Source of the DNA: Acidobacteriota bacterium
GTDB taxonomy: Bacteria > Acidobacteriota > Holophagae > Holophagales > Holophagaceae
NCBI GenBank assembly: GCA_016192145.1
Contig: JACPUT010000002.1
Location: forward strand, 310,001-374,000
Length of the DNA stretch: 64,000 nt
Direction of reading: 5' to 3'
Shown: in pieces, positions 1-64,000 of the stretch
Layout: every line of letters begins with the position of its first letter
Position numbering within the stretch: position 1 is the stretch's first letter
The notes under the pieces: model-generated
What the model was told of the DNA's origin: nothing
What the model saw: the letters and a program-made list of their open reading frames with translations, nothing else
Databases searched by the model: none
Translations under genes and position numbers: made by a program

Positions 1-735
1 GTTCACGATCTGGCCGCTCATGTAGCTGGACCAGTCGCTGCAGAGGAAGGCCACCACCCGCGCCACTTCCTCGGGTTCGCCCACCCGCTTGAGGATGGTG
101 GGGGCCAGCAGTTCCTTGATCTGCTCCGGCTTCAGATCCGAGGTGAGCTCCGTGTGGATGATGCCGGGGTTCACGGCGTTCACCAGCACCCCGAAGGGGG
201 CCAGCTCCCGGGCGAGGCTCTTGGTGAGCGAGATCACCGCGCCCTTGCTGGCGCCGTAGTTGGTCTGACCCGCCATGCCGATGACGCCGGTGGGGCTGAC
301 GATGTTCACCACCCGGCCCCACTTGCGGGCCATCATGCCGCGCACCATGGCCTTGGTGGCGAGCACGGTGCCCTTGAGGTTCACGCTCATGACCTCCTCC
401 CACTTGTCGTCGCCCATGAGGATGAAGGGGCCGTCCTTGCGGGTGCCGGCGTTGTTCACGAGGATGTCGATGGGGCCCAGCTCCGCCTCCACGGCCTTCG
501 CGCAGGCGTCCATGGCGAGTTTGTCGCGGACGTCCCCCTGCACGGCGAGGGCCCGGCCTCCCTGGGCCCGGATGCCCTCGGCGACCTCCTGGGCGAGGTC
601 CAGGTTTTTGAGGGCATGCACCGCCACCCCGGCCCCCCAGGTGGCCAGCTCCTGGGCGATGGCCCGGCCGATCCCCCGGCTGGAACCGGTGACGAAGGCC
701 ACGCGCCCGGACAGGGGGGGATTTGCAAATGGCAT
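1..735 (-). CDS. SDR-family 3-oxoacyl-ACP reductase-like protein, 3' end cut by window edge
   Basis: Classical short-chain dehydrogenase/reductase that would reduce a 3-oxo group with NAD(P)H; FabG-like is the closest guess. The translation starts MPFANPPLSGRVAFVTG, carries the nucleotide-binding motif TGSSRGIG near residue 16, the NNAG motif near residue 90 and the catalytic YGASK near residue 157. It stops at the window edge inside the usual C-terminal SGQ-I-x-V-(DGG) block, so only about the last five to ten residues are missing. The start at 735 is the first ATG in frame. It is divergent from the pterin dehydratase gene, with a 165-base gap that should hold both promoters. Substrate specificity cannot be told from sequence; many FabG paralogues act outside fatty-acid synthesis. 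Confidence 0.85.
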   Translation of the reverse strand, partial: MPFANPPLSGRVAFVTGSSRGIGRAIAQELATWGAGVAVHALKNLDLAQEVAEGIRAQGGRALAVQGDVRDKLAMDACAKAVEAELGPIDILVNNAGTRKDGPFILMGDDKWEEVMSVNLKGTVLATKAMVRGMMARKWGRVVNIVSPTGVIGMAGQTNYGASKGAVISLTKSLARELAPFGVLVNAVNPGIIHTELTSDLKPEQIKELLAPTILKRVGEPEEVARVVAFLCSDWSSYMSGQIVN

Positions 736-900
736 GGGGGAAACTCCCATGGCCCGGATCCGGGCCAACAGACAAGTGTACTGGCCTGGCACGGGATGGA
801 TCAGGCCTCATCCCGGGTCCCGGCCGCCGGGTGGTGTCATATTGACCAGGCGTTCCGAGCCCCGGTGTGGCATTCCCTCCGGTGGCCCCAAGGGGAATCC

Positions 901-1212
901 ATGACCAAGTCCGGCCTTGTGACACCCGCCTCCCTGGAGGCTTTCCTCATGGCCCATCCCGGATGGGTGGCCCAGGGGGAAGCCCAGGGTCTCACCCTGC
1001 GGAAGCGCTTCACCTTCTCGGCCTACACCCGCGCCCTGGGCTTCGTGGTGGCTGCCGCGGAGCACGCCGAGCGGGCGGATCACCACCCCGATCTCACCCT
1101 GGGGTGGCGCTGGGTGGTGGCCCAGCTCACCAGCCATCACGAACGGGGCGTCACCGACCGGGATCTCGTGCTGGCCGTGGAACTGGATCGGATCTATCAG
1201 GAATACATCTGA
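901..1212 (+). CDS. phhB: pterin-4a-carbinolamine dehydratase
   Basis: Small enzyme (103 aa) that dehydrates 4a-hydroxytetrahydropterin, recycling the pterin cofactor of aromatic amino acid hydroxylases. The signature HHPDL preceded by AEHAERAD (residues about 55-66) is the family active-site motif, and total length matches the family. ATG at 901 was chosen because AAGGGG lies six bases upstream and the protein then begins at the usual family N-terminus. An in-frame upstream extension would overlap the divergent SDR gene and has no family similarity. No phenylalanine hydroxylase is seen nearby, so the physiological partner is unknown; in bacteria without a hydroxylase the protein has been proposed to act in molybdopterin or tetrahydrofolate-type pterin metabolism. 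Confidence 0.9.
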   Translation: MTKSGLVTPASLEAFLMAHPGWVAQGEAQGLTLRKRFTFSAYTRALGFVVAAAEHAERADHHPDLTLGWRWVVAQLTSHHERGVTDRDLVLAVELDRIYQEYI

Positions 1213-1215
1213 GGT

Positions 1216-1653
1216 TCAGCGCCGGGGCTCGGCCTTCACGTCCAGGCTCCAGGCGCCCCAGGTGGGTCGGACCCGGGGCGGATTGAAGAGGTCCTGCAGC
1301 GCCTTGGATTGGGCGTTGGCCAGGCCCTGGATGTTGGCGGCGTTGAAGCTGCTGAAGGTGGCCAACATGATCCGACCCTCCAGGGATCTCCGGCCCGAGA
1401 GGTTGACCGTGTCCCGGGCCAGGGCCGTGAGGCTCAGGCGGAGCTGGGTGCGGGCGGTGAATTCCTCGTTCAGGCCCGGCGCCACCACCTCGACGGTGGC
1501 TTCCCCAGCGCGGCGGCTTCGCGCCTGGGCCTTGGGATTCCACGCGAGGAAATCCATCTGGACCGGTGGCAGCGGGGCCCTGAACACGCCGGGTCGCCAA
1601 CCCTCCTCCCCCAGGGGAGGAGGCGTCTGGAGGGCGAGGGCCAGGAGGATCAC
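1216..1653 (-). CDS. hypothetical protein with signal-like N-terminus
   Basis: I do not recognise this 145-aa protein. It begins at a GTG (V/M-ILLALALQ...), giving a short hydrophobic stretch that could be an export signal, followed by a soluble region with several hydroxyl-rich, beta-like segments and no cysteines. It lies 39 bases downstream of the pseudouridine synthase on the same strand and ends just before the convergent phhB. No convincing Shine-Dalgarno sequence precedes the GTG, so the start is uncertain. Its length, codon pattern and snug fit between the two neighbours argue that it is a real gene, but it could also be a chance frame. Confidence 0.55.
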   Translation of the reverse strand: MILLALALQTPPPLGEEGWRPGVFRAPLPPVQMDFLAWNPKAQARSRRAGEATVEVVAPGLNEEFTARTQLRLSLTALARDTVNLSGRRSLEGRIMLATFSSFNAANIQGLANAQSKALQDLFNPPRVRPTWGAWSLDVKAEPRR

Positions 1654-1692
1654 AGAGCAGTCATGTCACGGGACCGCCGGGCGTTCCCGAGC

Positions 1693-3213
1693 TCAGAACT
1701 TCTTGGGCTTGCGGGGGCCGCCGGGCTTGGCGCCCGCCCTGCCCCGGGGGGCGGGGCTGGACGTGCCGCGGGGGCCTGAGGCCGCACGGGGGCCCGAGGG
1801 ACGGGCACCGGCGGGACGACTGCCAGCTTCCTTGCGGGGGCCGCGCCCCGGGCGCGCATTGCCTTCGCTGCGGGGGCGGCTGGACCGATCGCCAAAGTCC
1901 TTGCGGGGACCGCGGGCGGGGCGCTCATCACGATCGGCCCGGGGGCGCTGGGGACGGTTGCCCTCGGTGCGGGGGCGGCTGGGGCGGTCGCCGAAATCCT
2001 TGCGGGGGCCGCGGGTGGGACGCTCGTCGCGATCCGTGCGGGGACGCTGGGGGCGGTCCCCCTCGGTGCGGGGACGGCTGGGGCGATCGCCGAAATCCTT
2101 GCGGGGCCCCCGGGCGGGGCGCTCCTCCCCCTCCTTGCGGGGGCCCTTGGGGCGCTCGCCGGTGCGGGTCTCGGTGGGCTCGTAGCGCTTGGCGCGGGCC
2201 ACGCGCTTGTCCTTGTTCTCGCGGGTCTCCTTGGGCTTGAAGACCCCCTCCTCGCCCTTCTTGCCCTCGGCGGCGCGGGACACCCGGGCCAGGTTGCGCA
2301 GGGCGCGCAAGGCCTTGTCCAGATCCTTGGGCAGGGGGGCGGTGACGGTGATGGTCTCCTCCGTCACGGGGTGCTTGAGGCCGAGCATCTCGGCGTGCAG
2401 GGCCTGGCGGTCCAGCAGCTCGCTCACCTCGCCGTAGACCTGATCGCCCAGCAGGGGGAAACCGCGGTCCGCGAACTGCACGCGGATCTGATTGCGACGG
2501 CCCGTCTCGAGCTTCACTTCCACCACGGTGTGGCCCGGCAGGCGCTCCAGCACGCGGTAGTGGGTGATGGCGCTCTGGGCGCCCTCGGCGTTCTTCTTGG
2601 GGTCCACCACGCGCATGCGCAGCGTCTTGGCCTGCTCGATGAGGTGGCCCTTGAGGGTGCCGCTGTTCTCGGGGATCTCGCCCACGAGGATGGCCTTGTA
2701 CACCCGGTTCATCTTGTGGAGCTCGAACATCTTCTTGAGGCCGGTGAGGGCCTCGGGGGTCTTGGCGAACACGAGCACGCCGCTCGTCCAGCGGTCGATG
2801 CGGTGCACGATGAAGAGCTGGAAGCGCTTGAATCCCCGGCGCTGGTAGTGGTCCGTGATGGCGTCCGCCAGGGTCGCTTCCTTCCCGCCCTCGGTGGGCA
2901 CGGTGAGGAGGCCCGCGGGCTTGTTCACGAAGAGGAGGTGGGTGTCCTCGTAGAGGACCTCGTAGGGATCCAGGGCGGCGATGCCAGGCCGGGGCTTCAG
3001 GTCGTACTTCAGTTCGGGATCGAAGTTGGCATGGATGGTGGCGCCGGCCTTCACCCGCTGGCCATGCTTGGTGGCCACCTCGCCGTTCACCTTGATGAGG
3101 CCCGCGTCGAGGAGCCCCTTGGCCTGCCTCACGCTGAGCCCGAGCTTGTCCTTCACGACGGCTGCGAGGGCGGCTTCCGTCTCGACGTTCCACTCTTCGT
3201 TGATGCGCGCCAT
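1693..3213 (-). CDS. RluA-family pseudouridine synthase with S4 domain and Arg-rich repeat tail
   Basis: Isomerises uridine to pseudouridine in RNA, probably rRNA. An S4 RNA-binding domain (about residues 1-75, with VRQAKGLLDAGLIKVNG) is followed by the RluA catalytic domain, whose motif HRIDRWTSG near residue 138 contains the catalytic Asp. After about residue 310 the protein becomes a low-complexity basic tail with three 33-residue repeats built on RGPRKDFGDRPSRPR, ending in RKPKKF. At 506 aa it is roughly 190 aa longer than a typical RluA protein because of the tail. The tail is probably an RNA-binding or ribosome-tethering extension (inference). The exact target uridine cannot be told. 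Confidence 0.88.
   Translation of the reverse strand: MARINEEWNVETEAALAAVVKDKLGLSVRQAKGLLDAGLIKVNGEVATKHGQRVKAGATIHANFDPELKYDLKPRPGIAALDPYEVLYEDTHLLFVNKPAGLLTVPTEGGKEATLADAITDHYQRRGFKRFQLFIVHRIDRWTSGVLVFAKTPEALTGLKKMFELHKMNRVYKAILVGEIPENSGTLKGHLIEQAKTLRMRVVDPKKNAEGAQSAITHYRVLERLPGHTVVEVKLETGRRNQIRVQFADRGFPLLGDQVYGEVSELLDRQALHAEMLGLKHPVTEETITVTAPLPKDLDKALRALRNLARVSRAAEGKKGEEGVFKPKETRENKDKRVARAKRYEPTETRTGERPKGPRKEGEERPARGPRKDFGDRPSRPRTEGDRPQRPRTDRDERPTRGPRKDFGDRPSRPRTEGNRPQRPRADRDERPARGPRKDFGDRSSRPRSEGNARPGRGPRKEAGSRPAGARPSGPRAASGPRGTSSPAPRGRAGAKPGGPRKPKKF
1845..2130 (-). repeat. 99-nt coding minisatellite in the pseudouridine synthase tail
   Basis: Three direct repeats of 99 nt (33 codons) encode RGPRKDFGDR-(P/S)SRPR-(T/S)EG units separated by RPQRPR-DRDE linkers. 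The first two are nearly identical and the third diverges towards the C-terminus. The reading frame is kept, so copy-number change would lengthen or shorten the tail without breaking the protein. Confidence 0.85.
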
Positions 3214-3300
3214 GGGCAGCTCCTTTGCTCGCGCGGCGTTCCTATCAACGCAGGGCGGTCAAACAGAAGAGCACGGAATTCCCATTTTCCCTACGCTCTT

Positions 3301-3340
3301 TCTCAACAAAAGGGCGGCCGAGGCCGCCCTTTTGTTGAGA
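3301..3340 (-). terminator. intrinsic terminator after the M16 peptidase pair
   Basis: Perfect 18-bp inverted repeat with a four-base loop and internal A4/T4 tracts flanking a GC core (AAAAGGGCGGC/GCCGCCCTTTT). It lies 10 bases past the stop of the downstream M16 gene. The next gene on that strand is the pseudouridine synthase, so it separates the two units. Confidence 0.85.
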
Positions 3341-3350
3341 AGTTGAAGAG

Positions 3351-4832
3351 CTACTTGAGGGGTTTCAGCGTCATCGGATCCCGCAGGGGGAGCTTCACGA
3401 GGGGCAGTTTGGCGACCTCGCTGAGCTTGCCGGGGTGATCCTTCACATCGCCCTCTTCCAGGTCGGAGGCCTTGCCCACCGCGAGGATGGCGACCTTGTC
3501 CAGGGTGAGGTACTTCTGGGCCACGCGCTGCACGTCGGCGGCGGTGACGGCCTGGACCTTGGCGCGGAACTCGCCCAGGAGCTGGTCGGCATTGAGGCCC
3601 GCGTAGTCGTAGTTGGCGAAGGTGCCGGCCACGGCGGCTTTGTTGGCGAAGTTGGCGGGGAAGCCGTCCACGAGGGCGCCCTTGGCCACGGTCAGTTCCT
3701 CCTCGCTCACGGGAGCCGTGCGCACCTTCTCCATCTCCGCGATGGCGAGGCGGATGCCGTAGGCCACGCTGCGGCTCTTGCTCTGGAAGAGGGCGCGGAA
3801 ATCGCCGGGGAAGAAGAGGCCGGGGGTGAACACGGAGCCGGCGCTGTAGGCGAGCCCCTCGTCGCTGCGGATCTTCTTCACGAGCCGGGAGGTGAAGCCG
3901 CCGCCCCCCAGGATGTGGTTCATCACCGTCACGGCGTAATAGTCGGCGTCGGTGCGGCGGAGGCCGGGCAGGTTCAGGGTCACGCGGCCCTGGTTCACGT
4001 CCTTGTCCACCACGTAGATGCCGGGCTTGGCGGCGAAGGAGGCGACCGGGATGGCCGCGCTCTTCTGGGCCTTGGGGCCGGGCTTGAGCGCTCCGAAGGT
4101 CTCGTTGAGGAGCTTCTCCATGGCCTTGCGCTCGAAGTTGCCGGAGACGGAGAGGACGAAGTTCTCGGGGTGGATCAGCTTGGCGTGGAGGGCCTGGAGA
4201 TCCTCCCGGGTGATGCCGTCCAGGCTGGCGGCCGTGGGCTTCTGGTTGGTGTAGTAGGCCTCGCCGCGCAGCAGGTACCCGAGCTGCTGCTGTTCGATGG
4301 CGGTGCTGTCGTCGTTGCGGCGCTCCATGGCCTGGCGGAGGTTCTTCTTGGCCAGATCCAGGCGGTCCTGGGCGAAGGCGGGCTGGGTGAGAACTTCGAC
4401 CATGAGGCCAAGGCCCTGCTTCGCGTCCTTGGAGAGGAGGTTCAGCATGAGCATGCCCTGGGTCTCGCCCAGGTTGGACATGAGGTTGGCGGCCAGGAAC
4501 TCCAGCTTTTCATCCAGTTGATCGGCCGGAGTCTTGGCGGTGCCGCCACTGCGGAGGAGGCCGCCCATGAGGGAGGCGGAGCCTTCCTTGCCGGGAGCTT
4601 CTTGGTAGCTGCCGCCCTTGATGAGCAGGTTCACGGTGACGAGGGGCTGGCCCGTGGGGTCCGGCAGCACGTAGGCCGTGATGCCGTTCTTGAGCTTGAT
4701 GCGGGCGTCCTTGGCCTTGGGAACCTCGAAGGTCATGGGCTTGAAGGTGAGCTTCTCCGGGCGGTCGGGGATGGCCTGGGCGGAGCCGGTGGTGGCGACG
4801 AGGCCAAGGGCGAGGGCGAGTCGGGACAACAT
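3351..4832 (-). CDS. M16 peptidase family protein, non-catalytic partner
   Basis: Periplasmic zinc-peptidase homologue of the pitrilysin/processing-peptidase family (493 aa) with a signal peptide (MLSRLALALGLVATTGSAQA). The position where M16 enzymes carry HXXEH reads SASLMGGLL, so the zinc ligands are missing and this is the inactive half of a pair. It does keep the family C-terminal landmark with GGGFTSRL and KIRSDEGLAY near residues 310-330. Its ATG overlaps the stop of the upstream catalytic gene by one base (TAATG), implying translational coupling and a heterodimer. By analogy with known M16B pairs the heterodimer degrades or processes short peptides; the substrate is unknown. Confidence 0.9.
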   Translation of the reverse strand: MLSRLALALGLVATTGSAQAIPDRPEKLTFKPMTFEVPKAKDARIKLKNGITAYVLPDPTGQPLVTVNLLIKGGSYQEAPGKEGSASLMGGLLRSGGTAKTPADQLDEKLEFLAANLMSNLGETQGMLMLNLLSKDAKQGLGLMVEVLTQPAFAQDRLDLAKKNLRQAMERRNDDSTAIEQQQLGYLLRGEAYYTNQKPTAASLDGITREDLQALHAKLIHPENFVLSVSGNFERKAMEKLLNETFGALKPGPKAQKSAAIPVASFAAKPGIYVVDKDVNQGRVTLNLPGLRRTDADYYAVTVMNHILGGGGFTSRLVKKIRSDEGLAYSAGSVFTPGLFFPGDFRALFQSKSRSVAYGIRLAIAEMEKVRTAPVSEEELTVAKGALVDGFPANFANKAAVAGTFANYDYAGLNADQLLGEFRAKVQAVTAADVQRVAQKYLTLDKVAILAVGKASDLEEGDVKDHPGKLSEVAKLPLVKLPLRDPMTLKPLK

Positions 4833-6589
4833 TACTTGGCCTCCTTGGCGAGCTGCTCGATGCGGGCGCGGATCTTCTTCATCATCAGGTCGAAGATGGG
4901 CTTCTGTTCGGCGGGGACGGAACCGGCGCCGGCTTCCATGCGGGCGAGCCCGGCCTTCAGCTTCTCAGCGTCCGTGGCCTTCTCGATCTGGGCCAGTTGG
5001 GCCTTGATCATGCCCCGGGCCTCCTCGGGAATGGCTTCCATCTCCGGATCCACGGCGGCGGGGGCGCTGCCGGGCTTGCGGGTGTAGATCACGACGTTGC
5101 GGGACTCCTTCACGAGGTAGTCCTTGGCCACGCGTTGGACATCCGCGGCGGTCACGGCCTCGGTCTTCTTCGGGGATTCCAGGAATTCCCGGTAGCCGGT
5201 GGTGGCGTCGGCCACGGCCAACTGGATCATCAGGAAGAAGTTGTCCTCCAGGCGGCGGAAGGTGTTCGCCTGGGCCTGGTTCTTCACCTTCTGGAGTTCC
5301 TGGGCGGTGACGCCCTCTTTCTGGATCTTTTCGAGTTCGGCGTAGATGGCCTTCTCGACCTCCTCGGGTTTGCGATCCCCGGAAACGGTGCCCTCCAGCG
5401 CGAAGATGCCGGCGTACTTGCGATCCTGGTTGGCGGCGCGCACGTTGGTGGCGACCTTCTGATCCAGCACGAGGGCCTTGTAGAGGCGCCCGGAACGGCC
5501 GTTCAGGATCTCGCCCAGGAGGTCCAGGGCGTACTGGTCGGCGTGGCCGGAGGCGACGCCCTTCCAAGCGATCTCCACGCTGGGAGTGGTATCCGCCTCG
5601 GCGTACATGCGTTTCTCGGCGATCTGCTTGGGCTCCAGGGTGATCACCTCGGGCACGCCCTTGGGGTTGGCGGGGATGCGGCCGAAGTAGCGCTCGCAGA
5701 GGGCGGCGGCCTCGTCGGCCTTGAAATCGCCCACGAGCACGGCGGTGATGTTGTTGGGGGCGTAGAAGGTGGCGAAGAACTCGTTGGCCTGCTCCCGGGT
5801 GATGCTCGCCACGTCCGAGGCCCAGCCGATGGTGGGCCAGTGGTAGGGGTGGGCGGTCCACGTCATGGCCTCGAAGGCCTCCTCGAACTTTCCCGTGGGG
5901 GTGGACTCGGTGCGCATGCGGCGCTCCTCGAAGACCACGTCGCGCTCCTTGTAGAACTCGCGGAACACGGGATCGCGCAGGCGATCGGATTCCATCCACG
6001 TCCACAGCTCGAGCTTGTTGGAGGGGATGGTCTGGATGTAGGTGGTCACGTCCGTGTTGGTGAAGGCGTTGAGGTTCACGCCGCCGGCCTGGGAATAGAC
6101 CTTGGAGAACTCATCCTTCACGAGCAGCTCCTGCTGCTCCTTCACGAGCTTCTCGAAGGACTCGATGAGCTGCTGGTGGTGGGGGGAGCGGACCTTGGGA
6201 TCCGTCATGTCGGCGATCTCGCCGCGCTGCTGCTTGGCGCGGAGGAGGGAATCCTCCTTGCGGATCTCGGCGCGGAGCCTGTCCTGGGCAAGGTTCAGCT
6301 CGCGGTCGCGCTTGATGTCGCGGGTGCCGATGGTGCTCGTGCCCTTGAACATCATGTGCTCGAAGAGGTGGGCGATGCCGGTGATGCCGGGGCGCTCGTT
6401 GGCGCTGCCCACGTGGGCCACCCAACCCACGGCGATGGTGGGCTTGTCATGGCGTTCCACCATGAGCAGCCGCATGCCGTTGGAGAGGGTCTTCTCCACG
6501 GGGGCGGGAAGGGACTGGGCCAGGGCCGGCGCCGCGACGAGCGTGGCCACCAGGGCTGACCGTTGGATCCGGGTCAGGGGGATGGGCAT
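4832..6589 (-). CDS. M16 family zinc metallopeptidase, catalytic subunit
   Basis: Secreted peptidase (585 aa, signal peptide ending near LVAAPALAQS). The zinc motif HLFEH sits near residue 76 in GIAHLFEHMMFKGT, and the third ligand region VVFEERRMR follows near residue 215, so the active site is complete. Spacing between them is longer than in many M16B enzymes because of an inserted Lys/Glu-rich, probably coiled-coil stretch (about residues 95-160). It heads a two-gene operon with the inactive partner. A Shine-Dalgarno-like GGAG precedes the ATG. Likely acts in the periplasm on peptides; specific substrate not inferable. Confidence 0.92.
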   Translation of the reverse strand: MPIPLTRIQRSALVATLVAAPALAQSLPAPVEKTLSNGMRLLMVERHDKPTIAVGWVAHVGSANERPGITGIAHLFEHMMFKGTSTIGTRDIKRDRELNLAQDRLRAEIRKEDSLLRAKQQRGEIADMTDPKVRSPHHQQLIESFEKLVKEQQELLVKDEFSKVYSQAGGVNLNAFTNTDVTTYIQTIPSNKLELWTWMESDRLRDPVFREFYKERDVVFEERRMRTESTPTGKFEEAFEAMTWTAHPYHWPTIGWASDVASITREQANEFFATFYAPNNITAVLVGDFKADEAAALCERYFGRIPANPKGVPEVITLEPKQIAEKRMYAEADTTPSVEIAWKGVASGHADQYALDLLGEILNGRSGRLYKALVLDQKVATNVRAANQDRKYAGIFALEGTVSGDRKPEEVEKAIYAELEKIQKEGVTAQELQKVKNQAQANTFRRLEDNFFLMIQLAVADATTGYREFLESPKKTEAVTAADVQRVAKDYLVKESRNVVIYTRKPGSAPAAVDPEMEAIPEEARGMIKAQLAQIEKATDAEKLKAGLARMEAGAGSVPAEQKPIFDLMMKKIRARIEQLAKEAK

Positions 6590-6706
6590 GGAGACTCCGA
6601 GGTGAGGAATGGGAATGGGGCCAGGTCGCTCCTCCGACGAGGCGTGGTCATCCTCATCGCCCCGGGGGGAGTCCCTTCGAACGTGTCATGGCCTTGCCGG
6701 AAGGTG

Positions 6707-7315
6707 TCATGAATATTTGTGAAGGAGCAGCCGCCCCAGATCCGCCTCCCAGGCGGCCTGGAGGTCGGAAAGCTTCATCCCACGGCCCTTTTCCGGGGCC
6801 GCCTGCAGCAGGCCCTGGGCGGAGGGATGGGGCAGGGCGTGCCATTCAAGGGGCAGGTCGTTCAGGGGCTCCCGCAGCACCAGGGCCCTTTTGCCGAAGG
6901 TCACAAGCCGCAGCGGTCCGCGGCTGCGATCGCAGGCCTGGCCCAGCTCCTGGCGCAAGCGGGCGAGGTTCTCCTCCGATTTGAGCTCCCGGTCCTTGGG
7001 GGCGCGGAAGGCGTGGCCATCATCCGTGGGGCAGGCGGGATAGGCGTTGCCAAGGGCGGCGCCGAGGAGGCGCGGCCTCAGGCCCTCGGCCCGGAAGCGG
7101 GCCCCATCCCAGGGTTCCCAGGCGGCCTCGGGGACCTCGGCGAGGCCCGCGGCCTGCAGCGCCCGGTACACGAGCAGCCCCGCGCGATCCCCCCAAAAGG
7201 GGATGCCGCTCTGATCCGCGCCCCGGGGGCCGGGGGCTTCACCCATCAGGAAGACGTGGACGGGGCCGGACTCGGGAAAGAGGGCGGGAACGGACGTGCC
7301 GAGGATGCGAGCCAT
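6707..7315 (-). CDS. uracil-DNA glycosylase superfamily protein
   Basis: A 202-aa protein with the UDG-superfamily layout: motif GEAPGPRGADQSGIPFWGDRAG near residue 27 resembles the GEAPG...PF.G.AG motif of family 4/5 enzymes, GNAYPACPTDDG near residue 88 occupies the second conserved position, and LPHPSAQG near residue 160 is the DNA-intercalation HPS motif. Family 4 enzymes carry four cysteines for a [4Fe-4S] cluster; only two cysteines are present here, so it would be a cluster-free member. It would excise uracil or another damaged base, but the base specificity is unclear. It is transcribed alone, with no obvious partner. Confidence 0.72.
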   Translation of the reverse strand: MARILGTSVPALFPESGPVHVFLMGEAPGPRGADQSGIPFWGDRAGLLVYRALQAAGLAEVPEAAWEPWDGARFRAEGLRPRLLGAALGNAYPACPTDDGHAFRAPKDRELKSEENLARLRQELGQACDRSRGPLRLVTFGKRALVLREPLNDLPLEWHALPHPSAQGLLQAAPEKGRGMKLSDLQAAWEADLGRLLLHKYS

Positions 7316-7344
7316 GCCTAAAACCTATCAGGTGACGTTGGGGC

Positions 7345-8103
7345 TTAGATCTGCACCACGCCGCCATCCAGATTTAGGCACTGCCCCACCTGCATGGTGT
7401 TGGCGGGGTTCAGGAGCCAGCCGATGCCCTCGGCGATCTCCTCGGGTTGGAAGAAGCGGCCCACGGGCACCACGGCCTCGGCCTTCTTCCGCGCCTGTTC
7501 GGGGCTGATGCCCATGCCCCTGGCCATGCCTTCGATGCCCTGGGCGGCCATGTCCGTATCCACCCAGCCCGGGGCCACCGCGTTCACGAAGATGCCCTTG
7601 GGCAGCAGCTCCAGGGCCAGGGCCTTGGTGAGGCCCAGCAGGCCGTGCTTGGCGGCGCAGTAAGCACCGTAGCCGGGCACCCCGAAGCGGCCCAGCACCG
7701 AAGCCACGAGGACGATGCGGCCCCCCGGGCCCAGGTTCGGGAGGAAGGCCCGCACGGTGTTCCAGGGGCCCACCAGATCCACCTCGAGGATCTCCCGGAA
7801 GCGGTCGTCCGCACTCGCGTCGCCCCCCACGGGCGTGACGCCGCCGATGCCCGCCGCCGCCACGAGGGCGTCCAGGGGCGGCAGCTTGGAGGCCAGGGCC
7901 CGGAGATCGCTCAAGTCCCGCACGTCACAGCCGTGGGGCACGGCCTGCCCACCGGCTTCCCGGATGGCGCCGGCGGTTTCAGCCAGGGCCGCGGCATCGC
8001 GCCCCAGCAGGATCATCGTGGCGCTTTCGCCGCGCGCCAGGTGGATCGCCACCGCCCGGCCGATGCCCCGGGAGGCCCCTGTCACAAGAATGGTCCGCGT
8101 CAT
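7345..8103 (-). CDS. SDR-family oxidoreductase
   Basis: Complete 252-aa classical SDR. The N-terminal TGASRGIG motif, the NAG-equivalent AAAGIG near residue 85, the catalytic YGAYCAAKHG near residue 150 and the C-terminal LNLDGG are all in place. Family members reduce 3-oxoacyl thioesters, sugars or steroids, and the sequence does not reveal which. It sits 29 bases upstream of the glycosylase gene on the same strand, so the two may share a transcript, and it is divergent from the small ORF at 8163. Confidence 0.88.
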   Translation of the reverse strand: MTRTILVTGASRGIGRAVAIHLARGESATMILLGRDAAALAETAGAIREAGGQAVPHGCDVRDLSDLRALASKLPPLDALVAAAGIGGVTPVGGDASADDRFREILEVDLVGPWNTVRAFLPNLGPGGRIVLVASVLGRFGVPGYGAYCAAKHGLLGLTKALALELLPKGIFVNAVAPGWVDTDMAAQGIEGMARGMGISPEQARKKAEAVVPVGRFFQPEEIAEGIGWLLNPANTMQVGQCLNLDGGVVQI

Positions 8104-8162
8104 GGGATACCCCCTGGCATCGATCGTGCTGCGACCTACATTACTTTCCCACAGGAGAGATC

Positions 8163-8381
8163 ATGGCCTGGGATGGGAAGTCCGAGCGTCGGCGGCATCT
8201 GCGCGTCGTCGAAGTGGAGCGCCGGGGCGCCCTTTGGAGCACCTTGGGCGGTCTCCGGATGGGGGCCTGGGAAGGCCTGGGCGAGCTGGAACCGCATCCC
8301 GCCCGCCTGACCCCCCGGGATCTCGAGAACCCCCAAGGGTGGCGGGAGCGCTTGGCCGCCTGGCTGATGAAACAGCACTGA
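8163..8381 (+). CDS. small hypothetical protein (72 aa)
   Basis: I do not recognise a family. The protein is charged and amphipathic (MAWDGKSERRRHLRVVEVE...), contains two Trp-Leu patches and ends in WLMKQH. It has no signal peptide or membrane segment. Support for a real gene comes from a strong ribosome site (AGGAGAG five bases before ATG), a divergent arrangement with the SDR gene over a 59-base promoter gap, and a hairpin right after its stop codon. It may be a cytoplasmic regulator or adaptor, but that is only a guess from size. Confidence 0.65.
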   Translation: MAWDGKSERRRHLRVVEVERRGALWSTLGGLRMGAWEGLGELEPHPARLTPRDLENPQGWRERLAAWLMKQH

Positions 8382-8384
8382 AAA

Positions 8385-8406
8385 GGGGCCCGCGGAAGCG
8401 GGCCCC
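8385..8406 (-). terminator. intrinsic terminator after asd (hairpin shared with convergent small gene)
   Basis: Nine-bp GC stem GGGGCCCGC/GCGGGCCCC with a four-base loop. On the minus strand it is followed by TTTT, which fits termination of asd transcription. On the plus strand it follows the small ORF by three bases but lacks a T tract. Confidence 0.75.
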
Positions 8407-8454
8407 CGAGCGTGGGGCGGACCGGGGCCCGGAACGGCCCGGCCCGCCCCCCAC

Positions 8455-9507
8455 TCAGCGGATCCAGCCCTGATGGAGGGCCAGCTCCGCGTTGAGCAGC
8501 GAGCCTCCCGCCGCGCCGCGGTGGGTGTTGTGGCCCAGGAGGGAGAACTTGATGCCGAGCAGCGGGCAGGCCCGGATGCGGCCCACGTGGACGCTCATGC
8601 CGCCATCCTGCTCCACGTCCCGGCGCACCTGGGGGCGATCCTCCGCCGTGTGCAGGCGGATGGGCACCACCGGCGCCGTGGGCAGGCCCAGCGCTTGGGG
8701 CAGCGGCTTCCAGGCGGCGAGGGCCTCGCGCACCTGGGCCACGCTGGGGTTACCGCGCAATCTCACGCTCACGGCCTCGGTGTGGCCATCCACCACGGGC
8801 ACGCGGTGGCAGAGCGCCGAGATCACGAGGGGCGCGGACCGCACGCGGCCGCCTTCCAGGAGGCCCAGCAGCTTGGGCGTCTCCTCCTCCACCTTCTCCT
8901 CCTCGTTGCGGATGAAGGGGACGACGTTACCGAGGATGTCCAGCGAGGCCACCCCGGGGTAGCCCGCGCCGCTGATGGCCTGCAGGCTCGTCATCATCAC
9001 GGCCTCGATGCCGAAGGCCGCCTGCAATGGAGCGAGCGCCATCACGAGCACCGTGGCCGTGCAGTTGGGGTTGCATAGGATGCCGCCGGTCCAGCCACGC
9101 CGCTCGCGCTGCACGGCGAGGAGGGCCAGGTGCTCGGGGTTCACCTCGGGCACGAGGAGGGGCACGTCCGCTTCCATGCGGAAGGCGGAGGCGTTGGAGA
9201 AGACGAGGGCGCCGGCTCGTGCGAAGGCGGGCTCCAGCTCGGCGGCCGGGGCGCTGTCCAGGGCGCTGAACACCACGGGGCTGAAGGCCGTGTCGGGCCC
9301 GCCGGCTACGAGCACCCGATCGCCCAAACCGCCGTAGGCTTCGCCCTCGATGCGCCAGGAACATGCATCCGCGTAAGCCCTGCCTGCTGAGCGCTCGCTG
9401 GCGGCGAGGTGCTGGATGCGGAATTGAGGGTGTTGGGCGAGGCGCTGCACGAAGCGCTGGCCGACGACGCCGGTGGCGCCCAGGATGGTGACGGGAATGC
9501 GGGACAT
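8455..9507 (-). CDS. asd: aspartate-semialdehyde dehydrogenase
   Basis: Converts L-aspartyl-4-phosphate to L-aspartate semialdehyde with NADPH, the second step of the pathway to Met, Thr, Lys and Ile. The 350-aa protein starts with the nucleotide-binding motif GATGVVGQ, has the catalytic Cys in NPNCTA (about residue 149) and GAGYPG near residue 183, the pattern of the archaeal/yeast-type ASADH subgroup. GGAG lies six bases before the ATG. It follows aspartate kinase and homoserine dehydrogenase on the same strand, 326 bases downstream and beyond a repeat element, so it is either the tail of the methionine operon or separately promoted. Confidence 0.95.
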   Translation of the reverse strand: MSRIPVTILGATGVVGQRFVQRLAQHPQFRIQHLAASERSAGRAYADACSWRIEGEAYGGLGDRVLVAGGPDTAFSPVVFSALDSAPAAELEPAFARAGALVFSNASAFRMEADVPLLVPEVNPEHLALLAVQRERRGWTGGILCNPNCTATVLVMALAPLQAAFGIEAVMMTSLQAISGAGYPGVASLDILGNVVPFIRNEEEKVEEETPKLLGLLEGGRVRSAPLVISALCHRVPVVDGHTEAVSVRLRGNPSVAQVREALAAWKPLPQALGLPTAPVVPIRLHTAEDRPQVRRDVEQDGGMSVHVGRIRACPLLGIKFSLLGHNTHRGAAGGSLLNAELALHQGWIR

Positions 9508-9547
9508 GGGGACTCCAGGGGGAGGATCAAGCTCGGAACGAAAGACT

Positions 9548-9805
9548 GAACGCGGAGGTCACGGAGGAACGCGGAGGACGCGGAGGGAGCTCGAGTCATC
9601 GCAGGAGTGGTTCCCATTCCTTGACCAAAGCCTTGGGGTGGTTCTGCGGTTCGGCCCTGGCGCTTTGCGCCCCTGAGCCGTGGGCGGCTCAGGCTCCCGA
9701 TCAGGGGCAAGGCGGTCCTACGAGGGATGGCCCAGCCCCTGATCGGGAGAGGGTCAACCCGCGAGGATGGGTCGGCGGCCCTCCGCGTTCTCAGCGTCCA
9801 GCTTT
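9548..9805. repeat. hairpin element A, 9-nt periodic arms, in the hom-asd gap
   Basis: This fills the 326-base gap without a gene. The left arm (9550-9590) repeats GCGGAGG-type units with a 9-nt period; the right arm (9778-9803) is its partial inverse (CCTCCGCGTT). Inside is a second inverted repeat, CTCCCGATCAGGGGC at about 9692 against its inverse near 9734. The block TGGGTCGGCGGCCCTCCG at about 9768 recurs near 57968 (element F), and TGGGTCGGCG recurs near 22710 (element C). No coding frame in it looks real. Confidence 0.7.
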
Positions 9806-9833
9806 TCGAATGGACCCATGACTGCACTTTCGA

Positions 9834-10937
9834 TCAATGCGGTAACAGCCGAACGACGTCGGCCAGCACGCCCGCCGCCGTGACCATCGCCCCAGCGCCG
9901 TATCCCCGCACGACGAGCGGCCGGGGCGTGTAGGCCTCGCTGGCGAAGCTGAGGGCGTTCTCGCCGCCCTTGATGGCGTGGAGGGGGTGGTCGCGATCCA
10001 CTTCCAGCAACCCGACGGCACAGCCCTCAGGCGTGATGGTGGCGCCGAAGCGGAGCACCTTGCCTTCGGCGCGAAGCGCGTCCAGTCGGGCTTGATAGGG
10101 CGCGTCCAAAGCCTTGAGGTTGTCCAAGAAGGCCTTCACGTCGCCGCTCGCATCGAAGCTCGAAGGCAGGGCGCTCTCCACCTGGACATCCGCCAATTCC
10201 AGGGTCCCCCCCAATTCCCGGTGGAGGATGAGGGCCTTGCGGGCCACGTCGAGCCCGCTGAGGTCATCGCGGGGATCCGGTTCCGTGAAGCCCGCGTCCC
10301 GGGCCAGGCGTACGGCCTCGCTGAAGGGGGTGCCCTCCTCCAGCAGTCCGAAGATGAAGGAGAGGGAGCCGCTGAGGATGCCCTCGATGCGCTGCACGGC
10401 GTCGCCGCCCGCGAGGAGGTCGCGCAGGGTTCCGATCACGGGCAGTCCGGCCCCCACGTTGGTCTCGTAGTGGAAGCGGAGGCCCTTGGCTTCGAGCCCT
10501 GCGCGCAGCCGGCGGTAGCGGGGGAGCGGCCCCGCGTTCAACAGCTTGCTGGCGCCCACGAGGTGGAAGCCCGCTTCCGCGAAGGCCTCATAGGCCTCCG
10601 CCACGCCTTCCGCGCCCGTGCAATCCACGAGGACGATGGGAGCTTCCGCATGGGCGAGGGATTGGAGCCGGGCCCGGTCCAGGGGCTCGCCCCGTTCGAG
10701 GAGCGCGGCCTCGGCTTCGAGGGGATCGAGGCCGCAGGGATCCACCAGCATGCGGCGGGAGTTGGCCACGGCGCAGAGGCGCAGCTCCACGCCTTTGGGG
10801 GCGAGGCGGGCCTGTTGGCGCTGGAGCTGCACGAGGAAGCGGCGGCCCACGAGGCCGACGCCGAGGAGGACGAGGTCCAGGCGCGTGGCGGGGCAGGCGG
10901 AATCGTTGGGACGGGGCGCGAGGGCGGCGAGGGGCAT
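9834..10937 (-). CDS. hom: homoserine dehydrogenase
   Basis: Reduces aspartate semialdehyde to homoserine. The 367-aa protein has an N-terminal Rossmann motif (LLGVGLVGRRFL near residue 25), the family signature region with GGDAVQRIEGILSGSLSF (about residues 178-195) and DPRDDLSGLDVARK near residue 243. It resembles the C-terminal half of bifunctional ThrA and lacks a C-terminal ACT domain. Its start lies six bases after the aspartate kinase stop, so kinase and dehydrogenase are a split version of ThrA. It belongs to the SAM-riboswitch unit that begins with metY. Confidence 0.94.
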   Translation of the reverse strand: MPLAALAPRPNDSACPATRLDLVLLGVGLVGRRFLVQLQRQQARLAPKGVELRLCAVANSRRMLVDPCGLDPLEAEAALLERGEPLDRARLQSLAHAEAPIVLVDCTGAEGVAEAYEAFAEAGFHLVGASKLLNAGPLPRYRRLRAGLEAKGLRFHYETNVGAGLPVIGTLRDLLAGGDAVQRIEGILSGSLSFIFGLLEEGTPFSEAVRLARDAGFTEPDPRDDLSGLDVARKALILHRELGGTLELADVQVESALPSSFDASGDVKAFLDNLKALDAPYQARLDALRAEGKVLRFGATITPEGCAVGLLEVDRDHPLHAIKGGENALSFASEAYTPRPLVVRGYGAGAMVTAAGVLADVVRLLPH

Positions 10938-10943
10938 GGGGCC

Positions 10944-12311
10944 TCAGACGGAAGCGGAAGCGAGGGAAGTCTCGACCCAGGCGCGATGGAGGCGGGGGAT
11001 GAGGTCGACGAGGCGGTGCTCCCGCACGAGCGCGGCTGTGGAGATGGCGGAGCAGCCGGCGAGGAGGCCGCCGATGGCGCCCGCATCCGCGCCCAGGGGT
11101 TCCAGGAGGCGGAGTTTGGCGGCGGGATCCTTGCGGAGGCCTTCGCCCACCAGCGCGACCACGGCCCAGCCCTCCTCCAGCTCCAGGCCCTCTTGCTGCC
11201 ACTGGTTCAAGAGCTGGCGGGCGGCGATCGTCTCCGGGCGGAGGACGATGAGCGCGCCCTCGGGGGTCACGAGGAATCCAAAGCGATGGGCCCCGGCCTC
11301 CTCCACCTGGGCGGCTTTGGCGGCGGCCTCGGCGAGCAGGCTGCGGGAGGCGGGCAGGCGGAGGATCACGAGGCCCTCCTTGTAGGCCACGCTCACCACG
11401 CCCTCGCCGCGTTCGGGCACTTCGGGGAGGATGGCGGTGCGCGAGGCGCGGGGACGCAGGGTGTTGGCCACCACGAGGCGGATGCCGCTGCGGGCGATGG
11501 GGGCGAGGCTATCGGGGTGGAGCACCTTGGCGCCGAAGGCCGTGAGGGAGGTGGCCTCCGCGAGGCTCATGACGGGGATGGGCCGCGCCTCGGGCACGAG
11601 GCTGGGATCGGCGCTGAGCACGCCGTCCACGTCGGTCCAGATCTGCACCTCGGCGGCGTCCAGGGCTTCGCCCAAAAGGGAGGCGCTCGTATCGCTGCCG
11701 CCGCGCCCCAGCGTGGTGATGGCCCCATCGGGCGCGGCGCCCAGGAAACCCTGGGTGACGAAGGTGGCCCCGCCGTTCAGCTCGGGAGCCCAGGCCTGGG
11801 CGGCCTTGCGGAGGGCGGGCAGGTGGGGGCGGGCCTGGCCGAAGCGGGCATCGGTGTGGAGCACCTCGCCCACGTCGCGAAAGGCGGCGCGGGCCCCGCG
11901 GTGACGAAGCAGGGCGGCGAACAGCTGGGCGGAGAGCGTCTCGCCCACGGCCAGGGCCGCGTCCCGGGCGCGGGGGGTGGCCTCGCCGAGCATGGCCATG
12001 CCCCCGAGCAACTTGGCCAGCCGCTCGAACACGGGCGTCCACCCCTCCCGCACTTCCTCCAGCAGACCCAGCGCCGAGGCCGTGTTCCGGTGGTGGGATT
12101 CCAGGGCCTCCTGCACGAGGCGCGCCTGCGCGGCATCACCCTTGGCCGCCAAGGCCACGGCTTCGAGGATGCGGTCGGTGCCGCCCTTGAGGGCGGACAC
12201 CACCACGAGGCCGCCGTTGGGCAGTTCCTCGCGGACGATGGCCGCGGCGCGGCCCATGGCCTCGGGGCTACCCACGGAGGATCCGCCGAATTTCAGGACT
12301 TTGATGCTCAT
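10944..12311 (-). CDS. aspartate kinase
   Basis: Phosphorylates aspartate, the committed step of the aspartate family. The 455-aa protein shows the kinase motifs KFGGSSVG at residues 7-14 and LGRGGSDTSA near residue 218, then regulatory ACT-like repeats in the last 150 residues. The length and pairing with homoserine dehydrogenase resemble the N-terminal half of ThrA. Its ATG overlaps the metX stop by four bases (ATGA). Being under a SAM riboswitch together with metX and metY suggests that this isozyme is dedicated to methionine, with other kinases for Lys and Thr likely elsewhere (inference). Confidence 0.93.
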   Translation of the reverse strand: MSIKVLKFGGSSVGSPEAMGRAAAIVREELPNGGLVVVSALKGGTDRILEAVALAAKGDAAQARLVQEALESHHRNTASALGLLEEVREGWTPVFERLAKLLGGMAMLGEATPRARDAALAVGETLSAQLFAALLRHRGARAAFRDVGEVLHTDARFGQARPHLPALRKAAQAWAPELNGGATFVTQGFLGAAPDGAITTLGRGGSDTSASLLGEALDAAEVQIWTDVDGVLSADPSLVPEARPIPVMSLAEATSLTAFGAKVLHPDSLAPIARSGIRLVVANTLRPRASRTAILPEVPERGEGVVSVAYKEGLVILRLPASRSLLAEAAAKAAQVEEAGAHRFGFLVTPEGALIVLRPETIAARQLLNQWQQEGLELEEGWAVVALVGEGLRKDPAAKLRLLEPLGADAGAIGGLLAGCSAISTAALVREHRLVDLIPRLHRAWVETSLASASV

Positions 12312-13267
12312 GGGAGGCCTTTCAAGACGACGTGATCAAGCCAGTGCGCGAGTTCATCCCAGGCCATGAGGAAGGCATCGTGGCCGTGGGGGCTGCGGAG
12401 CCAGGTGAGGGAGCCGAGGCGATTGGCATCCTCCGCCGCCCGGGCGAGTTCCTCGATGAGGGCGGGGAGGAAGAGGGTGTCGGAGGGGATGCCGAAGAGG
12501 TGAACCGGCTGCTCCAGGCGCGCCAGGGCCCACCGCAGGCCCCCCCGGCCCCGGCCCAGATCGAAGGCGGCCATGGCGCCCAGGAGGGTGCGCAGGCTCT
12601 CGCGATCAAAGCGCTCGGCGAGGGCGGCGCCGTGGTAATCGAGCCATTCACCCTCGCCGCCCTCGGGGAAGCGATGCTCCAGGCTGGCGCCGGAGCGGAA
12701 GCTCAGCATGGCCACTCGGCGCACGGCGGCGAGGGCATCGTCATCGCCAATGGGCAGTTCCAGGATGCGGCGCTGGGCGTGGCAGCTGGCGCGGATCCAG
12801 GCGTCGGCGCGGCCGCCGCTGCCGAGCACCCCCAAGGTGCCCACGCGGTGGGGCGCCAGGGCCGCCAGCTCTAAGGCCACCATGCCGCCGAGGGAACCCC
12901 CGATCGTGGCGTCGAAGCGGAGGTTCTCCGCCTCGATCCACTTGAGCAGCGCCGCCGCCAGGTCGCGGGGCGTGACCTCGGGGAAGGGATGGAGGTGGGC
13001 GGGCCCCACGCTCCCATAACAGGAGCCCGGTAGGTTGGGGCACCACACGGTGGCGCGCTCGGGCCCGAGCGGCGCCCCCTCGGCAAGGAGCGGGCCCCAC
13101 CAGCCCTTCGCCCCCGGGCGATCCGCGGCGTCCGGCCCGCCCGTGAGGGCATGGATGAGGAGTACGCGCAGCGCTCCGGTGCCCACCTTGCGATGGGCGA
13201 TGTGGACGGGCAGGACGCCGCCCCCCTCCAGGGGGAGCTCGCCCAGGCCCAGGATGGCGTTCGTCAT
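12308..13267 (-). CDS. metX: homoserine O-acetyltransferase family (MetX-like alpha/beta hydrolase)
   Basis: Acylates homoserine, producing the substrate of the neighbouring sulfhydrylase. The 319-aa alpha/beta-hydrolase has the nucleophile elbow GGSLGG near residue 137, the Asp in GIPSDTLFL near residue 263 and the catalytic His in SPHGHDAF near residue 296. The ATG at 13267 overlaps the metY stop by four bases (ATGA); an upstream in-frame extension lies entirely within metY and is not real. Acyl specificity (acetyl or succinyl) is inferred as acetyl from pairing with an O-acetylhomoserine-type sulfhydrylase. It is about 40 aa shorter than common MetX proteins. Confidence 0.92.
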   Translation of the reverse strand: MTNAILGLGELPLEGGGVLPVHIAHRKVGTGALRVLLIHALTGGPDAADRPGAKGWWGPLLAEGAPLGPERATVWCPNLPGSCYGSVGPAHLHPFPEVTPRDLAAALLKWIEAENLRFDATIGGSLGGMVALELAALAPHRVGTLGVLGSGGRADAWIRASCHAQRRILELPIGDDDALAAVRRVAMLSFRSGASLEHRFPEGGEGEWLDYHGAALAERFDRESLRTLLGAMAAFDLGRGRGGLRWALARLEQPVHLFGIPSDTLFLPALIEELARAAEDANRLGSLTWLRSPHGHDAFLMAWDELAHWLDHVVLKGLP

Positions 13268-14565
13268 GCCTTCACCTGCGCGAGGGCCGCTTCCAGATCC
13301 GCCTTGAGATCGTCGATGTGTTCCAGGCCCACGCTGAGGCGGATGAGATCCTCGGTGACGCCCGTGGTGGCCCGTTCTTCGGGCTTGAGCTGGGAGTGGG
13401 TGGTGGAGGCGGGGTGGATGATGAGGCTCTTGGCGTCGCCCACGTTGGCGAGGCGGGAGAAGAGCTTGACGCCGTTGATGAGGGCCTTGCCCGCTTCGAG
13501 GCCGCCCTTCACGCCGAAGGTGAGGATGCCGCCATAGCCCGCGCCGGGCTTGAAGTAGCGCCTGGCCAGGGCATGATGCTCGCTCTCCTTGAGGCCGGGG
13601 TAGTTCACCCAGGCCACCTTGGGGTGCTTCGAGAGCCACTGGGCCAGGGCGAGGGCGTTCTCGCCGTGGCGCTCCAGGCGGAGGTGGAGGGTCTCGATGC
13701 CCTGGAGGATGAGGAAGGCGTTGAAGGGGGAGAGGGCCGCGCCCGTGTCGCGCAGGCCCTCGATGCGGGCCTTGGTGATGAAGGCGGCGGGGCCCGCGAG
13801 GTCCGCCAGCACGGCGCCGTGGTAGGCGGCGAAGGGCTCCGTGAATTCGGGGAAGTTGCCGTTGGCCCAGTTGAAGGTGCCGCCATCCACGATGACGCCG
13901 GCGATGGAGGTGCCATGGCCGCCCAGGAACTTGGTGGCGCTGTGCACGACGATGTTCGCCCCGTGCTTCAGCGGATTGAGCAGGTAGGGGCTGGGCAGGG
14001 TGTTGTCCACGATGAGGGGGATGCCCGCCTCCCGGGCGATGGCGCCCAGCACTTCAAACTCCGGCACATCGAGCTTGGGGTTGCCCAGGGATTCGATGTA
14101 GAGGGCGCGCGTCTTCGGCGTGAGGGCGGCGCGGAAGGCCTCGGGGTCGCGGCTGTTCACGAAGGTGGTGGTGATGCCCGTTCGGGGCAGCGTGTGGTGA
14201 AGCAGGTTGTAGGTGCCGCCATAGAGGTTGTCGCCGGCCACGACGTGGTCGCCCTGGCGCAGCAGGGTGGTGAGGGCGAGGGTGATGGCCGCCTGGCCCG
14301 AGGCCACGGCGAGCGCCGCGATGCCGCCCTCCAGCTCGGCCACGCGTTGCTCCAGCACGGCCTGGGTGGGATTCATGATGCGGGTGTAGATGTTCCCGGG
14401 AACTTCGAGGTTGAAGAGTTGGGCGCCGTGCTCCGCGCTGTCGAACACGTAGCTCGTGGTCTGGTAGATGGGCACGGCGCGGCTGCGGGTGTCGCCATCC
14501 GGCGCGTGGCCCCCATGGAGGGCGATGGTTTCGAAGCGGAAGGATTGCGTTGCGGTGGCGGTCAT
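13264..14565 (-). CDS. metY: O-acetylhomoserine sulfhydrylase
   Basis: PLP enzyme (433 aa) that joins sulfide to O-acetylhomoserine to give homocysteine. The PLP lysine is in VVHSATKFLGGHGT near residue 213; SLGNPKLDVPE and IVDNTLPSPYLL are typical of the OAH subgroup. ATG at 14565 is preceded by GGAG with a five-base spacer and gives the usual family N-terminus (MTATATQSFRFETIALHGG); an in-frame upstream ATG near 14627 would add residues with no family match. First gene of a SAM-I riboswitch operon, so its expression should fall when SAM is plentiful. Confidence 0.96.
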   Translation of the reverse strand: MTATATQSFRFETIALHGGHAPDGDTRSRAVPIYQTTSYVFDSAEHGAQLFNLEVPGNIYTRIMNPTQAVLEQRVAELEGGIAALAVASGQAAITLALTTLLRQGDHVVAGDNLYGGTYNLLHHTLPRTGITTTFVNSRDPEAFRAALTPKTRALYIESLGNPKLDVPEFEVLGAIAREAGIPLIVDNTLPSPYLLNPLKHGANIVVHSATKFLGGHGTSIAGVIVDGGTFNWANGNFPEFTEPFAAYHGAVLADLAGPAAFITKARIEGLRDTGAALSPFNAFLILQGIETLHLRLERHGENALALAQWLSKHPKVAWVNYPGLKESEHHALARRYFKPGAGYGGILTFGVKGGLEAGKALINGVKLFSRLANVGDAKSLIIHPASTTHSQLKPEERATTGVTEDLIRLSVGLEHIDDLKADLEAALAQVKA

Positions 14566-14716
14566 GACGACTCCGGGCAGAGGTTCCCCCACCCCGTCGA
14601 AAGGGGGGAGTGGTGGTGCGCCCATGTCCCGTCCCGATGGTGCTGAGACGCCTCCGGGCGCGGCGAGGACGTGCCTCGTCAGCGCGGATTCGAGTTCCAA
14701 ATCAGATCAAAAAAAC

Positions 14717-14754
14717 GGGGGGCCCGAAGCCGGTTTTCACCGTTCGGGCCCCCC
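14717..14754 (-). terminator. regulated terminator of the metY SAM riboswitch
   Basis: Twelve-bp stem GGGGGGCCCGAA/TTCGGGCCCCCC with a 14-base loop, followed on the minus strand by GTTTTTTTG. It lies between the SAM-I aptamer and metY, as expected for a transcription-attenuation expression platform. Confidence 0.9.
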
Positions 14755-14790
14755 ATGCATCAGTCGCACAGTTTGTTATCTCTCCGCTGC

Positions 14791-14905
14791 GGATCCTTTC
14801 AGATCACGCATCGGCAGGATTTGGCACCACGCTCAGGCTCACGCCATCGCAGGTTGCCAAGGTTTCGCAGGGCCCGTCCCTCCACCTTTCTGGATATCTC
14901 GCTCT
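14791..14905 (-). promoter_or_regulatory. SAM-I riboswitch aptamer upstream of metY
   Basis: Read on the minus strand the segment has the SAM-I core in order: AGAAAGGTGGAGGGAC, GGGCCCTGCGAAACC, TTGGCAACCTGC, GGTGCCAAATCCTGC and a closing GAAAGGAT, with P1 formed by GATATCC and GGATCC. Known family behaviour is to bind S-adenosylmethionine and stabilise the terminator form. The terminator just downstream makes this an OFF switch for metY-metX-aspartate kinase-hom. Aptamer boundaries are read by eye and may be off by a few bases. Confidence 0.95.
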
Positions 14906-14933
14906 TCGACTGACAAAGATCTCGTGGAAGTTC

Positions 14934-14962
14934 CAATGTCGCAGAAAAGATGCGGAGGTCAA
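14934..14962 (-). promoter_or_regulatory. putative promoter for the metY riboswitch unit
   Basis: TTGACC (14957-14962) and ACATTG (14934-14939) are separated by 17 bases and lie about 30 bases upstream of the aptamer. The -10 match to TATAAT is poor, but the same TTGACN...(A/C)CATT(G/C) arrangement precedes the other two SAM riboswitches in this window. The upstream hairpin AAGTCACG-TTCG-CGTGACTT (14961-14980) overlaps it and may end the preceding DUF5916 transcript. Confidence 0.3.
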
Positions 14963-14988
14963 GTCACGTTCGCGTGACTTCGGCAACT

Positions 14989-17163
14989 TCAGAACCGCCA
15001 CAGGTAGGAGGCCTTGAAGAAGAGGCCCCGCTGCATCTCAAGGAACCGATCGGAATCCCGGTACATGCCGCTCGGGGCATCCCATGCCGTCTTCTTCGAG
15101 AGGCTCCCGTAGCCGAGGTACACCACGGTGCCGGGCACGTAGGTGTAAGCGGCGAGGTAATCGGTGAGGAGCTGGCGCCGGTAGCTGTTGTATTCGCCGA
15201 TGGCCCGCAGGAAGAAGTGCTCGTTGGGCTGCCAGGTGAAGCGGGCCCGGGAAATGGGATAGCTGAAGAGCTTGGCGCCCGTGTCCTGGCGATGGAGATC
15301 CGCATGGAGCCAGGAGAGGGTGAGATTCAAGGTGCCGGTGGGCTGGATCACGGCCTGCACGGTGGTTTGGGTGCCGTGGGCCTGGGCGGGCGTGGCGGTG
15401 TACCAGATGGCCTGGCCGACCCGGTGTTTCAGGGTCAGGGAGAATCCCTTGGAGAGCTGGCTCTTGGCGGAGAGGGACCACCCGTCCGTGCGGAAGCGCT
15501 GGCCCAGGAAGATCTCCGTGCTGTCGTCGTAGGCGAGGGAGAGGGTGCCGTTCCGCCTGAGGACGGCGGAGATGCCCAGCATCCGATCCTGCTCGCTCAT
15601 GCCGCTGGCGAAATCGCGGAGCACGGTGAGGCCCGCGATGGGGCCGAGCCGACGGAACCAGCCTGAGGCCGGATAGTACCTGGGCGACACGTTCAGGTTG
15701 GCGGCGCTGAATCCCGTGCGGGTGAGGTACCCCGCGTCCGATTCGAAATCCGTGGAGATGGTGTGGGCGCCCGCGTTCACGGCCCAGGTGCTGGTGTCAT
15801 GGAGCAGCTCCACGCCGAGGGCCTTGCCGGATTTCGTGTCCGCCACCCCGTCGGGGCGCGTGGAGGAACCGAAGGCGTGGAAGCTCACCATGTCCGCGGG
15901 GGAGAAGCGGATCTGGCCATCGGCGCCGCCGGTCTGGTTGCGCCGCGGGCTCTGTTCCCGGTCCGTGAAAAAGAGGCCCAGGTAGCCATCCTCGGTGAGC
16001 GAGTGCTTGAAGCGCAGGCCCGTCACGTTGGGATCGGGGAGGGCGGGCAGGCCGGCCTCCGGGGGCTGAGCGGTGTCCTTCGCATGCAGGAGGGCCAGGG
16101 TGTCCTGGGCGCCCACCTTGCCCGTGAGCTTCACGCCGAACTTCGGATCGACGATGGTGCGGGTGTGGAGCAGGGTGAGCAGCGGGCTGTTGGCGGTGGC
16201 GCCCACGTTGAAGTGCTCGATGCCCTCCAGGAAGAAGGGCCGCTTCTCGGCGTAGTAGAGGCTGTAGCGGAGGTTCGCATCCACCTGGCCCGCGTCGGCC
16301 TCCACCTGCGAGAAATCGGGATTGAGCGTGGCATCGAGGGTGAGGCTGGAGGTGAGGCCGGCCTTCCCCGTGAGGCTCCACTCGTGCTTGTCCGGCTCTT
16401 GCACCATGAGGCCATCCACCCGCGTGGCGCGCCGCGCATAGGTGAAGGCCGGCAGGAGTTCCAGCACCGAGGCCCGGGCCAGCCCTTCGTATTCCAGGGG
16501 GGCCATCTGGGGCAGGAAGGCGTAGCCGGCCTTGGGATCCAGGGCGGGATAGGAGCCGTGTTCCTGGCGGCGGTTGATGGTGCGCTCGAAGAAGACGGCC
16601 ATGCGCACCACGTCGCCGCTGGTGTACCGGATGCTCTTGAGGGGGATCTTCATCTCGACGGTGTAGCTCTCGGCGTCGATGCGGCCGGCGCTCTCCCACA
16701 CGAGGTCGATGCTGAAGTCCTCCTTGCCGCTGGCGAAGCGGCTGTCCCCCTGGATGCCGAAGGGGTTCACGTAGAAGGCGTAGAGGGACTGCTGGTCGTT
16801 GAAGGTGTCGAGGTTGATGCAGACGAAGTCGTCGTTCGCGATGTCATCCCGGCGGGAGACCGCGGCCTTGATCAGCTCGGGATGGGGATCGAAGCATCGG
16901 AAGGCGAAGTAGAGGTGCTCCCGGTCGTAGGCCATGAAGGCGATGGTGCCTTCCGCCTGCTTCTTGCCGAACTCCGGGATGAAGGTCTCGAAGCCCGTCA
17001 CCGAGCTGGCCGTGGCCCACACCGGATCATCCAGGCGGCCGTCCATCACGGGGGCGACCACCGCCTTGGAGGGGCGGAGCAGGGCCCTTCCGCCGGTTGG
17101 CGCAGGTGGGCTCGCGAGCAGGGAGATCGGGAGGAGGAGGGCAGCGGGGAGGAGGCGGGTCAT
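14989..17163 (-). CDS. DUF5916 outer-membrane protein with N-terminal CBM9-like domain
   Basis: Exported 724-aa protein: signal peptide (MTRLLPAALLLPISLLASPPAP), then a CBM9-like beta-sandwich (about residues 30-215, beginning VMDGRLDDPVWATA), then a large DUF5916 region rich in alternating hydrophobic strands that probably forms an outer-membrane barrel. The C-terminal residues SYLWRF end in Phe, the usual barrel-assembly signal. The motif EKRPFFLEGIEHF near residue 310 is a landmark of the family. Function in the family is poorly defined; binding or uptake of a polymer or peptide is possible. Monocistronic, between the histidine kinase gene and the metY riboswitch. Confidence 0.82.
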   Translation of the reverse strand: MTRLLPAALLLPISLLASPPAPTGGRALLRPSKAVVAPVMDGRLDDPVWATASSVTGFETFIPEFGKKQAEGTIAFMAYDREHLYFAFRCFDPHPELIKAAVSRRDDIANDDFVCINLDTFNDQQSLYAFYVNPFGIQGDSRFASGKEDFSIDLVWESAGRIDAESYTVEMKIPLKSIRYTSGDVVRMAVFFERTINRRQEHGSYPALDPKAGYAFLPQMAPLEYEGLARASVLELLPAFTYARRATRVDGLMVQEPDKHEWSLTGKAGLTSSLTLDATLNPDFSQVEADAGQVDANLRYSLYYAEKRPFFLEGIEHFNVGATANSPLLTLLHTRTIVDPKFGVKLTGKVGAQDTLALLHAKDTAQPPEAGLPALPDPNVTGLRFKHSLTEDGYLGLFFTDREQSPRRNQTGGADGQIRFSPADMVSFHAFGSSTRPDGVADTKSGKALGVELLHDTSTWAVNAGAHTISTDFESDAGYLTRTGFSAANLNVSPRYYPASGWFRRLGPIAGLTVLRDFASGMSEQDRMLGISAVLRRNGTLSLAYDDSTEIFLGQRFRTDGWSLSAKSQLSKGFSLTLKHRVGQAIWYTATPAQAHGTQTTVQAVIQPTGTLNLTLSWLHADLHRQDTGAKLFSYPISRARFTWQPNEHFFLRAIGEYNSYRRQLLTDYLAAYTYVPGTVVYLGYGSLSKKTAWDAPSGMYRDSDRFLEMQRGLFFKASYLWRF

Positions 17164-17227
17164 GGGTTATCCAACCCCTGGTGTACGGTGCCTGCGCCCC
17201 CGGGCCGCCTCGCGGGGGGTGGACTGT

Positions 17228-20200
17228 TCAGGGATGGGGGCGAGCAGGGGTCTCGCGGAGGTTCGCCGCTCCGGGTGCCAAGGGGAGGTGGATGTGGAAG
17301 GTGCTGCCCTGGCCCGGTTCGCTCGTGACCTCGATGTGGCCTCCCAGGAGCTCCACGAAGCGCTTGGAGATGGTGAGCCCCAGGCCCGTGCCGCCGGCGC
17401 GGGAGGCGCCCCCCTGCGAGGCCTGCTCATAGGCCTGGAAGAGCCGGGCGATCTGGAGGGAGGTGAGGCCCACGCCCGTGTCCCGCACTTCCAGTTGGAG
17501 GCCGGATGCCTCGCGCCGCGCGGCGAGGGTGATGGTGCCGGCCTCCGTGAATTTGATGGCGTTTCCCGCGAGGTTGATGAGCACCTGCTTGAGCTTGAGG
17601 AGGTCGGTGTGGCATTCCAGATCCACGTCCAGGTCCAGCAGGAGGCGGTTCCCCCGCTGCTGCGCGAGGGGGCTGAGGGTGCTGACCACCTCCACGAACA
17701 GGGGATGCAGCCGCACGGGCTCCAGGTGGAGTTCCATCTTCCCCGCCTCCACCTTGGAGAGGTCGAGGATCCCGTTGATGAGGGAGAGCAGGTGGCGGCC
17801 GGAGGAGAGGATGCGCCCGCTGTCGCGGGTGAGGCCCTCGTGGCCGGCCTCCTCGGCATCCTGCCGGATGAGCTCGCTGTAGAGGAGGATCGCGTTGAGG
17901 GGTGTGCGGAGCTCGTGGCTCATGTCCGCCAGGAAGGCGCTCTTGGCCCGGGAGGCCTCCCGTTCCCGTTCCTCGGAGGCGGCCAGGGCGGCGGTGCGTT
18001 CGGCCACCAGGGCGGCCAGCTCCTCGTTGCGCCCCTCGATCCGGTGGAGGCGGATCCGGTGGAGGATCAGGGCAAGGCTCACCGCGAGACCGCCCCACAG
18101 CAGGAGCGCCCAGGGGCGCTGCCACCATGGCCTCAGGATCACCACCGTGCACATCCACTCGGGGCTGGCGTGATCCCCGGGCTCCAGGGTGCGCACCCGG
18201 ATGCGATGGGGTCCCGCGCCGGGATCCAGGAAGGTGAGGTCGGGCCCCTGGAACTCGTGCCACTCCCGGCTGCGCTCCAGATCCTGCCATTGGAAGCGCA
18301 GGTGCGCGTGCCGGGCGGGGGTCGGGATCCCGATCTGAAGGCTGAAAGCGCGGGTTCCCGGGGGCAGCTCCTTGGGCAGGGCCAGGGACCAGGGCCCCTC
18401 TTCCACCCGGGCGCCCAGCAGGATGGGCACGGGGAGTTCGGGCAAGGTGCGCTCGGCCTCGCGGTTGTAGCTGGCGAGGCCCGTTCCCGTCGAAATCCAG
18501 ATCCGGGAGGGCTCGATGTAGAGGCCGAACTGGTTGCAGTCATCCAAGGGCAGCCCATCCGGGGTCGTGTAGTGCCGGGCGCGCTTCGGGTGCCGCGGAT
18601 CCAGCTCCAGCACCCCGTGATCGGTGATCACCCACGTGCGTCCATCCTCCAGGATCCCGGCCCCGTAGGCGGTCTTGCAGGGGCTGAGCGGCTCCAGGGC
18701 CAGCTTGGAGGAGGTCTCCCAGCGGTCTCCGTTGAGATGGAGGGTCTGGATCTCGGGAGGGAGGAACTGGACGGCCACGAGGGAGCCTTCGGCGGTGCTG
18801 AATAAATCCGTGACCTCCCTCCCCGGCTCCATGGGGAGGCTGCGCCAGGGTTCGCCGGGGGAACAGTGGAGGAGCTGGTTGGCGGCATTCCGTTCAATCA
18901 GGTGGAGCTTGCCCCGGACGTCCGCATAGGTGCGCAGGCCCTTGTCCGGGCCCTGGGCCGGGATGCTCTGCCAGGCCCATCGGCCCCCCGCCCAGGTGCC
19001 CACGAGAAAGCGTTGATCCCGGGTGGGGAAGGCGATCAACCGCTCCGTGGCGCTCACGCCGCGCAGGGCCGTCACCCCCTTCAGGGCCGGGAGCGTGGCG
19101 ACGGGGCGGGGGGCCGATTCCTGGGTGGGAAAGCGCAGGATCCGGCCGCTCAACCGCTCCACGGCCCAAATGAACCCATCCGCTCCCACCCCGATCTGGG
19201 CGTGGAAGCCCGCCTCCCACACCCGCTCCCACCGGCTTCCCGTGGCGCGGTAGAGCCCTTTGACGGTGGAGGCCCAGAGGTGCCCTCCCGGATCCCGGAC
19301 CACTTGCCAGATCCCGGAGATGGGCAGGCCATCCAGGCCCCCGTGATGGCGCCAGGGACCCCCCAGCCGATGCAGCCCATCCCGCTCCACCCAGAGGTGC
19401 CCCTCCTGGTCTCGCAGGAGGATGCGCATGCTAAAGGTGCTGAAGGTGGGGCTGGTTTCAAGGGGCGGCTCGGCCCGGTCCAGGCGGCGGGCGACCTGAT
19501 CCCCCATGGCCCAGATCTCCCCCAGGCCCGGGCTCGTGATGCCCCCGGGGCTGGAGGTTCCACCCGCGAAGCCGTGGTTTCCATCGAGGTCCGGTTGCAC
19601 CTCCCAGCCCCGGGCCCCGGAACCCAGCCGCAGGATCCGCAAGTAGGTTCCCGTCCAGAGGGTGCCTCCCCCATCCTCCTGGATGGCGCCCCGGTACTCC
19701 TCGCCTCGGCGGAGGGGAATGTCGGGAAGGGGTTGCCAGGTTCCTCCCGACCAGCGCCATCCCTTGGTCCCGATCCGGAGCAGCAGGCCCGCCTCATGGG
19801 CGCGCGGGCTGAAGATGGCCTCCCCGGGCTCCGGCAGCGCCACGGGGAGGTAGCGTCCGGGCCCCTCGAGGCGGAAGAGGGCCCCGCCCCACTGGAGCCA
19901 GAGCCGGGCCTCGCCATCCTTGAAGAGACCCCGAGTCCCCCCCGGGGGGTGCGGGGGGAGGCCCTGGGTGATGTCCGCCCAGGTGTCGCCCCTCAGGCAC
20001 CAGAGCCCATGTTCCCCCGCCAGGTAGATGGTGCCTTGCTGATCCTCCGCCAGGGCTTGGAACAGGGGCCGTTGCTCCTGCGGATGGGGATTGGCCCTGA
20101 GGAAGGTGGTGCCATCCCCGACGTAAACCCCCTTGTCCGCGGCCACCCAGTACCGGCCCTGGCGATCCTGGATCATGGCGTTCACCCGGGCCTCGGGGAT

Positions 20201-20311
20201 GCCCTGGGCCTGGCCGAAGGAGCGCACCAGCATGCGGCCCGGGCCCTGGGCCGGAGCCGCGAGGGCCCAGCCCAGCAGGGCTCCCAGCAGGAGGCCGCGG
20301 CGCAGACGCAT
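17228..20311 (-). CDS. two-component propeller sensor histidine kinase (paralogue 1)
   Basis: Membrane kinase of 1027 aa: signal peptide, a periplasmic beta-propeller of two-component-regulator repeats (about residues 25-640, with GIPEARVNAMIQDRQGRYWVA), a Y_Y_Y-type domain, one transmembrane helix near residues 735-757, a short coiled coil, HisKA with SHELRTPLN near residue 797 and HATPase with NLAGNAIKFTEAG and GTGLGLTISKR. No receiver or DNA-binding domain is fused, unlike many propeller hybrid systems, and no response regulator is adjacent. It is closely paralogous to the kinase at 31073-34162, with nearly identical H-box surroundings. Propeller domains of this type often sense oligosaccharides; the ligand here is unknown. 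Confidence 0.9.
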   Translation of the reverse strand: MRLRRGLLLGALLGWALAAPAQGPGRMLVRSFGQAQGIPEARVNAMIQDRQGRYWVAADKGVYVGDGTTFLRANPHPQEQRPLFQALAEDQQGTIYLAGEHGLWCLRGDTWADITQGLPPHPPGGTRGLFKDGEARLWLQWGGALFRLEGPGRYLPVALPEPGEAIFSPRAHEAGLLLRIGTKGWRWSGGTWQPLPDIPLRRGEEYRGAIQEDGGGTLWTGTYLRILRLGSGARGWEVQPDLDGNHGFAGGTSSPGGITSPGLGEIWAMGDQVARRLDRAEPPLETSPTFSTFSMRILLRDQEGHLWVERDGLHRLGGPWRHHGGLDGLPISGIWQVVRDPGGHLWASTVKGLYRATGSRWERVWEAGFHAQIGVGADGFIWAVERLSGRILRFPTQESAPRPVATLPALKGVTALRGVSATERLIAFPTRDQRFLVGTWAGGRWAWQSIPAQGPDKGLRTYADVRGKLHLIERNAANQLLHCSPGEPWRSLPMEPGREVTDLFSTAEGSLVAVQFLPPEIQTLHLNGDRWETSSKLALEPLSPCKTAYGAGILEDGRTWVITDHGVLELDPRHPKRARHYTTPDGLPLDDCNQFGLYIEPSRIWISTGTGLASYNREAERTLPELPVPILLGARVEEGPWSLALPKELPPGTRAFSLQIGIPTPARHAHLRFQWQDLERSREWHEFQGPDLTFLDPGAGPHRIRVRTLEPGDHASPEWMCTVVILRPWWQRPWALLLWGGLAVSLALILHRIRLHRIEGRNEELAALVAERTAALAASEEREREASRAKSAFLADMSHELRTPLNAILLYSELIRQDAEEAGHEGLTRDSGRILSSGRHLLSLINGILDLSKVEAGKMELHLEPVRLHPLFVEVVSTLSPLAQQRGNRLLLDLDVDLECHTDLLKLKQVLINLAGNAIKFTEAGTITLAARREASGLQLEVRDTGVGLTSLQIARLFQAYEQASQGGASRAGGTGLGLTISKRFVELLGGHIEVTSEPGQGSTFHIHLPLAPGAANLRETPARPHP

Positions 20312-20360
20312 GGCCCTATTAACGGCTGGAACCTCCCGAGGGATGATTCATGGCCTCAGG

Positions 20361-21605
20361 TCACCTCACGAGACCCGCGGCCACGGTGGCCTGGGTCGCC
20401 TCATCCACGAGGATGAAGGCCCCGGTGGCGCGATCCGTTGCGTAGGCCTCGACCACGACCGGGTGCTGCAACTGGACCGCCAGCGTGGCGATGTCGTTGA
20501 GGGCGAGGCTGGGTGCGGCGTGGCGCGTGAGGGTGTCCAGATCCAGCCGCTGGGCGGTGCCCTGGAGGTGGGCCCGGGTCTCCCGGCTGGTGTGGCGGAA
20601 AAGGTACTTCCGGGCCGGATTCCAGGGTGTCTCCGAGAGCCAGAAGAGCTCCGCCTCCAGGCGTTGGGTGGGCACGGGCGCCTGGCTTGGCCCGGCGATT
20701 AGGTCGCCCCGGGAGATGTCGAGGTCATCCTCCAGCTCCACGGTCACGCTCTGGCCGGCGAAGGCCTCCGAAAGGGGGAGGGTGCCCAACCACAGGGCCT
20801 TCACGCGGGTGCGCCGGCCGGAGGGTAGCACCACCACTTCCTCGCCTGCCTCGATGCGGCCGGAGGCGATGCGGCCCGTATATCCCCGGAAATCCTGATG
20901 GGGGCGGAGCACGCCTTGGACGGGGAAGCGGAAGGGTCGGCCCTGGCGGGGATCCTCCAATTCCACGGCCTCCAGGAACTCCAGGAGGGTGGGGCCTTCG
21001 TACCAATCGAGCCGCTCACCCCGGTCCACGATGAGGTCCCCCTCCAGGGCGGAGATGGGGATGAAGGTGAGGTGCGCCACACCCAAGGACGCGGCGAAGG
21101 CCTCCACCTCCGATCGGATCGCCTCGAAGCGGGCCTGATCGTAGGCCACCAGATCCATCTTGTTGACGGCCACCACCAGGTGCCGGATCCCCAGGATGTG
21201 GGCCAGGGCCAGGTGGCGCCGGGTCTGCCTCAGCAGGCCTTTGCGGGCATCGATGAGGAGGATGGCCAGATCCGCCGTGCTGGCGGCGGTCACCATGTTG
21301 CGCGTGTACTGTTCGTGGCCCGGCGCGTCGGCGAGGATGTACTTGCGGGTGCCCGTGGCGAAGTAGCGGTAGGCCACGTCGATGGTGATGCCCTGCTCTC
21401 GCTCCGCCTGGAGGCCGTCCGTGAGCAGGCTCAGATCCACCTGGGAGTGGCCCCGCCGGGCGCTGGTGCGCTCGATGGCCTGCAGCGCGTCCGCGAGGAT
21501 GGCCTTGCTGTCGTAGAGCAGGCGGCCGATGAGGGTGCTCTTGCCGTCGTCCACGCTGCCGCAGGTGAGGAAGCGCAGAACGCCGTGGTCGATTTGCTGG
21601 GTCAT
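20361..21605 (-). CDS. cysN: sulfate adenylyltransferase subunit 1 (GTPase)
   Basis: GTPase subunit of ATP sulfurylase; with CysD it makes adenosine 5'-phosphosulfate (APS). The 414-aa protein has G1 GSVDDGKST, G3 DAPGHEQY, G4 NKMD and the switch region REQGITIDVAYRYF, followed by two EF-Tu-like barrels. It is the short form without a fused APS kinase (CysC), which agrees with the APS-type reductase upstream. ATG at 21605 (MTQQIDHGVLRFLTCG) gives the family N-terminus. No Shine-Dalgarno sequence is seen; the 106-base gap to cysD is largely occupied by hairpin element B. Confidence 0.95.
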   Translation of the reverse strand: MTQQIDHGVLRFLTCGSVDDGKSTLIGRLLYDSKAILADALQAIERTSARRGHSQVDLSLLTDGLQAEREQGITIDVAYRYFATGTRKYILADAPGHEQYTRNMVTAASTADLAILLIDARKGLLRQTRRHLALAHILGIRHLVVAVNKMDLVAYDQARFEAIRSEVEAFAASLGVAHLTFIPISALEGDLIVDRGERLDWYEGPTLLEFLEAVELEDPRQGRPFRFPVQGVLRPHQDFRGYTGRIASGRIEAGEEVVVLPSGRRTRVKALWLGTLPLSEAFAGQSVTVELEDDLDISRGDLIAGPSQAPVPTQRLEAELFWLSETPWNPARKYLFRHTSRETRAHLQGTAQRLDLDTLTRHAAPSLALNDIATLAVQLQHPVVVEAYATDRATGAFILVDEATQATVAAGLVR

Positions 21606-21629
21606 ATCGTGAGTCCGAAAGAAGGAAGA

Positions 21630-21703
21630 ACCACCAAGGCACCAAGACACCAAGAACTGAAAATGCTTGGGCCTTGTTTGTCTTTCCTTGGTGTCTTGGT
21701 GGT
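21630..21703. repeat. hairpin element B, 8-nt periodic arms, between cysD and cysN
   Basis: The left arm (21630-21654) is ACCACCAAGG followed by CACCAAGA units with an 8-nt period; the right arm (21686-21703) is the inverse, CCTTGGTGTCTTGGTGGT. The RNA would fold into a long hairpin between two cistrons of the sulfate assimilation operon. Related arms occur at elements E and F. Confidence 0.75.
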
Positions 21704-21711
21704 GATCTTTT

Positions 21712-22668
21712 TTAGAAGTAGCCTTCGCGCTTGCGCTGCTCCATGGAGGCTTCGCTGGTCTGGTCATCCAACCGCGTGGCGCCCCGTTCGGTGAGGTCGG
21801 TGGTGGCGGTCTCCACCAAAATCTCGGCCACGGTGCGGGCCGTGCTGGCCACGGGGGCCGTGCAGGGGATGTCGCCCACGGTGCGGAATCGGACGAAGCG
21901 CCGCTCGACCCTTTCGCCCGGTTTCGCGGGGGTAAGTTCCGTGACGGGCATGAGAAGTCCCCCAGGCTTCACCACCACCTCCCGCTCATGGGCGAAGTAG
22001 ATGGCGGGGAGCTCCAGGCCTTCGCGCTCGATGTACTGCCACACGTCCAGCTCCGTCCAGTTGGAGATGGGGAAGGCGCGGATGTGCTCGCCCGGGGCGA
22101 TGCGGGCGTTGTAGAGGTCCCACAGCTCCGGGCGCTGGGCCTTGGGATCCCACTGGCCGAAGGCGTCGCGGAAGGAGAAGATGCGCTCCTTGGCCCGGGC
22201 CTTCTCCTCGTCCCGCCGGGCGCCGCCGATGAGGGCGTCGAACTGGAACTCGGCGATGGCCTCCAATAGCGTGACGCTCTGGTGCCGGTTGCGGGATTCA
22301 TCGGCCCTGCGCAGCTGGATGCTGCCCCGGGCGATGGAGTCCTCGAGGCCGCGCACGAGGAGGCGCTCGCCCAGCTCCGCGGCGCGCTGGTCCCGGAAGG
22401 CGATCACCTCGGGATAGTTGTGGCCCGTGTCGATGTGCAGCAGCGGAAAGGGGAAGCGGCCGGGGCGGAAGGCCTTCTCTGCCAGGCGCAGCAGCACGAG
22501 GCTGTCCTTGCCGCCGCTGAAGAGCAGGGCGGGATTCGCGGCCTGGCCCGCCACTTCCCGGAGAATGTGGATGGCCTCGGCCTCGAGCCAATCGAGGTGG
22601 GTGAGGCGGGTCCTTGGTCCTTGGTCCTTGGTCCTTGGCTTGGGTTCGGCATGCAGCGTTGGGGGCAT
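21712..22668 (-). CDS. cysD: sulfate adenylyltransferase subunit 2
   Basis: Catalytic subunit of ATP sulfurylase (318 aa). The PP-loop motif SGGKDSLVLL lies near residue 51, followed by LLHIDTGHNYPEVIAFRD and RRDEEKARAKERIFSFRD, all typical of CysD; the C-terminus MEQRKREGYF is the family ending. ATG at 22668 is preceded by AGGAG with a seven-base spacer. The first 20 residues (PKPRTKDQGPRTR) are encoded by hairpin element C and have no counterpart in other CysD proteins. Works as a heterodimer with CysN. Confidence 0.95.
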   Translation of the reverse strand: MPPTLHAEPKPRTKDQGPRTRLTHLDWLEAEAIHILREVAGQAANPALLFSGGKDSLVLLRLAEKAFRPGRFPFPLLHIDTGHNYPEVIAFRDQRAAELGERLLVRGLEDSIARGSIQLRRADESRNRHQSVTLLEAIAEFQFDALIGGARRDEEKARAKERIFSFRDAFGQWDPKAQRPELWDLYNARIAPGEHIRAFPISNWTELDVWQYIEREGLELPAIYFAHEREVVVKPGGLLMPVTELTPAKPGERVERRFVRFRTVGDIPCTAPVASTARTVAEILVETATTDLTERGATRLDDQTSEASMEQRKREGYF

Positions 22669-22770
22669 GATCTGCTCCTGGGGGTTCGACGATGAGTTGA
22701 TAAAGGGGTGGGTCGGCGTCAGCAAAGGACCAAGGACCAAGGACCACCAAGGACTAGGGACTAGGGACCA
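22610..22770. repeat. hairpin element C, 7-nt periodic arms, spanning the cysH end and cysD start
   Basis: The left arm (22610-22643) is a tandem GTCCTTG repeat with a 7-nt period; the right arm (22733-22769) is its inverse, AAGGACC units degrading into ACTAGGG units. The arms lie inside coding sequence at both sides: one encodes cysD codons about 10-19, the other the last two residues and stop of cysH. In the cysHD mRNA the cysD ribosome site and start codon would sit in the loop. Confidence 0.8.
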
Positions 22771-23474
22771 TGCACCCGATGCAACCCGCACTCCTTATGT
22801 TCCGGGCTCTCCCACCACCAGCGCCCAGCGCGGGGATCCTCGCCGGGGGCGATGGCGCGGGTGCAGGGGGCGCAGCCGATGGAGGGATAGCCCTGGTGGT
22901 GCAGGGGATTCACGGGCACGCCTTGGGCCTTCAGGTAGGCCCAGGTGTCCTCGAGGCTCCAGTCGATGAGGGGGTTCACCTTGAGGATGCCGCCGTGGGC
23001 CCAGTCCAGCTCGAAGGCGCCGAGTCCGGTGCGCGTGGGGCTCTGATCCCGCCGCAGGCCCGTGATCCAACCCGAGGCGCCCTGGAGCGCGCGCTTCAGG
23101 GGCTCCACCTTCCGAATGGCGCAGCAGGCCTTGCGCAACGCCAGGCTGCGGCGGAAGGCATCGAGCCCTTCGGTGTTCACGTAGGCTTCCACCGCCGTGG
23201 CCTCGGGGAAATGGACCTGGAGGGGCGCGTACTGGTCCTGGGCGAGGGCCAGCAGATCGTAGGTCTCCGGGTGCAGGCGTCCCGTGTCGAGCACGAAGGC
23301 GCCGATGGGCAATTCGGCCCGGCGGATGAGGTGCAGGAGGGCCATGTCCTCCAGGCCCAGGCTGCAGGCGAGGCGGAGCCCTTCGGGGTGGAGGCGCAGG
23401 GCCTCTTGCAGGATGACGTCGGGCGGGGCGCCCGCGAGGCGGCGGTTGAGGGCCTCCACTTCAAAGCTGTTCAC
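22761..23474 (-). CDS. cysH: adenylyl-sulfate (APS) reductase
   Basis: Reduces APS to sulfite with thioredoxin or a similar donor (237 aa). The cluster motif CC near residue 117 (KACCAIRK) and CAPC near residue 203 are the [4Fe-4S] ligands that mark APS rather than PAPS reductases, and the C-terminal catalytic Cys is in KECGLH near residue 226. GTG at 23474 overlaps the stop of the permease gene by four bases (GTGA). The cluster, together with the absence of CysC, indicates the direct APS route. The last residues and the stop codon lie in element C. Confidence 0.95.
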   Translation of the reverse strand: MNSFEVEALNRRLAGAPPDVILQEALRLHPEGLRLACSLGLEDMALLHLIRRAELPIGAFVLDTGRLHPETYDLLALAQDQYAPLQVHFPEATAVEAYVNTEGLDAFRRSLALRKACCAIRKVEPLKRALQGASGWITGLRRDQSPTRTGLGAFELDWAHGGILKVNPLIDWSLEDTWAYLKAQGVPVNPLHHQGYPSIGCAPCTRAIAPGEDPRAGRWWWESPEHKECGLHRVHGP

Positions 23475-24316
23475 GCGGCCTCCTGGACGGGCTGCGGCTC
23501 GGTCCGCAGGGTGCGGTGCAGGACCCAAGCGGTGGGAACCACCCAGAGGGCGAGACCCGCAAGGGGATGAAGGCCCACGCCCTGGAGCAGGCGGGCCAAA
23601 CCGAAGGACAGGGCGAAGACGTTGAACAGGGCGCAGAAACGGCGGAAGCCGCCCTCGGGAATCCAGCGCAACAGCAGTTGGCCGAGGAGGAGGCCCACGA
23701 GGACGCCCGGCAGCAACGGCAGGGCGGCGCTCACGGTCTCCCCTCCCAGCAGGCCCAGGGAAAGCAGGGTGAGGGCGGAGACGGCACTCTCCACGAGGCG
23801 CAGGAAGCTGATGGCGGCGCGGTACTGGTGCTTGGGGGTGGCGTGGTGGTGGAAGTAGAGGCTCAGCACGGGGCCGCTGATGGTGGTGAGGCCGTAGAGC
23901 AGGCCCGTGGCGCCGCCGTACACAAGGGCATGGGGCGTGCGCGCGGGCTTGCGACCGAAGGCCTGCCAAAGGGCCAAGGGCAACAGCAGCGCATAGGTGG
24001 CGATCTTGAGGGGGCCCGCGGGCACGAAGCGCAGCACGAGGCCGCCCACGAGGATGCCGGGGAGCAGGGACAGTGCGATGGGGCGCACCCGCGCCGCCAC
24101 GGCGGGGAAGTCGCCGAGGCTCGTGAGGAAGGCCCAGAGGTTGATCACCAGCTCCAGCAGGACGAGCACGGGATTGAGCAGGCGCTGGCTGAGCCAGAGC
24201 AGGGCCACGGGCACCGTGAGCGTGGAGAAGCCGTGGCCCAGGGCGCCGTTGATGACGGCGGCTGCCAGGGTGATGCCCGCCAGGGCGAGCCATTGGGGGA
24301 GGTGCAGGGCTTCCAT
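23471..24316 (-). CDS. TSUP-family (TauE/SafE) membrane permease
   Basis: Integral membrane protein of 281 aa with about eight hydrophobic segments and the two-fold repeat pattern of TSUP carriers; the first segment contains VINGALGHGFSTLTVP, the usual family opening. TSUP members move sulfite, sulfate, thiosulfate or organosulfur compounds. It is translationally coupled on both sides (TGATG with sulfite reductase, GTGA with cysH), so it belongs to the assimilation pathway. No ABC sulfate importer or SulP gene is seen in the window, so import of sulfate is an attractive role, though export of excess sulfite is equally consistent with the family. Confidence 0.85.
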   Translation of the reverse strand: MEALHLPQWLALAGITLAAAVINGALGHGFSTLTVPVALLWLSQRLLNPVLVLLELVINLWAFLTSLGDFPAVAARVRPIALSLLPGILVGGLVLRFVPAGPLKIATYALLLPLALWQAFGRKPARTPHALVYGGATGLLYGLTTISGPVLSLYFHHHATPKHQYRAAISFLRLVESAVSALTLLSLGLLGGETVSAALPLLPGVLVGLLLGQLLLRWIPEGGFRRFCALFNVFALSFGLARLLQGVGLHPLAGLALWVVPTAWVLHRTLRTEPQPVQEAA

Positions 24317-25977
24317 CAGGACCTCACGGGTTCAAGGGACAGGGCGGCGGCGAGGGCTTCGGGGCGCAGGCGGCGGGCGAAGGCGCCGAGGCGCTCGCCG
24401 GGCCGGGCCTCGGCGGCCCAATGGGCCACGAGGCGATCGAAGAGGTGGGGCAGGTCCGTGCGGTGGACCTTGTCCTTCACGGGGAAGGCGAGGGTGGTGC
24501 CTTCGGCATCGCCCCCGGCCCACAGAACGTAGCGCTCCGGCGTTTGGCCCACCAGGGCCAGCTCGGCCGCGTAGGGGCGGGCGCAGCCATTGGCGCAGCC
24601 CGTGACCCGGAAGGTGGGCGCGAGGTCGGCCTTGTGATGGCGATCCAGGGCGGTCTGCAGGTGCCTCAGGAATTCGGGCAGGTGGCGCTCCGCCTCGGCC
24701 ACGGCGAGGCCGCACCAGGGCAGGGCGACGCAGGCGAGGGCGCGGTCATAGACGGACTCGGGGCGGTCCGTGACGACGCCCGCGGCGTGGAACAGCTGAG
24801 TCAGCGCCTCCCGATCCTCGGGGCAGATATCCCGCAGGATCAGATCCTGCTCGGGGGTCAGCTGGACCTGGAGTTGGAAGGTGGCCACGGCCTCCCGCAG
24901 CGCGGACTTGAGCTGCCGTTCAGGCGTATCCGTGATGCGCCCGCTGAGAGTGTGGAGGCCCAGGGCCAGCGTGCCGCCCGCGGCCTCGTGCCAGCCCAGG
25001 AGGGAGGGCGTTGTCCAAGCGGGAAGTTCCCTCGGCTGGAAGGCCACCCAGCTGCGCGCCTCCACCTCGCCCCGGAACCAGGCGACCCCCTTGTCGTGCA
25101 GCACGTACTTGAGGCGGGCCCGCTTGCGGTTGCCCCGGTCCCCGCTGTCGCGGTAGGCGGTGACGATGGCCTCCACGACCTTCAGCAGATCGATGGCAGG
25201 GATCCAGCCCAGGTGATCCGCGAGGCGGGGGAAGGTGGCCTCGTTGCCGTGGCTCATGCCCATGCCGCCGCCGGCGAAGAGGTGCCAGCCGCTGATGCCG
25301 CCATCCTCGACCGTGGCCGCGAGCCCAAGGTCGTGGGTAAGGAGGTCCACGGCGTTTTCGCCCGCGAGGGTCACGGCGATCTTGAACTTCCGGGGCAGGT
25401 AGGTGTCGCCGAAGATGGGCTCCGATTCGGTGAGGGGATCCACCGGCTCGCCATCGAGGAAGATCTCCGCGTAGGCCCGGCTGCGGGCCCTGAAGTGGTC
25501 CGAGAGGAGGTGGGCCACGTCCTCGATCCACCGCAGCTCGACGCGACCCGTGGGGTTGGGCGGAGCCACGACGTTGCGCACCACGTCGCCACAGGCGCCC
25601 GTACTCGTCTGCAACGCGTCGCGCAGGCCCTGCAGGGTTCGCTTGAGATCGCCCTTGAGGATGCCGTGCAGCTCCAGGCTCTGGCGCGTGGTGATGCGCA
25701 GGGAGCCGTCGCCATAAGTGTCGGCGAGGTGATCCCAGGTGGACCAGGCGAGGGGATCCAGGCGCCCGGCGGGAATGCGGCCCCGCACCATGAGCGCCGG
25801 GGGAGGTGGCGTGGGCTCCTTCCGGCGGTCGCGATCCTTCTGCTGGTAGAAGCCGTGGGGCTTCAGGAGGTGTTGGGAGGCCTCACTGAAGCCCGGCTCC
25901 GGGCTCGCCAGCTCCTCGGCCAGTGTGCCGCGCAGGTGGCGGGATTCGAGCTTCAGCACTTCAAGGTTCGAGCTCAT
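24316..25977 (-). CDS. assimilatory sulfite reductase, siroheme/[4Fe-4S] subunit
   Basis: Six-electron reduction of sulfite to sulfide (553 aa). The siroheme-cluster ligands are CVALPWC (near residue 417) and CANGC (near residue 460), and the two-fold nitrite/sulfite reductase ferredoxin-like repeats are visible (GDGSLRITTRQSLELHGI; GGGMGMSHG). No CysJ flavoprotein is encoded nearby, so electrons may come from ferredoxin. ATG at 25977 is preceded by GGAG; it overlaps the met8-like gene by 17 bases. The two genes before it make its siroheme cofactor. Confidence 0.93.
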   Translation of the reverse strand: MSSNLEVLKLESRHLRGTLAEELASPEPGFSEASQHLLKPHGFYQQKDRDRRKEPTPPPPALMVRGRIPAGRLDPLAWSTWDHLADTYGDGSLRITTRQSLELHGILKGDLKRTLQGLRDALQTSTGACGDVVRNVVAPPNPTGRVELRWIEDVAHLLSDHFRARSRAYAEIFLDGEPVDPLTESEPIFGDTYLPRKFKIAVTLAGENAVDLLTHDLGLAATVEDGGISGWHLFAGGGMGMSHGNEATFPRLADHLGWIPAIDLLKVVEAIVTAYRDSGDRGNRKRARLKYVLHDKGVAWFRGEVEARSWVAFQPRELPAWTTPSLLGWHEAAGGTLALGLHTLSGRITDTPERQLKSALREAVATFQLQVQLTPEQDLILRDICPEDREALTQLFHAAGVVTDRPESVYDRALACVALPWCGLAVAEAERHLPEFLRHLQTALDRHHKADLAPTFRVTGCANGCARPYAAELALVGQTPERYVLWAGGDAEGTTLAFPVKDKVHRTDLPHLFDRLVAHWAAEARPGERLGAFARRLRPEALAAALSLEPVRS

Positions 25978-26557
25978 GGGAGACTCCGGGGTAGGTGGCT
26001 TCGAAAGCGGTGAGGAGGGGGTCGAGGGCGGCCTTGCGGACGTGGGGATCCGGGAGGCTGCGACAGCGCTGCCGGGCCTGGGTGAGGCGGTGGAGGAGGG
26101 GGGCGTCGCCTTCGGGAAGGAAGGCCTCCAGCAGGCGGCGTAGGGCGCGGGTGAGGCCGGGGAAGCCGCCTTGGCTGCCGATGGCGAGGGTGAGGGGTCC
26201 GCGTCGGATCGTGGCGGCGAAGTAGACATCGCAGGCGGCGGGATCGTCCACGGCGTTGACCAGCACGCCACGGCCGCGTGCGGTCTTGGCGATATGTAAA
26301 TTAATGGCCGGGTCGTTGGTGGCTGCGATGACGAGGGAGGCGCCAGCGAGGTCAGTAGGCTCAAAGGGCCGCTCGTGAACTTCAGCACCCATTTCTTCCA
26401 ACTCCCTTCGGATTTCGCCAGAAATCCGAAGGGCCACCACGCGCAGCTTGCACCCCGTGGGACGAAGTGCCGAAAGCTTAGCCCGCGCGACGCTCCCCGC
26501 GCCCACCAGCAGCACGCGGCGATCTTTCAGATCGATGAAGAGCGGTAGCAGGGTCAT
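25961..26557 (-). CDS. precorrin-2 dehydrogenase / siroheme synthase N-terminal domain protein
   Basis: Stand-alone 198-aa protein equivalent to the N-terminal half of CysG (Met8/SirC type). It oxidises precorrin-2 to sirohydrochlorin with NAD and may also insert iron. The start MTLLPLFIDLKDRRVLLVGAG carries the Rossmann fold GAGSVARAK motif, and the conserved ATNDPAIN and VNAVDDPAACDVYF follow near residues 78 and 101. Its beginning overlaps the cobA gene by 80 bases in another frame, and its end overlaps the sulfite reductase start. It supplies siroheme for the next gene. Confidence 0.92.
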   Translation of the reverse strand: MTLLPLFIDLKDRRVLLVGAGSVARAKLSALRPTGCKLRVVALRISGEIRRELEEMGAEVHERPFEPTDLAGASLVIAATNDPAINLHIAKTARGRGVLVNAVDDPAACDVYFAATIRRGPLTLAIGSQGGFPGLTRALRRLLEAFLPEGDAPLLHRLTQARQRCRSLPDPHVRKAALDPLLTAFEATYPGVSHELEP

Positions 26558-27332
26558 GAATGTGGGTCACGGAGAAGTGGGACGCGAAAGGACGGGTGCG
26601 CTCGTGGATCACGGCGCCCATGAGGACGAGACCTGGGCCTTCCGTGCGACAACAGAGGTGCCCCTCGGCGGCCAGGGCCAGCGTGGAGATGGTGGTGACC
26701 TGCCCTTCGCAGAAGGCGCGTTCCACCAGGGCCACGGGGTGACTGGGATTGGCGCCGTGCGCCAGCATCCGGCGGGCGATGCCCTGCACGCTGCGCGTGG
26801 CCATGAAAAGGGCCAGGGTGCCTTTGAACCGGGCGAGCTCCTCCCAGTCCACGGTGTCGTCCAGCAGGTGGTGGCCTTCCAGCACACGCAGTTCCCGGCT
26901 TACACCGCGGTGGGTGAGCGGGATGCCCGAAGCGGAGGCCACCCCTTGCAGCGCGCTCACGCCGGGGATGATTTCAAAGGGGATGCCGAAGGCCTCCAGC
27001 AGCTGGGCCTCCTCGCCGCCGCGACCGTAGAGCAGGGGATCCCCGCCCTTGAGGCGCACCACATGGACGCCGGGCTTGGCGTGCGTCAGCAGCAGCTCAT
27101 GGATGTGCTCTTGGGGCGTGCCGCCGCCGCAGCGCTTCCCCACGGGGAGAGCCAGGGCCTCTTCGCGGAACAGGGCCGCGAAATCCGGTTCCAGCAGCGC
27201 GTCATAGAGGATCACGTCGGCCCGCTGCAGGGCCTGGAGGCCGCGCAGGGTGAGCAGGTCCGGCGTGCCGGGGCCCGCGCCCACGAGGGAGACGAAGGGT
27301 TGACTGGAGCTAGGTTCGGTCGTGCGGGACAT
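26478..27332 (-). CDS. cobA: uroporphyrinogen-III C-methyltransferase
   Basis: SUMT (284 aa) that methylates uroporphyrinogen III twice with SAM to make precorrin-2, the branch-point precursor of siroheme and cobalamin. Motifs VGAGPGTPDLLTLRG, YDALL, RLKGGDPLLYGRGGEE and PGVSALQGVASASGIPLTHRG are all present. ATG at 27332 is preceded by GGAGGAG. The last 25 or so residues are a non-conserved tail read through the start of the next gene. It is the first large gene of the sulfate assimilation operon; its start codon lies inside a short Cys-rich upstream frame. The product also feeds B12, which MetH in this window needs. Confidence 0.94.
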   Translation of the reverse strand: MSRTTEPSSSQPFVSLVGAGPGTPDLLTLRGLQALQRADVILYDALLEPDFAALFREEALALPVGKRCGGGTPQEHIHELLLTHAKPGVHVVRLKGGDPLLYGRGGEEAQLLEAFGIPFEIIPGVSALQGVASASGIPLTHRGVSRELRVLEGHHLLDDTVDWEELARFKGTLALFMATRSVQGIARRMLAHGANPSHPVALVERAFCEGQVTTISTLALAAEGHLCCRTEGPGLVLMGAVIHERTRPFASHFSVTHIHDPATALHRSERSPRAAGGRGERRAG

Positions 27333-27432
27333 GCGATCTCCTCCTGGGTGGCGGGGCGGGGTACGCACAGCGACAACAGGACGAAGTCCGCATGGACTGG
27401 GGGGTGGGGTGGATCGCGATGAAGAGGTGCAT
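27310..27432 (-). CDS. putative Cys-rich leader peptide (40 aa) overlapping cobA
   Basis: Small frame starting at ATG 27432 with a well-placed AGGAG (27441-27445, eight-base spacer). Translation is MHLFIAIHPTPQSM, then RTSSCCRCAYPAPPPRR and a basic end; the stop TAG falls 23 bases inside cobA. The run TGT-TGT-CGC-TGT (27367-27378) gives three cysteines in four codons, about 35 bases before the cobA start codon. Cys-rich leader peptides are known upstream of sulfur genes in actinobacteria, where ribosome stalling at low cysteine controls the next gene. Here a role in sensing cysteine is an inference; the frame could also be chance. cobA itself also has a TGT-TGT pair, so TGT codons are not excluded from real genes here. 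Confidence 0.5.
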   Translation of the reverse strand: MHLFIAIHPTPQSMRTSSCCRCAYPAPPPRRRSHVPHDRT

Positions 27433-27462
27433 GGGGTGGTCTCCTGACCGGCCCTGCCGTTA

Positions 27463-27511
27463 GGGGCCGTCCCAACAACCTGTGTTTTTCAGGTTGTTGG
27501 ATTACGGCCCC
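27463..27511 (-). promoter_or_regulatory. long leader hairpin upstream of the Cys-rich frame
   Basis: Two stacked stems: GGGGCCGT (27463-27470) with ACGGCCCC (27504-27511), and CCAACAACCTG (27472-27482) with CAGGTTGTTGG (27490-27500). It sits between the riboswitch terminator and the Shine-Dalgarno of the leader frame. The GGCCCC strand can alternatively pair with GGGCC at about 27450-27455 next to that ribosome site. No T tract follows, so it is not a simple terminator. Confidence 0.6.
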
Positions 27512-27583
27512 TTATCCCGCTCCGGGTTCGAAACGGATCGAACTTGGAAAACGAAGCGGGGCTCCGACGCGATCCAAATTGAA

Positions 27584-27623
27584 GGGGCCCGAAGCCCACA
27601 GTCACTCTGTGGTTTCGGGCCCC
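27584..27623 (-). terminator. regulated terminator of the cobA-cys SAM riboswitch
   Basis: Stem GGGGCCCGAA/TTCGGGCCCC extended by CCACAG/CTGTGG, followed on the minus strand by TTCAATTT. It lies just after the aptamer; the T tract is weaker than at the metY unit. Confidence 0.75.
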
Positions 27624-27644
27624 TCCGCGTCTGCCAGTCATGAC

Positions 27645-27760
27645 AGCTCGGCATCTATCCGGTGCGTGCGCACCGGCAGGAATTGGCACCATCGCAGCTC
27701 GCGCCGCAGGTTGCCAAGGTTTCACAGGGCCCGTCCCTCCACCTTTCTGGATATCGCGCT
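27645..27760 (-). promoter_or_regulatory. SAM-I riboswitch aptamer upstream of the sulfate assimilation operon
   Basis: On the minus strand the core reads GATATCC, AGAAAGGTGGAGGGAC, GGGCCCTGTGAAACC, TTGGCAACCTGC, GGTGCCAATTCCTGCC and the closing GGATAGATG. All SAM-I consensus blocks are present and nearly identical to the other two copies. With the hairpin at 27584-27623 it should shut off the cobA-to-cysN unit when SAM is high. Confidence 0.95.
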
Positions 27761-27826
27761 ATGGAACTGGCAAAGAACTCGGTACGGGAATCAGTTTCAG
27801 ATTCGATCCAGGCCTTTCCGTCACGG

Positions 27827-27854
27827 CAATGTTAATTCCGACAAAAATTGTCAA
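27827..27854 (-). promoter_or_regulatory. putative promoter for the cobA-cys unit
   Basis: A perfect TTGACA (27849-27854) lies 16 bases from ACATTG (27827-27832) in an AT-rich stretch unusual for this genome, about 65 bases upstream of the aptamer. The -35 is convincing; the -10 is not consensus but matches the form seen before the metY riboswitch. Confidence 0.4.
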
Positions 27855-27881
27855 GATTAGCAAAAGGCATCTGTCGCAAGG

Positions 27882-28496
27882 CTATTCCAGGCGCGTCAGG
27901 GGCGCAGGGGTACCATCCAGCGGGGTCTTCCCCTGGATGAAGATGGCGAGCCGCCGAAACTCCCGCCATCGGCCGCCCACCTGGGTCCGGTCATGCCAGC
28001 GATCGAGGAATTCCGGGATGGGCAGGTAGGCGTAGCCGAGGCCCGTGGAGGGATCCATGACGTAGAGGTGGGTCTCATCCATCCCCACCAGCACCACGTA
28101 GTGGCCGTCCTCCCAGCGATCCTTCCAGGGGAGCTTCCGCGCGGGGGCCTCGCTCCAGGCCTGGAGGTTGAGGATCACGGTCTGGCCTGTGGTGAGGGCC
28201 TGCCGCAGTTCCGCCAATTCCACGCCCTCTTTCAAGTGTGCGGATAGGCCGAAGGAGCGGGCCCCGGCCACGAGGCCTTCGGGAGGCGTGCCCAGCTCCG
28301 GGGTGGTCCCGAGGAGGGGATAGAGCTTGGATTCCTGCCCGCCATAGACGCGCCAGTAATAGAGCACCGCCTGGAGGGCCGAGGCCCCGCAGGCATAGCC
28401 CGTGGACTGCCTGAAGGTGGGCACGGGCAGGGCGCGAGCTGGAAGCCGGGGCGGGGCCTGGGGCGCGGGGGCGAGGAGCAAGATGGCGGGGAGCAT
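27882..28496 (-). CDS. exported C39-like (papain-fold) cysteine peptidase-like protein
   Basis: Protein of 204 aa with a short signal peptide (MLPAILLLAPAPQAPP). The catalytic Cys is in STGYACGASALQAVLYYW near residue 36, the His in DGHYVVLVG near residue 132 and the Asp in YVMDPSTG near residue 145, the peptidase C39_2 arrangement. Single-domain, exported members of this group are thought to be stand-alone periplasmic peptidases rather than bacteriocin-export peptidases, and no ABC transporter domain is fused. The start at 28496 gives the signal peptide; it is divergent from the FmdB gene. Substrate unknown. Confidence 0.8.
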   Translation of the reverse strand: MLPAILLLAPAPQAPPRLPARALPVPTFRQSTGYACGASALQAVLYYWRVYGGQESKLYPLLGTTPELGTPPEGLVAGARSFGLSAHLKEGVELAELRQALTTGQTVILNLQAWSEAPARKLPWKDRWEDGHYVVLVGMDETHLYVMDPSTGLGYAYLPIPEFLDRWHDRTQVGGRWREFRRLAIFIQGKTPLDGTPAPLTRLE

Positions 28497-28579
28497 GCGG
28501 TGATCTTGGCAGGGCCCCAGGCCAAGCTCCAGGCCTGCTGGGCCCCGCTGCCCACTGGTATCCTCAGGCCGGAGCCCCC

Positions 28580-28873
28580 ATGCCCCTCTTCGACTTTCAA
28601 TGCCTCGCCTGCGGCGCCGTCCGCGAAGTGCTCCTCCATACCGGCCAATCCGACCCCACCGCCTGCGCCGCCTGCGGGGCCGAGGTCCGCCGCCTGCTCT
28701 CCACACCCGCGGATCTCAAGCGCATGGATGGGTTCTTCCACAAGGACAATGCCAGCGATTCCCAGCTCGCCTCGAAGGGGCTGGCGAAGTATGTGAACCG
28801 GGGCGATGGCACCTACGAGAAGGCCTCTGGTTCCGGGCCCAGCATCATGAGCCGGGATACGCTCCTCGGCTAG
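28580..28873 (+). CDS. FmdB-family zinc ribbon protein
   Basis: Small protein (97 aa) starting MPLFDFQCLACGAVREVLL with paired CLAC and CAAC motifs that form the zinc ribbon of the FmdB/regulatory-protein family. The C-terminal half is a polar tail ending near SIMSRDTLLG. FmdB members are proposed transcriptional regulators, but function is not well established. Its stop codon overlaps the stop of the convergent radical SAM gene: the four bases CTAG at 28870-28873 serve as TAG on both strands. Confidence 0.88.
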   Translation: MPLFDFQCLACGAVREVLLHTGQSDPTACAACGAEVRRLLSTPADLKRMDGFFHKDNASDSQLASKGLAKYVNRGDGTYEKASGSGPSIMSRDTLLG

Positions 28874-30489
28874 GCCGGCAGCAGCTCCAACCGGACCTCG
28901 TCGCCCATCCGGCGGAGCACCACCTCGCAGGGCTTCATGGGCACCGCGAAGACGAGCTCCTCGAGGTCCGCGTGCCCGGCCTGGAGCTGGGCGATCAGGG
29001 CGTCCGGATCATGGTGGAAGGCGACCTTCCGGAAGGCGGTGGCCCCGGAATCCGGGGCATCCAACAGCTCGGCCATGGTGCCGAAGTAGGTGATGAGGTC
29101 CGCCGCGAGGTTGCCCATGAGGGTGTCTTCCCGCTCGTGGAACAGGCCCCGCACGAAGTCCCGCTGGAGGCGGGTGAGGTCGTCGGTGGAAGCCCCTTCC
29201 AGAGTTTCGGCGAAGCGCTCGAAGACTTCGGCGGGCGTCATGTCCAGGGCCGTGAGCACGAGGTCAAACCAGGGCACGGCCTTGCCGTGGTTGTAGAGCA
29301 CGTCGCAGGCCCCGGCGATGCGCTCCGCCTGCGCCATGTCGTCGGCGCTGAAGGTGGGGGAGGAGATGACGGAGTAGGGGTTCTTCGGGTCGTAGTTCAG
29401 CTTCAGGCCAGGGGCCGTATCGGCGAGGCGGGTGCCGGGCAGCACCGAGAGGCGGAAGATGTCCAGGTGGTTGGGCACCATGCTCATGGCGAAGTCGATG
29501 CTCTCGCGGAAGCCCTGCAGCGAGTCCCCGGGCAGGCCGTAGATGAGGTCGAAGCCGTAGGGCACGCCCATCTGGTGGAGCAGCATGATCTTGGCTTTGA
29601 AATCCTTGGGATTGAAGGTGCGGCTGATGTTGCGCAGCACCTTGTCGTGGGCGCTCTGCAGGCCGATCTGTAGGGTGCAGGGCAGGGCCGCGAAAAGCTT
29701 GGCCATCTCCTGATCCAGGAACTCGCTGCGGATCTCGAAGAAGAAGAGCAGCCGCGGCGCCTTCTCGGCGATGAGGCGCAGCACGGCCTTGGCCTGGGGC
29801 TTGTGGTAGTTGAAGGTGGGATCCAGCACGAAGACCTCGCGGATGCCGCTGGCCTGGAAGCACTCCAGCTCCGCCGCGGCCCGCTCGATGGGGATGCGGC
29901 GGGTGCCCGCGGGGCCCCGGGCCTCGAAACAGAAATCGCAGGTGAAGGGGCAGCCCCGGGACAGTTCCCAAAGCACGCCCGTGTAGTTGGCCAGGTCCAG
30001 CGTGCCGTCCAGGAAGGGCGAAGGCAGGGTGGAGATGTCCTTCACGGGGGTGGGGATGGCCCAGGCGTTGAGTTCCGCGGGCGTGGCGCCCATGAGGAGC
30101 CGATCCACGGCCTCGACGATGATGAGCTCGCCCTCGCCCGGCAGCACGAAGTCGATGGGCGCTTCCGCCCGCACGCCCTGGACATCGGCCGTGGCCTCCG
30201 GCCCGCCCGCGAACACGAGCAGCTGCGGCCTACGCGCCTTAAGTACGGCCGCGATCTCTAAGCTGAAGATCCGGTTCCACACGTACATGGAGAAGCCGAC
30301 GGCATCGGGGTTGGATTCCAGGATGCGATCGGCGCAGGCCTCGGCATTCTGGCCCAGGTAGAAGTCCAAGATGCGGCTCTCCACCTCCGTGGGGTGGGAC
30401 CCCTTCAGCACCGAGGCCAGCACGGCGGGGCCCAGAGGCAGGGCGCGCGGCGAGTTGTCCGTATGGATGGCCACCAATACGAGTTTCAT
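28870..30489 (-). CDS. B12-binding domain radical SAM protein
   Basis: Protein of 539 aa with an N-terminal cobalamin-binding Rossmann-like domain (about residues 1-135, MKLVLVAIHTDNSPRALPLG...) and a radical SAM core whose cluster motif CPFTCDFC lies near residue 180 in ELSRGCPFTCDFCFEARG. A C-terminal DUF4080-like extension follows (about residues 390-539). The family includes methyltransferases and methylthiotransferases on diverse substrates; nothing in the neighbourhood indicates which. The usual DXHXXG cobalamin ligand is not evident, as in many members of this class. Convergent with the FmdB gene. Confidence 0.88.
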   Translation of the reverse strand: MKLVLVAIHTDNSPRALPLGPAVLASVLKGSHPTEVESRILDFYLGQNAEACADRILESNPDAVGFSMYVWNRIFSLEIAAVLKARRPQLLVFAGGPEATADVQGVRAEAPIDFVLPGEGELIIVEAVDRLLMGATPAELNAWAIPTPVKDISTLPSPFLDGTLDLANYTGVLWELSRGCPFTCDFCFEARGPAGTRRIPIERAAAELECFQASGIREVFVLDPTFNYHKPQAKAVLRLIAEKAPRLLFFFEIRSEFLDQEMAKLFAALPCTLQIGLQSAHDKVLRNISRTFNPKDFKAKIMLLHQMGVPYGFDLIYGLPGDSLQGFRESIDFAMSMVPNHLDIFRLSVLPGTRLADTAPGLKLNYDPKNPYSVISSPTFSADDMAQAERIAGACDVLYNHGKAVPWFDLVLTALDMTPAEVFERFAETLEGASTDDLTRLQRDFVRGLFHEREDTLMGNLAADLITYFGTMAELLDAPDSGATAFRKVAFHHDPDALIAQLQAGHADLEELVFAVPMKPCEVVLRRMGDEVRLELLPA

Positions 30490-30553
30490 GGGCCCGCCTC
30501 TTCTGGATCCTAACGATCCATCGGCCCTAAAGCGAAACTATTGGAGGCGAACG

Positions 30554-31012
30554 TCACTTGGGAACCGCGTGCACCTTGCCCAGCTGCAGCACCACGATGC
30601 CCGCCACGATGGTCAGCAATCCCGCGGCGGTGGCGCGGTTCATGGGTTGGTCGCCCTTCGCGAGGCCCAGCGCCGTGCCCGCGAGGGGGCTGCAGGCGAA
30701 GGCCAGGGCCAAGGTGACGCCCAGGTTGTGGGAGAGGCTCAGGGACTTGTAGAAGCTCCACATGCCCAAGGAGCCGGCGATGATGCCGCCGCCGATGATG
30801 AGCATGGCCCAGCCCATGCCTTTGCCTTCGAAGCCCACGCCCTTCCAGGCGCCGAAGGACAAGCTGCCGAGCACGAGCAGCGCCACGGTGGTGCGCACGG
30901 TGATGCCGGCCAGGGGGGGAAGGCCGAGCACCTTCAGCCCGGCCTTCTCGAAGTAGCCTCCCGCCCCCCAGGCGATGCCGGCGAGGATGGCGAAGAGGAT
31001 GGATGCGCGCAT
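30554..31012 (-). CDS. half-size EamA/DMT-family membrane protein
   Basis: Inner-membrane protein of 152 aa with five predicted hydrophobic segments, beginning MRASILFAILAGIAWGAGGYFEK, the opening typical of EamA domains. Full-size drug/metabolite transporters have two such domains; single-domain members act as dimers. ATG at 31012 is preceded by GGAG; a further upstream in-frame start adds only charged residues. The transported compound cannot be inferred. It lies just downstream of the second propeller kinase and may be cotranscribed with it. Confidence 0.8.
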   Translation of the reverse strand: MRASILFAILAGIAWGAGGYFEKAGLKVLGLPPLAGITVRTTVALLVLGSLSFGAWKGVGFEGKGMGWAMLIIGGGIIAGSLGMWSFYKSLSLSHNLGVTLALAFACSPLAGTALGLAKGDQPMNRATAAGLLTIVAGIVVLQLGKVHAVPK

Positions 31013-31072
31013 GGGAACTCCCCGTCTGACCCTCATCCTCCCGGATCCGGCGGGGGCGGCCCGTGACCTGGC

Positions 31073-34000
31073 TCACGTGGTTCGGGCCTCCGTGACGCGG
31101 GGCACCCGCAGGCTGAAGGTGGTGCCGACGCCCACGGCGCTGGTGACCGTGAGATCGCCGCCCATGAGCTGGGCGAGGCGCCGGGAGATGGTGAGGCCCA
31201 AGCCGGTGCCATCTACCCGCTCGTAGCCCTTGGTTTCCTGGGTGGGTTGCTCATAGGCCCGGAAGAGCCGATCCAGTTGGGAATCGGACATACCGGGGCC
31301 CGTGTCAATGACGTCCAGCGAGGCCCAGCCTTCGTGATGGGAGGCGCGGAGCGTCACGCGACCCGCCTTGGTGAATTTGATGGCATTGCCACCCAGGTTT
31401 AGGAGGATCTGGCGGAGCTTCACCTCGTCGGCGAGGATCTCCTCCTGCTCCAGATCGCAGGCCACCTGGAGGTCGTCGCCCTGCTGCCGCGCCAGGGGTT
31501 CCAGCACCTGGGCCACCTCCTTGAGCAGGGTGCCCAGCCGCACGGGCACCGGGCGCAGCTCGAGCTTGCCGGCCTCGATCTTGGAGAGGTCCATGATGCC
31601 GTTGATGAGGGAGAGCAGGTGCTGGCCAGCACCTTGGATGCGCCCGGTATCCTCGGCCAGTTCCCCCTGCTCCCGCTCTAAGGCATCCTCGTGGATGAGT
31701 TCGGCGTAGAGCAGGATGGCGTTCAGGGGCGTGCGCAGCTCGTGGCTCATGTCCGCCAGGAAGGCGCTCTTGGCGCGGGAGGCCTGGGCGAGCTGATCGT
31801 TGGCCGCCGCCAAATCCGCGGTGCGCACCGAGACGATCCGCTCGAGCTGGGCGTTGCGGGCCCGGAGCAGCCGCGAGCGCAGGCTGTGGACGAGCCATCC
31901 CAGGCCGAAGAGGCCCAGGGCGTAGGCGGCATAGGCGGAGGGGCGGCGCCACAGGGGCGGGCGGATGTCGAGGTCCAGCCGGAATTCCGGGGAGGAGATG
32001 GCGCCGGAGACGAGGGCCCGGATGCTGAGTCGGCGGCGGCCGGCCGCGGGATCCTGCAGGTTGAGGGATCCCCGATCCAGATCCTCCCAGGGCTCCCGGG
32101 TTCCCAGATCCCGCCACTGGAGGCGGGTGGTCTCCCCGAGGGCGAGGGTGGGCAAGGAGAAGGTGAGGCTCAGGAGGCCGCGGCGCTCGTCCAGCGCAAG
32201 CCGACCCGCCTCGGGACGCAAGGGGGCCTTGTTGAACTGGGACGCCAACAGGGTGGGGGCGAGGAGGGGAGGCAGGGAGGATTCGAGTTGAGATTGGAAT
32301 TCCGCGAGCCCCCGGTTGGTGCCCACGTAGATCCGGCCGGCGCGATCCTCGAAGAGGCTGTGCTGATCGCAATCGGCGCTGGGCAGCCCTTCATCTTCGG
32401 AAAACGCGTCGATGCGGAGACTGGGCGTGAACGTGCAGCGGGCCACCCCGGCATCGGTGGTGATCCACAGCCGTCCCTGTCTGTCGAAGAGGGATCCATA
32501 GCCCAATTGAGCGCCCATGACCTCGCGCACGGGGAGGGCGGCCTGGAAGGCGATGCCCGACCCTTCCAGCCGGTAGAGGTTCACACCCAGGGGGTTGTAG
32601 CTCACCACGGCGAAGGAATCTCCGGTAGGTGTGAACCCCATGGCGATGGCGGAGGGGATCTCGGGGCCCGGTACGGATTCCCAGGTGTTGCCATTCCAGA
32701 TGAGGGGCCGGGATTGCTGGCCCAGCAACCAGATTCGGCCGCTCGGATCCGCGCTCAGGCTCTGGGCGCCGCGGGTCCGAGTGGAGGGGGGCAGGGGCCA
32801 GGGCATGAAGGTCCACCGGCCGCGGGTAAGGGCGCCCCGGAGCCCCCGCCGGTCCCGGGTCAGTAGGTAGAGGGATCGGCCATCGCTGGTCATCCGGGTG
32901 ATGAAGGTGCCCGGAGGAATCCCTTCCCCTTGGAAGGTCTCAAGCCAGGAGGCCCCCGGGGCGAGGCGCCACAGGTTGTTCTGGGTCGTGGCCCTCACCC
33001 AGAGGCTGCCGTCTTCCGTGACTGCGAGTTGGTTGGTCCGCTGGGCGGGCCCCACGCGGGCCCAGCGGCCGTCGACCTGGTGGAAAAGCCCCTCGCCCGT
33101 CCCGACCCAAAGGGTGTTTCGATGCTCCTGGAACTGCCAGATCTCCGTACGCGGCAGCCCGGAGGCGGGCCCGTGGGTGTGCCACAGGCCCCGCCCCTTC
33201 AACCGTACGAGTCGTCCATCGCTCCACCAGAGGTGCCCCTCTCGGTCCAATAGCAGGGGCGCGAGGCCATAGAAGGTGCGATCTTCCGGCCCCGGGATGG
33301 AGGCGAGGAGATTCCGCCAACCCCGCACGAACCCGGGGCCTTCAGCCAACCAGAAGGCGCCGTCCGAAAGGATCCGGCCCACGAAGAAATCGGGGTCACC
33401 CCCCGTGGCGCGGTGGTAGGGAATGGGCTGCCATGCCTGGCCGGAAGGGGCGAGGGTGAGGATGCGATGTCGGAATTGGGCCCACAGCAGCCCCTCCCCA
33501 TCGAGGCCGAGGATGGGGAGTTCCCCGCGGGTGCCCAGGGAATTCTCCAGCGCGATGCCAGGGATGTCCGGCAGGGCCTCCCAACTGCCATCGGGCCGGA
33601 AGCGCCAAAGCCGGGTGTTCTGGCACAGCACAAGCCCCGACCCCCGGAATTCCGGGGCGATGGCCGTGATGGGGACCTCCGCGAGCGGAGGCTCCACGGG
33701 GGAGAAGGCGCCGCCGGGGGGGCGGTGCATGAGGGCCCGTTCCGCCCATAGCCATAAGTGGCCGTCCCGGGAGGCCTGAAGGTTCCGGATATGGCGCGGC
33801 AGGGGTGGCGTGGCACGGGGGGTGAACGCGTGCCCATCCCAGGCGAATACCCCTGCATCGGTGCAGATCCAGGGTGTGCCGCTCTCATCCAGCACCATGC
33901 CCTGGAGCAGGCCATCCTGGGCCTGAGTCGCGGCCGGCAGGCGTACCGAGGTGAACCGGTATCCATCCCCCACGAACAGCTGGGAAAAGGTGCTCACCCA

Positions 34001-34162
34001 GTAGCGGCCCGCCGCGTCTTGGAAGACATCCTGGATGCCGACTTGGGGCAATCCATGGGCCCGTCCGTACTCGAAGGCGGTGGGCCGCCCCGGGCCGGCC
34101 CATCCGAAGGCCCCGGCGATGAAGAGGCATCCGAGCAGCAGCCCTCGGAGGGTGGTGGACAT
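31073..34162 (-). CDS. two-component propeller sensor histidine kinase (paralogue 2)
   Basis: Membrane kinase of 1029 aa with the same layout as the kinase at 17228-20311: signal peptide, propeller repeats (GLPQVGIQDVFQDAAGRYWVS near residue 38), Y_Y_Y-like domain, one transmembrane helix near residue 755, HisKA with SHELRTPLN near residue 806, and HATPase with NLGGNAIKFTKAG and GTGLGLTISRR. The catalytic part is much more similar between the paralogues than the propeller, suggesting that a duplicated kinase acquired a different ligand. No response regulator is adjacent. Confidence 0.9.
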   Translation of the reverse strand: MSTTLRGLLLGCLFIAGAFGWAGPGRPTAFEYGRAHGLPQVGIQDVFQDAAGRYWVSTFSQLFVGDGYRFTSVRLPAATQAQDGLLQGMVLDESGTPWICTDAGVFAWDGHAFTPRATPPLPRHIRNLQASRDGHLWLWAERALMHRPPGGAFSPVEPPLAEVPITAIAPEFRGSGLVLCQNTRLWRFRPDGSWEALPDIPGIALENSLGTRGELPILGLDGEGLLWAQFRHRILTLAPSGQAWQPIPYHRATGGDPDFFVGRILSDGAFWLAEGPGFVRGWRNLLASIPGPEDRTFYGLAPLLLDREGHLWWSDGRLVRLKGRGLWHTHGPASGLPRTEIWQFQEHRNTLWVGTGEGLFHQVDGRWARVGPAQRTNQLAVTEDGSLWVRATTQNNLWRLAPGASWLETFQGEGIPPGTFITRMTSDGRSLYLLTRDRRGLRGALTRGRWTFMPWPLPPSTRTRGAQSLSADPSGRIWLLGQQSRPLIWNGNTWESVPGPEIPSAIAMGFTPTGDSFAVVSYNPLGVNLYRLEGSGIAFQAALPVREVMGAQLGYGSLFDRQGRLWITTDAGVARCTFTPSLRIDAFSEDEGLPSADCDQHSLFEDRAGRIYVGTNRGLAEFQSQLESSLPPLLAPTLLASQFNKAPLRPEAGRLALDERRGLLSLTFSLPTLALGETTRLQWRDLGTREPWEDLDRGSLNLQDPAAGRRRLSIRALVSGAISSPEFRLDLDIRPPLWRRPSAYAAYALGLFGLGWLVHSLRSRLLRARNAQLERIVSVRTADLAAANDQLAQASRAKSAFLADMSHELRTPLNAILLYAELIHEDALEREQGELAEDTGRIQGAGQHLLSLINGIMDLSKIEAGKLELRPVPVRLGTLLKEVAQVLEPLARQQGDDLQVACDLEQEEILADEVKLRQILLNLGGNAIKFTKAGRVTLRASHHEGWASLDVIDTGPGMSDSQLDRLFRAYEQPTQETKGYERVDGTGLGLTISRRLAQLMGGDLTVTSAVGVGTTFSLRVPRVTEARTT

Positions 34163-34224
34163 GGGGACTCTATCGGATGACGAGGGTCACCGATAAATCC
34201 CGGGAGGGAGAGGATCAGGTTCCG

Positions 34225-35511
34225 CTAAGGCAGGGAGTCCAGGGCCTGGGCGAGATCGGCCAGCAGATCCTCCGCCTCCTCGATGCCGATGGAGAGCCGG
34301 ATGAGGCTGTCGGTGATGCCGGCGCGCTTGCGGGCCTCGGGTGTCATGGAGGCGTGGGTCATGGAGGCGGGATGGGCCACGAGGCTCTCCACGCCGCCCA
34401 AGGATTCGGCGAGGGTGAACCAGCGCAGCGTCGTGAGGAGGTGATCCACGTTGGCCTGGTTGCCCTCCTTCAGTTCGAAGCTGAGCATGGCGCCGAAGCC
34501 CGACTGCTGGGCCTTGGCGAGGGCGTGCTGGGGATGGGAGGGAAGGCCGGGAAAGTGGACGATGCCCACCGCCGGATGTGTCGCCAGGAACTCGGCCACT
34601 TGCTGCGCGCCCGCCTCATGGGCGCGCATGCGCACCTGCAGCGTCTTCAAGCCGCGCAGCACCAGGAAGCAGTCGTGGGGCCCCTGGCTCGTGCCCAGGA
34701 GGTTGTTCATGGACTGGATGCGCTGCGTGAGCGCCACCTGGCCCTTGGCGGCGACGACGGCCCCGCCCACCACGTCGCTATGGCCGTTGAGGTACTTGGT
34801 GGTGGAGTGCACGACGAGGTCCGCGCCCAGGGCCAGGGGCTTCTGCAGCAGGGGGCTGAGGAAGGTGTTGTCCACCACGGTGAGGGCGCCCTTGGCCTTG
34901 GCCAGCTGGGCCACGGCCTGGATGTCCGTGAGGCGCAGGAGCGGATTCGAGGGCGTCTCGATCCACACCATGCGGGTGTTGTCCTGGAAGGCGGCCTGCA
35001 CGGCGTCGAGGTCCGCCAGGTCCAGGTAGGTCACTTCCAGGCCGTAGGTGGCCTTGGCGTGCTCCAGCGTGCGGAAGGTGCCACCGTAGCAGTCCACGGT
35101 GCACAGCAGGTGGCTGCCGTGGGGCAGCAGGTTCAGGGCCACGAGGATGGCGCTCATGCCCGTGCTCGTGCAGGTGGCGCCCTCACCGCCCTCGAGCAAG
35201 GCGATGGCCTCCTCCAGGGCCGCGCGCGTGGGGTTGCCGCTGCGCGTGTAGTCGTAGCCCGCGTTGGTGCAGACGTCGCGGAAGGCGAAGGTGCTCGTCT
35301 GATAGATGGGGGGCATCACGGCGCCGTAGGCGGGGTCCGGCTGCACGCCCGCATGCACGCACTGGGTGCCGGGCCGCGCGCCAGGTACCAGGGGCGGCCG
35401 CTTCGTCCACCCTGCCTTGGCGGGGGAGCCCGGCGGCAGGATCGTGAAGTGGTAGGCGGGATTGCCGGGGACGTTGGAGTCGAGGTGAATGTCTTGAGAG
35501 GTGGTCATCAC
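34225..35511 (-). CDS. cystathionine gamma-synthase/lyase family PLP enzyme
   Basis: Trans-sulfuration enzyme family member (428 aa). The PLP lysine is in VVHSTTKYLNGHSD near residue 245; YDYTRSGNPTRAALE and SLGGVESLVAHPASMTH are typical. About 50 extra residues precede the family start (PGTQCVHAGVQPD). MetB-like synthase or MetC/CGL-like lyase cannot be separated by eye; since metX/metY already give direct sulfhydrylation, a reverse role (cystathionine or methionine-derived homocysteine to cysteine) is possible. Last gene of the SAM-riboswitch unit with metF and metH, after hairpin element D. Confidence 0.9.
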   Translation of the reverse strand: MMTTSQDIHLDSNVPGNPAYHFTILPPGSPAKAGWTKRPPLVPGARPGTQCVHAGVQPDPAYGAVMPPIYQTSTFAFRDVCTNAGYDYTRSGNPTRAALEEAIALLEGGEGATCTSTGMSAILVALNLLPHGSHLLCTVDCYGGTFRTLEHAKATYGLEVTYLDLADLDAVQAAFQDNTRMVWIETPSNPLLRLTDIQAVAQLAKAKGALTVVDNTFLSPLLQKPLALGADLVVHSTTKYLNGHSDVVGGAVVAAKGQVALTQRIQSMNNLLGTSQGPHDCFLVLRGLKTLQVRMRAHEAGAQQVAEFLATHPAVGIVHFPGLPSHPQHALAKAQQSGFGAMLSFELKEGNQANVDHLLTTLRWFTLAESLGGVESLVAHPASMTHASMTPEARKRAGITDSLIRLSIGIEEAEDLLADLAQALDSLP

Positions 35512-35532
35512 GGTTCCTTAAGGGAAAGAGAG

Positions 35533-35637
35533 GTAACCACAGAGGTCACGGAGGACACAGAGGTAGAAAGAGGAGGGGAGGGCCTCCTCGTGTTTCATCC
35601 CTGTTTTTCTCTGTGGCCTCTGTGACCTCTGTGGTTA
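35533..35637. repeat. hairpin element D, 9-nt periodic arms, between metH and the MetB-like gene
   Basis: The left arm (35533-35564), TAACCACAGAGGTCACGGAGG plus further units, has a 9-nt period; the right arm (35609-35637), CTCTGTGGCCTCTGTGACC and on, is its near-perfect inverse. A 44-base loop lies between. It occupies most of the 138-base gap within the methionine operon. Confidence 0.8.
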
Positions 35638-35649
35638 ATGGCTTTTGGG

Positions 35650-38600
35650 TTAGATCGAGAAGTAGCGCGCCTGGGGATGCCAGGCGACGAGGGCGGAGGT
35701 GGAGTACTCGGGGTCCATCTGGAAGCTCTCCGTGAGGTGCACGCCGATGGCGTCGCCTTGGAGGAGCTCCTGGATGAAGGCGTTGCCTTCCATGTCGGGG
35801 CAGGCGGGGTAGCCGAAGGAGTAGCGGGAACCCTGGTAGCCCTGGCTGAAGAGGGTGCGGAGGTCCTTGGCGTCTTTGGCGTGGATGCCCAGCTCGCGGC
35901 GGATGCGGGCGTGGAGCCATTCGGCGGCGGCTTCCGTCAGTTCCGTGGCGAGGCCGTGGAAGTGGTAGTAGTCGCTGTAGGCGTCGGCCTTGTAGAGGGC
36001 CTGGGCGTGAGCGGCGGCTTCGTGGCCGAGGGTCACCAACTGCAGGGCCAGCAGATCCCGGGTGCCGCTGCTCAGGGGCGCGAAGAAGTCCGCGATGCTG
36101 AGGCGCCGGCCCAGGGCCTGGCGGGGAAGGGTGATGCGCTTCAGCTCGCGGTCGGGGGACACCGGATCGAAGACCACGAGGTCGTCCCCATCCGCGTTCA
36201 CGGGCAGATAGGCGTAGCGGGCCCGGGGTGTGACGAGGTTTTCCGCTTGAAGGCGGGCCTTCCAGCGGAGAAGCTCGGGCTCGGCTTTGTCCTTGAGCAC
36301 CGCCTGGAAGGTGGCGTCATCTTGGGTGCCTTGGGCGTAGCCCCAACGCTGGCGCAGCACCACGAACTCATCGAGGAAGGCATAGAGTTCCTCGGGGCTG
36401 GGGCTCAGCTCCTTCACTCCCCAGAAAGGGGGCGCGGGGATGGGCTCGTCGCGGCGCACCCACGTGCTCTGGCCCGACGTCGTGAGGGCCACGGCGCGAT
36501 CGCCCCGGTGCAGCACCTGGATGGCGGGGGCGGCGGCATCGGTGGGGGCCGTGGAGATGTCGCCGCCGGCGGCGATGCGCTGCATGAGGCGCAGGCCCTC
36601 GAAGGCATCCTCGGCGTAGAAGACGGGGCCGCCGTAGACCTTGCGGCAGTCCTGCTCCACGTAGGCGCGGGTGAGCGCGGCGCCGCCCAGGATCACGGGC
36701 ACGTCGAAGCCCTGTTCCTCCAGGAGTTGGAGGTTCTCGCGCATGATCACCGTGGACTTCACAAGGAGGCCCGAGAGGCCGATGGCGTCGGCCTTCCAGT
36801 CCTCGTGGGCCTTGAGGATGGAATCCATGGGCTGCTTGATGCCCAGGTTCTTCACCTCGAAGCCGTTGTTGCTGAGGATGATGTCCACGAGGTTCTTGCC
36901 GATGTCGTGCACGTCCCCGCGGACCGTGGCCAGCAGGATCCGGCCCTTGGCGGCGGACCCCTCCTTGGGCAGCTCGGGCTCGATGCGGGCGATGGCGGCC
37001 TTCATGGCCTCGGCGCTCTCCAGCACGAAGGGCAGCTGCATTTCGCCGGAACCGAAGCGCTCACCCACGGTCTTCATGCCATCCAACAGCACTTCGTTGA
37101 TGAGGCGCAGGGGGTCGGCGCCGGCGGCCAGGGCCTCTTCCACATCGGCCACCACCTGGCGCTTCTCGCCCTCGATGATGTCGAGCTTGAGGCGGTCATC
37201 CAGGGGCAGGCCCACGCGGCGGTCGGCCTTGGCCTCGGCCTTGCGGTTGGAGAAGCGGGCCAGCACTTCCTTGAGGGGATCGTAGCCCTCGGACCGGCGG
37301 TCGAAGAGGAGGTCTTCGATGATCTTGCGGTCCTCGGGCTCGATGGCGGCCACGGGGATGACCTTCGACGCATTGAAGATGGCCAGCTCCAGGCCGTGCT
37401 GCACGGCGTGGTAGAGCATCAGCGCGTTCAGGGTGTGCCGGGCCGCGGGGGTGAGGCCGAAGCTCACGTTGGAGACGCCGAGGATGGTGTTCACGCCGGG
37501 CCAGCGATCCCGGATGGCCGCCAGGGCGTCCAGCGTCGCCACGGCGCTGCCGCGGAACTCCTCGTCGCCGCTGCCCAGGGTGAAGGTGAGGGGGTCGATG
37601 AGCAGGTCGCCGGGGGCGAATCCGTACTCGCCCACTACGAGATTCACGAGGCGCTCGGCGATGGCGAGCTTGCGCTCCAGGGTTTTGGCCATGCCCTCCT
37701 CATCGATGGTGAGGGCCACGATGGAGGCGCCATAGGTTTTACAGAGGTCCAGGATCTTGCGGGCCTTGGCTTCCCCATCCTCGAAGTTGATGGAGTTGAC
37801 GATGCACTTGCCCGGGGCCCGCTGCAGGGCCTTTTCGATGACGGGCACCTCCGTGCTGTCGATCATGAGGGGCAGCTGCACCTGGGTGACGAGCTTGGAG
37901 AGGTAGAGGTCCATGTCGCGGACTTCGTCCCGGCCTACGTAGGCCACGCAGACGTCCAGCAGGTGGGCGCCCTCCTTCTGCTGGCCCTTGGCGATCTCCA
38001 CGAGGCCATCCCAGTCCTCCTGGGCGAGGAGGTCCCGGAAGGCCTTGGAGCCGTTGGCATTGGTGCGCTCACCCACGATGGTGGGGGCGGGCTCCTGGCG
38101 CAGGGCGACGCTCTGGTAGAGGCTGGTGGCGCTGCGTTCCAGGAAGGGCGTGCGGCGGGGGGCCGCGAGGTTCTTGACCTTGGGCGCCATGGCGCGAATG
38201 TGATCGGGGTTGGTGCCGCAGCAGCCGCCCACGATGGCGAGGCCGTGGTGCGCGGCCGCATGGGCCACCTTGTCGGCGAAGGCCTCGGGGCCCAGGGGGT
38301 AGACCACCTGGCCGCCCTCGTTGCGCGGCAGGCCGGCGTTGGGGAGGCAGGAGATGGCGAAGGGGCTCGCTTCCGAGAGGGCCTGGAGGTGGGCGGCCAT
38401 CTCATCGGGGCCCGTGGCGCAGTTGAGGCCCAGCACATCGATGCCCAGCTGCTCGAGGGAATGGAGCACGGAGGTGATGTCCGTGCCCACGAGCAGCGTG
38501 CCCGTGGTCTCCACGGTGCCCTGCACCCAGAGGGGGATGCGCTTGCCGGCCTGGGCCATGGCCCCGCGGGCGGCCCGCACGGCCACCTTGATCTGGCCCA

Positions 38601-39084
38601 GATCTTGGCAGGTCTCGATGAGGATGGCGTCGGCGCCGCCCTCCAGCAGGCCCGCCATCTGCACGCGGTAGCTGTCGAGCATGGCTTCGTAGGTGGTGTG
38701 GCCCAGGGTGACGAGCTTGGTGCCGGGGCCCACGGAGCCGATGACGAAGCGGGGCTCGTCATAGCTGTCGGCCACCTCCCGGGCGAGGCGGGCGGCGGCC
38801 ACGTTCAGCTCGAAGGCGCGGTCCGCGATGCCGAACTCCCCGAGCCCGATGGGCGTGCAGCCGAAGGTGTTCGTCTCCACCGCATCGGCCCCCGCTTCGA
38901 AGTAGCGCTGGTGGATCTCCTGAATCCACTCCTTGCGATTGAGGTTGAGCAGCTCGACGCAGCCCTCCAGCTCCTTGGAGCCGTAGTCCTCGATCGTGGG
39001 CCCCTTGGCGAAGATCTGCGTGCCCATGCCGCCATCCAGCAGGACGACGCGTTCGTTCATGAGTTGGGTGAGGGTTCGGGTCAT
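35650..39084 (-). CDS. metH: cobalamin-dependent methionine synthase
   Basis: Transfers a methyl group from 5-methyltetrahydrofolate through cobalamin to homocysteine (1144 aa). All four modules are present: homocysteine domain with the zinc cysteines in GLNCATGP (near residue 220) and GGCCGT (near residue 289), pterin-binding domain with GERTNANGSKAF (near residue 342), cobalamin domain with DVHDIGKN (near residue 726) and SGLLVKS, and the AdoMet reactivation domain ending VHLTESFQMDPEYST. ATG at 39084 gives the family start MTRTLTQLMNERVVLLDGGMGT. Regulated from the SAM riboswitch at 41.5 kb; no B12 riboswitch is seen. Confidence 0.97.
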   Translation of the reverse strand: MTRTLTQLMNERVVLLDGGMGTQIFAKGPTIEDYGSKELEGCVELLNLNRKEWIQEIHQRYFEAGADAVETNTFGCTPIGLGEFGIADRAFELNVAAARLAREVADSYDEPRFVIGSVGPGTKLVTLGHTTYEAMLDSYRVQMAGLLEGGADAILIETCQDLGQIKVAVRAARGAMAQAGKRIPLWVQGTVETTGTLLVGTDITSVLHSLEQLGIDVLGLNCATGPDEMAAHLQALSEASPFAISCLPNAGLPRNEGGQVVYPLGPEAFADKVAHAAAHHGLAIVGGCCGTNPDHIRAMAPKVKNLAAPRRTPFLERSATSLYQSVALRQEPAPTIVGERTNANGSKAFRDLLAQEDWDGLVEIAKGQQKEGAHLLDVCVAYVGRDEVRDMDLYLSKLVTQVQLPLMIDSTEVPVIEKALQRAPGKCIVNSINFEDGEAKARKILDLCKTYGASIVALTIDEEGMAKTLERKLAIAERLVNLVVGEYGFAPGDLLIDPLTFTLGSGDEEFRGSAVATLDALAAIRDRWPGVNTILGVSNVSFGLTPAARHTLNALMLYHAVQHGLELAIFNASKVIPVAAIEPEDRKIIEDLLFDRRSEGYDPLKEVLARFSNRKAEAKADRRVGLPLDDRLKLDIIEGEKRQVVADVEEALAAGADPLRLINEVLLDGMKTVGERFGSGEMQLPFVLESAEAMKAAIARIEPELPKEGSAAKGRILLATVRGDVHDIGKNLVDIILSNNGFEVKNLGIKQPMDSILKAHEDWKADAIGLSGLLVKSTVIMRENLQLLEEQGFDVPVILGGAALTRAYVEQDCRKVYGGPVFYAEDAFEGLRLMQRIAAGGDISTAPTDAAAPAIQVLHRGDRAVALTTSGQSTWVRRDEPIPAPPFWGVKELSPSPEELYAFLDEFVVLRQRWGYAQGTQDDATFQAVLKDKAEPELLRWKARLQAENLVTPRARYAYLPVNADGDDLVVFDPVSPDRELKRITLPRQALGRRLSIADFFAPLSSGTRDLLALQLVTLGHEAAAHAQALYKADAYSDYYHFHGLATELTEAAAEWLHARIRRELGIHAKDAKDLRTLFSQGYQGSRYSFGYPACPDMEGNAFIQELLQGDAIGVHLTESFQMDPEYSTSALVAWHPQARYFSI

Positions 39085-39110
39085 TGGGGCCACACGAAGG
39101 AAAACTTGGA

Positions 39111-39247
39111 ACCACCAAGACACCAGAAGTTAGTTGGCCTCGTGTATCGGCGGAGCCGATACCGAGAAGACACCAAGGAAAAGCCTCTGTGTTGAGTACG
39201 GGGGCCCTCTTCTTTAGCTTTTCTTGGTGTCTTGGTGTCTTGGTGGT
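39111..39247. repeat. hairpin element E between ferredoxin and metH genes, with palindromic core
   Basis: The outer arms ACCACCAAGACACC (39111-39124) and TTGGTGTCTTGGTGTCTTGGTGGT (39224-39247) are inverted. Inside the left half is the core GTTGGCCTCGTGTATCGG-CGGAG-CCGATAC (about 39133-39162). The block 39111-39187 matches the reverse complement of 58172-58249 (element F) over about 78 bases with few differences. It fills the 173-base gap between the two genes. Confidence 0.8.
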
Positions 39248-39257
39248 GAATCATTTT

Positions 39258-39548
39258 TTAGAGTCCGATGTAATCGACGGCCACATCCCCGTTTACCCGT
39301 ACTTGGCAGGCGAGGCGCTGGTCGGCGGGGACCTTGAGGGCCGCGAGGAATTCGCGCTCTTCGGCATTGGGCGCGCTGCAGTGGGCTAGGCCTTCGGTGA
39401 TGCGCACGCGGCAGGTACCGCAGGAGCCCGTGCGGCAGCCGAAGGTGAGGTCGGCGCCGGCGGCCTCGGCGATCTCCTGGAGGGAGGTGCCGAGGGGCGC
39501 CTGCACCAGCAGGTCATCGAGGAGAAAGTGGACCTTCACGGCGCTCAT
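39258..39548 (-). CDS. 2Fe-2S ferredoxin
   Basis: Plant-type [2Fe-2S] ferredoxin of 96 aa: cluster cysteines in FGCRTGSCGTC (near residues 37-45) and the fourth in RLACQVRV near residue 80. The ATG overlaps the stop of the MetF fusion by four bases (ATGA) and metH follows, so this electron carrier is embedded in the methionine operon. Plausible roles are electron supply to MetF in place of NAD(P)H, or reductive reactivation of MetH-cobalamin, which in other bacteria uses flavodoxin; both are inferences. It could also serve the ferredoxin-type sulfite reductase. Confidence 0.92.
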   Translation of the reverse strand: MSAVKVHFLLDDLLVQAPLGTSLQEIAEAAGADLTFGCRTGSCGTCRVRITEGLAHCSAPNAEEREFLAALKVPADQRLACQVRVNGDVAVDYIGL

Positions 39549-41407
39549 GCATTCACCTGGGGCTTGGGGACGAGGGGTGCCACCAATTCCACCTGGCCGA
39601 ATGGCGCACTGAGCTGGAGGCCTTGGATGCGGGGGCGGATGGCTTCGAGGATCTCCTGGGCGATCTCCAGGCCCTCCTTCACCTGGTCCTCGGCGGTGGC
39701 GCGCTTGGCCATGCGCTGGAGGATGCTGGGGGGCACGTAGACGCCGGGGACCTCGTTGGCCATGAACTCGGCGTTGCGCAGGCTCTTCAGGGGCCAGAGC
39801 CCTGCGATGATGGGGATGCGGCCGATGGAATCCGTGAAGTCCAGGAAGCGGAAGAGGCTTTCGGCATCGAAGACGGGCTGGGTGATGGCCCACTGGGCGC
39901 CGGCCTCCACCTTCCACTTGAATCGGCGCTGCTCCCGCTCCAGATCCGGGGCCACGGGGTTGGCGCCCACGCCCAGGGAGAAGGGCGTGGGCTTGCCGAT
40001 GGAGGTGCCGCCGATGTCGAGGCCCGTGTTGAGGCGCTTGATGATGTTCACGAGGCCGATGGCATCCACGTCGAACACGGCCGTGGCCTGGGGGTAGGGG
40101 CCCAGCTTCGGAGGATCGCCCGTGATGGCGAGGACGTTGCGCAGGCCGAGGCCCGCGGCGCCGAGGAGGTCCGACTGCATGCCGAGGAGGTTGCGATCCC
40201 GGCAGGCGTAGTGGAGCACCGTCTCGATGCCCACTTCCCGCTCGATGATGGCGGCCGTGGCCAGGGCGCTCATGCGGGCCATGGCCCGGGGGCCATCGGG
40301 CACGTTGATGGCGTCCACGCCGAGTCGTTTGCAGGCGTGGGTCTTGGCCACGAGCTTGTCGTACTCCATGCCCTTGGGGGGCACGAGCTCGATGGAGCTG
40401 ACGAACTCGCCCTTGGCGAGCTTCTCGGCCCAGCGGCTGCGCTCCACCACGGGCACCTCCGCCTGGGCCTGCTCCCCGGAGCGCACCTCGTGGCTGCCGT
40501 TGGCCTGCACGAAGGCGCGATCCTGGCGCAGGGCCCCGCGCATGGCGCGGATGTGGGCGGGCGTGGTGCCCGCGCAGCCGCCCACGGCCCGGGCGCCGCC
40601 GGCGAGGGCCCGCTGGGCGAAGTCGCCGAGGTATTCCGGGGAGGCCATGAAGAGCCAGCGGCCATCCACCAGCTTGGGCATGCCGGGGCTGGGCTGCAGG
40701 ATGATGGGCTTGGTGGTGGCCTTGCGCAGCTTCTCCAGGAGGGTGAGCTGGGGCGAGGGGCCGTTGCCGCCGTTGGCGCCGATGAGGTCGGCGCCCCACT
40801 CCTCCAGGCGGCTGGCCACCCAGCCGGGGTCGGAGCTGGTGAGGGCGAGGCCCTCCTCACCCGTGCTCATCATGGCGGCGATGGGAAGTTGCGTGACCGC
40901 GCGGATGCCCGCCAGGGCCTGGCGGATCTCGTTGAGATCCTCGAAGGACTCCAGGACGAAGAGATCCACACCCGCGTCCAGCAGGGCCTGGGCCTGCTCC
41001 TGGAAGAGCTCCTTGGCCTCGTCGAAGCTGGTGGGGCCCCAGGGCTCCAGGCGCAGGCCCAGGGGCCCCAGGCAGCCGGCCACCCAGGCGTCGGAGCCCT
41101 GCAGCTCGATGGCCTTTCGGGCGAGGCGCACGCCCTCGGCGTTGATGGCGGGCAGGGCCGCTTCCAGGGCGTAGCCCGCCAGGCGGGCACGGTTGGCGCC
41201 CCAGGTGTTGGTGGTGAGCACCTGGGCGCCGGCGGCCAGGAACTCCTGGTGGATGCCCACGACGAGGTCGGGGTTCTTGAGGTTGCTCTCGTCGAAGCAG
41301 CGGGAGAGGGCGATGCCCCGCTCGAAGAGCGCGCTGCTCGTGGAGCCGTCGAAGAGGAAGCATCGACCGGAATCCAGCGCATCTCGAAAGGGGGTGGGGT
41401 TGGACAT
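39545..41407 (-). CDS. homocysteine methyltransferase-like domain fused to methylenetetrahydrofolate reductase
   Basis: A 620-aa fusion of the YitJ type. Residues about 1-300 form a homocysteine methyltransferase-like barrel (FLFDGSTSSALFERG...); residues about 335-600 form MetF, with SSIELVPPKG, ACRDRNLLGMQSDLLG and LAITGDPPK, which reduces 5,10-methylene-THF to the methyl donor of MetH. The zinc-site positions of the first domain are altered: the NC motif reads GANGGNGP near residue 213, and GGCC reads GGCAGT near residue 276, so two of three zinc cysteines are missing. MetH in the same operon keeps all three. The domain is therefore probably inactive as a methyltransferase. ATG 41407 has GAGG four bases upstream. 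Confidence 0.92.
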   Translation of the reverse strand: MSNPTPFRDALDSGRCFLFDGSTSSALFERGIALSRCFDESNLKNPDLVVGIHQEFLAAGAQVLTTNTWGANRARLAGYALEAALPAINAEGVRLARKAIELQGSDAWVAGCLGPLGLRLEPWGPTSFDEAKELFQEQAQALLDAGVDLFVLESFEDLNEIRQALAGIRAVTQLPIAAMMSTGEEGLALTSSDPGWVASRLEEWGADLIGANGGNGPSPQLTLLEKLRKATTKPIILQPSPGMPKLVDGRWLFMASPEYLGDFAQRALAGGARAVGGCAGTTPAHIRAMRGALRQDRAFVQANGSHEVRSGEQAQAEVPVVERSRWAEKLAKGEFVSSIELVPPKGMEYDKLVAKTHACKRLGVDAINVPDGPRAMARMSALATAAIIEREVGIETVLHYACRDRNLLGMQSDLLGAAGLGLRNVLAITGDPPKLGPYPQATAVFDVDAIGLVNIIKRLNTGLDIGGTSIGKPTPFSLGVGANPVAPDLEREQRRFKWKVEAGAQWAITQPVFDAESLFRFLDFTDSIGRIPIIAGLWPLKSLRNAEFMANEVPGVYVPPSILQRMAKRATAEDQVKEGLEIAQEILEAIRPRIQGLQLSAPFGQVELVAPLVPKPQVNA

Positions 41408-41477
41408 GGAACCTCGACGGGGCCGTCCGGCGCCGCGCCATCCAACGTGCATGTCCTGGTCAGTCCGTCGATGTCTC

Positions 41478-41595
41478 GCCGGTATCTTTCCCCCGTAAGG
41501 GGGCAGGAATTAGCACCTTACATCGCTTGCGCGAGCAGGTTGCCAAGGTTTCACAGGGCCTAATCCCTCCACCTTTCTGGATAACGCGTTATCGG
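41478..41595 (-). promoter_or_regulatory. SAM-I riboswitch aptamer upstream of the metF-fdx-metH unit
   Basis: The minus strand reads GTTATCC, AGAAAGGTGGAGGGAT, AGGCCCTGTGAAACC, TTGGCAACCTGC, GGTGCTAATTCCTGCC and the closing GAAAGATACC, a clear SAM-I core. Unlike the other two copies no terminator hairpin or T tract lies between it and the gene (start 41407). TCGACGG (41465-41471 on the minus strand) is complementary to CCGTCGA, which overlaps the GAGG ribosome site at 41412-41420, so control may be translational. The 5' P1 strand lies in a palindrome GATAACGCGTTATC (41581-41594). Confidence 0.94.
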
Positions 41596-41631
41596 ACTGC
41601 CAAAGATCGTTCCCGGAAACCGGGTCTCCCA

Positions 41632-41660
41632 GAATGGGCGGACAGGGAATGGATCGTCAA
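41632..41660 (-). promoter_or_regulatory. putative promoter for the metF-metH unit
   Basis: TTGACG (41655-41660) and CCATTC (41632-41637) with a 17-base spacer, about 37 bases upstream of the aptamer. It is weak against the sigma-70 consensus, but similar to the arrangement before the other two SAM riboswitches. Confidence 0.3.
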
Positions 41661-41757
41661 GGGGTTGGTGAAACTTGAAGAAAATCCAGAGGGCCATGGC
41701 CGCCTTCGACCGCGGCGTGATCCCGCGTGCCGCTTTTCCTCCGAGCTGCCTTCAGGC

Positions 41758-43179
41758 CTAAGGCTGCGGTGGCGTGCCTGATCCGATTCCCTGACGCACC
41801 ATGTGGCCCCAGCTCTCCTTGCCGCGCAGCCAATCCACAAAGCCCATCATCCGCCAGAGCAACGTCAATTGGCGGTAGCCGACGTTCTCGAGCACGCTGG
41901 TGAGGAGCAGGATCACCCAGGCTTTGAGCCCTTGATATGGGTAGATGCAGATCTCCTCGAGGACGACGGAAGCCACGCTGTTCAGGAGGCCCAGGAAGAG
42001 GGCGAGGATGAGGAAGAGGATGGCAAACGGCCCATTGATCTGGCCCTGCACGATGAACCAGGCGAAGGCCGCGTACCCAGTCAGTTCGATGATCGGCGCC
42101 AGGGCCTCGAAAAGGAGGAAGTAGGGCATGGAGAAGAGCCCGATGCGGCCGTAGGCGGGGTTGAAGGCCATTTTCTTGTGCATCCAGAGCGTATCCATGA
42201 GGCCGCGCTGCCAGCGGTTCCGCTGGCGTTTGAGGGTGCCTCGGTCCTCGGGCACCTCCGTCCAGCAGATGGGATCCGGCACGAGCACGATGCGGTAGGG
42301 CTGCCTTTTCTCCCGCAGGTGGCGGTGGAGGCGCACCACCAACTCGAAGTCCTCGCCCACGGTGCCCGTTCTGAAGCCGCCCACCTCGATCACGAGATCC
42401 TTGCGGAAGACGCCGAAGGCGCCGCTCACGATGAACATGGAGCGGATGGAGGCGAGGCCCATGCGGCCGAAGAGGAAGGCGCGCAGGTACTCCACGATCT
42501 GGAAGCGGGCCAGCCAGGACTTCGGCATGTGGATGCCGCGGATTCCCGCAGGGGTGACCTTGCAGCCGTTCAAGGGGCGGATCACGCCCGAGGTGGCCAC
42601 CACGTCTTTTTGATCCATGAAGGGGCGCACCACGCGCAGCAAGGCGTCGTTCTCCAGGAGGCTGTCGCCATCCATGCAGCAGACGAGCGGGTAGCGCGCC
42701 AGGTTCAGGCCACAGTTGAGGGCGTCGGATTTCCCCCCGTTCTCCTTGTCCACCACGATGAGGTTGGGGACGTAGGCGCTCTCGTAGATGCCCCGGATGC
42801 TCTTGGTGGGCACCAGCTGGCGGATGACGCGGCGGGAGGCATGGAGGCGGAAGGCCCGGATGAGGCGCTCCAGGGTATCGTCGATGGAGCCATCGTTGAC
42901 CACCACCACCTGATACTCCGGGAAGCGCAGCGCCAGCAGGCTGCTGATGCTGGCTTCGCACCCGGGCCCTTCGTTGTACACGGGGCAGATGAGGGTGATG
43001 GGGCGGTAGTGGGTGCTCTCGAAGAAGGCTTCCAGCTGATCGCTCTCCACGTCGTCCAGGTGGCTTCGGATGCCCAGCCAGGCCCGCACGATGAAGAGCA
43101 GGTTCAGCCCGTTCATGATGGCGAAATAGAGGAGGATGCCGCCTTGGGCGAAGAGGAGGAGCAGGTTCCAGGCGCTCAC
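41758..43179 (-). CDS. family 2 glycosyltransferase, membrane polysaccharide synthase
   Basis: Inner-membrane GT2 synthase (473 aa) of the PgaC/cellulose-synthase-like type: one N-terminal transmembrane segment (residues about 4-28), a cytosolic GT-A domain with VVNDGSIDDT near residue 97, DGDS near residue 168, the acceptor GEDFELVVRL near residue 270 and the QRNRW signature near residue 322, then four hydrophobic segments. It should polymerise and extrude a beta-linked glycan. No PilZ domain is fused. GTG at 43179 overlaps the HEAT protein stop by four bases. It is the last gene of a probable exopolysaccharide locus; the sugar is not inferable. Confidence 0.92.
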   Translation of the reverse strand: MSAWNLLLLFAQGGILLYFAIMNGLNLLFIVRAWLGIRSHLDDVESDQLEAFFESTHYRPITLICPVYNEGPGCEASISSLLALRFPEYQVVVVNDGSIDDTLERLIRAFRLHASRRVIRQLVPTKSIRGIYESAYVPNLIVVDKENGGKSDALNCGLNLARYPLVCCMDGDSLLENDALLRVVRPFMDQKDVVATSGVIRPLNGCKVTPAGIRGIHMPKSWLARFQIVEYLRAFLFGRMGLASIRSMFIVSGAFGVFRKDLVIEVGGFRTGTVGEDFELVVRLHRHLREKRQPYRIVLVPDPICWTEVPEDRGTLKRQRNRWQRGLMDTLWMHKKMAFNPAYGRIGLFSMPYFLLFEALAPIIELTGYAAFAWFIVQGQINGPFAILFLILALFLGLLNSVASVVLEEICIYPYQGLKAWVILLLTSVLENVGYRQLTLLWRMMGFVDWLRGKESWGHMVRQGIGSGTPPQP

Positions 43180-44258
43180 GGATGCCCCCGTTCCTCGCCC
43201 CATTCCAGGCGCTCCATCGCGAGATCCCGGGCATAGCGATCGCCGTGGAAATCCGCGACGATGGCCTCCAGGGCCGCGAGGCCGGGCCGCCCCAGATCGT
43301 GAAGGGCATGGGCGGCGTTGCGGCGCACCTCGAAGATCGGATCCCCCATCATGTCCGTGAGGGCCGGAATGGCCGTGGGCCCGCCCAGGATGCCCATGGC
43401 GCGGGCCGCTTGGGCCCGCAGCACCCAGGCCTCGGCCACGGCGAAGGGCCGCACGTGGCCATAGGCCAGGGGGTCGCCCAGGGCGGCGAGGGCCCGCAGG
43501 GCCGCGGCTTGCACCTCCACATGGGGGTATTCCAGCAGGGCGAGGATGCGGGGCTCGCTTTCCGCCTGCCGGGTGGAAGCCACCATCAGGGCGAAGAGTC
43601 GCCAGGCCTGGGGATTTTCGGGTACGTCCTGGAGGTAGGCCTCCAGCCAGGCGGGCAGCAGGGAGCCGAAGGATTCCATCAGGCGCAGCAGGCGGTCCTG
43701 CTGGTAGGCGTCCTGGGCGATCACCCATTGGAGCACCGGCTCCGCGAAACGCAGGCGCTGCGTGCGGGCGAGGGTGCGCGCGGCGGCGTGGGCCACGAAG
43801 GGGACGGGGTCGTTGAGCAGCAGCAGCACGTCGGGATAACGCTCCTCCACGAGGAAGGCATCCACTTCCAGGGCGGCGAGCGCCCGCTGCCGGGCGGACC
43901 GCGCGTGGAGGCGCTGGTGCAGATCCCCATCGAGGCCGAGGCCCCGGTAGAAGATGTCGAGGCGACGACCCTCGTCGCCCGCGAGGGACTCCTTGGTGCG
44001 CATGAGGAAGAGGCGGAAGAGCTCCCGCTCCCAGCCCACGAGGTGCTCCAGGGAGCTGAGGTCGGCCTGCTCTTCGAAGAGCAGGTTCGCGACGAGCGGT
44101 TCCCAGGCTTGATGGAGCTGGATGCGGCGGCGATGCAGGCGATCCCGGCGCAGCTGGAACAGGGCGCCGAAGAGGGCGAGGGCGCACACGAGAAGGCCCA
44201 TCCCCACCGTGCACCAGAGCAGCAGCTCCAGGGTGCCCTCGGGGCTCAGCCAAGGCAC
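43176..44258 (-). CDS. membrane-anchored HEAT-repeat protein
   Basis: About 360 aa from GTG 44258: one transmembrane helix near residues 8-32 (LELLLWCTVGMGLLVCALALFGALF), a basic juxtamembrane stretch, then a long helical region with HEAT/PBS-lyase-type repeats (for example DPLAYGHVRPFAVAEAWVLRAQAARAMG; DPIFEVRRNAAHALHDLGRPG). Such repeats act as protein scaffolds. It is coupled to the GT2 gene by a GTGA overlap and begins within a few bases of the receiver stop, suggesting that it links synthase and regulator. The start is uncertain because the ribosome site is weak. Confidence 0.78.
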   Translation of the reverse strand: MPWLSPEGTLELLLWCTVGMGLLVCALALFGALFQLRRDRLHRRRIQLHQAWEPLVANLLFEEQADLSSLEHLVGWERELFRLFLMRTKESLAGDEGRRLDIFYRGLGLDGDLHQRLHARSARQRALAALEVDAFLVEERYPDVLLLLNDPVPFVAHAAARTLARTQRLRFAEPVLQWVIAQDAYQQDRLLRLMESFGSLLPAWLEAYLQDVPENPQAWRLFALMVASTRQAESEPRILALLEYPHVEVQAAALRALAALGDPLAYGHVRPFAVAEAWVLRAQAARAMGILGGPTAIPALTDMMGDPIFEVRRNAAHALHDLGRPGLAALEAIVADFHGDRYARDLAMERLEWGEERGHP

Positions 44259-44262
44259 CGGA

Positions 44263-44661
44263 TCAATCCCTATGCCGCTGGTGCAGGCGCCACATCCGTT
44301 CGATGAACACCTGGGGGCTGATGGGCTTGGTGATGTAGTCGTCAGCACCGGCGGCCAGGCAGCGCACCATGTCCTGCTCGTTCTGGTTGCTGCTCACGAC
44401 GAGCACGGGCACCTTGCCCTTCGGGGGCGGCATGTCGCGGATCTCCTGGATGAGCCGGAACCCATCCATGGCCGGCATCATCAGATCCGTGCTCACGAGA
44501 TCCACGCGCTGGGTGCGGATGATCTCGAGGCCTTCGAGGCCGTTGTGGGCCTCGAGCACCGTGAGGCCCTCCATTTCCAGGCGCGAACGGATCATCCGCG
44601 CGGTGAGGAGGTTGTCCTCCACCAGCAGGACGTGGGTGCCTTCAGGCCAGGTTCGGCTCAT
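44263..44661 (-). CDS. single-domain response regulator
   Basis: Stand-alone receiver of 132 aa. The acidic pair in LLVEDN (residues 15-16), the phosphoacceptor Asp in TDLMMPAMDG near residue 59, the conserved Ser in VVSSNQN near residue 90 and Lys in YITKP near residue 113 are all in place. There is no output domain, so it must act by protein contact, possibly with the HEAT protein encoded next to it. No kinase is adjacent in this locus. Its placement between the outer-membrane and synthase genes suggests control of polymer secretion (inference). Confidence 0.93.
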   Translation of the reverse strand: MSRTWPEGTHVLLVEDNLLTARMIRSRLEMEGLTVLEAHNGLEGLEIIRTQRVDLVSTDLMMPAMDGFRLIQEIRDMPPPKGKVPVLVVSSNQNEQDMVRCLAAGADDYITKPISPQVFIERMWRLHQRHRD

Positions 44662-44709
44662 GAGTTTGAGTCTACCAAGAGGTTCCGGCTGGCTCCGGCG
44701 CGTTGGAGT

Positions 44710-45936
44710 TCAGAATTTGACATCGAGCCCTGCGGATATCGTGATCTCGGTTCGCGTCAGGGTGGCGTTGACCTCCTGCCGCTCCCAGGCGATGCCGCTT
44801 GAGAGGATCAGGCGCCGGCCCACGCGGGCCTGACCTGCCAAGGAGGCCTTCCGGGAACGCAGGTCCAGGATCTCCGCGGAGGGGTTGGCTTGGTCGGGGG
44901 AGACACCCGTACCCAGGGAGAGGCCAAGGTAGGTTTCCGCGTCCCCGAAGTAGCGCCGGGCGGAGAGGGACCCCGACCGTGAGGCGCCCACGGAGCTGGG
45001 GGTGGTGTTGGCGCGGAGGGTGAAGAGCCAGTCACCCCAGTACTTCCCGAACGAGCCGGTATAGATGCTCACCGCGGTGCTTGAAAAGCGCAGGTGGCGG
45101 ACCCCCAGGGAGGCCTCGATCCCCTTGGGAAAGTTGTGGTACAGCTCGGCGCCCCAGCGGAACGTGGGGAAGATGGCGGCGGAGGAGTACCCGGCGTTGA
45201 GGTAGGCGTAGGTGCCCTCCCCGAGCCGGGGATAGCTGTCCACCTCGACCTGGGTGCCGGTCTCGCCAAAGCGGCTGGCCTGGGTGACCCGGCCGATCAC
45301 CGAGCCGAAGTCGAAGCGATGCCCGGCGCTCAGCGCCAGGGAGCGCCAGGGGTCGAAGGTGCGATCGAAGTGGTCGTAGGTGGCGGTAATCCCCACCTGG
45401 GAGCGCTGGTTCAGCTCTGCGAGGTCATCCCGGAGTCGGCGGGCGGCGTGGAGGTTCGGATCGGTGACCACGGCCCGAGACGCGCTCTCGAGGGCGGCGG
45501 GATAATCCCCGAGGGTCTTCAGGGCCCGGGCCCGTCGGAAGTGGAGGCCAGCGGCCTGCGGGTGCAGGACGAGGCCCTCGGTGCACAGCGTCAGAGCCTG
45601 GCGGGGATGGTCGGACCAGAGTTCAAGATCCACCAAGGCCTCGCGCCCATCCAGGTGCTCCGGCTTCCGACGGAGCACTTCCTGGAGTTCGACACGGCCC
45701 TCGTCGTAGCGGTCGTCCCAGGCGAAGAGGCGCCCCAGCAGGATGCGGATGTCGTGGTAATCCGGACTCCGTTTCAGGGCTTCGCGGCAGAGGGTCCTGG
45801 CTTTTTCCCGGTGCCCCTCGGAGCCCAGGCGGCGGGCTCGAAAATACATCTCATCCACCCCCTCCGGAGCCTGGGCGGCCAGCGTGGGGAGGATGAGGAT
45901 GCATGGCATCAAAGCGGTGAAGGGGTGGCCATTCAT
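44710..45936 (-). CDS. YaiO-family outer-membrane beta-barrel protein with TPR domain
   Basis: Exported protein of 408 aa: signal peptide, TPR-like helical repeats (about residues 27-165), then a C-terminal barrel of about 230 residues of the YaiO type (VGITATYDHFDRTFDPWRSLAL near residue 182 onward), ending in LDVKF with terminal Phe. TPR plus barrel is the architecture of PgaA/BcsC-type polysaccharide exporters, although the barrel here is smaller. The start overlaps the stop of the transferase gene (ATGA). Likely the outer-membrane port or docking protein for the polymer made by the GT2 synthase. Confidence 0.85.
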   Translation of the reverse strand: MNGHPFTALMPCILILPTLAAQAPEGVDEMYFRARRLGSEGHREKARTLCREALKRSPDYHDIRILLGRLFAWDDRYDEGRVELQEVLRRKPEHLDGREALVDLELWSDHPRQALTLCTEGLVLHPQAAGLHFRRARALKTLGDYPAALESASRAVVTDPNLHAARRLRDDLAELNQRSQVGITATYDHFDRTFDPWRSLALSAGHRFDFGSVIGRVTQASRFGETGTQVEVDSYPRLGEGTYAYLNAGYSSAAIFPTFRWGAELYHNFPKGIEASLGVRHLRFSSTAVSIYTGSFGKYWGDWLFTLRANTTPSSVGASRSGSLSARRYFGDAETYLGLSLGTGVSPDQANPSAEILDLRSRKASLAGQARVGRRLILSSGIAWERQEVNATLTRTEITISAGLDVKF

Positions 45937-48389
45937 GGGGAGGGGATTCCGTGGTTGAAGCGGTAGAACTCGCTCAGGTGCCGGAGGTCACGGAGAATCA
46001 AGTCGTCATATTTCCGTTTCCGCGCGGCGGTTAGGGCGTTGCGGGTGCCGCCGGGATCCCATCCAAGGTCGTAGTAGTAGTCCTTCAGGTTTACGCCGTC
46101 GGAGATGTAGAGGCCCTTGCCGTCACCCTCCAGAATGCCATAAACGGCCCCATAGCTGGAGGCGAGCAGGTAGTGATCCCGACTGTACCTGGCGTGTTCC
46201 TGGGGCGTTTCGGTGAACAGGGGTCGGCCCAGGATGGGATCCGAGGCCAGGGGGCGGTGGCCCAGCAGGTAGTAGAGCGTCGGGGTGAGGTCCGTGAGGA
46301 AGGTGAGCTGGGCGGGATCCGGCGCGACCTTTCCCTTCATCGACGCGGGCAGGTGGATCAGCATCGGCACGCGGAGGATCTCGGGGAAGAGCGTGTAGGC
46401 GTGGCCGAAACGGCCTTCCTCGCCCAGGGAGTCGCCGTGGTCCGCCGTGAGGATGACGATGCTCTCGTCGTAGAGCCCCTTGGCCTTGAGGGTGTCGATG
46501 AAGGCGCCGAAGCACTGATCCAGGCGGCTTACGCGGCTGGCATAGGGGGCGTAGAAGCCGGGATACTCCCCTCCGCCGGGCACATCCTTGCCCTCGCGGT
46601 TGATGACGGAGACGTGGAGGTCCTGCACCTGGGCATAGGCGAAGGTGGGCCGGGAATCGGAACCGCGAGCCTCGAGGCGTGCGTTCAGGGCAGGCACGAC
46701 GTTGCACATGCGCAGATCCTGGGTGCCCAGACCGGGGGTGAGCTCCTCGAAGCCAGGAAAGGGTTTCAAAATGGCGTCCAGCACGTTGTCGGAGGAGATG
46801 AGGGATCGGTAACCGTCCGCTTCCAGCATCTTCTGGAGGCTGTTCATGGGCCGGAAGGGGGTCACGTACTGTTTGTGCAGCAGCATGCCGCCCGTCCAGA
46901 TCGAGGGTTCCGAGAGGCCCGTGGCACCGTACCGGGCAAAGGCGGGCAGGGCCACGTTCTCCTTGGCGAACCGATCCATGGCCGGCGTGAAGGTGACCTT
47001 GGCGTTGTAGGCGCCCAGGTAGTCCTGCCGGAGGCTGTCCACCACGAGGATGAAGATGTTCGGGCGGGGCCCCGGGGCGCGTTTGAGTTCGGGGACGAGG
47101 TCCACGTCCACGGGGTCCGTCTTCACGTCCTGGGGGATGTTGCTGTTGCGCTGGAGGATCCGGTAGATGGAGCCGAGGGCGCGGTCCGCCGGGGCCAGGA
47201 CCTCCCGCAGCAGGCGCACGGAGGCATCCTGTCCCGCATGGCGCTCCAGGCGAGCGTCGAGGTCGGCGGGGAGCAGGGTGGGGAGCACCTTGAATGCGAG
47301 GAAGGCTCCCAAGGTGGCGAGGAAGAGGGGGTTGGAGCCCGAACGTGGAGGGTCCCAACGGGGTGCCAGCGTGTGGAAGGCGGCGAAGGCCAACCCAGCG
47401 GTGGCCAGGGCGACGAGCTTCTGGAACAGGAAGTTCCAGTCGAAGAGGGCCGCGTTCGTCTGCACGAGCCAGGTGGTCGTACCCAGGGCGCCCAACCCCG
47501 CGGCGACGGCCCAAAGGGGGGCCCGGAGGAGGGGGGCCAGGGGATGGAGGAGCAGCTCCAGGGCCGAGTCTGCTTCGGCCGGCGGGCGGAGGCCGGGCCC
47601 GAGAACTGCCACGGTCAGCATCAGGCAGAGGCCGAGAAGGATGGAGACGATCAGCGCGGGGACACCCGTGAAGGCGATGGCGGTGAAGGCCACCTGATGG
47701 AGGATCACGGCGCCGGCCACGGTGCCCGCCAGGAGGGTGAAGCGCAGTTCCAGACCGAGGTCCATTCGCAGGGACCGGGCCAATCCCTGGAGGGCCAGCA
47801 AGGCCACGGCTCCCATGAGCGCGGCCAGAAGGTGGGCGCCCAGGCTCCAGAGCACCATCACGAGGCCCACGGAGCCGGGCCCCGCCTTGAGACGGGCCAC
47901 GGAGAGGAAAAGGACGGAGAGGAAGAGTGCCGTGCCAAGGGCGGCGAGGAGGAGACGGAATCCCTGGTCCGTATCCCGGCGAAGGGGTGGGAGCCGGGGT
48001 GCCTGTTCGGTGAAATCCAAGAGCAGGAGGGCGAGCGCGGAGCCGAGGAAGGCCAGGGCGTAGGCGAAGCTCGCCAACCCGTTCTCCAGGCGCGGCAGGA
48101 GGGGATGGAACAGGAGGGCCAGGGCGGCGAGGGCCAGCAGGGCATAGAAGACACGGCGCTTCAGGGCCGTTCCCTGCCGATGCACTCCATCCAGGGTGGC
48201 GTTGAGGAGCACCACCCCAAGGGTGAGCGCGGGCTGCCAGCGGATGAACGTCGGGAGCCAAGACACCATGTTGAACTTCAGCACGGCCTGGTACGTGAAG
48301 GGATTGTAGGCCAGGAGGCAGTAGACCCCCGAGAGGAGGAAGAGGCCGAGGAAGGCCAGCCGCGCGGCCCGGAAACCCAGATCCCGCAT
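45933..48389 (-). CDS. membrane alkaline-phosphatase-superfamily (sulfatase/LTA-synthase-like) protein
   Basis: Large inner-membrane protein (818 aa): about ten hydrophobic segments in the first 390 residues, then a periplasmic sulfatase-fold domain beginning ILVVDSLRQDYLGAYN near residue 450 and containing ILTADHGDSLGEEGRFGH near residue 650. The sulfatase formylglycine motif CXPXR is absent; the corresponding stretch is ATGLSEPSIWTGG, so a Ser or Thr would be the nucleophile, as in phosphoethanolamine and phosphoglycerol transferases. It probably decorates the exported glycan with a phosphate-linked group or hydrolyses one (inference). Translationally coupled to both neighbours. Confidence 0.85.
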   Translation of the reverse strand: MRDLGFRAARLAFLGLFLLSGVYCLLAYNPFTYQAVLKFNMVSWLPTFIRWQPALTLGVVLLNATLDGVHRQGTALKRRVFYALLALAALALLFHPLLPRLENGLASFAYALAFLGSALALLLLDFTEQAPRLPPLRRDTDQGFRLLLAALGTALFLSVLFLSVARLKAGPGSVGLVMVLWSLGAHLLAALMGAVALLALQGLARSLRMDLGLELRFTLLAGTVAGAVILHQVAFTAIAFTGVPALIVSILLGLCLMLTVAVLGPGLRPPAEADSALELLLHPLAPLLRAPLWAVAAGLGALGTTTWLVQTNAALFDWNFLFQKLVALATAGLAFAAFHTLAPRWDPPRSGSNPLFLATLGAFLAFKVLPTLLPADLDARLERHAGQDASVRLLREVLAPADRALGSIYRILQRNSNIPQDVKTDPVDVDLVPELKRAPGPRPNIFILVVDSLRQDYLGAYNAKVTFTPAMDRFAKENVALPAFARYGATGLSEPSIWTGGMLLHKQYVTPFRPMNSLQKMLEADGYRSLISSDNVLDAILKPFPGFEELTPGLGTQDLRMCNVVPALNARLEARGSDSRPTFAYAQVQDLHVSVINREGKDVPGGGEYPGFYAPYASRVSRLDQCFGAFIDTLKAKGLYDESIVILTADHGDSLGEEGRFGHAYTLFPEILRVPMLIHLPASMKGKVAPDPAQLTFLTDLTPTLYYLLGHRPLASDPILGRPLFTETPQEHARYSRDHYLLASSYGAVYGILEGDGKGLYISDGVNLKDYYYDLGWDPGGTRNALTAARKRKYDDLILRDLRHLSEFYRFNHGIPSP

Positions 48390-49285
48390 CAGGAACCCCC
48401 AGCTTTGGGCAGCCGTTCCCGTCGCTGCCGGATCCCACCATTGCCCGGATCCAGGGCGAGGATACGGTCGTAGAGCGCCGCCGCGGCGGTGGGCCGCTGG
48501 GCCTGCTCCTCAAGGCCACCGAGGACGGTCAATGCGTCCACGGAATCGGGGGAGCGGGCGAGCAGGCGACTGAGGGTATCCCGGGCCTCGTCCAGCCGCC
48601 CGAGGGCTCGCAGGGCCATGCCGAGCACGAGCAGGGCATCGTTGGAGGCGGGCCGCCCCTTCAGCACTGCTCGGGCGCGGTCGCGGGCTCGGGCAGGCTC
48701 GCCGAGAAAGACCTCCATACGGGCCAGGCCCAGGGCCAGATCCGGGTAGTCCGGCACCAGGATCAGGCCCTTTTGGTAGATCTCTCGAGCTTTTGGGAAG
48801 CGCCCGGCCCGCTCGTAGGCGTGACCGAGGTAGAAGTGGAAATCGGGATCCTTCGGCGAGAGGAGGAGGAACCGCTCGAAGGCATCGACGGAAGCCTCCA
48901 CCTGGCCGAGCTTCCAGTACGCTTCGCCCAGCCTGGGGCAGGCATCCCCCGGGGTGGGCGAGACTTTGAGGTAGCGCTCCCAGAGCTGCGCCTCCTCCCG
49001 GTAGTGGCCCAGCCGGCCGTGGATCTCCGCCAGCTGCCCGATGGGGATGGGATTGTCGGGAAAGGCCTCGTGGATGCCCTGCACCAGGGGGAGGGCCTCC
49101 GCCACCTTGCCCGCGGCGAGGAGGGCCTTGGCCCGAGCCTGCCGTTCCGCAGCCTGCTCGGGACCGAGCTCCTGTTCAGCCCCGAAGGCACTCCCCAACT
49201 CCGGGCCGTAGCGCACGCCCCAGCCGCAGATGCCCAACACGACCAGGGAGGCCACCAGTCGGGCGCGCGGCGAGGTCAAAGGCAA
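48389..49285 (-). CDS. TPR-repeat protein with N-terminal membrane anchor
   Basis: Protein of 298 aa with an N-terminal hydrophobic segment (ARLVASLVVLGICGWGVRYG), then about six tetratricopeptide repeats (for example DPDFHFYLGHAYERAGRFPKA and NDALLVLGMALRALGRLDEA). It probably faces the periplasm and serves as an assembly scaffold. Its stop overlaps the start of the transferase gene by one base (TGATG). In PgaA/BcsC-type exporters such repeats are fused to the barrel; here part of the TPR content seems to be on a separate protein. Confidence 0.85.
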   Translation of the reverse strand: MPLTSPRARLVASLVVLGICGWGVRYGPELGSAFGAEQELGPEQAAERQARAKALLAAGKVAEALPLVQGIHEAFPDNPIPIGQLAEIHGRLGHYREEAQLWERYLKVSPTPGDACPRLGEAYWKLGQVEASVDAFERFLLLSPKDPDFHFYLGHAYERAGRFPKAREIYQKGLILVPDYPDLALGLARMEVFLGEPARARDRARAVLKGRPASNDALLVLGMALRALGRLDEARDTLSRLLARSPDSVDALTVLGGLEEQAQRPTAAAALYDRILALDPGNGGIRQRRERLPKAGGS

Positions 49286-49334
49286 GGAGGATTCCGAAGG
49301 ATGGGAAAAATAGAGGGCTTGGGGCTGCGGGCCT

Positions 49335-50315
49335 TCAGTATAAGGGCATCCATGAGCCCAGATGGTGCAGGGCGAAGCCCCCGAAACTGGAGTGCCGCGC
49401 GAAGGCCCGCCGGGCGACGGCCATCTCCCGGGCGAGCGCTCCCGGACCCCGGCCGTGGAAGGTGACCTTGGCGGGCACGGCGGGAGCCGTCTCCAGCCCG
49501 ATGATCACGGGACGTCCGATGAGATCACCGTAGTTCAGCTCCTCCTGCGCCAAGGCGATGATGCCGTCCTGGCCTTGGGCGCGGTGACGGTAGTCCATCA
49601 CGACCACATAGCCGAAGAGATCCTGCACCCATTGGTTCAGGGGGCGCCGCCGTTCCCGCCACATCACCTCCAGCCCGTCGTACCAGAAGGGGATCGCGGC
49701 CCCCACCTGGAGATTGGAATCGGCGTCATGAACCTGCGCCACCCATTCGGAGGCCCGCTCCAGGTAGAGCCGGGCCAAGTCCTCCTGGCTTCCCTCCGTC
49801 CAGTCCGCGTGGGCGTAAGGTTCCATATCGAGGTGGAGGCCATCAAAGCGGGCGTCGGGGGCCGCGTTCCGGTTGTAGTCGAGGATTCGCTGGATCTGGG
49901 ACTGCATCCGTCCGCGATGTTCCGGAAGCAGGTACTGCTTGGGGTGCCAGGACCCAGAGCCCAGGAGCGCCTCCACCCGGAGTCCCCGGGCATGGAGACG
50001 CGTCAGAACCGCCTGGACCTTCCCGGGATCCTCCGTGAGGAGATCCGCGCCTCCGCAGTCGCCCGGGTGGAGGTAAAGGGTGCGGACGCCGCGGCGCCGT
50101 AGCTTGGCGCCTGCTCGCGTCGTCTGGGCGGGATCATTGAAGAGGCGGCATCCGGCACCCTCCCACGCCCAGACCGCGAGGGGGGCTGGGGCCTGGCCAG
50201 GGGGCGCTGCGATCAGGGCGAGTCCACCCAGGAGCAGCAGGGTGCGGATCGTCGCGGCTACCAGGCGAGCAGCTCGTCGACGGCGCGGCGGATGGCTTCC
50301 TTCGAGGGCAGCCAC
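49335..50315 (-). CDS. exported glycosidase-like TIM-barrel protein
   Basis: Protein of 326 aa with a basic N-terminus and a hydrophobic segment (ATIRTLLLLGGLALIAAPPG) that should export or anchor it. The body looks like a (beta/alpha)8 barrel; FDGLHLDMEPYAHAD near residue 158 resembles the DGxxxDxE catalytic strand of family 18-like glycosidases, with the Glu as likely acid. I cannot assign a CAZy family with certainty. GTG at 50315 has GGAGG upstream and makes the gene overlap the E1-beta end by 58 bases. In polysaccharide loci such hydrolases trim the polymer, as the PgaB C-terminal domain does. Confidence 0.7.
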   Translation of the reverse strand: MAALEGSHPPRRRRAARLVAATIRTLLLLGGLALIAAPPGQAPAPLAVWAWEGAGCRLFNDPAQTTRAGAKLRRRGVRTLYLHPGDCGGADLLTEDPGKVQAVLTRLHARGLRVEALLGSGSWHPKQYLLPEHRGRMQSQIQRILDYNRNAAPDARFDGLHLDMEPYAHADWTEGSQEDLARLYLERASEWVAQVHDADSNLQVGAAIPFWYDGLEVMWRERRRPLNQWVQDLFGYVVVMDYRHRAQGQDGIIALAQEELNYGDLIGRPVIIGLETAPAVPAKVTFHGRGPGALAREMAVARRAFARHSSFGGFALHHLGSWMPLY

Positions 50316-51214
50316 GCGGCCTCCAGCACGGGGCTGGCGGGGCAGGGCGTGTCGAGGCTGGCGAGGCGCTTCACGGGGGCATCGAGCCAGGCGAAGCAGG
50401 TCTCCTGGATGCGGGCGGCCAGCTCGGCGCCGGGGCCGAAGCTGCCGCTGGGCTCCGTGAGCACGAGGATGCGGTGGGTGCGCTTGGCGAGGGCTTCAAG
50501 CGCCGCTTGATCCAGGGGCCAGAGGGTGCGGAGGTCCAGCACGGCCACGTCCAGGCCTTCCGTGGCTTCGAGGGCCCCGTGCTGCAGGGCGCCGTAGGTG
50601 ACGATGGCGGCGGAAGCCCCTTCGCGGCGGAGGGCGGCCTCGCCCAGACGCGCGGTGGGCGCCACGTCCCACTGGTCCTTGAGGCGGCGATAGAGGTGCT
50701 TGTGTTCGAGGAAGAGGACGGGATCCTCATCCTCGATGGAGGCGCGCAGCAGGGCGTAGGCGTCGGCCACGGTGCCGGGCATGACCACCTTGAGGCCCGG
50801 TGTGCCGAGGAAGTGGGTCTCCACGCACTGGGTGTGGAAGGGGCCGCCGCTGCCGCCGGCGCCCACGGGGCCGCGGAAGACGACGGGTACCGAGGCGCCC
50901 CAGCGCCAGCGGGCCTTCGCGGCGAAGTTGCAGATGAGATCCGAAGCCAGCAGGGAGAAGTCCATGAACTGGAACTCCGCCACGGGGCGGCGCCCTTGCA
51001 GGGCCGTGCCGATGGCCACGCCCGCGATGGCCTGCTCGGCGATGGGGGTGTCCAGCACGCGGCCTTCGCCGAAGGCCTCCAGCAGGCCCGCCGTGGCCTG
51101 GAAGGCGCCGCCGTAGGCGCCGATATCCTCGCCGAGGCAGAAGACCCGACCATCCGCGGCCATGGCGTCCTTCAACGCCGCGTTGATCGCCTCGAGGTAG
51201 CTGCCCTTGAACAT
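50258..51214 (-). CDS. 2-oxoacid dehydrogenase E1 component, beta subunit
   Basis: Beta subunit of a heterotetrameric thiamine-pyrophosphate E1 enzyme, pyruvate or branched-chain type (318 aa). GEDIGAYGGAFQATAGLLEAFG near residue 29, DTPIAEQAIAGVAIG and SDLICNFAAKARWRWG are family landmarks. The alpha subunit, normally the gene directly upstream, is not here; a MITE-like element begins two bases upstream of the ATG and a flavodoxin-type gene lies beyond it. No Shine-Dalgarno sequence is obvious in the element end. Either the alpha gene is elsewhere or an insertion or rearrangement separated the pair. Confidence 0.9.
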   Translation of the reverse strand: MFKGSYLEAINAALKDAMAADGRVFCLGEDIGAYGGAFQATAGLLEAFGEGRVLDTPIAEQAIAGVAIGTALQGRRPVAEFQFMDFSLLASDLICNFAAKARWRWGASVPVVFRGPVGAGGSGGPFHTQCVETHFLGTPGLKVVMPGTVADAYALLRASIEDEDPVLFLEHKHLYRRLKDQWDVAPTARLGEAALRREGASAAIVTYGALQHGALEATEGLDVAVLDLRTLWPLDQAALEALAKRTHRILVLTEPSGSFGPGAELAARIQETCFAWLDAPVKRLASLDTPCPASPVLEAAWLPSKEAIRRAVDELLAW

Positions 51215-51216
51215 GC

Positions 51217-51489
51217 TAGGGCCTGTATGGAGATGAACTTGGCGATTGTTGGTGGCTATCTGCGCTCTCCAGCAAGGAAGGCGCCGCAGTGCGTAGTGGT
51301 TCTACGTGCAAGGCGACTGACGAAGCTGGGAGCGCAGAGAGCCACCAACCCGAAGGGCGAGGGGCGGCGGCTGTCGCCAGGCGGCGTCGACCGCCCTCAG
51401 TGTGCAACCGGCACACCTTCGGCCGGTTTCCTTGCCTGGCTCGGCCGACACCCCTCGCAATCGCCAAGTTCATCTCCATACAGGCCCTA
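51217..51489. mobile_element. MITE-like element with perfect 32-bp terminal inverted repeats
   Basis: A 273-bp non-coding unit whose ends, TAGGGCCTGTATGGAGATGA (51217 on) through GGCGATTG (51248), are repeated as an exact inverse at 51458-51489. The outermost TA on each side may be a TA target duplication, as made by IS630/mariner-type transposases, or simply the end of the repeat. Inside, a second inverted pair (about 51247-51272 and 51328-51353) and a small hairpin GCGTAG...CTACGT give a strongly folded unit. No open frame in it resembles a transposase, so it would be moved in trans. It overlaps the stop codon of the gene to its right. Confidence 0.75.
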
Positions 51490-52053
51490 TTTCAACACAC
51501 TCCGGAAAAAGGCGTCGGCCTGCCCGGCGGTGCCCGGATCCTGCAGGGCCTCCCCGGGTTTGCTGCCATGGCCCAGGAGGGCGCCTTCGAAGCTCATCCC
51601 CATGAAGTCGGCGGTGCGGCGCAAGCTTTCCAACACGGGCCCCGCGGAGCCTTCATGGGCCTGATCGGAGTCCACGAGCACGGCCCAAAGGTGCTTGCCC
51701 TTCATCTGGTCCCGGAGCTTCAGTGCCGGTGAGCGCATCCAGCCGCTCCAGTGGTCGAAGTAGAGCTTGGCCGCGGCGGGGAGGCTGTACCAGTAGACGG
51801 GGGAGACGATGACGAGGTCCGTGGCCCGCAGCGTGGCCTCCGCGAGCAGGCGGGCGGTGCCGTCGGGATCGCCGTAGCCCGTGCTGTGGCGCGTGTCCAC
51901 GAAGGGGGGCAGGGGATGCTCATCCAGACGGAGCCAGGTGGCCTCCGTGCCCGGGGGTAGGTGGGCGGCGGCCCGGCGGGCCAGCTGCTCGCTGTTGCCG
52001 TCGCGCCGGGTGGAGGCGAGGAGGAAGAGGAAGTGCCGCGGCCTCGGATTCAT
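51487..52053 (-). CDS. flavodoxin-like NAD(P)H-dependent FMN reductase family protein
   Basis: Soluble protein of 188 aa with a flavodoxin-like fold. The FMN phosphate loop is ASTRRDGNSEQLARR near residue 15, and the second motif SPVYWYSLPAAAKLYFDHW near residue 83 is typical of the NADPH-dependent FMN reductase/flavodoxin_2 group. ATG at 52053 gives a proper N-terminus (MNPRPRHFLFLLAST). The substrate could be a flavin, quinone or azo compound. Its stop codon TAG lies in the last three bases of the MITE-like element, so that end may have been set by the insertion. Confidence 0.85.
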   Translation of the reverse strand: MNPRPRHFLFLLASTRRDGNSEQLARRAAAHLPPGTEATWLRLDEHPLPPFVDTRHSTGYGDPDGTARLLAEATLRATDLVIVSPVYWYSLPAAAKLYFDHWSGWMRSPALKLRDQMKGKHLWAVLVDSDQAHEGSAGPVLESLRRTADFMGMSFEGALLGHGSKPGEALQDPGTAGQADAFFRSVLK

Positions 52054-52083
52054 GTCCCCATCCTGCCAGGGTGGGACCTCCAA

Positions 52084-52461
52084 CGGAGCTTGGGAGCAGC
52101 CGCTCCCGCTGGGGAATCACATCGGGAACCCATTCCGGGGCTGCGGGGGCACCCAATCCGGGCGCCATGGATCCGCCCAGGAGGCGGCCGAGGCCCAATC
52201 GGGCCCCTTCGACAATTTCGGACACAGATCCTAAGCTGGGTTCAAAAAAGTCAAATTAAATCCGAATTAAAGAGTCCTTATATTTGTTTGTATATCTGGA
52301 TATCTGAGTCATTAATGAGCGTATAAATCGGGTGACAAATCTCACATTGTCCTGCCAAAAGCGAGCATTGAGTCCTTTTGGAGCCACTTTGTTAGACAGT
52401 GACGCCTGAGTTTGATCCACACGGAGTGGGTTTGGGCCGATTTTTGAAAGTTAGGTGATCC
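52084..52461 (+). promoter_or_regulatory. AT-rich promoter region of the redox signalling operon
   Basis: This 378-base gap has no gene. Bases 52225-52345 are strikingly AT-rich for this genome (for example TTCAAAAAAGTCAAATTAAA and TTATATTTGTTTGTATATC). Two symmetric sites stand out: ATATC-TG-GATAT (52292-52303) and GACAA-N8-TTGTC (52334-52351), either of which could be an operator. AGGTGAT before the ATG at 52462 is a good ribosome site. I cannot pick a single -35/-10 pair with confidence. Confidence 0.45.
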
Positions 52462-53235
52462 ATGTCCATGGGACTCCTTTTCGATGCGACCCGCTGCGTG
52501 GGATGCGGGGCCTGCGCCTCGGCCTGCAAGGAGCAGAACCACCTGCCCGGGGAGGTGGAGGAGCGCACGACGGCCTACACCTGGACCACCGTGGAGGAGA
52601 AGGAGGGCGCTTACGTCCGCCACCTCTGCATGCACTGCCTCGTGCCCACCTGCGCTTCCGTGTGCCCGGTGGCGGCGCTCAAGAAGACGCCCGAGGGGCC
52701 CGTCGTCTACGACTCCGAAAAGTGCATGGGCTGCCGCTACTGCATGATGGCCTGCCCCTTCGACGTGCCCAAGTACCAGTGGGATCGCGCCGTGCCCATC
52801 GTGGGCAAGTGCATCCTCTGCGCGGGCCGCGTGAAGGAGGGCAAGCCCACCGCCTGCGCCGAGGCCTGCCCCGCGGACGCCACCCTCTTCGGCAGCCGGG
52901 CCGATCTCATCAAGGAAGCCAAAAAGCGCATCCGGGAGAACCCCGGCGGCTACCTCGACCACATCTACGGCCAGACGGAAGCCGGCGGAACCTCCGTGAT
53001 GATGATCTCCAACGTTCCCTTCGAGAAGCTGGGCCTGAAGAAGGACCTGCCCGGGGAGCCCCCGGCCCTGCGCACCTGGCAGGTGCTCTCCAACATCCCC
53101 GACTTCGTGGCGGTGTGGGGCGTCTTCCTCTACGGGGTCCACTGGATCACCGCCCGCAGGGATGTGGTGGCCCAGGCGCATCCGAGGCCGAGGCCCGAGG
53201 GCCCCGAAGCACCCAAGGACCGGAGGCCCTCATGA
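52462..53235 (+). CDS. HybA/HmcB-like multi-cluster ferredoxin subunit
   Basis: Electron-transfer subunit of 257 aa with four [4Fe-4S] binding sets: CVGCGACASAC near residue 12, CMHCLVPTCASVC near residue 56, CMGCRYCMMAC near residue 89, and CILC with CAEAC near residues 117-136. A hydrophobic segment near residues 215-232 (FVAVWGVFLYGVHWI) probably anchors it to the membrane, as in HybA. No Tat signal is seen, so it may face the cytoplasm. The stop overlaps the next start (ATGA). It pairs with the NrfD/HybB protein to pass electrons between the quinone pool and an unknown partner; no catalytic molybdopterin or hydrogenase subunit is encoded here. Confidence 0.93.
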   Translation: MSMGLLFDATRCVGCGACASACKEQNHLPGEVEERTTAYTWTTVEEKEGAYVRHLCMHCLVPTCASVCPVAALKKTPEGPVVYDSEKCMGCRYCMMACPFDVPKYQWDRAVPIVGKCILCAGRVKEGKPTACAEACPADATLFGSRADLIKEAKKRIRENPGGYLDHIYGQTEAGGTSVMMISNVPFEKLGLKKDLPGEPPALRTWQVLSNIPDFVAVWGVFLYGVHWITARRDVVAQAHPRPRPEGPEAPKDRRPS

Positions 53236-54395
53236 GCACCGCCGCAACCCAACCCGCCCGCCGCCCCTGGCCCGGTTTCTGGACGGCCCTCTTCGCCGTG
53301 CTCTTCATCGCCTTCTGCGTCGTCACGGTGATCCGCTTCACCAAGGGCCTTGGCGCGGTGACGAACCTCAGCGACCGTTTCCCCTGGGGCCTCTGGATCG
53401 GCTTCGACCTGCTCTGCGGCGTGGGCCTCGCCGCGGGCGCCTTCACCCTCACGGCGGTGGTGCACCTCTTCAACCTCCGGAAGTTCGAGCCCATCGTGCG
53501 CCCGGCCATCCTCACGGGCTTCCTGGGCTACATCTTCGTGATCATGGCCCTGATGTTCGACCTGGGCCAGCCCTGGCGCATCTGGCATGCCCTCATCTAC
53601 TGGAACCCGCACTCCGTCATGTTCGAGGTGGCCTGGTGCGTGATGCTCTACACCACCGTGCTCACCATGGAGTTCGCGCCGGTGGTGCTGGAGCGCTTCG
53701 GCTTCCACGCCCCTTCCCGGATCATCCACGGCCTCATCACCCCCCTGGTCATCGCGGGCGTGCTGCTCTCCACGCTGCATCAGAGCTCCCTGGGCTCGCT
53801 GTACCTCATCGTGCCCACGAAGCTGCATCCCCTCTGGTACTCCCAGCTGCTGCCGCTCTTCTTCTACATCTCGGCCATCGGCGCGGGCATTGGCATGGTG
53901 ATCCTCGAGTCCTACATGAGCAAGCGGGCCTTCGGACGGCACCTGGAGATGGAGCTCCTGGAGCCGCTGGCGCGGGCCATGGTGGTGGCGCTGGGGATCT
54001 ACGGCCTCCTCCGCCTGCAGACCATCGCGCGCAACCACGCCTTCGGCGACATCGGGGCCCTCACCTATGAAGGAAAGATGTTCCTGCTGGAATTCGCCTT
54101 GGGGGTGGTGATCCCGGTGGTTCTGCTCTCCTTCCAAAAGCTGCGCACCAACGCCAGTTGGCTGGTGACGGGGGCCTTCTCCGCGGTGCTGGGCTTCGTG
54201 GTGAACCGCCTGAACGTCAGCGTCACGGGCATGGAGCGGGCGGCGGGCATCCGCTACATCCCCTCCCTCATGGAGATCATCGTCTCCGTGGGCCTCGTGG
54301 GCCTGGGCATGGCGGTCTTCGCCCTCACGGTGCGCTACTTCCCCATCTTCGAACCGCACCCTGAGCCGGAGCCCGCCGACCCGGAAGGGGCTTGA
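53232..54395 (+). CDS. NrfD/HybB-family membrane quinone-interacting subunit
   Basis: Polytopic membrane protein (387 aa) with about ten hydrophobic segments. FPWGLWIGFDLLCGVGLAAGAF near residue 50 and GQPWRIWHALIYWNPHSVMFEVAW near residue 112 match the HybB/HmcC branch of the NrfD family, which exchanges electrons with (mena)quinone and may couple this to proton movement. It starts at ATG 53232, overlapping the ferredoxin stop. Together with the preceding protein it forms a minimal quinone-linked electron module followed directly by a sensor kinase, so it might itself be part of a redox sensor. Confidence 0.93.
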   Translation: MSTAATQPARRPWPGFWTALFAVLFIAFCVVTVIRFTKGLGAVTNLSDRFPWGLWIGFDLLCGVGLAAGAFTLTAVVHLFNLRKFEPIVRPAILTGFLGYIFVIMALMFDLGQPWRIWHALIYWNPHSVMFEVAWCVMLYTTVLTMEFAPVVLERFGFHAPSRIIHGLITPLVIAGVLLSTLHQSSLGSLYLIVPTKLHPLWYSQLLPLFFYISAIGAGIGMVILESYMSKRAFGRHLEMELLEPLARAMVVALGIYGLLRLQTIARNHAFGDIGALTYEGKMFLLEFALGVVIPVVLLSFQKLRTNASWLVTGAFSAVLGFVVNRLNVSVTGMERAAGIRYIPSLMEIIVSVGLVGLGMAVFALTVRYFPIFEPHPEPEPADPEGA

Positions 54396-54396
54396 G

Positions 54397-55929
54397 ATGC
54401 GCACCCGCATCGGCACCCGCTTCATCCTCGGCGCCGGCCTGGTGTCGGCGGCGGTGATCGGGGTGATGGCGGTGCTGATCGGGCGGGCCCACGGCGCGCA
54501 GCTCCTCTCGGAGCGCACCCGCAGCGCCAACCAGCTCAGCGAGACCATCAAGGGCAGCACCCACTTCGACATGCTGGAGAACCGCCGGGAGAACCTGCAC
54601 CGGCAGATCCGCGACATCGGCGCCCTCTCCGGTGAGGGCATCCACAAGGTGCGCCTCTTCAACAAGGAGGGGCAGATCATGTTCTCCTCCGCCAAGGAGG
54701 AGATCGGCACCACCCTGGGGATGAAGGCCGAGGCCTGCTTCGCCTGCCACGCCGAAGGCCGGCCCCTGGAGAAACCGGATATCACGGCCCGGGCCCGGAT
54801 CTTCCAGGGCGGCGATGGCCACCGCATCCTCGGCATCATCAGCCCCATCCCCAACGAGCCCAGCTGCTGGACCGCCGCCTGCCATGCCCACAAACCCGAG
54901 GCCAAGCTCCTGGGCGTGCTGGACGTTAACGTGTCCATGGCGGAAGCCGACGCCGAGCTGGCCCGCAGCCGTACGCTCATGACCGGGCTCGCGGCCCTCG
55001 CCATCTGCTCCAGCAGCCTCATCCTCTGGTGGCTCAACCGGCGGTTGGTCGTGCGCCCCGTGGCGGCCCTGCTGGAGGGCACCCGCCGGGTGGCGGAAGG
55101 GGATCTCAACACCGTGATTCCGGTGGCGGACAACCACGAGCTGGGCGAGCTCGCCAAGGCCTTCAACGCCATGACCCATCAGCTGGGCGAGACCCAGCGG
55201 CAGTTGGCCCAGGCGGACAAGCTGGCCTCCGTGGGGCGCCTGGCCGCGGGCATCGCCCACGAGATCAACAATCCCCTCACCGGTGTCCTCACCTACGCCT
55301 CCCTGCTGAAGAAACGCATCGCTCCCGAGGGAGCCGACGCGGAGGACGTGGACGTCATCATCCGGGAGACGATCCGCTGCCGGGGCATCATCCGCGAGCT
55401 GTTGGACTTCGCCCGGCCCACGCCGCCCAGCCGCAAACCCACGGATCTGAACGAAGTGGCGCGCCATTCCATGGCGGTGGTGATGACGCAGCTGCGCCTG
55501 AACCACGTGAGCCTCGCCCTGGATCTGGCCGCCGATCTCCCCCTGGCCTACGCCGATGGCAACCAGATCCAGCAGGTGGTGGTGAACCTCCTGCTCAACG
55601 CCGCCGACGCCAGCGGGCCGGAGGGCGGCGAGATCCACCTCGTCTCCAGGGCCGCCCCGCCGGGCTTCGTGGAACTCCAGGTCGAAGACCAGGGCGAGGG
55701 CATCCCGCTGGAGAGCCAGCCCCACCTCTTCGAGCCCTTCTTCACGACCAAAGGCAACAAGGGCACCGGCCTCGGCCTCGCCGTGACCTGGGGCATCGTC
55801 CAGAGCCACGGCGGCGCCATCACCGTCCACAGCGAGCCCGGGCACGGGGCCCGCTTCACCGTCCGCATCCCCCTGGCGCCGGCCGCGCCGAAACCCGACA
55901 ACCCTTCACCTGAGGAGCCCACGCCATGA
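54397..55929 (+). CDS. sensor histidine kinase with periplasmic haem c-type motifs
   Basis: Membrane kinase of 510 aa: transmembrane helices near residues 9-29 and 193-214 enclose a periplasmic sensor domain containing CFACH (residues 114-118) and CWTAACH (157-163), a CXXCH and a CX4CH haem-binding motif. HAMP follows (about 212-265), then HisKA with GIAHEINNPLTG (His288) and a HATPase with NLLLNAADA and GTGLGLAVTWG. Family knowledge: kinases with such di-haem periplasmic domains sense redox state, oxygen or nitric oxide. It starts one base after the NrfD stop and overlaps the next gene by four bases, so the output is probably tied to the redox subunits. Confidence 0.9.
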   Translation: MRTRIGTRFILGAGLVSAAVIGVMAVLIGRAHGAQLLSERTRSANQLSETIKGSTHFDMLENRRENLHRQIRDIGALSGEGIHKVRLFNKEGQIMFSSAKEEIGTTLGMKAEACFACHAEGRPLEKPDITARARIFQGGDGHRILGIISPIPNEPSCWTAACHAHKPEAKLLGVLDVNVSMAEADAELARSRTLMTGLAALAICSSSLILWWLNRRLVVRPVAALLEGTRRVAEGDLNTVIPVADNHELGELAKAFNAMTHQLGETQRQLAQADKLASVGRLAAGIAHEINNPLTGVLTYASLLKKRIAPEGADAEDVDVIIRETIRCRGIIRELLDFARPTPPSRKPTDLNEVARHSMAVVMTQLRLNHVSLALDLAADLPLAYADGNQIQQVVVNLLLNAADASGPEGGEIHLVSRAAPPGFVELQVEDQGEGIPLESQPHLFEPFFTTKGNKGTGLGLAVTWGIVQSHGGAITVHSEPGHGARFTVRIPLAPAAPKPDNPSPEEPTP

Positions 55930-57047
55930 CCGCCCTGTTGATCCTTCTGATGTTCGCCGCCTTCGTCGGCCTCGATGTCCTGGTGCGGCACACGGCCCGG
56001 AAGCTCCGAGAAAAACGGGAGCGCCTCGCTCGAGCCGCCGTACTGGAGTCGGCCGTCCGCCTGGATTTCACTCACGAGGCCAAATCCCTCAAGCGGGTGG
56101 ACGTGCCCCATCCCAGGGCCCGCATCCTCGCCGTGGATGATGAGCCCGTGATCCTGGATTCCTTCCGGAGAATCCTCGTGCTGGAGGGCTTCAGCGTCGA
56201 CACCGTGGAGACCGGCCAGGAGGCCCTGGGCCTCGTGCAGCGCAACAACTACGACTTCGTCTTCACGGATCTGAAGATGCCGGGCATGACCGGCGTGGAG
56301 GTGGTGAAGGGCGTGAAGCACCTGCGCCCCGACGTGGACGTGGTGGTCATCACGGGCTACGGCAGCATCGATACCGCCGTGGAAACGCTGCAGCAGGGCG
56401 CCTGCGAGTATGTGCAGAAGCCCTTCTCCGCCGATGAGCTGGGCGACTTCGCCCGAAAGCTCCTCATCAAGCGCGAGGCCCGCCTGGAATCCCAGCGCAA
56501 GCCGGTGGTACGCATCGTGAATCCGGATCTGGCGGAGATCGTGCCCGCCAACGAATACTGCGTGCCCGGCGGGGCCTTCATCGCCCCGGGCCACACCTGG
56601 GCCCGCATCGAGCCCGGCGGCCAGGTCTCCGTGGGCATCGACGATTTCGCCCGCAAGGCCCTGGGCGCCATCACCGAGGTGATCACGCCGGAGCATGGTC
56701 GCAGCGTCAAGCAGGGTGAGACCCTGTTCACCCTGAAACAGGGCAAGGAGACCCTCCACTTCACCACCCCCCTCAGCGGTCGCGTGGTGAAGGAGAACGT
56801 GGATCTGAAACACGACGCCAGCCCCCTGGCCCGCAGCCCCTACGACCGAGGCTGGGTGTGCCAGTTGCAGCCCTCTAACCTCGCCGGCGAATTGGACAAA
56901 CTGAAGATCGGCAAGCCCGTCATCGAGTGGTACCAGGAGGAGATCGCCCGCCTCCGCAAGAGCCAGGCGGAGCCCTCCCCCGCGCCCGGCATGCTGGACA
57001 TGGGGGCCTTCGAGGCCCAGTTCCTGGAACCCGCGGCCAAGGCTTGA
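55926..57047 (+). CDS. membrane-anchored response regulator fused to a GcvH-like domain
   Basis: Unusual 373-aa fusion. An N-terminal transmembrane helix (residues 2-20) and basic linker precede a receiver domain (about 64-180; VDDE at 70-73, phospho-Asp115 in FTDLKMPG, Lys165 in QKPF). Residues about 215-320 resemble the glycine cleavage H protein: PGHTWARI, VGIDDFARKALG, then GETLFTLKQGKETLHF, PLSGRVVKEN and PYDRGWV. The Lys274 in QGKE aligns with the lipoylated lysine of GcvH (ESVKA). There is no DNA-binding domain. The receiver is presumably phosphorylated by the haem-type kinase encoded next to it; a lipoyl arm would give it redox chemistry (inference). Confidence 0.88.
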   Translation: MTALLILLMFAAFVGLDVLVRHTARKLREKRERLARAAVLESAVRLDFTHEAKSLKRVDVPHPRARILAVDDEPVILDSFRRILVLEGFSVDTVETGQEALGLVQRNNYDFVFTDLKMPGMTGVEVVKGVKHLRPDVDVVVITGYGSIDTAVETLQQGACEYVQKPFSADELGDFARKLLIKREARLESQRKPVVRIVNPDLAEIVPANEYCVPGGAFIAPGHTWARIEPGGQVSVGIDDFARKALGAITEVITPEHGRSVKQGETLFTLKQGKETLHFTTPLSGRVVKENVDLKHDASPLARSPYDRGWVCQLQPSNLAGELDKLKIGKPVIEWYQEEIARLRKSQAEPSPAPGMLDMGAFEAQFLEPAAKA

Positions 57048-57093
57048 TTCAGGTCGGCAGATCGATTGAGCGCCACGAAATGAAACTGAGCAA

Positions 57094-57130
57094 GGGGCAA
57101 CCTAGGAGTTCGAAGCTGCTGGGTTGCCCC
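57094..57130 (+). terminator. intrinsic terminator of the redox signalling operon
   Basis: Nine-bp stem GGGGCAACC/GGTTGCCCC with a 19-base loop, followed by CATCGTTTTC. It lies about 45 bases past the stop of the GcvH-like regulator gene and before the convergent GNAT gene. Confidence 0.75.
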
Positions 57131-57182
57131 CATCGTTTTCATGGTGCCGTTGCGCTGAAAGGGTTCCTGCGCGATACCCGCT

Positions 57183-57698
57183 TTAGAGCGGGCACTCCCA
57201 GATGCGATCGGTCTGGGGATCCGTGCCCACCACGAAGAAGTGACTGCCCACATCCCGGAAGGGCCAGTGGAGGTAGAAGGCCTGGGCCTTGAAGTTGTGC
57301 TCCCACACCCCCAGCCAGAGGGTTTGGAAGCCCTCGGCCCGGGCGCGGTCCATGAGGGTGGCCATGAGCGTCTTACCCAGGCCCTGGCCCTTGGCGGCGG
57401 CGAGCACGTAGAGGCGGTTCAGCTCCACGGGGGCGGGGCCCGAGACACAGGGTTCGGCGGGGCCGCGTTTCAGCTGGGCGAAGGCCAGGGGCTCGCCGTC
57501 CACGAGGGCGAGCCAGGTGGTCCAGGCGGGGTTCCGGAGCTCCCCGCGTTGCTGAGCTTCTCCATAGGCGCTGTCCAGGAAGAGGGCCAGATCCTCGGGG
57601 GTGTTGGAGTCCGCGAAGGTCTCCGTGAAGCTCTGGCGAGCCAGGGCGGCTATGGTGGCGGCATCGGCGGGGGTGGCTTCGCGGATCTGGAGGCTCAT
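57183..57698 (-). CDS. GNAT-family N-acetyltransferase
   Basis: Acetyl-CoA-dependent acetyltransferase of 171 aa. The acetyl-CoA loop is LYVLAAAKGQGLGKTLM near residue 98 (consensus Q/R-x-x-G-x-G/A), and LGVWEHNFKAQAFYLHWPFRDVG near residue 133 is the C-terminal motif of the PhnO/RimI-like group. ATG at 57698 is chosen over an in-frame TTG nine bases upstream. The substrate is not inferable. Its 5' side is followed by hairpin element F. Confidence 0.88.
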   Translation of the reverse strand: MSLQIREATPADAATIAALARQSFTETFADSNTPEDLALFLDSAYGEAQQRGELRNPAWTTWLALVDGEPLAFAQLKRGPAEPCVSGPAPVELNRLYVLAAAKGQGLGKTLMATLMDRARAEGFQTLWLGVWEHNFKAQAFYLHWPFRDVGSHFFVVGTDPQTDRIWECPL

Positions 57699-57711
57699 GG
57701 GAAACAAGAAT

Positions 57712-58250
57712 TCACCACCAAGACACCAAGGGCACCAAGAAAAAAAGGTTCATCGCGGAATTCCCGAGAAAGAAGCTGGACACAGAGGACACGGAGCGAG
57801 CACAGAGGACACAGAGGGCCGCCGACCCAGTGCGTGCCCACGGTTTGTGCATCCACCGGCACCATCGGCTTGGCACCACGGTCGGGCCCCGGATCCAGGA
57901 ACGGGCCAAGGCGGCCCTTCGGTGGGCCGCCCGGGCCCGCACCTGGATGGGGCCTGCCCGTGAGCGTGGGTCGGCGGTCCTCCGTGTCCTCCGTGCAAGC
58001 GCGTAGCCCCTCTGTGTCCTCAGTGTTCTGCCTTTTTGGTCGGTTCGTGTTCGGAGGATCCCGCTTGAGCCCCCTGGGGCGTAGGGTTCCTTAACTCCAC
58101 CCCGCAAATCCGCGAAGAACCGAAAAAAATCTGCGAGATGTGAAATGGGAAGGTATCCGTTGGAATGCCTCTGGCTTTTTCTTGGTGCCCATCTAGGTAT
58201 CGGCCTTGCCGATACATGAGGCCAACCAACTTCTGATGTCTTGGTGGTGC
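57712..58250. repeat. composite hairpin element F, nested periodic arms, between GNAT gene and recN
   Basis: This fills a gap of nearly 600 bases without a gene. The outer arms have the 8-nt CACCAAGA period: 57712-57741 and, inverted, 58178-58250, the latter containing the palindromic GTATCGGCCTTGCCGATAC core shared with element E. Nested inside is a second element with 9-nt arms: GGACACAGAGGACACGGAG (57779 on) with CAGAGGACACAGAGGG, against CCTCCGTGTCCTCCGTG (57980) and CCTCTGTGTCCTCAGTG (58007). Its inner block TGGGTCGGCGGTCCTCCG (about 57966) is shared with element A. No credible coding frame. Confidence 0.75.
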
Positions 58251-58296
58251 TCATTCTCTTCTGCGATAAAAAAACGAAATAGCGGTAACCTTGGGC

Positions 58297-59979
58297 ATGC
58301 TCTCCAGCCTGCGCATCAAGAACCTCGCCCTGGTGGAGGACCTGACCCTGGAAGTGGGGGCGGGCTTCACGGTGCTCACGGGTGAAACCGGGGCGGGCAA
58401 GAGTCTGCTCGTGGACGCCTTGGGCCTGCTGGTGGGTGCCCGGGCCGACGCCGAACTGGTGCGCCGGGGAGAAGAACGGGCGACGGTGGAGGCGGTCGTC
58501 GAAGGTCGCGGGGGCGTTTGGCTGACCTTCCTGGCCGATCGCGGCCTGCCCGAGGAAGTGCCCGTGGTGCTGCGCCGGGAGATCGGCCTCAGCGGGCGAA
58601 GCCGGGCCTGGATCAACGGAGCCCTCTGCACCGCCGCCGATCTGCGGGAGGCGGGGCGCCTCTGGATGCGCCTCACGAGCCAGCACGATCACCAGGAATT
58701 GCTCAGCGAGGACCGCCATCAGGCCCTGCTCGACGAGGTGCTGGGCATCGAGCCGGACCTCGGCGCCAAGGTGTCGGCCTTGCGCGAGGCGGAGGGCGCC
58801 CTGAGGGCCCGGCGCCAGAGCGAGGCCGATCGCGAACGTCGCCTGGAACAGTTGGAGGAGGCCCTGGAAGACCTCGCCAAGCTCGCGCCCAAGCACGGCG
58901 AAGCGGGTCAGCTCCGGGCGGAACGGGAGCCCCTGCGCCACGCCGTCCACCTGGAGGCCGCCTACGCCGAAGCCGCCGGGGCCCTGGGCGAGGCCGTGCC
59001 CCTGGTGGAAGCGGCCCACCGGGCCTTCACCCGGGCCATCGCCCACTTCCCCGATGGCACCCCGGAGCGGGACCGCCTCCGCAGCGCCCTGCTGGAGCTG
59101 GAGGATCTCTCGGGCAGCGCCCAGGATCAGGCCCGCCACTGGGCCAAGGCCGGCACGGAGAAGCTGGACGCCATGGAGGCGCGGCTCGCCCTCTTCGAGC
59201 GCCTGGCCCGCCGCCACCGTTGCGAACCCGACGAACTCTCCGACGTGTGGAAGGCCCTGCAGACGGAGCAGCGGGAGCTGCTGGGCGGCGGCGAGAGCGC
59301 CGAGGCCCTGGAGCAGAAGGTGGGCGGGGCGGCCAAGGCCTACGCCGATGCCGCCGAAAAGCTGCACCGCGTGCGCGAAGCGGCGCTGCCCAAGCTGGAG
59401 AAGGAAGTGCATGCGCGCCTCGCCACGCTCGGCATGAAGGGCGCCCGCCTGCAGCTTCGCGTGGAGCTGGCCGAGGATCCCCAGAGCCCCGCCACCATCG
59501 CGGGCAAGGCCGTGCGTGTCACGGCCCAGGGCGCCTCCAAGGTGGGCATCCTGCTGGAGAGCAATGCCGGCGAAGGCTTCCGACCCCTCGCCAAAATCGC
59601 CAGCGGCGGCGAGCTGAGCCGCATGATGCTCTCCCTCATGGGCGCGGGCGCCAAGCTCGGGGGCGCGGGCGATCCGCTCACGCTGGTGCTGGACGAAGTG
59701 GACTCGGGCCTCGGCGGCGAGACCGCCCTTTCCGTGGGCACCGCCGTGTCCGAGCTGGGAAGGCGCCATCAGGTGCTGGCCGTCACCCACCTCGCGCAGG
59801 TGGCCTCCAAGGCCAACCGCCACATGGCCATCACCAAGGAAACGGAGGCGGGCCGCACGCGCAGCCGCCATGCGACCTTGGAGGGCGAAGGCCGCTTGCG
59901 GGAGCTGGCGCGGCTGCTCAGCGGGCACCCGGACCGGCCCGAGGCCCTGGAGCACGCCAAGGTGCTTCTGGAGGCCTGA
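58297..59979 (+). CDS. recN: DNA repair protein RecN
   Basis: SMC-like ATPase for double-strand break repair (560 aa). Walker A GETGAGKS lies near residue 30, the coiled-coil arms span about residues 150-360, and the ABC signature SGGELSRMML (near residue 437) and Walker B LVLDEVDSGLGG (near residue 463) follow, with QVLAVTHLAQVASKANRH as the switch region. ATG at 58297 (MLSSLRIKNLALVEDL) is the family start; a TTG two codons earlier is less likely. Ribosome site weak. No LexA box was identified by eye. Stands alone, downstream of element F. Confidence 0.95.
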   Translation: MLSSLRIKNLALVEDLTLEVGAGFTVLTGETGAGKSLLVDALGLLVGARADAELVRRGEERATVEAVVEGRGGVWLTFLADRGLPEEVPVVLRREIGLSGRSRAWINGALCTAADLREAGRLWMRLTSQHDHQELLSEDRHQALLDEVLGIEPDLGAKVSALREAEGALRARRQSEADRERRLEQLEEALEDLAKLAPKHGEAGQLRAEREPLRHAVHLEAAYAEAAGALGEAVPLVEAAHRAFTRAIAHFPDGTPERDRLRSALLELEDLSGSAQDQARHWAKAGTEKLDAMEARLALFERLARRHRCEPDELSDVWKALQTEQRELLGGGESAEALEQKVGGAAKAYADAAEKLHRVREAALPKLEKEVHARLATLGMKGARLQLRVELAEDPQSPATIAGKAVRVTAQGASKVGILLESNAGEGFRPLAKIASGGELSRMMLSLMGAGAKLGGAGDPLTLVLDEVDSGLGGETALSVGTAVSELGRRHQVLAVTHLAQVASKANRHMAITKETEAGRTRSRHATLEGEGRLRELARLLSGHPDRPEALEHAKVLLEA

Positions 59980-60066
59980 AGGGGCGAGTCCGAGGTCAAC
60001 TTCATCCCCACCTCCTGACGTGTCGATAGGGGGGGTGCCCGGGCCACCCGGGCACTGCGAGGCCCT

Positions 60067-61167
60067 GTGCTATTGGCGCTTGGACCGATCGAATACCGTT
60101 GGGGGGCCGCCCTGCTGCTTCTGGCGGTGGGCGGGGGGATCGGGGCTTGGATCGGCCATCGGGTCGGGCGCGTGCGGTGGGCCGCCAAGCTGGCGCGGGT
60201 CCGCCGCGCCATGAAGGCTCTCCAATCCGCCAACGATCACATGGGCGCGGTGCTGGAGAGCTTGGAGCGGGCGGCGGGCACGGACCGCCTGACGGGGGCT
60301 TGGAACCGGCGGCGCTGCGAGGAGGCGGTGGCGGCGGAGGTGGCCCTGGCCCGGCGGCGGAAGGGGGCCGTTTCCATCCTCATGATGGATATCGATCACT
60401 TCAAGCGCATCAACGACACCCACGGGCACGAGGCGGGGGATGCGGTGTTGGCGGGCCTCGCGGCGGCCTGGCGCAAGGTGCTCCGGGCCTCCGACCCCCT
60501 CGTTCGATGGGGAGGCGAGGAGTTTCTCGTCCTCTCCCCCGCCAGCCAGCTGGAAGGGGCGATGACCCTGGCGGAGAAGCTCCTCGTCGCCACGCGGGAG
60601 GTCACCTTCCCCGGCCTCGGCCCCGTGACGGTGAGCGTGGGCGTGGCCGAACACCTCCCGGGGGAATCCTGGGATGCGTGGATCCACCGGGCGGACGGCG
60701 CCCTTTACCGGGCCAAGGCGGAGGGGCGCGATCGGGCTGTGGCCGCCGAGGGAAGCCCCGTGATCCCATCGCACCTTCCATCCATCCTCGAGCTGACTTG
60801 GGAGGCGGCTTACGCCAGCGGTCACCCCCTCATCGACGAGCAGCACCGCCGCCTCTTCGAGCTGGCCAACGGGGTGCTCGCCGCCTTCGTGGTGGGGCTC
60901 CCCCGGGAGGAGACCTTGCTTCGGTGGAACCGGCTGGCGGCCCACGCGGCCCAGCACTTCAGCGACGAGGAGCGCCTCTTCGCCGAGGCCGGCTTCCCGG
61001 GGCTGGAACACCACGCGGTGGAGCACCAGAACCTCCTCGCCAAGGTCCGGGAACTGCAAACGGAGGTGGAGCAGGGAACCCTGGAGTTGGGCCGCCTGGT
61101 GGATTTCCTCGCCGTGCACCTGGTCAAGGGACACCTCCTTCAGGAGGATTGGGGCACCTTCAAGTAG
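60067..61167 (+). CDS. diguanylate cyclase with C-terminal haemerythrin domain
   Basis: Fusion of 366 aa: a transmembrane segment (about residues 11-33), a GGDEF domain (about 70-225) with active-site RWGGEEF (147-153) and an upstream RASD at 140-143 matching the inhibitory I-site, then a bacteriohaemerythrin domain (about 243-366) with the iron ligands in GHPLIDEQH (His253), HFSDEE (His297), HHAVEHQ and HLVKGH. It should make cyclic di-GMP in response to oxygen or iron redox state sensed by the di-iron site. Starts at GTG 60067. Possibly linked to the exopolysaccharide locus in this window, since GT2 synthases are common c-di-GMP targets (inference). Confidence 0.93.
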   Translation: MLLALGPIEYRWGAALLLLAVGGGIGAWIGHRVGRVRWAAKLARVRRAMKALQSANDHMGAVLESLERAAGTDRLTGAWNRRRCEEAVAAEVALARRRKGAVSILMMDIDHFKRINDTHGHEAGDAVLAGLAAAWRKVLRASDPLVRWGGEEFLVLSPASQLEGAMTLAEKLLVATREVTFPGLGPVTVSVGVAEHLPGESWDAWIHRADGALYRAKAEGRDRAVAAEGSPVIPSHLPSILELTWEAAYASGHPLIDEQHRRLFELANGVLAAFVVGLPREETLLRWNRLAAHAAQHFSDEERLFAEAGFPGLEHHAVEHQNLLAKVRELQTEVEQGTLELGRLVDFLAVHLVKGHLLQEDWGTFK

Positions 61168-61177
61168 GACGTTCCAA

Positions 61178-61207
61178 TCAAAGGGCCACCTGGAGGTGGC
61201 CCTTTGA
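61178..61207. terminator. bidirectional terminator between the cyclase and the secreted protein gene
   Basis: Perfect 13-bp stem TCAAAGGGCCACC/GGTGGCCCTTTGA with a TGGA loop, ten bases past the cyclase stop and about 20 bases past the stop of the convergent gene. The AAA/TTT at the stem base serves both directions. Confidence 0.8.
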
Positions 61208-61226
61208 CTGGATTCCTGCCGGTGGG

Positions 61227-64000
61227 CTAGCGCGTGATCGCCAGGTTGTAGGGCGTCGTCGTGCTGCTGCCGGCGTAGCGCTTGACGGCCACGGTGACGG
61301 TGACGGCGCTGGCGCCGCTGTTCGTCCAGCTCACGTTTTCCGTGGTGGTGCTGCCTTCCCCCGCGGCCAGCTGGGTACCGGCGGCGTTGTAGAAGTAGAG
61401 ATCGTAGTCGAAGCCCGAGCCGGTAGGGCCCGTCATGGCGATGGCCAGGGTCCGCCCGGCGCCGACGTTGAGGTTGAAGTAGTCGTTGTCCGTGGTGCTG
61501 CCGATGTAGCCGACGATCTTCGTGGCGTTATCGGCCACGGTGTTGGCGGCGGAGGCGCTGTTGTTGGGCTCCACTTCGTTGTAGGTGGTGGTGGGCGGCG
61601 GCACGGTGCGGGTGAGGGCGAGGGTGTAGGGGGAGGTGCTGGTGCCGCTGTAGACGATGACCTTTAGGTACACGGTGACGCTGGAGGCCCCGCCGTTGGT
61701 GTAGGTCAGGGACTCGGTGGTGGTGCTGCCCTCGCTCTTGGCGAGGGAGGTGCCCGCCCCGTTCACCAGGTGGAGGTCCCAGTCGGGGCCACTGGGGCCG
61801 CTCATGTTGACGGTGAGCTTCTCCCCGGCGGCGAGGGTCACGGCGAAGTAGTCCTGATCCGTGCTCACGGTGAGGTTGCCCGTGATGGTGGTGATGGTGC
61901 CGGCCACGGCGTTGGCCGTGGCGATGGTGTTGTTGGATTCCGCCTCCGGCAGGGTGGTGGAGGTGCCGTTCACCGTGAGCGTGGCGTTGTTGGAAGTGGC
62001 GCTGCCGGCGGAGTTGGTGACCACGGCGGAGAAGGTGGCGCCGTTATCGGCGGTGGTGGTGGCGGGCGTCGTGTACGAGCTGGAGGTCGCCCCGGAAATG
62101 GCGACGCCGTTCTTCCGCCACTGGTAGCTGAGGGGAGCCGTGCCACTGGCGGTGACGCTGAAGGTGGCCGCCTGGCCCGCGTTCACGGTGGCGTTGGCGG
62201 GCTGGCCCGTGATGCTGGGAGCCGTGGCCGCGGCGTTCACCGTGAGGGTCGCCGTGGCCGACGTGGCGCCCCCGGCGCTGTTGGTGACGGTGGCGTAGAA
62301 GGTCGAACCGTTGTCCGAGGTGGTGGTGGCTGGCGTGGTGTAGGTGGCGGAGGTGGCGCCGGAGATGGAGGCGCTGTTCTTGAACCACTGGTAGGAGAGG
62401 GGAGCCGTGCCGCTGGCGGTGACCGTGAAGGAGGCCGACTGGCCCACGGTGACGGTGGCGTTGGCGGGTTGGCCCGTGATGCTGGGGGCCGTGGGGGAGG
62501 TGGTGCCCTGGAGTTCCCAGAATCCACGGCCGTAGGTGGCCACGCGCACCTTGGAACTGTCCGGGGCCACCCAGACGTCGGTGACGTTCACGAGGGGCAG
62601 GCCCGAACCCCAGCGCACCCAGGAGGCGCCGGAATCGGCCGAGCGGTAGAGGCCCAGCTGGGTGGCGGCGTAAACGACGGTGCGATCGCCGGGATCCACG
62701 GTGACGACGTTCACGGGCACGCCGCTGGGCAGGCCGTTGCCGTCGATGGCGGTCCAGCTCGTGCCGAAGTTGGTGGACTTCCAGAGGTGGTTCTTGGTGC
62801 CGTCCGGGGCCACGGAGGCCGTGTAGACCACGTTGTGATCCGTGGGGTCGAAGGCCACGGAGCTCATGTAGGAGCCGTTGTTTCCGGGGGTTCCGGCCAG
62901 GGTCCAGGAGGAGCCGCCGTTGGCGGTGAGGTACACGCGGCCCGCGCTGGCCACGAGGCCCACGACGGAGGTGCTGCTCTTGGCGGCGCCCACTTGGCGG
63001 ATCACGAAGCTGCTGGTGGGCAGGCCGCTGGTGCCCATGGCCGACCAGGATCCGGCGAAGTTGGTGGACTTGTACACCTTCGCGTTGGAGAAGGTGTAGA
63101 CGGTGTTGCCGGCGCTATCGGCGGGGCTCGTTGTGATGCGCGTGATGAAGGGGGCCGTGGAGCTGTTGTTGGACTCCGAGATCCCCGTGGAGGCGGAGGA
63201 CCAGGTGGAGCCGCCGTTGGTGCTCTTGTAGATGCGGTCGTAGTAGAGGGAGGCCAGCTGGGTGTTGCCGTTGGTGGCGTTCATGGCGGTGCCGAAGCCA
63301 TCGCCGCCCAGGGTCTGGTCGAAGGTGCTGGTGGTGCCGACGCGCACGCGGGTGCCGTTGTCCTGGAAGCCGCCCAGCACGGCGTTGGGGGTGTTGAGGC
63401 TGGAGCTGACGGAGTAGATGAGGTGGCTCGTCACGCCCACGTTGAGGCTGGAGGTCCAGGTGGAGGCGGCGTTGGTGGACTTGAAGATGCCGCCGTCCGT
63501 GCCCAGGAGCAGGGTCTGGCCATCGGCGGAGATCCAACCCGCGTGGAAGTCCGCATGGACGTAGGGCAGGCTGTACTGCGCCAGCCAGTTGGTCTTCTGG
63601 CTGAAGGTGGAGCCCCCGTCCGTCGTCTTGGCGAGCAGCAGCTGGCCGCCGAAGTAGGCCACGTTGGCGTTGGTGGGATCCACGAGGATCATGTGGTTGT
63701 AGAAGCCCTGGCCACCCAGGAGGGTCTTGAGGCTGGAGGACTCGGCGTTGGTGTTCGTGTAGGACTTGGCCGCGGCGCCGAGGCCCGTCCAGGTGGCGCC
63801 GCCGTTGGTGGACTTGTAGATGTCCAGGAGGTCTTCATTGGCGGGGCTTGCGGAGGCCTTGGCGGCCATGGCGTAGAGGGTGGACCGGCTGCTGGGGGCG
63901 GAGGCCACGGAGATGCGGGAGGCGCCGGCGGCCAGGCCCGTGGAAGCCGTCCAGGTGGCGCCGTGATCCGTGGAGTAGTAGAGGGACCCTTCGGTGGAGA
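61227..64000 (-). CDS. large secreted beta-propeller/Ig/PPC-domain protein, 5' end outside the window
   Basis: The visible 924 codons are the C-terminal part of an extracellular protein. From the right edge: sortilin/BNR-type propeller repeats (STDHGATWTA; IYKSTNGGATW; LYRSADSGASWVRWGSGLP), then two immunoglobulin-like domains of the kind PSITGQPANATV...LSYQW, then two bacterial pre-peptidase C-terminal (PPC) domains (EAESNNTIATANAV...; EVEPNNSASAANTV...) ending PYNLAITR. The frame is open to the window edge, so the true start and signal peptide are not seen. Composition is Thr/Ser/Ala-rich as in secreted adhesin-like or exo-enzyme proteins. No catalytic domain is visible in the window. Confidence 0.88.
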   Translation of the reverse strand, partial: STEGSLYYSTDHGATWTASTGLAAGASRISVASAPSSRSTLYAMAAKASASPANEDLLDIYKSTNGGATWTGLGAAAKSYTNTNAESSSLKTLLGGQGFYNHMILVDPTNANVAYFGGQLLLAKTTDGGSTFSQKTNWLAQYSLPYVHADFHAGWISADGQTLLLGTDGGIFKSTNAASTWTSSLNVGVTSHLIYSVSSSLNTPNAVLGGFQDNGTRVRVGTTSTFDQTLGGDGFGTAMNATNGNTQLASLYYDRIYKSTNGGSTWSSASTGISESNNSSTAPFITRITTSPADSAGNTVYTFSNAKVYKSTNFAGSWSAMGTSGLPTSSFVIRQVGAAKSSTSVVGLVASAGRVYLTANGGSSWTLAGTPGNNGSYMSSVAFDPTDHNVVYTASVAPDGTKNHLWKSTNFGTSWTAIDGNGLPSGVPVNVVTVDPGDRTVVYAATQLGLYRSADSGASWVRWGSGLPLVNVTDVWVAPDSSKVRVATYGRGFWELQGTTSPTAPSITGQPANATVTVGQSASFTVTASGTAPLSYQWFKNSASISGATSATYTTPATTTSDNGSTFYATVTNSAGGATSATATLTVNAAATAPSITGQPANATVNAGQAATFSVTASGTAPLSYQWRKNGVAISGATSSSYTTPATTTADNGATFSAVVTNSAGSATSNNATLTVNGTSTTLPEAESNNTIATANAVAGTITTITGNLTVSTDQDYFAVTLAAGEKLTVNMSGPSGPDWDLHLVNGAGTSLAKSEGSTTTESLTYTNGGASSVTVYLKVIVYSGTSTSPYTLALTRTVPPPTTTYNEVEPNNSASAANTVADNATKIVGYIGSTTDNDYFNLNVGAGRTLAIAMTGPTGSGFDYDLYFYNAAGTQLAAGEGSTTTENVSWTNSGASAVTVTVAVKRYAGSSTTTPYNLAITR

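Follow-up and report, generated by a model that had tools for sequence, protein, structure and literature searches.

A candidate haem-based two-component system with a membrane-anchored receiver–GcvH-like protein beside a HybA-NrfD pair in Acidobacteriota

Two-component systems usually control respiration by gene expression. The 64,000-nucleotide stretch of acidobacterial DNA analysed here (hereafter, the window) carries an operon in which a sensor kinase and a receiver are encoded together with a quinone-linked electron-transfer pair, and it raises the question of what such a system regulates. An initial annotation, made from the sequence alone, had placed a four-gene redox operon at this position. 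This was confirmed: four genes lie on the + strand with no other gene between the first and the last. The first two overlap by 4 bases, as do the last two, and a single base separates the second from the third. The features of the locus are as follows:

52462..53235, + strand: HybA/HmcB-like protein; 16 cysteines, corresponding to four [4Fe-4S] sites; C-terminal TM helix; without Tat signal
53232..54395, + strand: HybB/HmcC-like NrfD membrane protein; about 10 TM helices; predicted to be quinone-reactive
54397..55929, + strand: membrane sensor kinase; periplasmic domain with CXXCH (114) and CX4CH (157); HAMP, HisKA (H288) and HATPase domains
55926..57047, + strand: membrane-anchored receiver with a C-terminal GcvH-like domain; TM 1-22, receiver about 64-186, GcvH-like domain about 212-325
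56745..56747, + strand: codon of Lys274, at the lipoyl position; not conserved
57094..57130, + strand: hairpin directly 3' of the last gene; possible transcription end

The hairpin has a 12-bp outer stem, and the 66-nt stretch containing it folds at -31.7 kcal/mol (z = -3.8); it is not followed by a long T run and was not flagged by a consensus terminator scan. Pfam assigned 4Fe-4S dicluster domains to the first gene product, NrfD (90 bits) to the second, HAMP, HisKA and HATPase_c to the third, and Response_reg (98.6 bits) and GCV_H (70.2 bits) to the fourth. The membrane-anchored receiver with a C-terminal H-protein-like domain, as originally described, is therefore present. Two absences proposed in the same annotation also held. 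No DNA-binding domain was found in the receiver protein with Pfam. No cytochrome or hydrogenase catalytic partner was found in the operon by ORF and Pfam analysis, nor was a catalytic subunit evident among the neighbouring ORFs that were read.

Operon components and their co-occurrence

The first two genes resemble parts of known respiratory complexes. A four-cluster, tail-anchored Fe-S protein together with an NrfD-type membrane protein is common to the Hmc complex of sulfate reducers (HmcB/HmcC), to E. coli hydrogenase-2 (HybA/HybB) and to the window operon. These are also the best NCBIfam matches, yet all scores fall below the curated cut-offs: 256 bits for HmcB (cut-off 420) and 214 for HybA (263) with the HybA-like protein, and 344 for HmcC (550) and 299 for the HybB type (450) with the NrfD protein. 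Unlike these complexes, the window operon has no HmcA cytochrome, hydrogenase subunits or Tat signal, and is joined instead to a kinase and a receiver. Each of the 16 cysteines of the HybA-like protein is conserved in all 46 homologues compared, and the NrfD protein is the only one of its type in the genome.

The kinase had been annotated as haem-type on the basis of a CXXCH and a CX4CH motif, and both were found, at C114 and C157 respectively. C114/C117/H118, C157/C162/H163 and Met59 are invariant in 18 kinases from many families across Acidobacteriota that are 31-73% identical to the window kinase. The phospho-accepting histidine is H288, which is likewise invariant, within a HisKA domain that is followed by a HATPase domain. 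A CXXCH motif in a periplasmic sensor is shared with the sCache_heme c-haem sensors GSU0582 and GSU0935, from which the window kinase differs in having two motifs, one of them CX4CH, and in matching PF21563 only at E = 0.005. Its sensor domain gave no Pfam match to PF11845; in a weak alignment (E = 0.46) with 3b42, a Geobacter c-haem sensor, the CX4CH region corresponds to the stretch holding the haem motif. A structural fold search with the sensor was uninformative because kinase cores dominated the matches. Sensors with an additional haem motif have been mentioned for Geobacter and Anaeromyxobacter (PMC3831638), and NO-binding or redox roles have been described for c-haem Cache sensors (PMC12889525). 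From the invariant motifs, we infer that the periplasmic domain of the window kinase binds haem.

To assess the distribution of the operon, the GcvH-like part of the receiver protein was searched against 93 genomes of the class, and the sensor part of the kinase was used as a second query; the family counts were read by hand off the two search tables. The window's family, probably Holophagaceae and close to Geothrix, is represented by 77 genomes, of which 61 gave a strong match to the receiver–GcvH gene. The haem kinase was found on the same contig, at a distance of about 2 kb, in 56 of them; the five remaining copies are at or near the ends of contigs in fragmented assemblies. The sensor query detected no kinase in any of the 16 family genomes lacking the receiver–GcvH gene. 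Each of the 15 regions of the family that were read around the main copy has the order HybA, NrfD, kinase, receiver, which argues against a chance arrangement. The gene-order comparison proposed in the initial annotation thus points to a genuine, co-conserved redox-signalling unit. A sixteenth family region carries an orphan paralogue of the anchored receiver–GcvH protein (L053:8198-9331), with no kinase, HybA or NrfD gene nearby. No match was found in viral contigs or plasmids, and a scan of the genome collection with alignment A3 returned five Acidobacteriota loci only, owing to the strictness of its patterns.

The anchored receiver and its GcvH-like domain

The receiver residues D71, D72, D115, T143 and K165 are invariant in 16 family members, so that the phosphorylation site, Asp115, is intact. 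In the family sample, the receiver is the best-conserved part of the protein, with a mean pairwise identity of 90%, versus 68% for the GcvH-like part; the structural model of the window receiver is poor (pLDDT <50). Phosphotransfer from the kinase to this receiver is suggested by their adjacency and co-occurrence. The N-terminal anchor is common to proteins with and without a fused receiver (MVALFVILTIVAFIAVD in unfused proteins, MTALLILLMFAAFVGLD in the window), and all 21 fused proteins compared, as well as about 20 unfused ones, have an acidic residue exactly at anchor position 17. In the window lineage, the receiver is inserted between this anchor, with its invariant Asp17, and the GcvH-like domain. 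A soluble receiver–GcvH-like protein without membrane anchor is encoded next to an anchored one at L104:1779-2615.

The GcvH-like domain shares its fold with GcvH: the AlphaFold model, well predicted in this part, gave a TM-score of about 0.9 on the target against H-proteins in Foldseek, and the Pfam score is about 70 bits. It differs from GcvH in its membrane anchor and in having neither a conserved lipoyl lysine nor the preceding glutamate. The receiver–GcvH-like gene is not adjacent to gcvT or gcvP, and the genome encodes its true GcvH, which has the usual VESVK motif, by another gene.

Thiol or lipoyl redox state had been put forward as a regulated output, on the grounds that the lipoyl-type Lys274 is kept. 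Lys274 does align with the lipoyl lysine of solved H-proteins and lies, in the model, at the tip of a hairpin (266-272/275-280). Nonetheless, none of the 39 other family members has a lysine at this position, where A, T, S, L, E or D stands instead, which makes "kept" misleading for a residue present in this genome. Across the phylum, a lysine is found there in only 3 of 73 domains of this GcvH-like kind (G, A, S, E, F and others occur outside the family), whereas all true GcvH sequences in the alignment have it. The glutamate three residues before the lysine is also missing, the window protein reading LKQGK where the true GcvH of the genome reads VESVK. The Lys274 of the window is best seen as an accidental return. 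Lipoylation of Lys274, with dithiol redox chemistry as the regulated output, is accordingly very improbable, since the lysine is not conserved in homologues, the observation that had been named beforehand as counting against it. A stand-alone transketolase-type protein resembling a 2-oxoacid dehydrogenase E1 beta subunit is encoded 1.2 kb upstream of the operon on the other strand (window 50258-51214, - strand). A lipoyl link through this gene was considered and rejected because the regions read in the related genus have other neighbours, such as groEL.

Related clusters across Acidobacteriota

We extended the search to 396 genomes of the phylum and fetched 40 regions outside the class, as well as regions of the sister family. 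A recurrent cluster emerged, comprising a haem kinase of the window type, an NtrC-type regulator (receiver, sigma-54 AAA+ and HTH domains), HybA, NrfD, one or two GcvH-like proteins, one of which is membrane-anchored, and often a multihaem cytochrome c. The kinase type, HybA, NrfD and a TM-anchored GcvH-like subunit are thus common to these clusters and the window operon; the former differ in having the sigma-54 regulator, a free GcvH-like subunit and, often, the cytochrome c and a Tat signal on HybA. Such anchored subunits are found beside HybA-NrfD and an NtrC regulator in many other Acidobacteriota families, suggesting that the subunit belongs to the quinone module and not to the receiver of the window. 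The gene order suggests a possible physical association of the GcvH-like subunit with NrfD/HybA. The absence of a DNA-binding output consequently applies to the window operon, but not to the wider cluster, most versions of which carry the NtrC-type regulator.

Loss of the NtrC regulator together with a receiver inside the anchored GcvH-like protein was observed in the window's family and in L096 and L101-L104 of other families; L098 also has a fused receiver, in a truncated contig. No NtrC gene (sigma-54 AAA+ and HTH) was found in the regions read around fused clusters, whereas it is present in sister clusters. Kinases with a fused partner form one clade (100/99), beside the kinases of the NtrC-regulator clusters, so that the change of output probably happened once. 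Descent of the fused receiver from the NtrC receiver of the cluster was not supported: a long branch separates the two, in a tree with long-branch warnings.

A second GcvH-like kind carries a conserved four-cysteine motif, C..(W)M..G...Y..C...Y.C..C (L105:8649-9698, L109:7833-8702, L118:8131-9168, L054:9594-10427), possibly a metal or Fe-S site; it has been lost in the window lineage. In several clusters, NrfD is fused at its C-terminus to a multihaem cytochrome c with 3 CXXCH motifs (L105:5191-6798, L118:4705-6300, L126:2339-3934, L122:8968-10542) or 14 (L101:3-3209). In one genome of a sister genus (L039:1579-5174), two multihaem cytochromes are encoded directly upstream of the operon: a CbcL-like protein, in which a c7-type cytochrome is joined to a b561 domain, and one of the NapC/NirT type. 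The NapC type is also present in a second genome (L040:14967-15602). The CbcL-like homologue of the window genome is on another contig. The upstream cytochromes of the sister genus raise a possible link to extracellular electron transfer. The lineages with these clusters are thought to include metal reducers.

No Tat signal is present on the HybA of the window or on its closest relatives, nor is there space for one: in-frame stops directly upstream rule out an earlier start that would include a signal. Where HybA does carry a Tat signal, the cluster generally includes a cytochrome c gene as well. NrfD topology was judged from hydropathy and loop charges; the latter are alike in clusters with and without the signal, which suggests that NrfD of the window has the topology seen where HybA is exported by Tat. 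An inverted NrfD in clusters with a cytoplasmic-looking HybA was not supported, the loop-charge pattern being the same. The HybA-like protein of the window may lie on the cytoplasmic face, as the receiver does, or be exported by other means.

At least three lineages of HybA-NrfD occur next to the pair of kinase and fused receiver, and in one genus two of these lineages occupy the same groEL-flanked slot. The HybA-NrfD tree conflicts with the kinase tree, so that any contact is not that of a strictly co-evolved pair. Judged from these sequences, the signalling pair is the constant element and the quinone module the exchangeable one. Two lineages about 50% alike (L041, L042, L045, L048 and L050 versus L043, L044, L046, L049, L052 and L058) have replaced one another at a shared position in front of the same kinase and receiver genes, and the second of them groups with L131 from a distant family.

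A proposed mechanism and its alternatives

We tentatively favour, at a little under even confidence, a haem-based two-component system whose output is a phosphorylation-controlled accessory subunit of a quinone-reactive membrane module. Through its periplasmic domain, the kinase would bind one or two c-type haems and read the periplasmic redox state or a haem ligand. It would then phosphorylate Asp115 of the receiver, itself set within the membrane-anchored GcvH-like subunit that normally accompanies HybA-NrfD. Phosphorylation could alter how this subunit engages HybA-NrfD, through its anchor and its apparently non-lipoylated GcvH-like domain, and thereby change electron exchange with the menaquinone pool. 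The sequences themselves show the gene set and its co-occurrence, the conserved haem motifs and receiver residues, the common anchor, the lost lipoyl lysine and the missing NtrC partner; haem binding, phosphotransfer, docking on NrfD/HybA and control of electron flow are the steps that we infer. More tentative still is the fuller proposal that the receiver, as part of the accessory subunit of HybA-NrfD, gates electron flow in response to the haem kinase, arose once in place of a transcription-factor output, and has been kept across different HybA-NrfD modules.

This phosphorylation-controlled subunit is supported by the tight co-occurrence of the receiver–GcvH gene and the kinase, by the invariance of the haem motifs and the strong conservation of a receiver with an intact phosphorylation site, and by the anchor with acidic position 17 in fused and unfused proteins alike. 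It is further supported by the anchored GcvH-like subunits found beside HybA-NrfD in many other families, by the single clade of fused-partner kinases with no NtrC gene in their regions and by the persistence of the fused pair beside HybA-NrfD even when the latter is of another lineage. Against it stand the differing HybA-NrfD and kinase trees, the lack of a Tat signal on HybA although the NrfD loop charges suggest the topology of clusters with a Tat signal, and the poor modelling of the receiver.

The direction of signalling could also be the reverse, with HybA-NrfD as the input, linking the kinase, or what surrounds it, to the quinone pool, the anchored receiver setting the kinase state or localising the system, and the output passing through other partners. 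The missing catalytic subunit, the exchange of HybA-NrfD lineages beside a constant kinase-receiver pair and the presence of an NtrC transcription factor beside this type of kinase in other clusters would fit this arrangement. We consider it rather unlikely, as a conserved haem sensor domain is already part of the kinase and the subunit type to which the receiver is joined accompanies HybA-NrfD in unfused clusters too. Transcription might alternatively remain the output, the anchored receiver acting as a phosphate sink or competitor while the kinase mainly phosphorylates an NtrC-type or other regulator elsewhere. Most relatives of the kinase are indeed paired with such a regulator, and the window genome has about 90 receiver matches; but no NtrC-type gene lies around any fused cluster read, and the receiver is conserved with a specific anchor and GcvH-like domain beyond what a sink would need, so that we regard this as unlikely.

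The swapping of HybA-NrfD lineages in one slot could also be accounted for if HybA-NrfD were an ordinary electron-transfer pair that shared nothing but an expression unit with the two-component system next to it. This is harder to reconcile with the gene overlaps, with the recurrence of the combination throughout the phylum and with a receiver fused to the very type of subunit that belongs to the module, and appears decidedly improbable. Of the earlier reading as a whole, the co-conserved redox-signalling unit, the haem-type kinase and the lack of a DNA-binding output in the operon stand, whereas the thiol/lipoyl output does not.

Each part of the operon has known kin; the combination, and the insertion of a receiver into a GcvH-like membrane subunit, appear to be the new elements. 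No description of the receiver–GcvH fusion, of the cluster or of a swap of transcription for a membrane output was found in the literature searched, which covered few subscription journals. The same holds for the phylum-wide family defined here, of apparently non-lipoylated, membrane-anchored GcvH-like subunits beside NrfD modules. The operon suggests that a respiratory component may be tuned directly, and not solely by gene expression, and the related clusters with and without a DNA-binding regulator make it possible to ask whether a redox signal was rewired from transcription to control of a quinone module. Elsewhere in the window (60067-61167, + strand), a diguanylate cyclase (GGDEF) is fused to a C-terminal hemerythrin domain.
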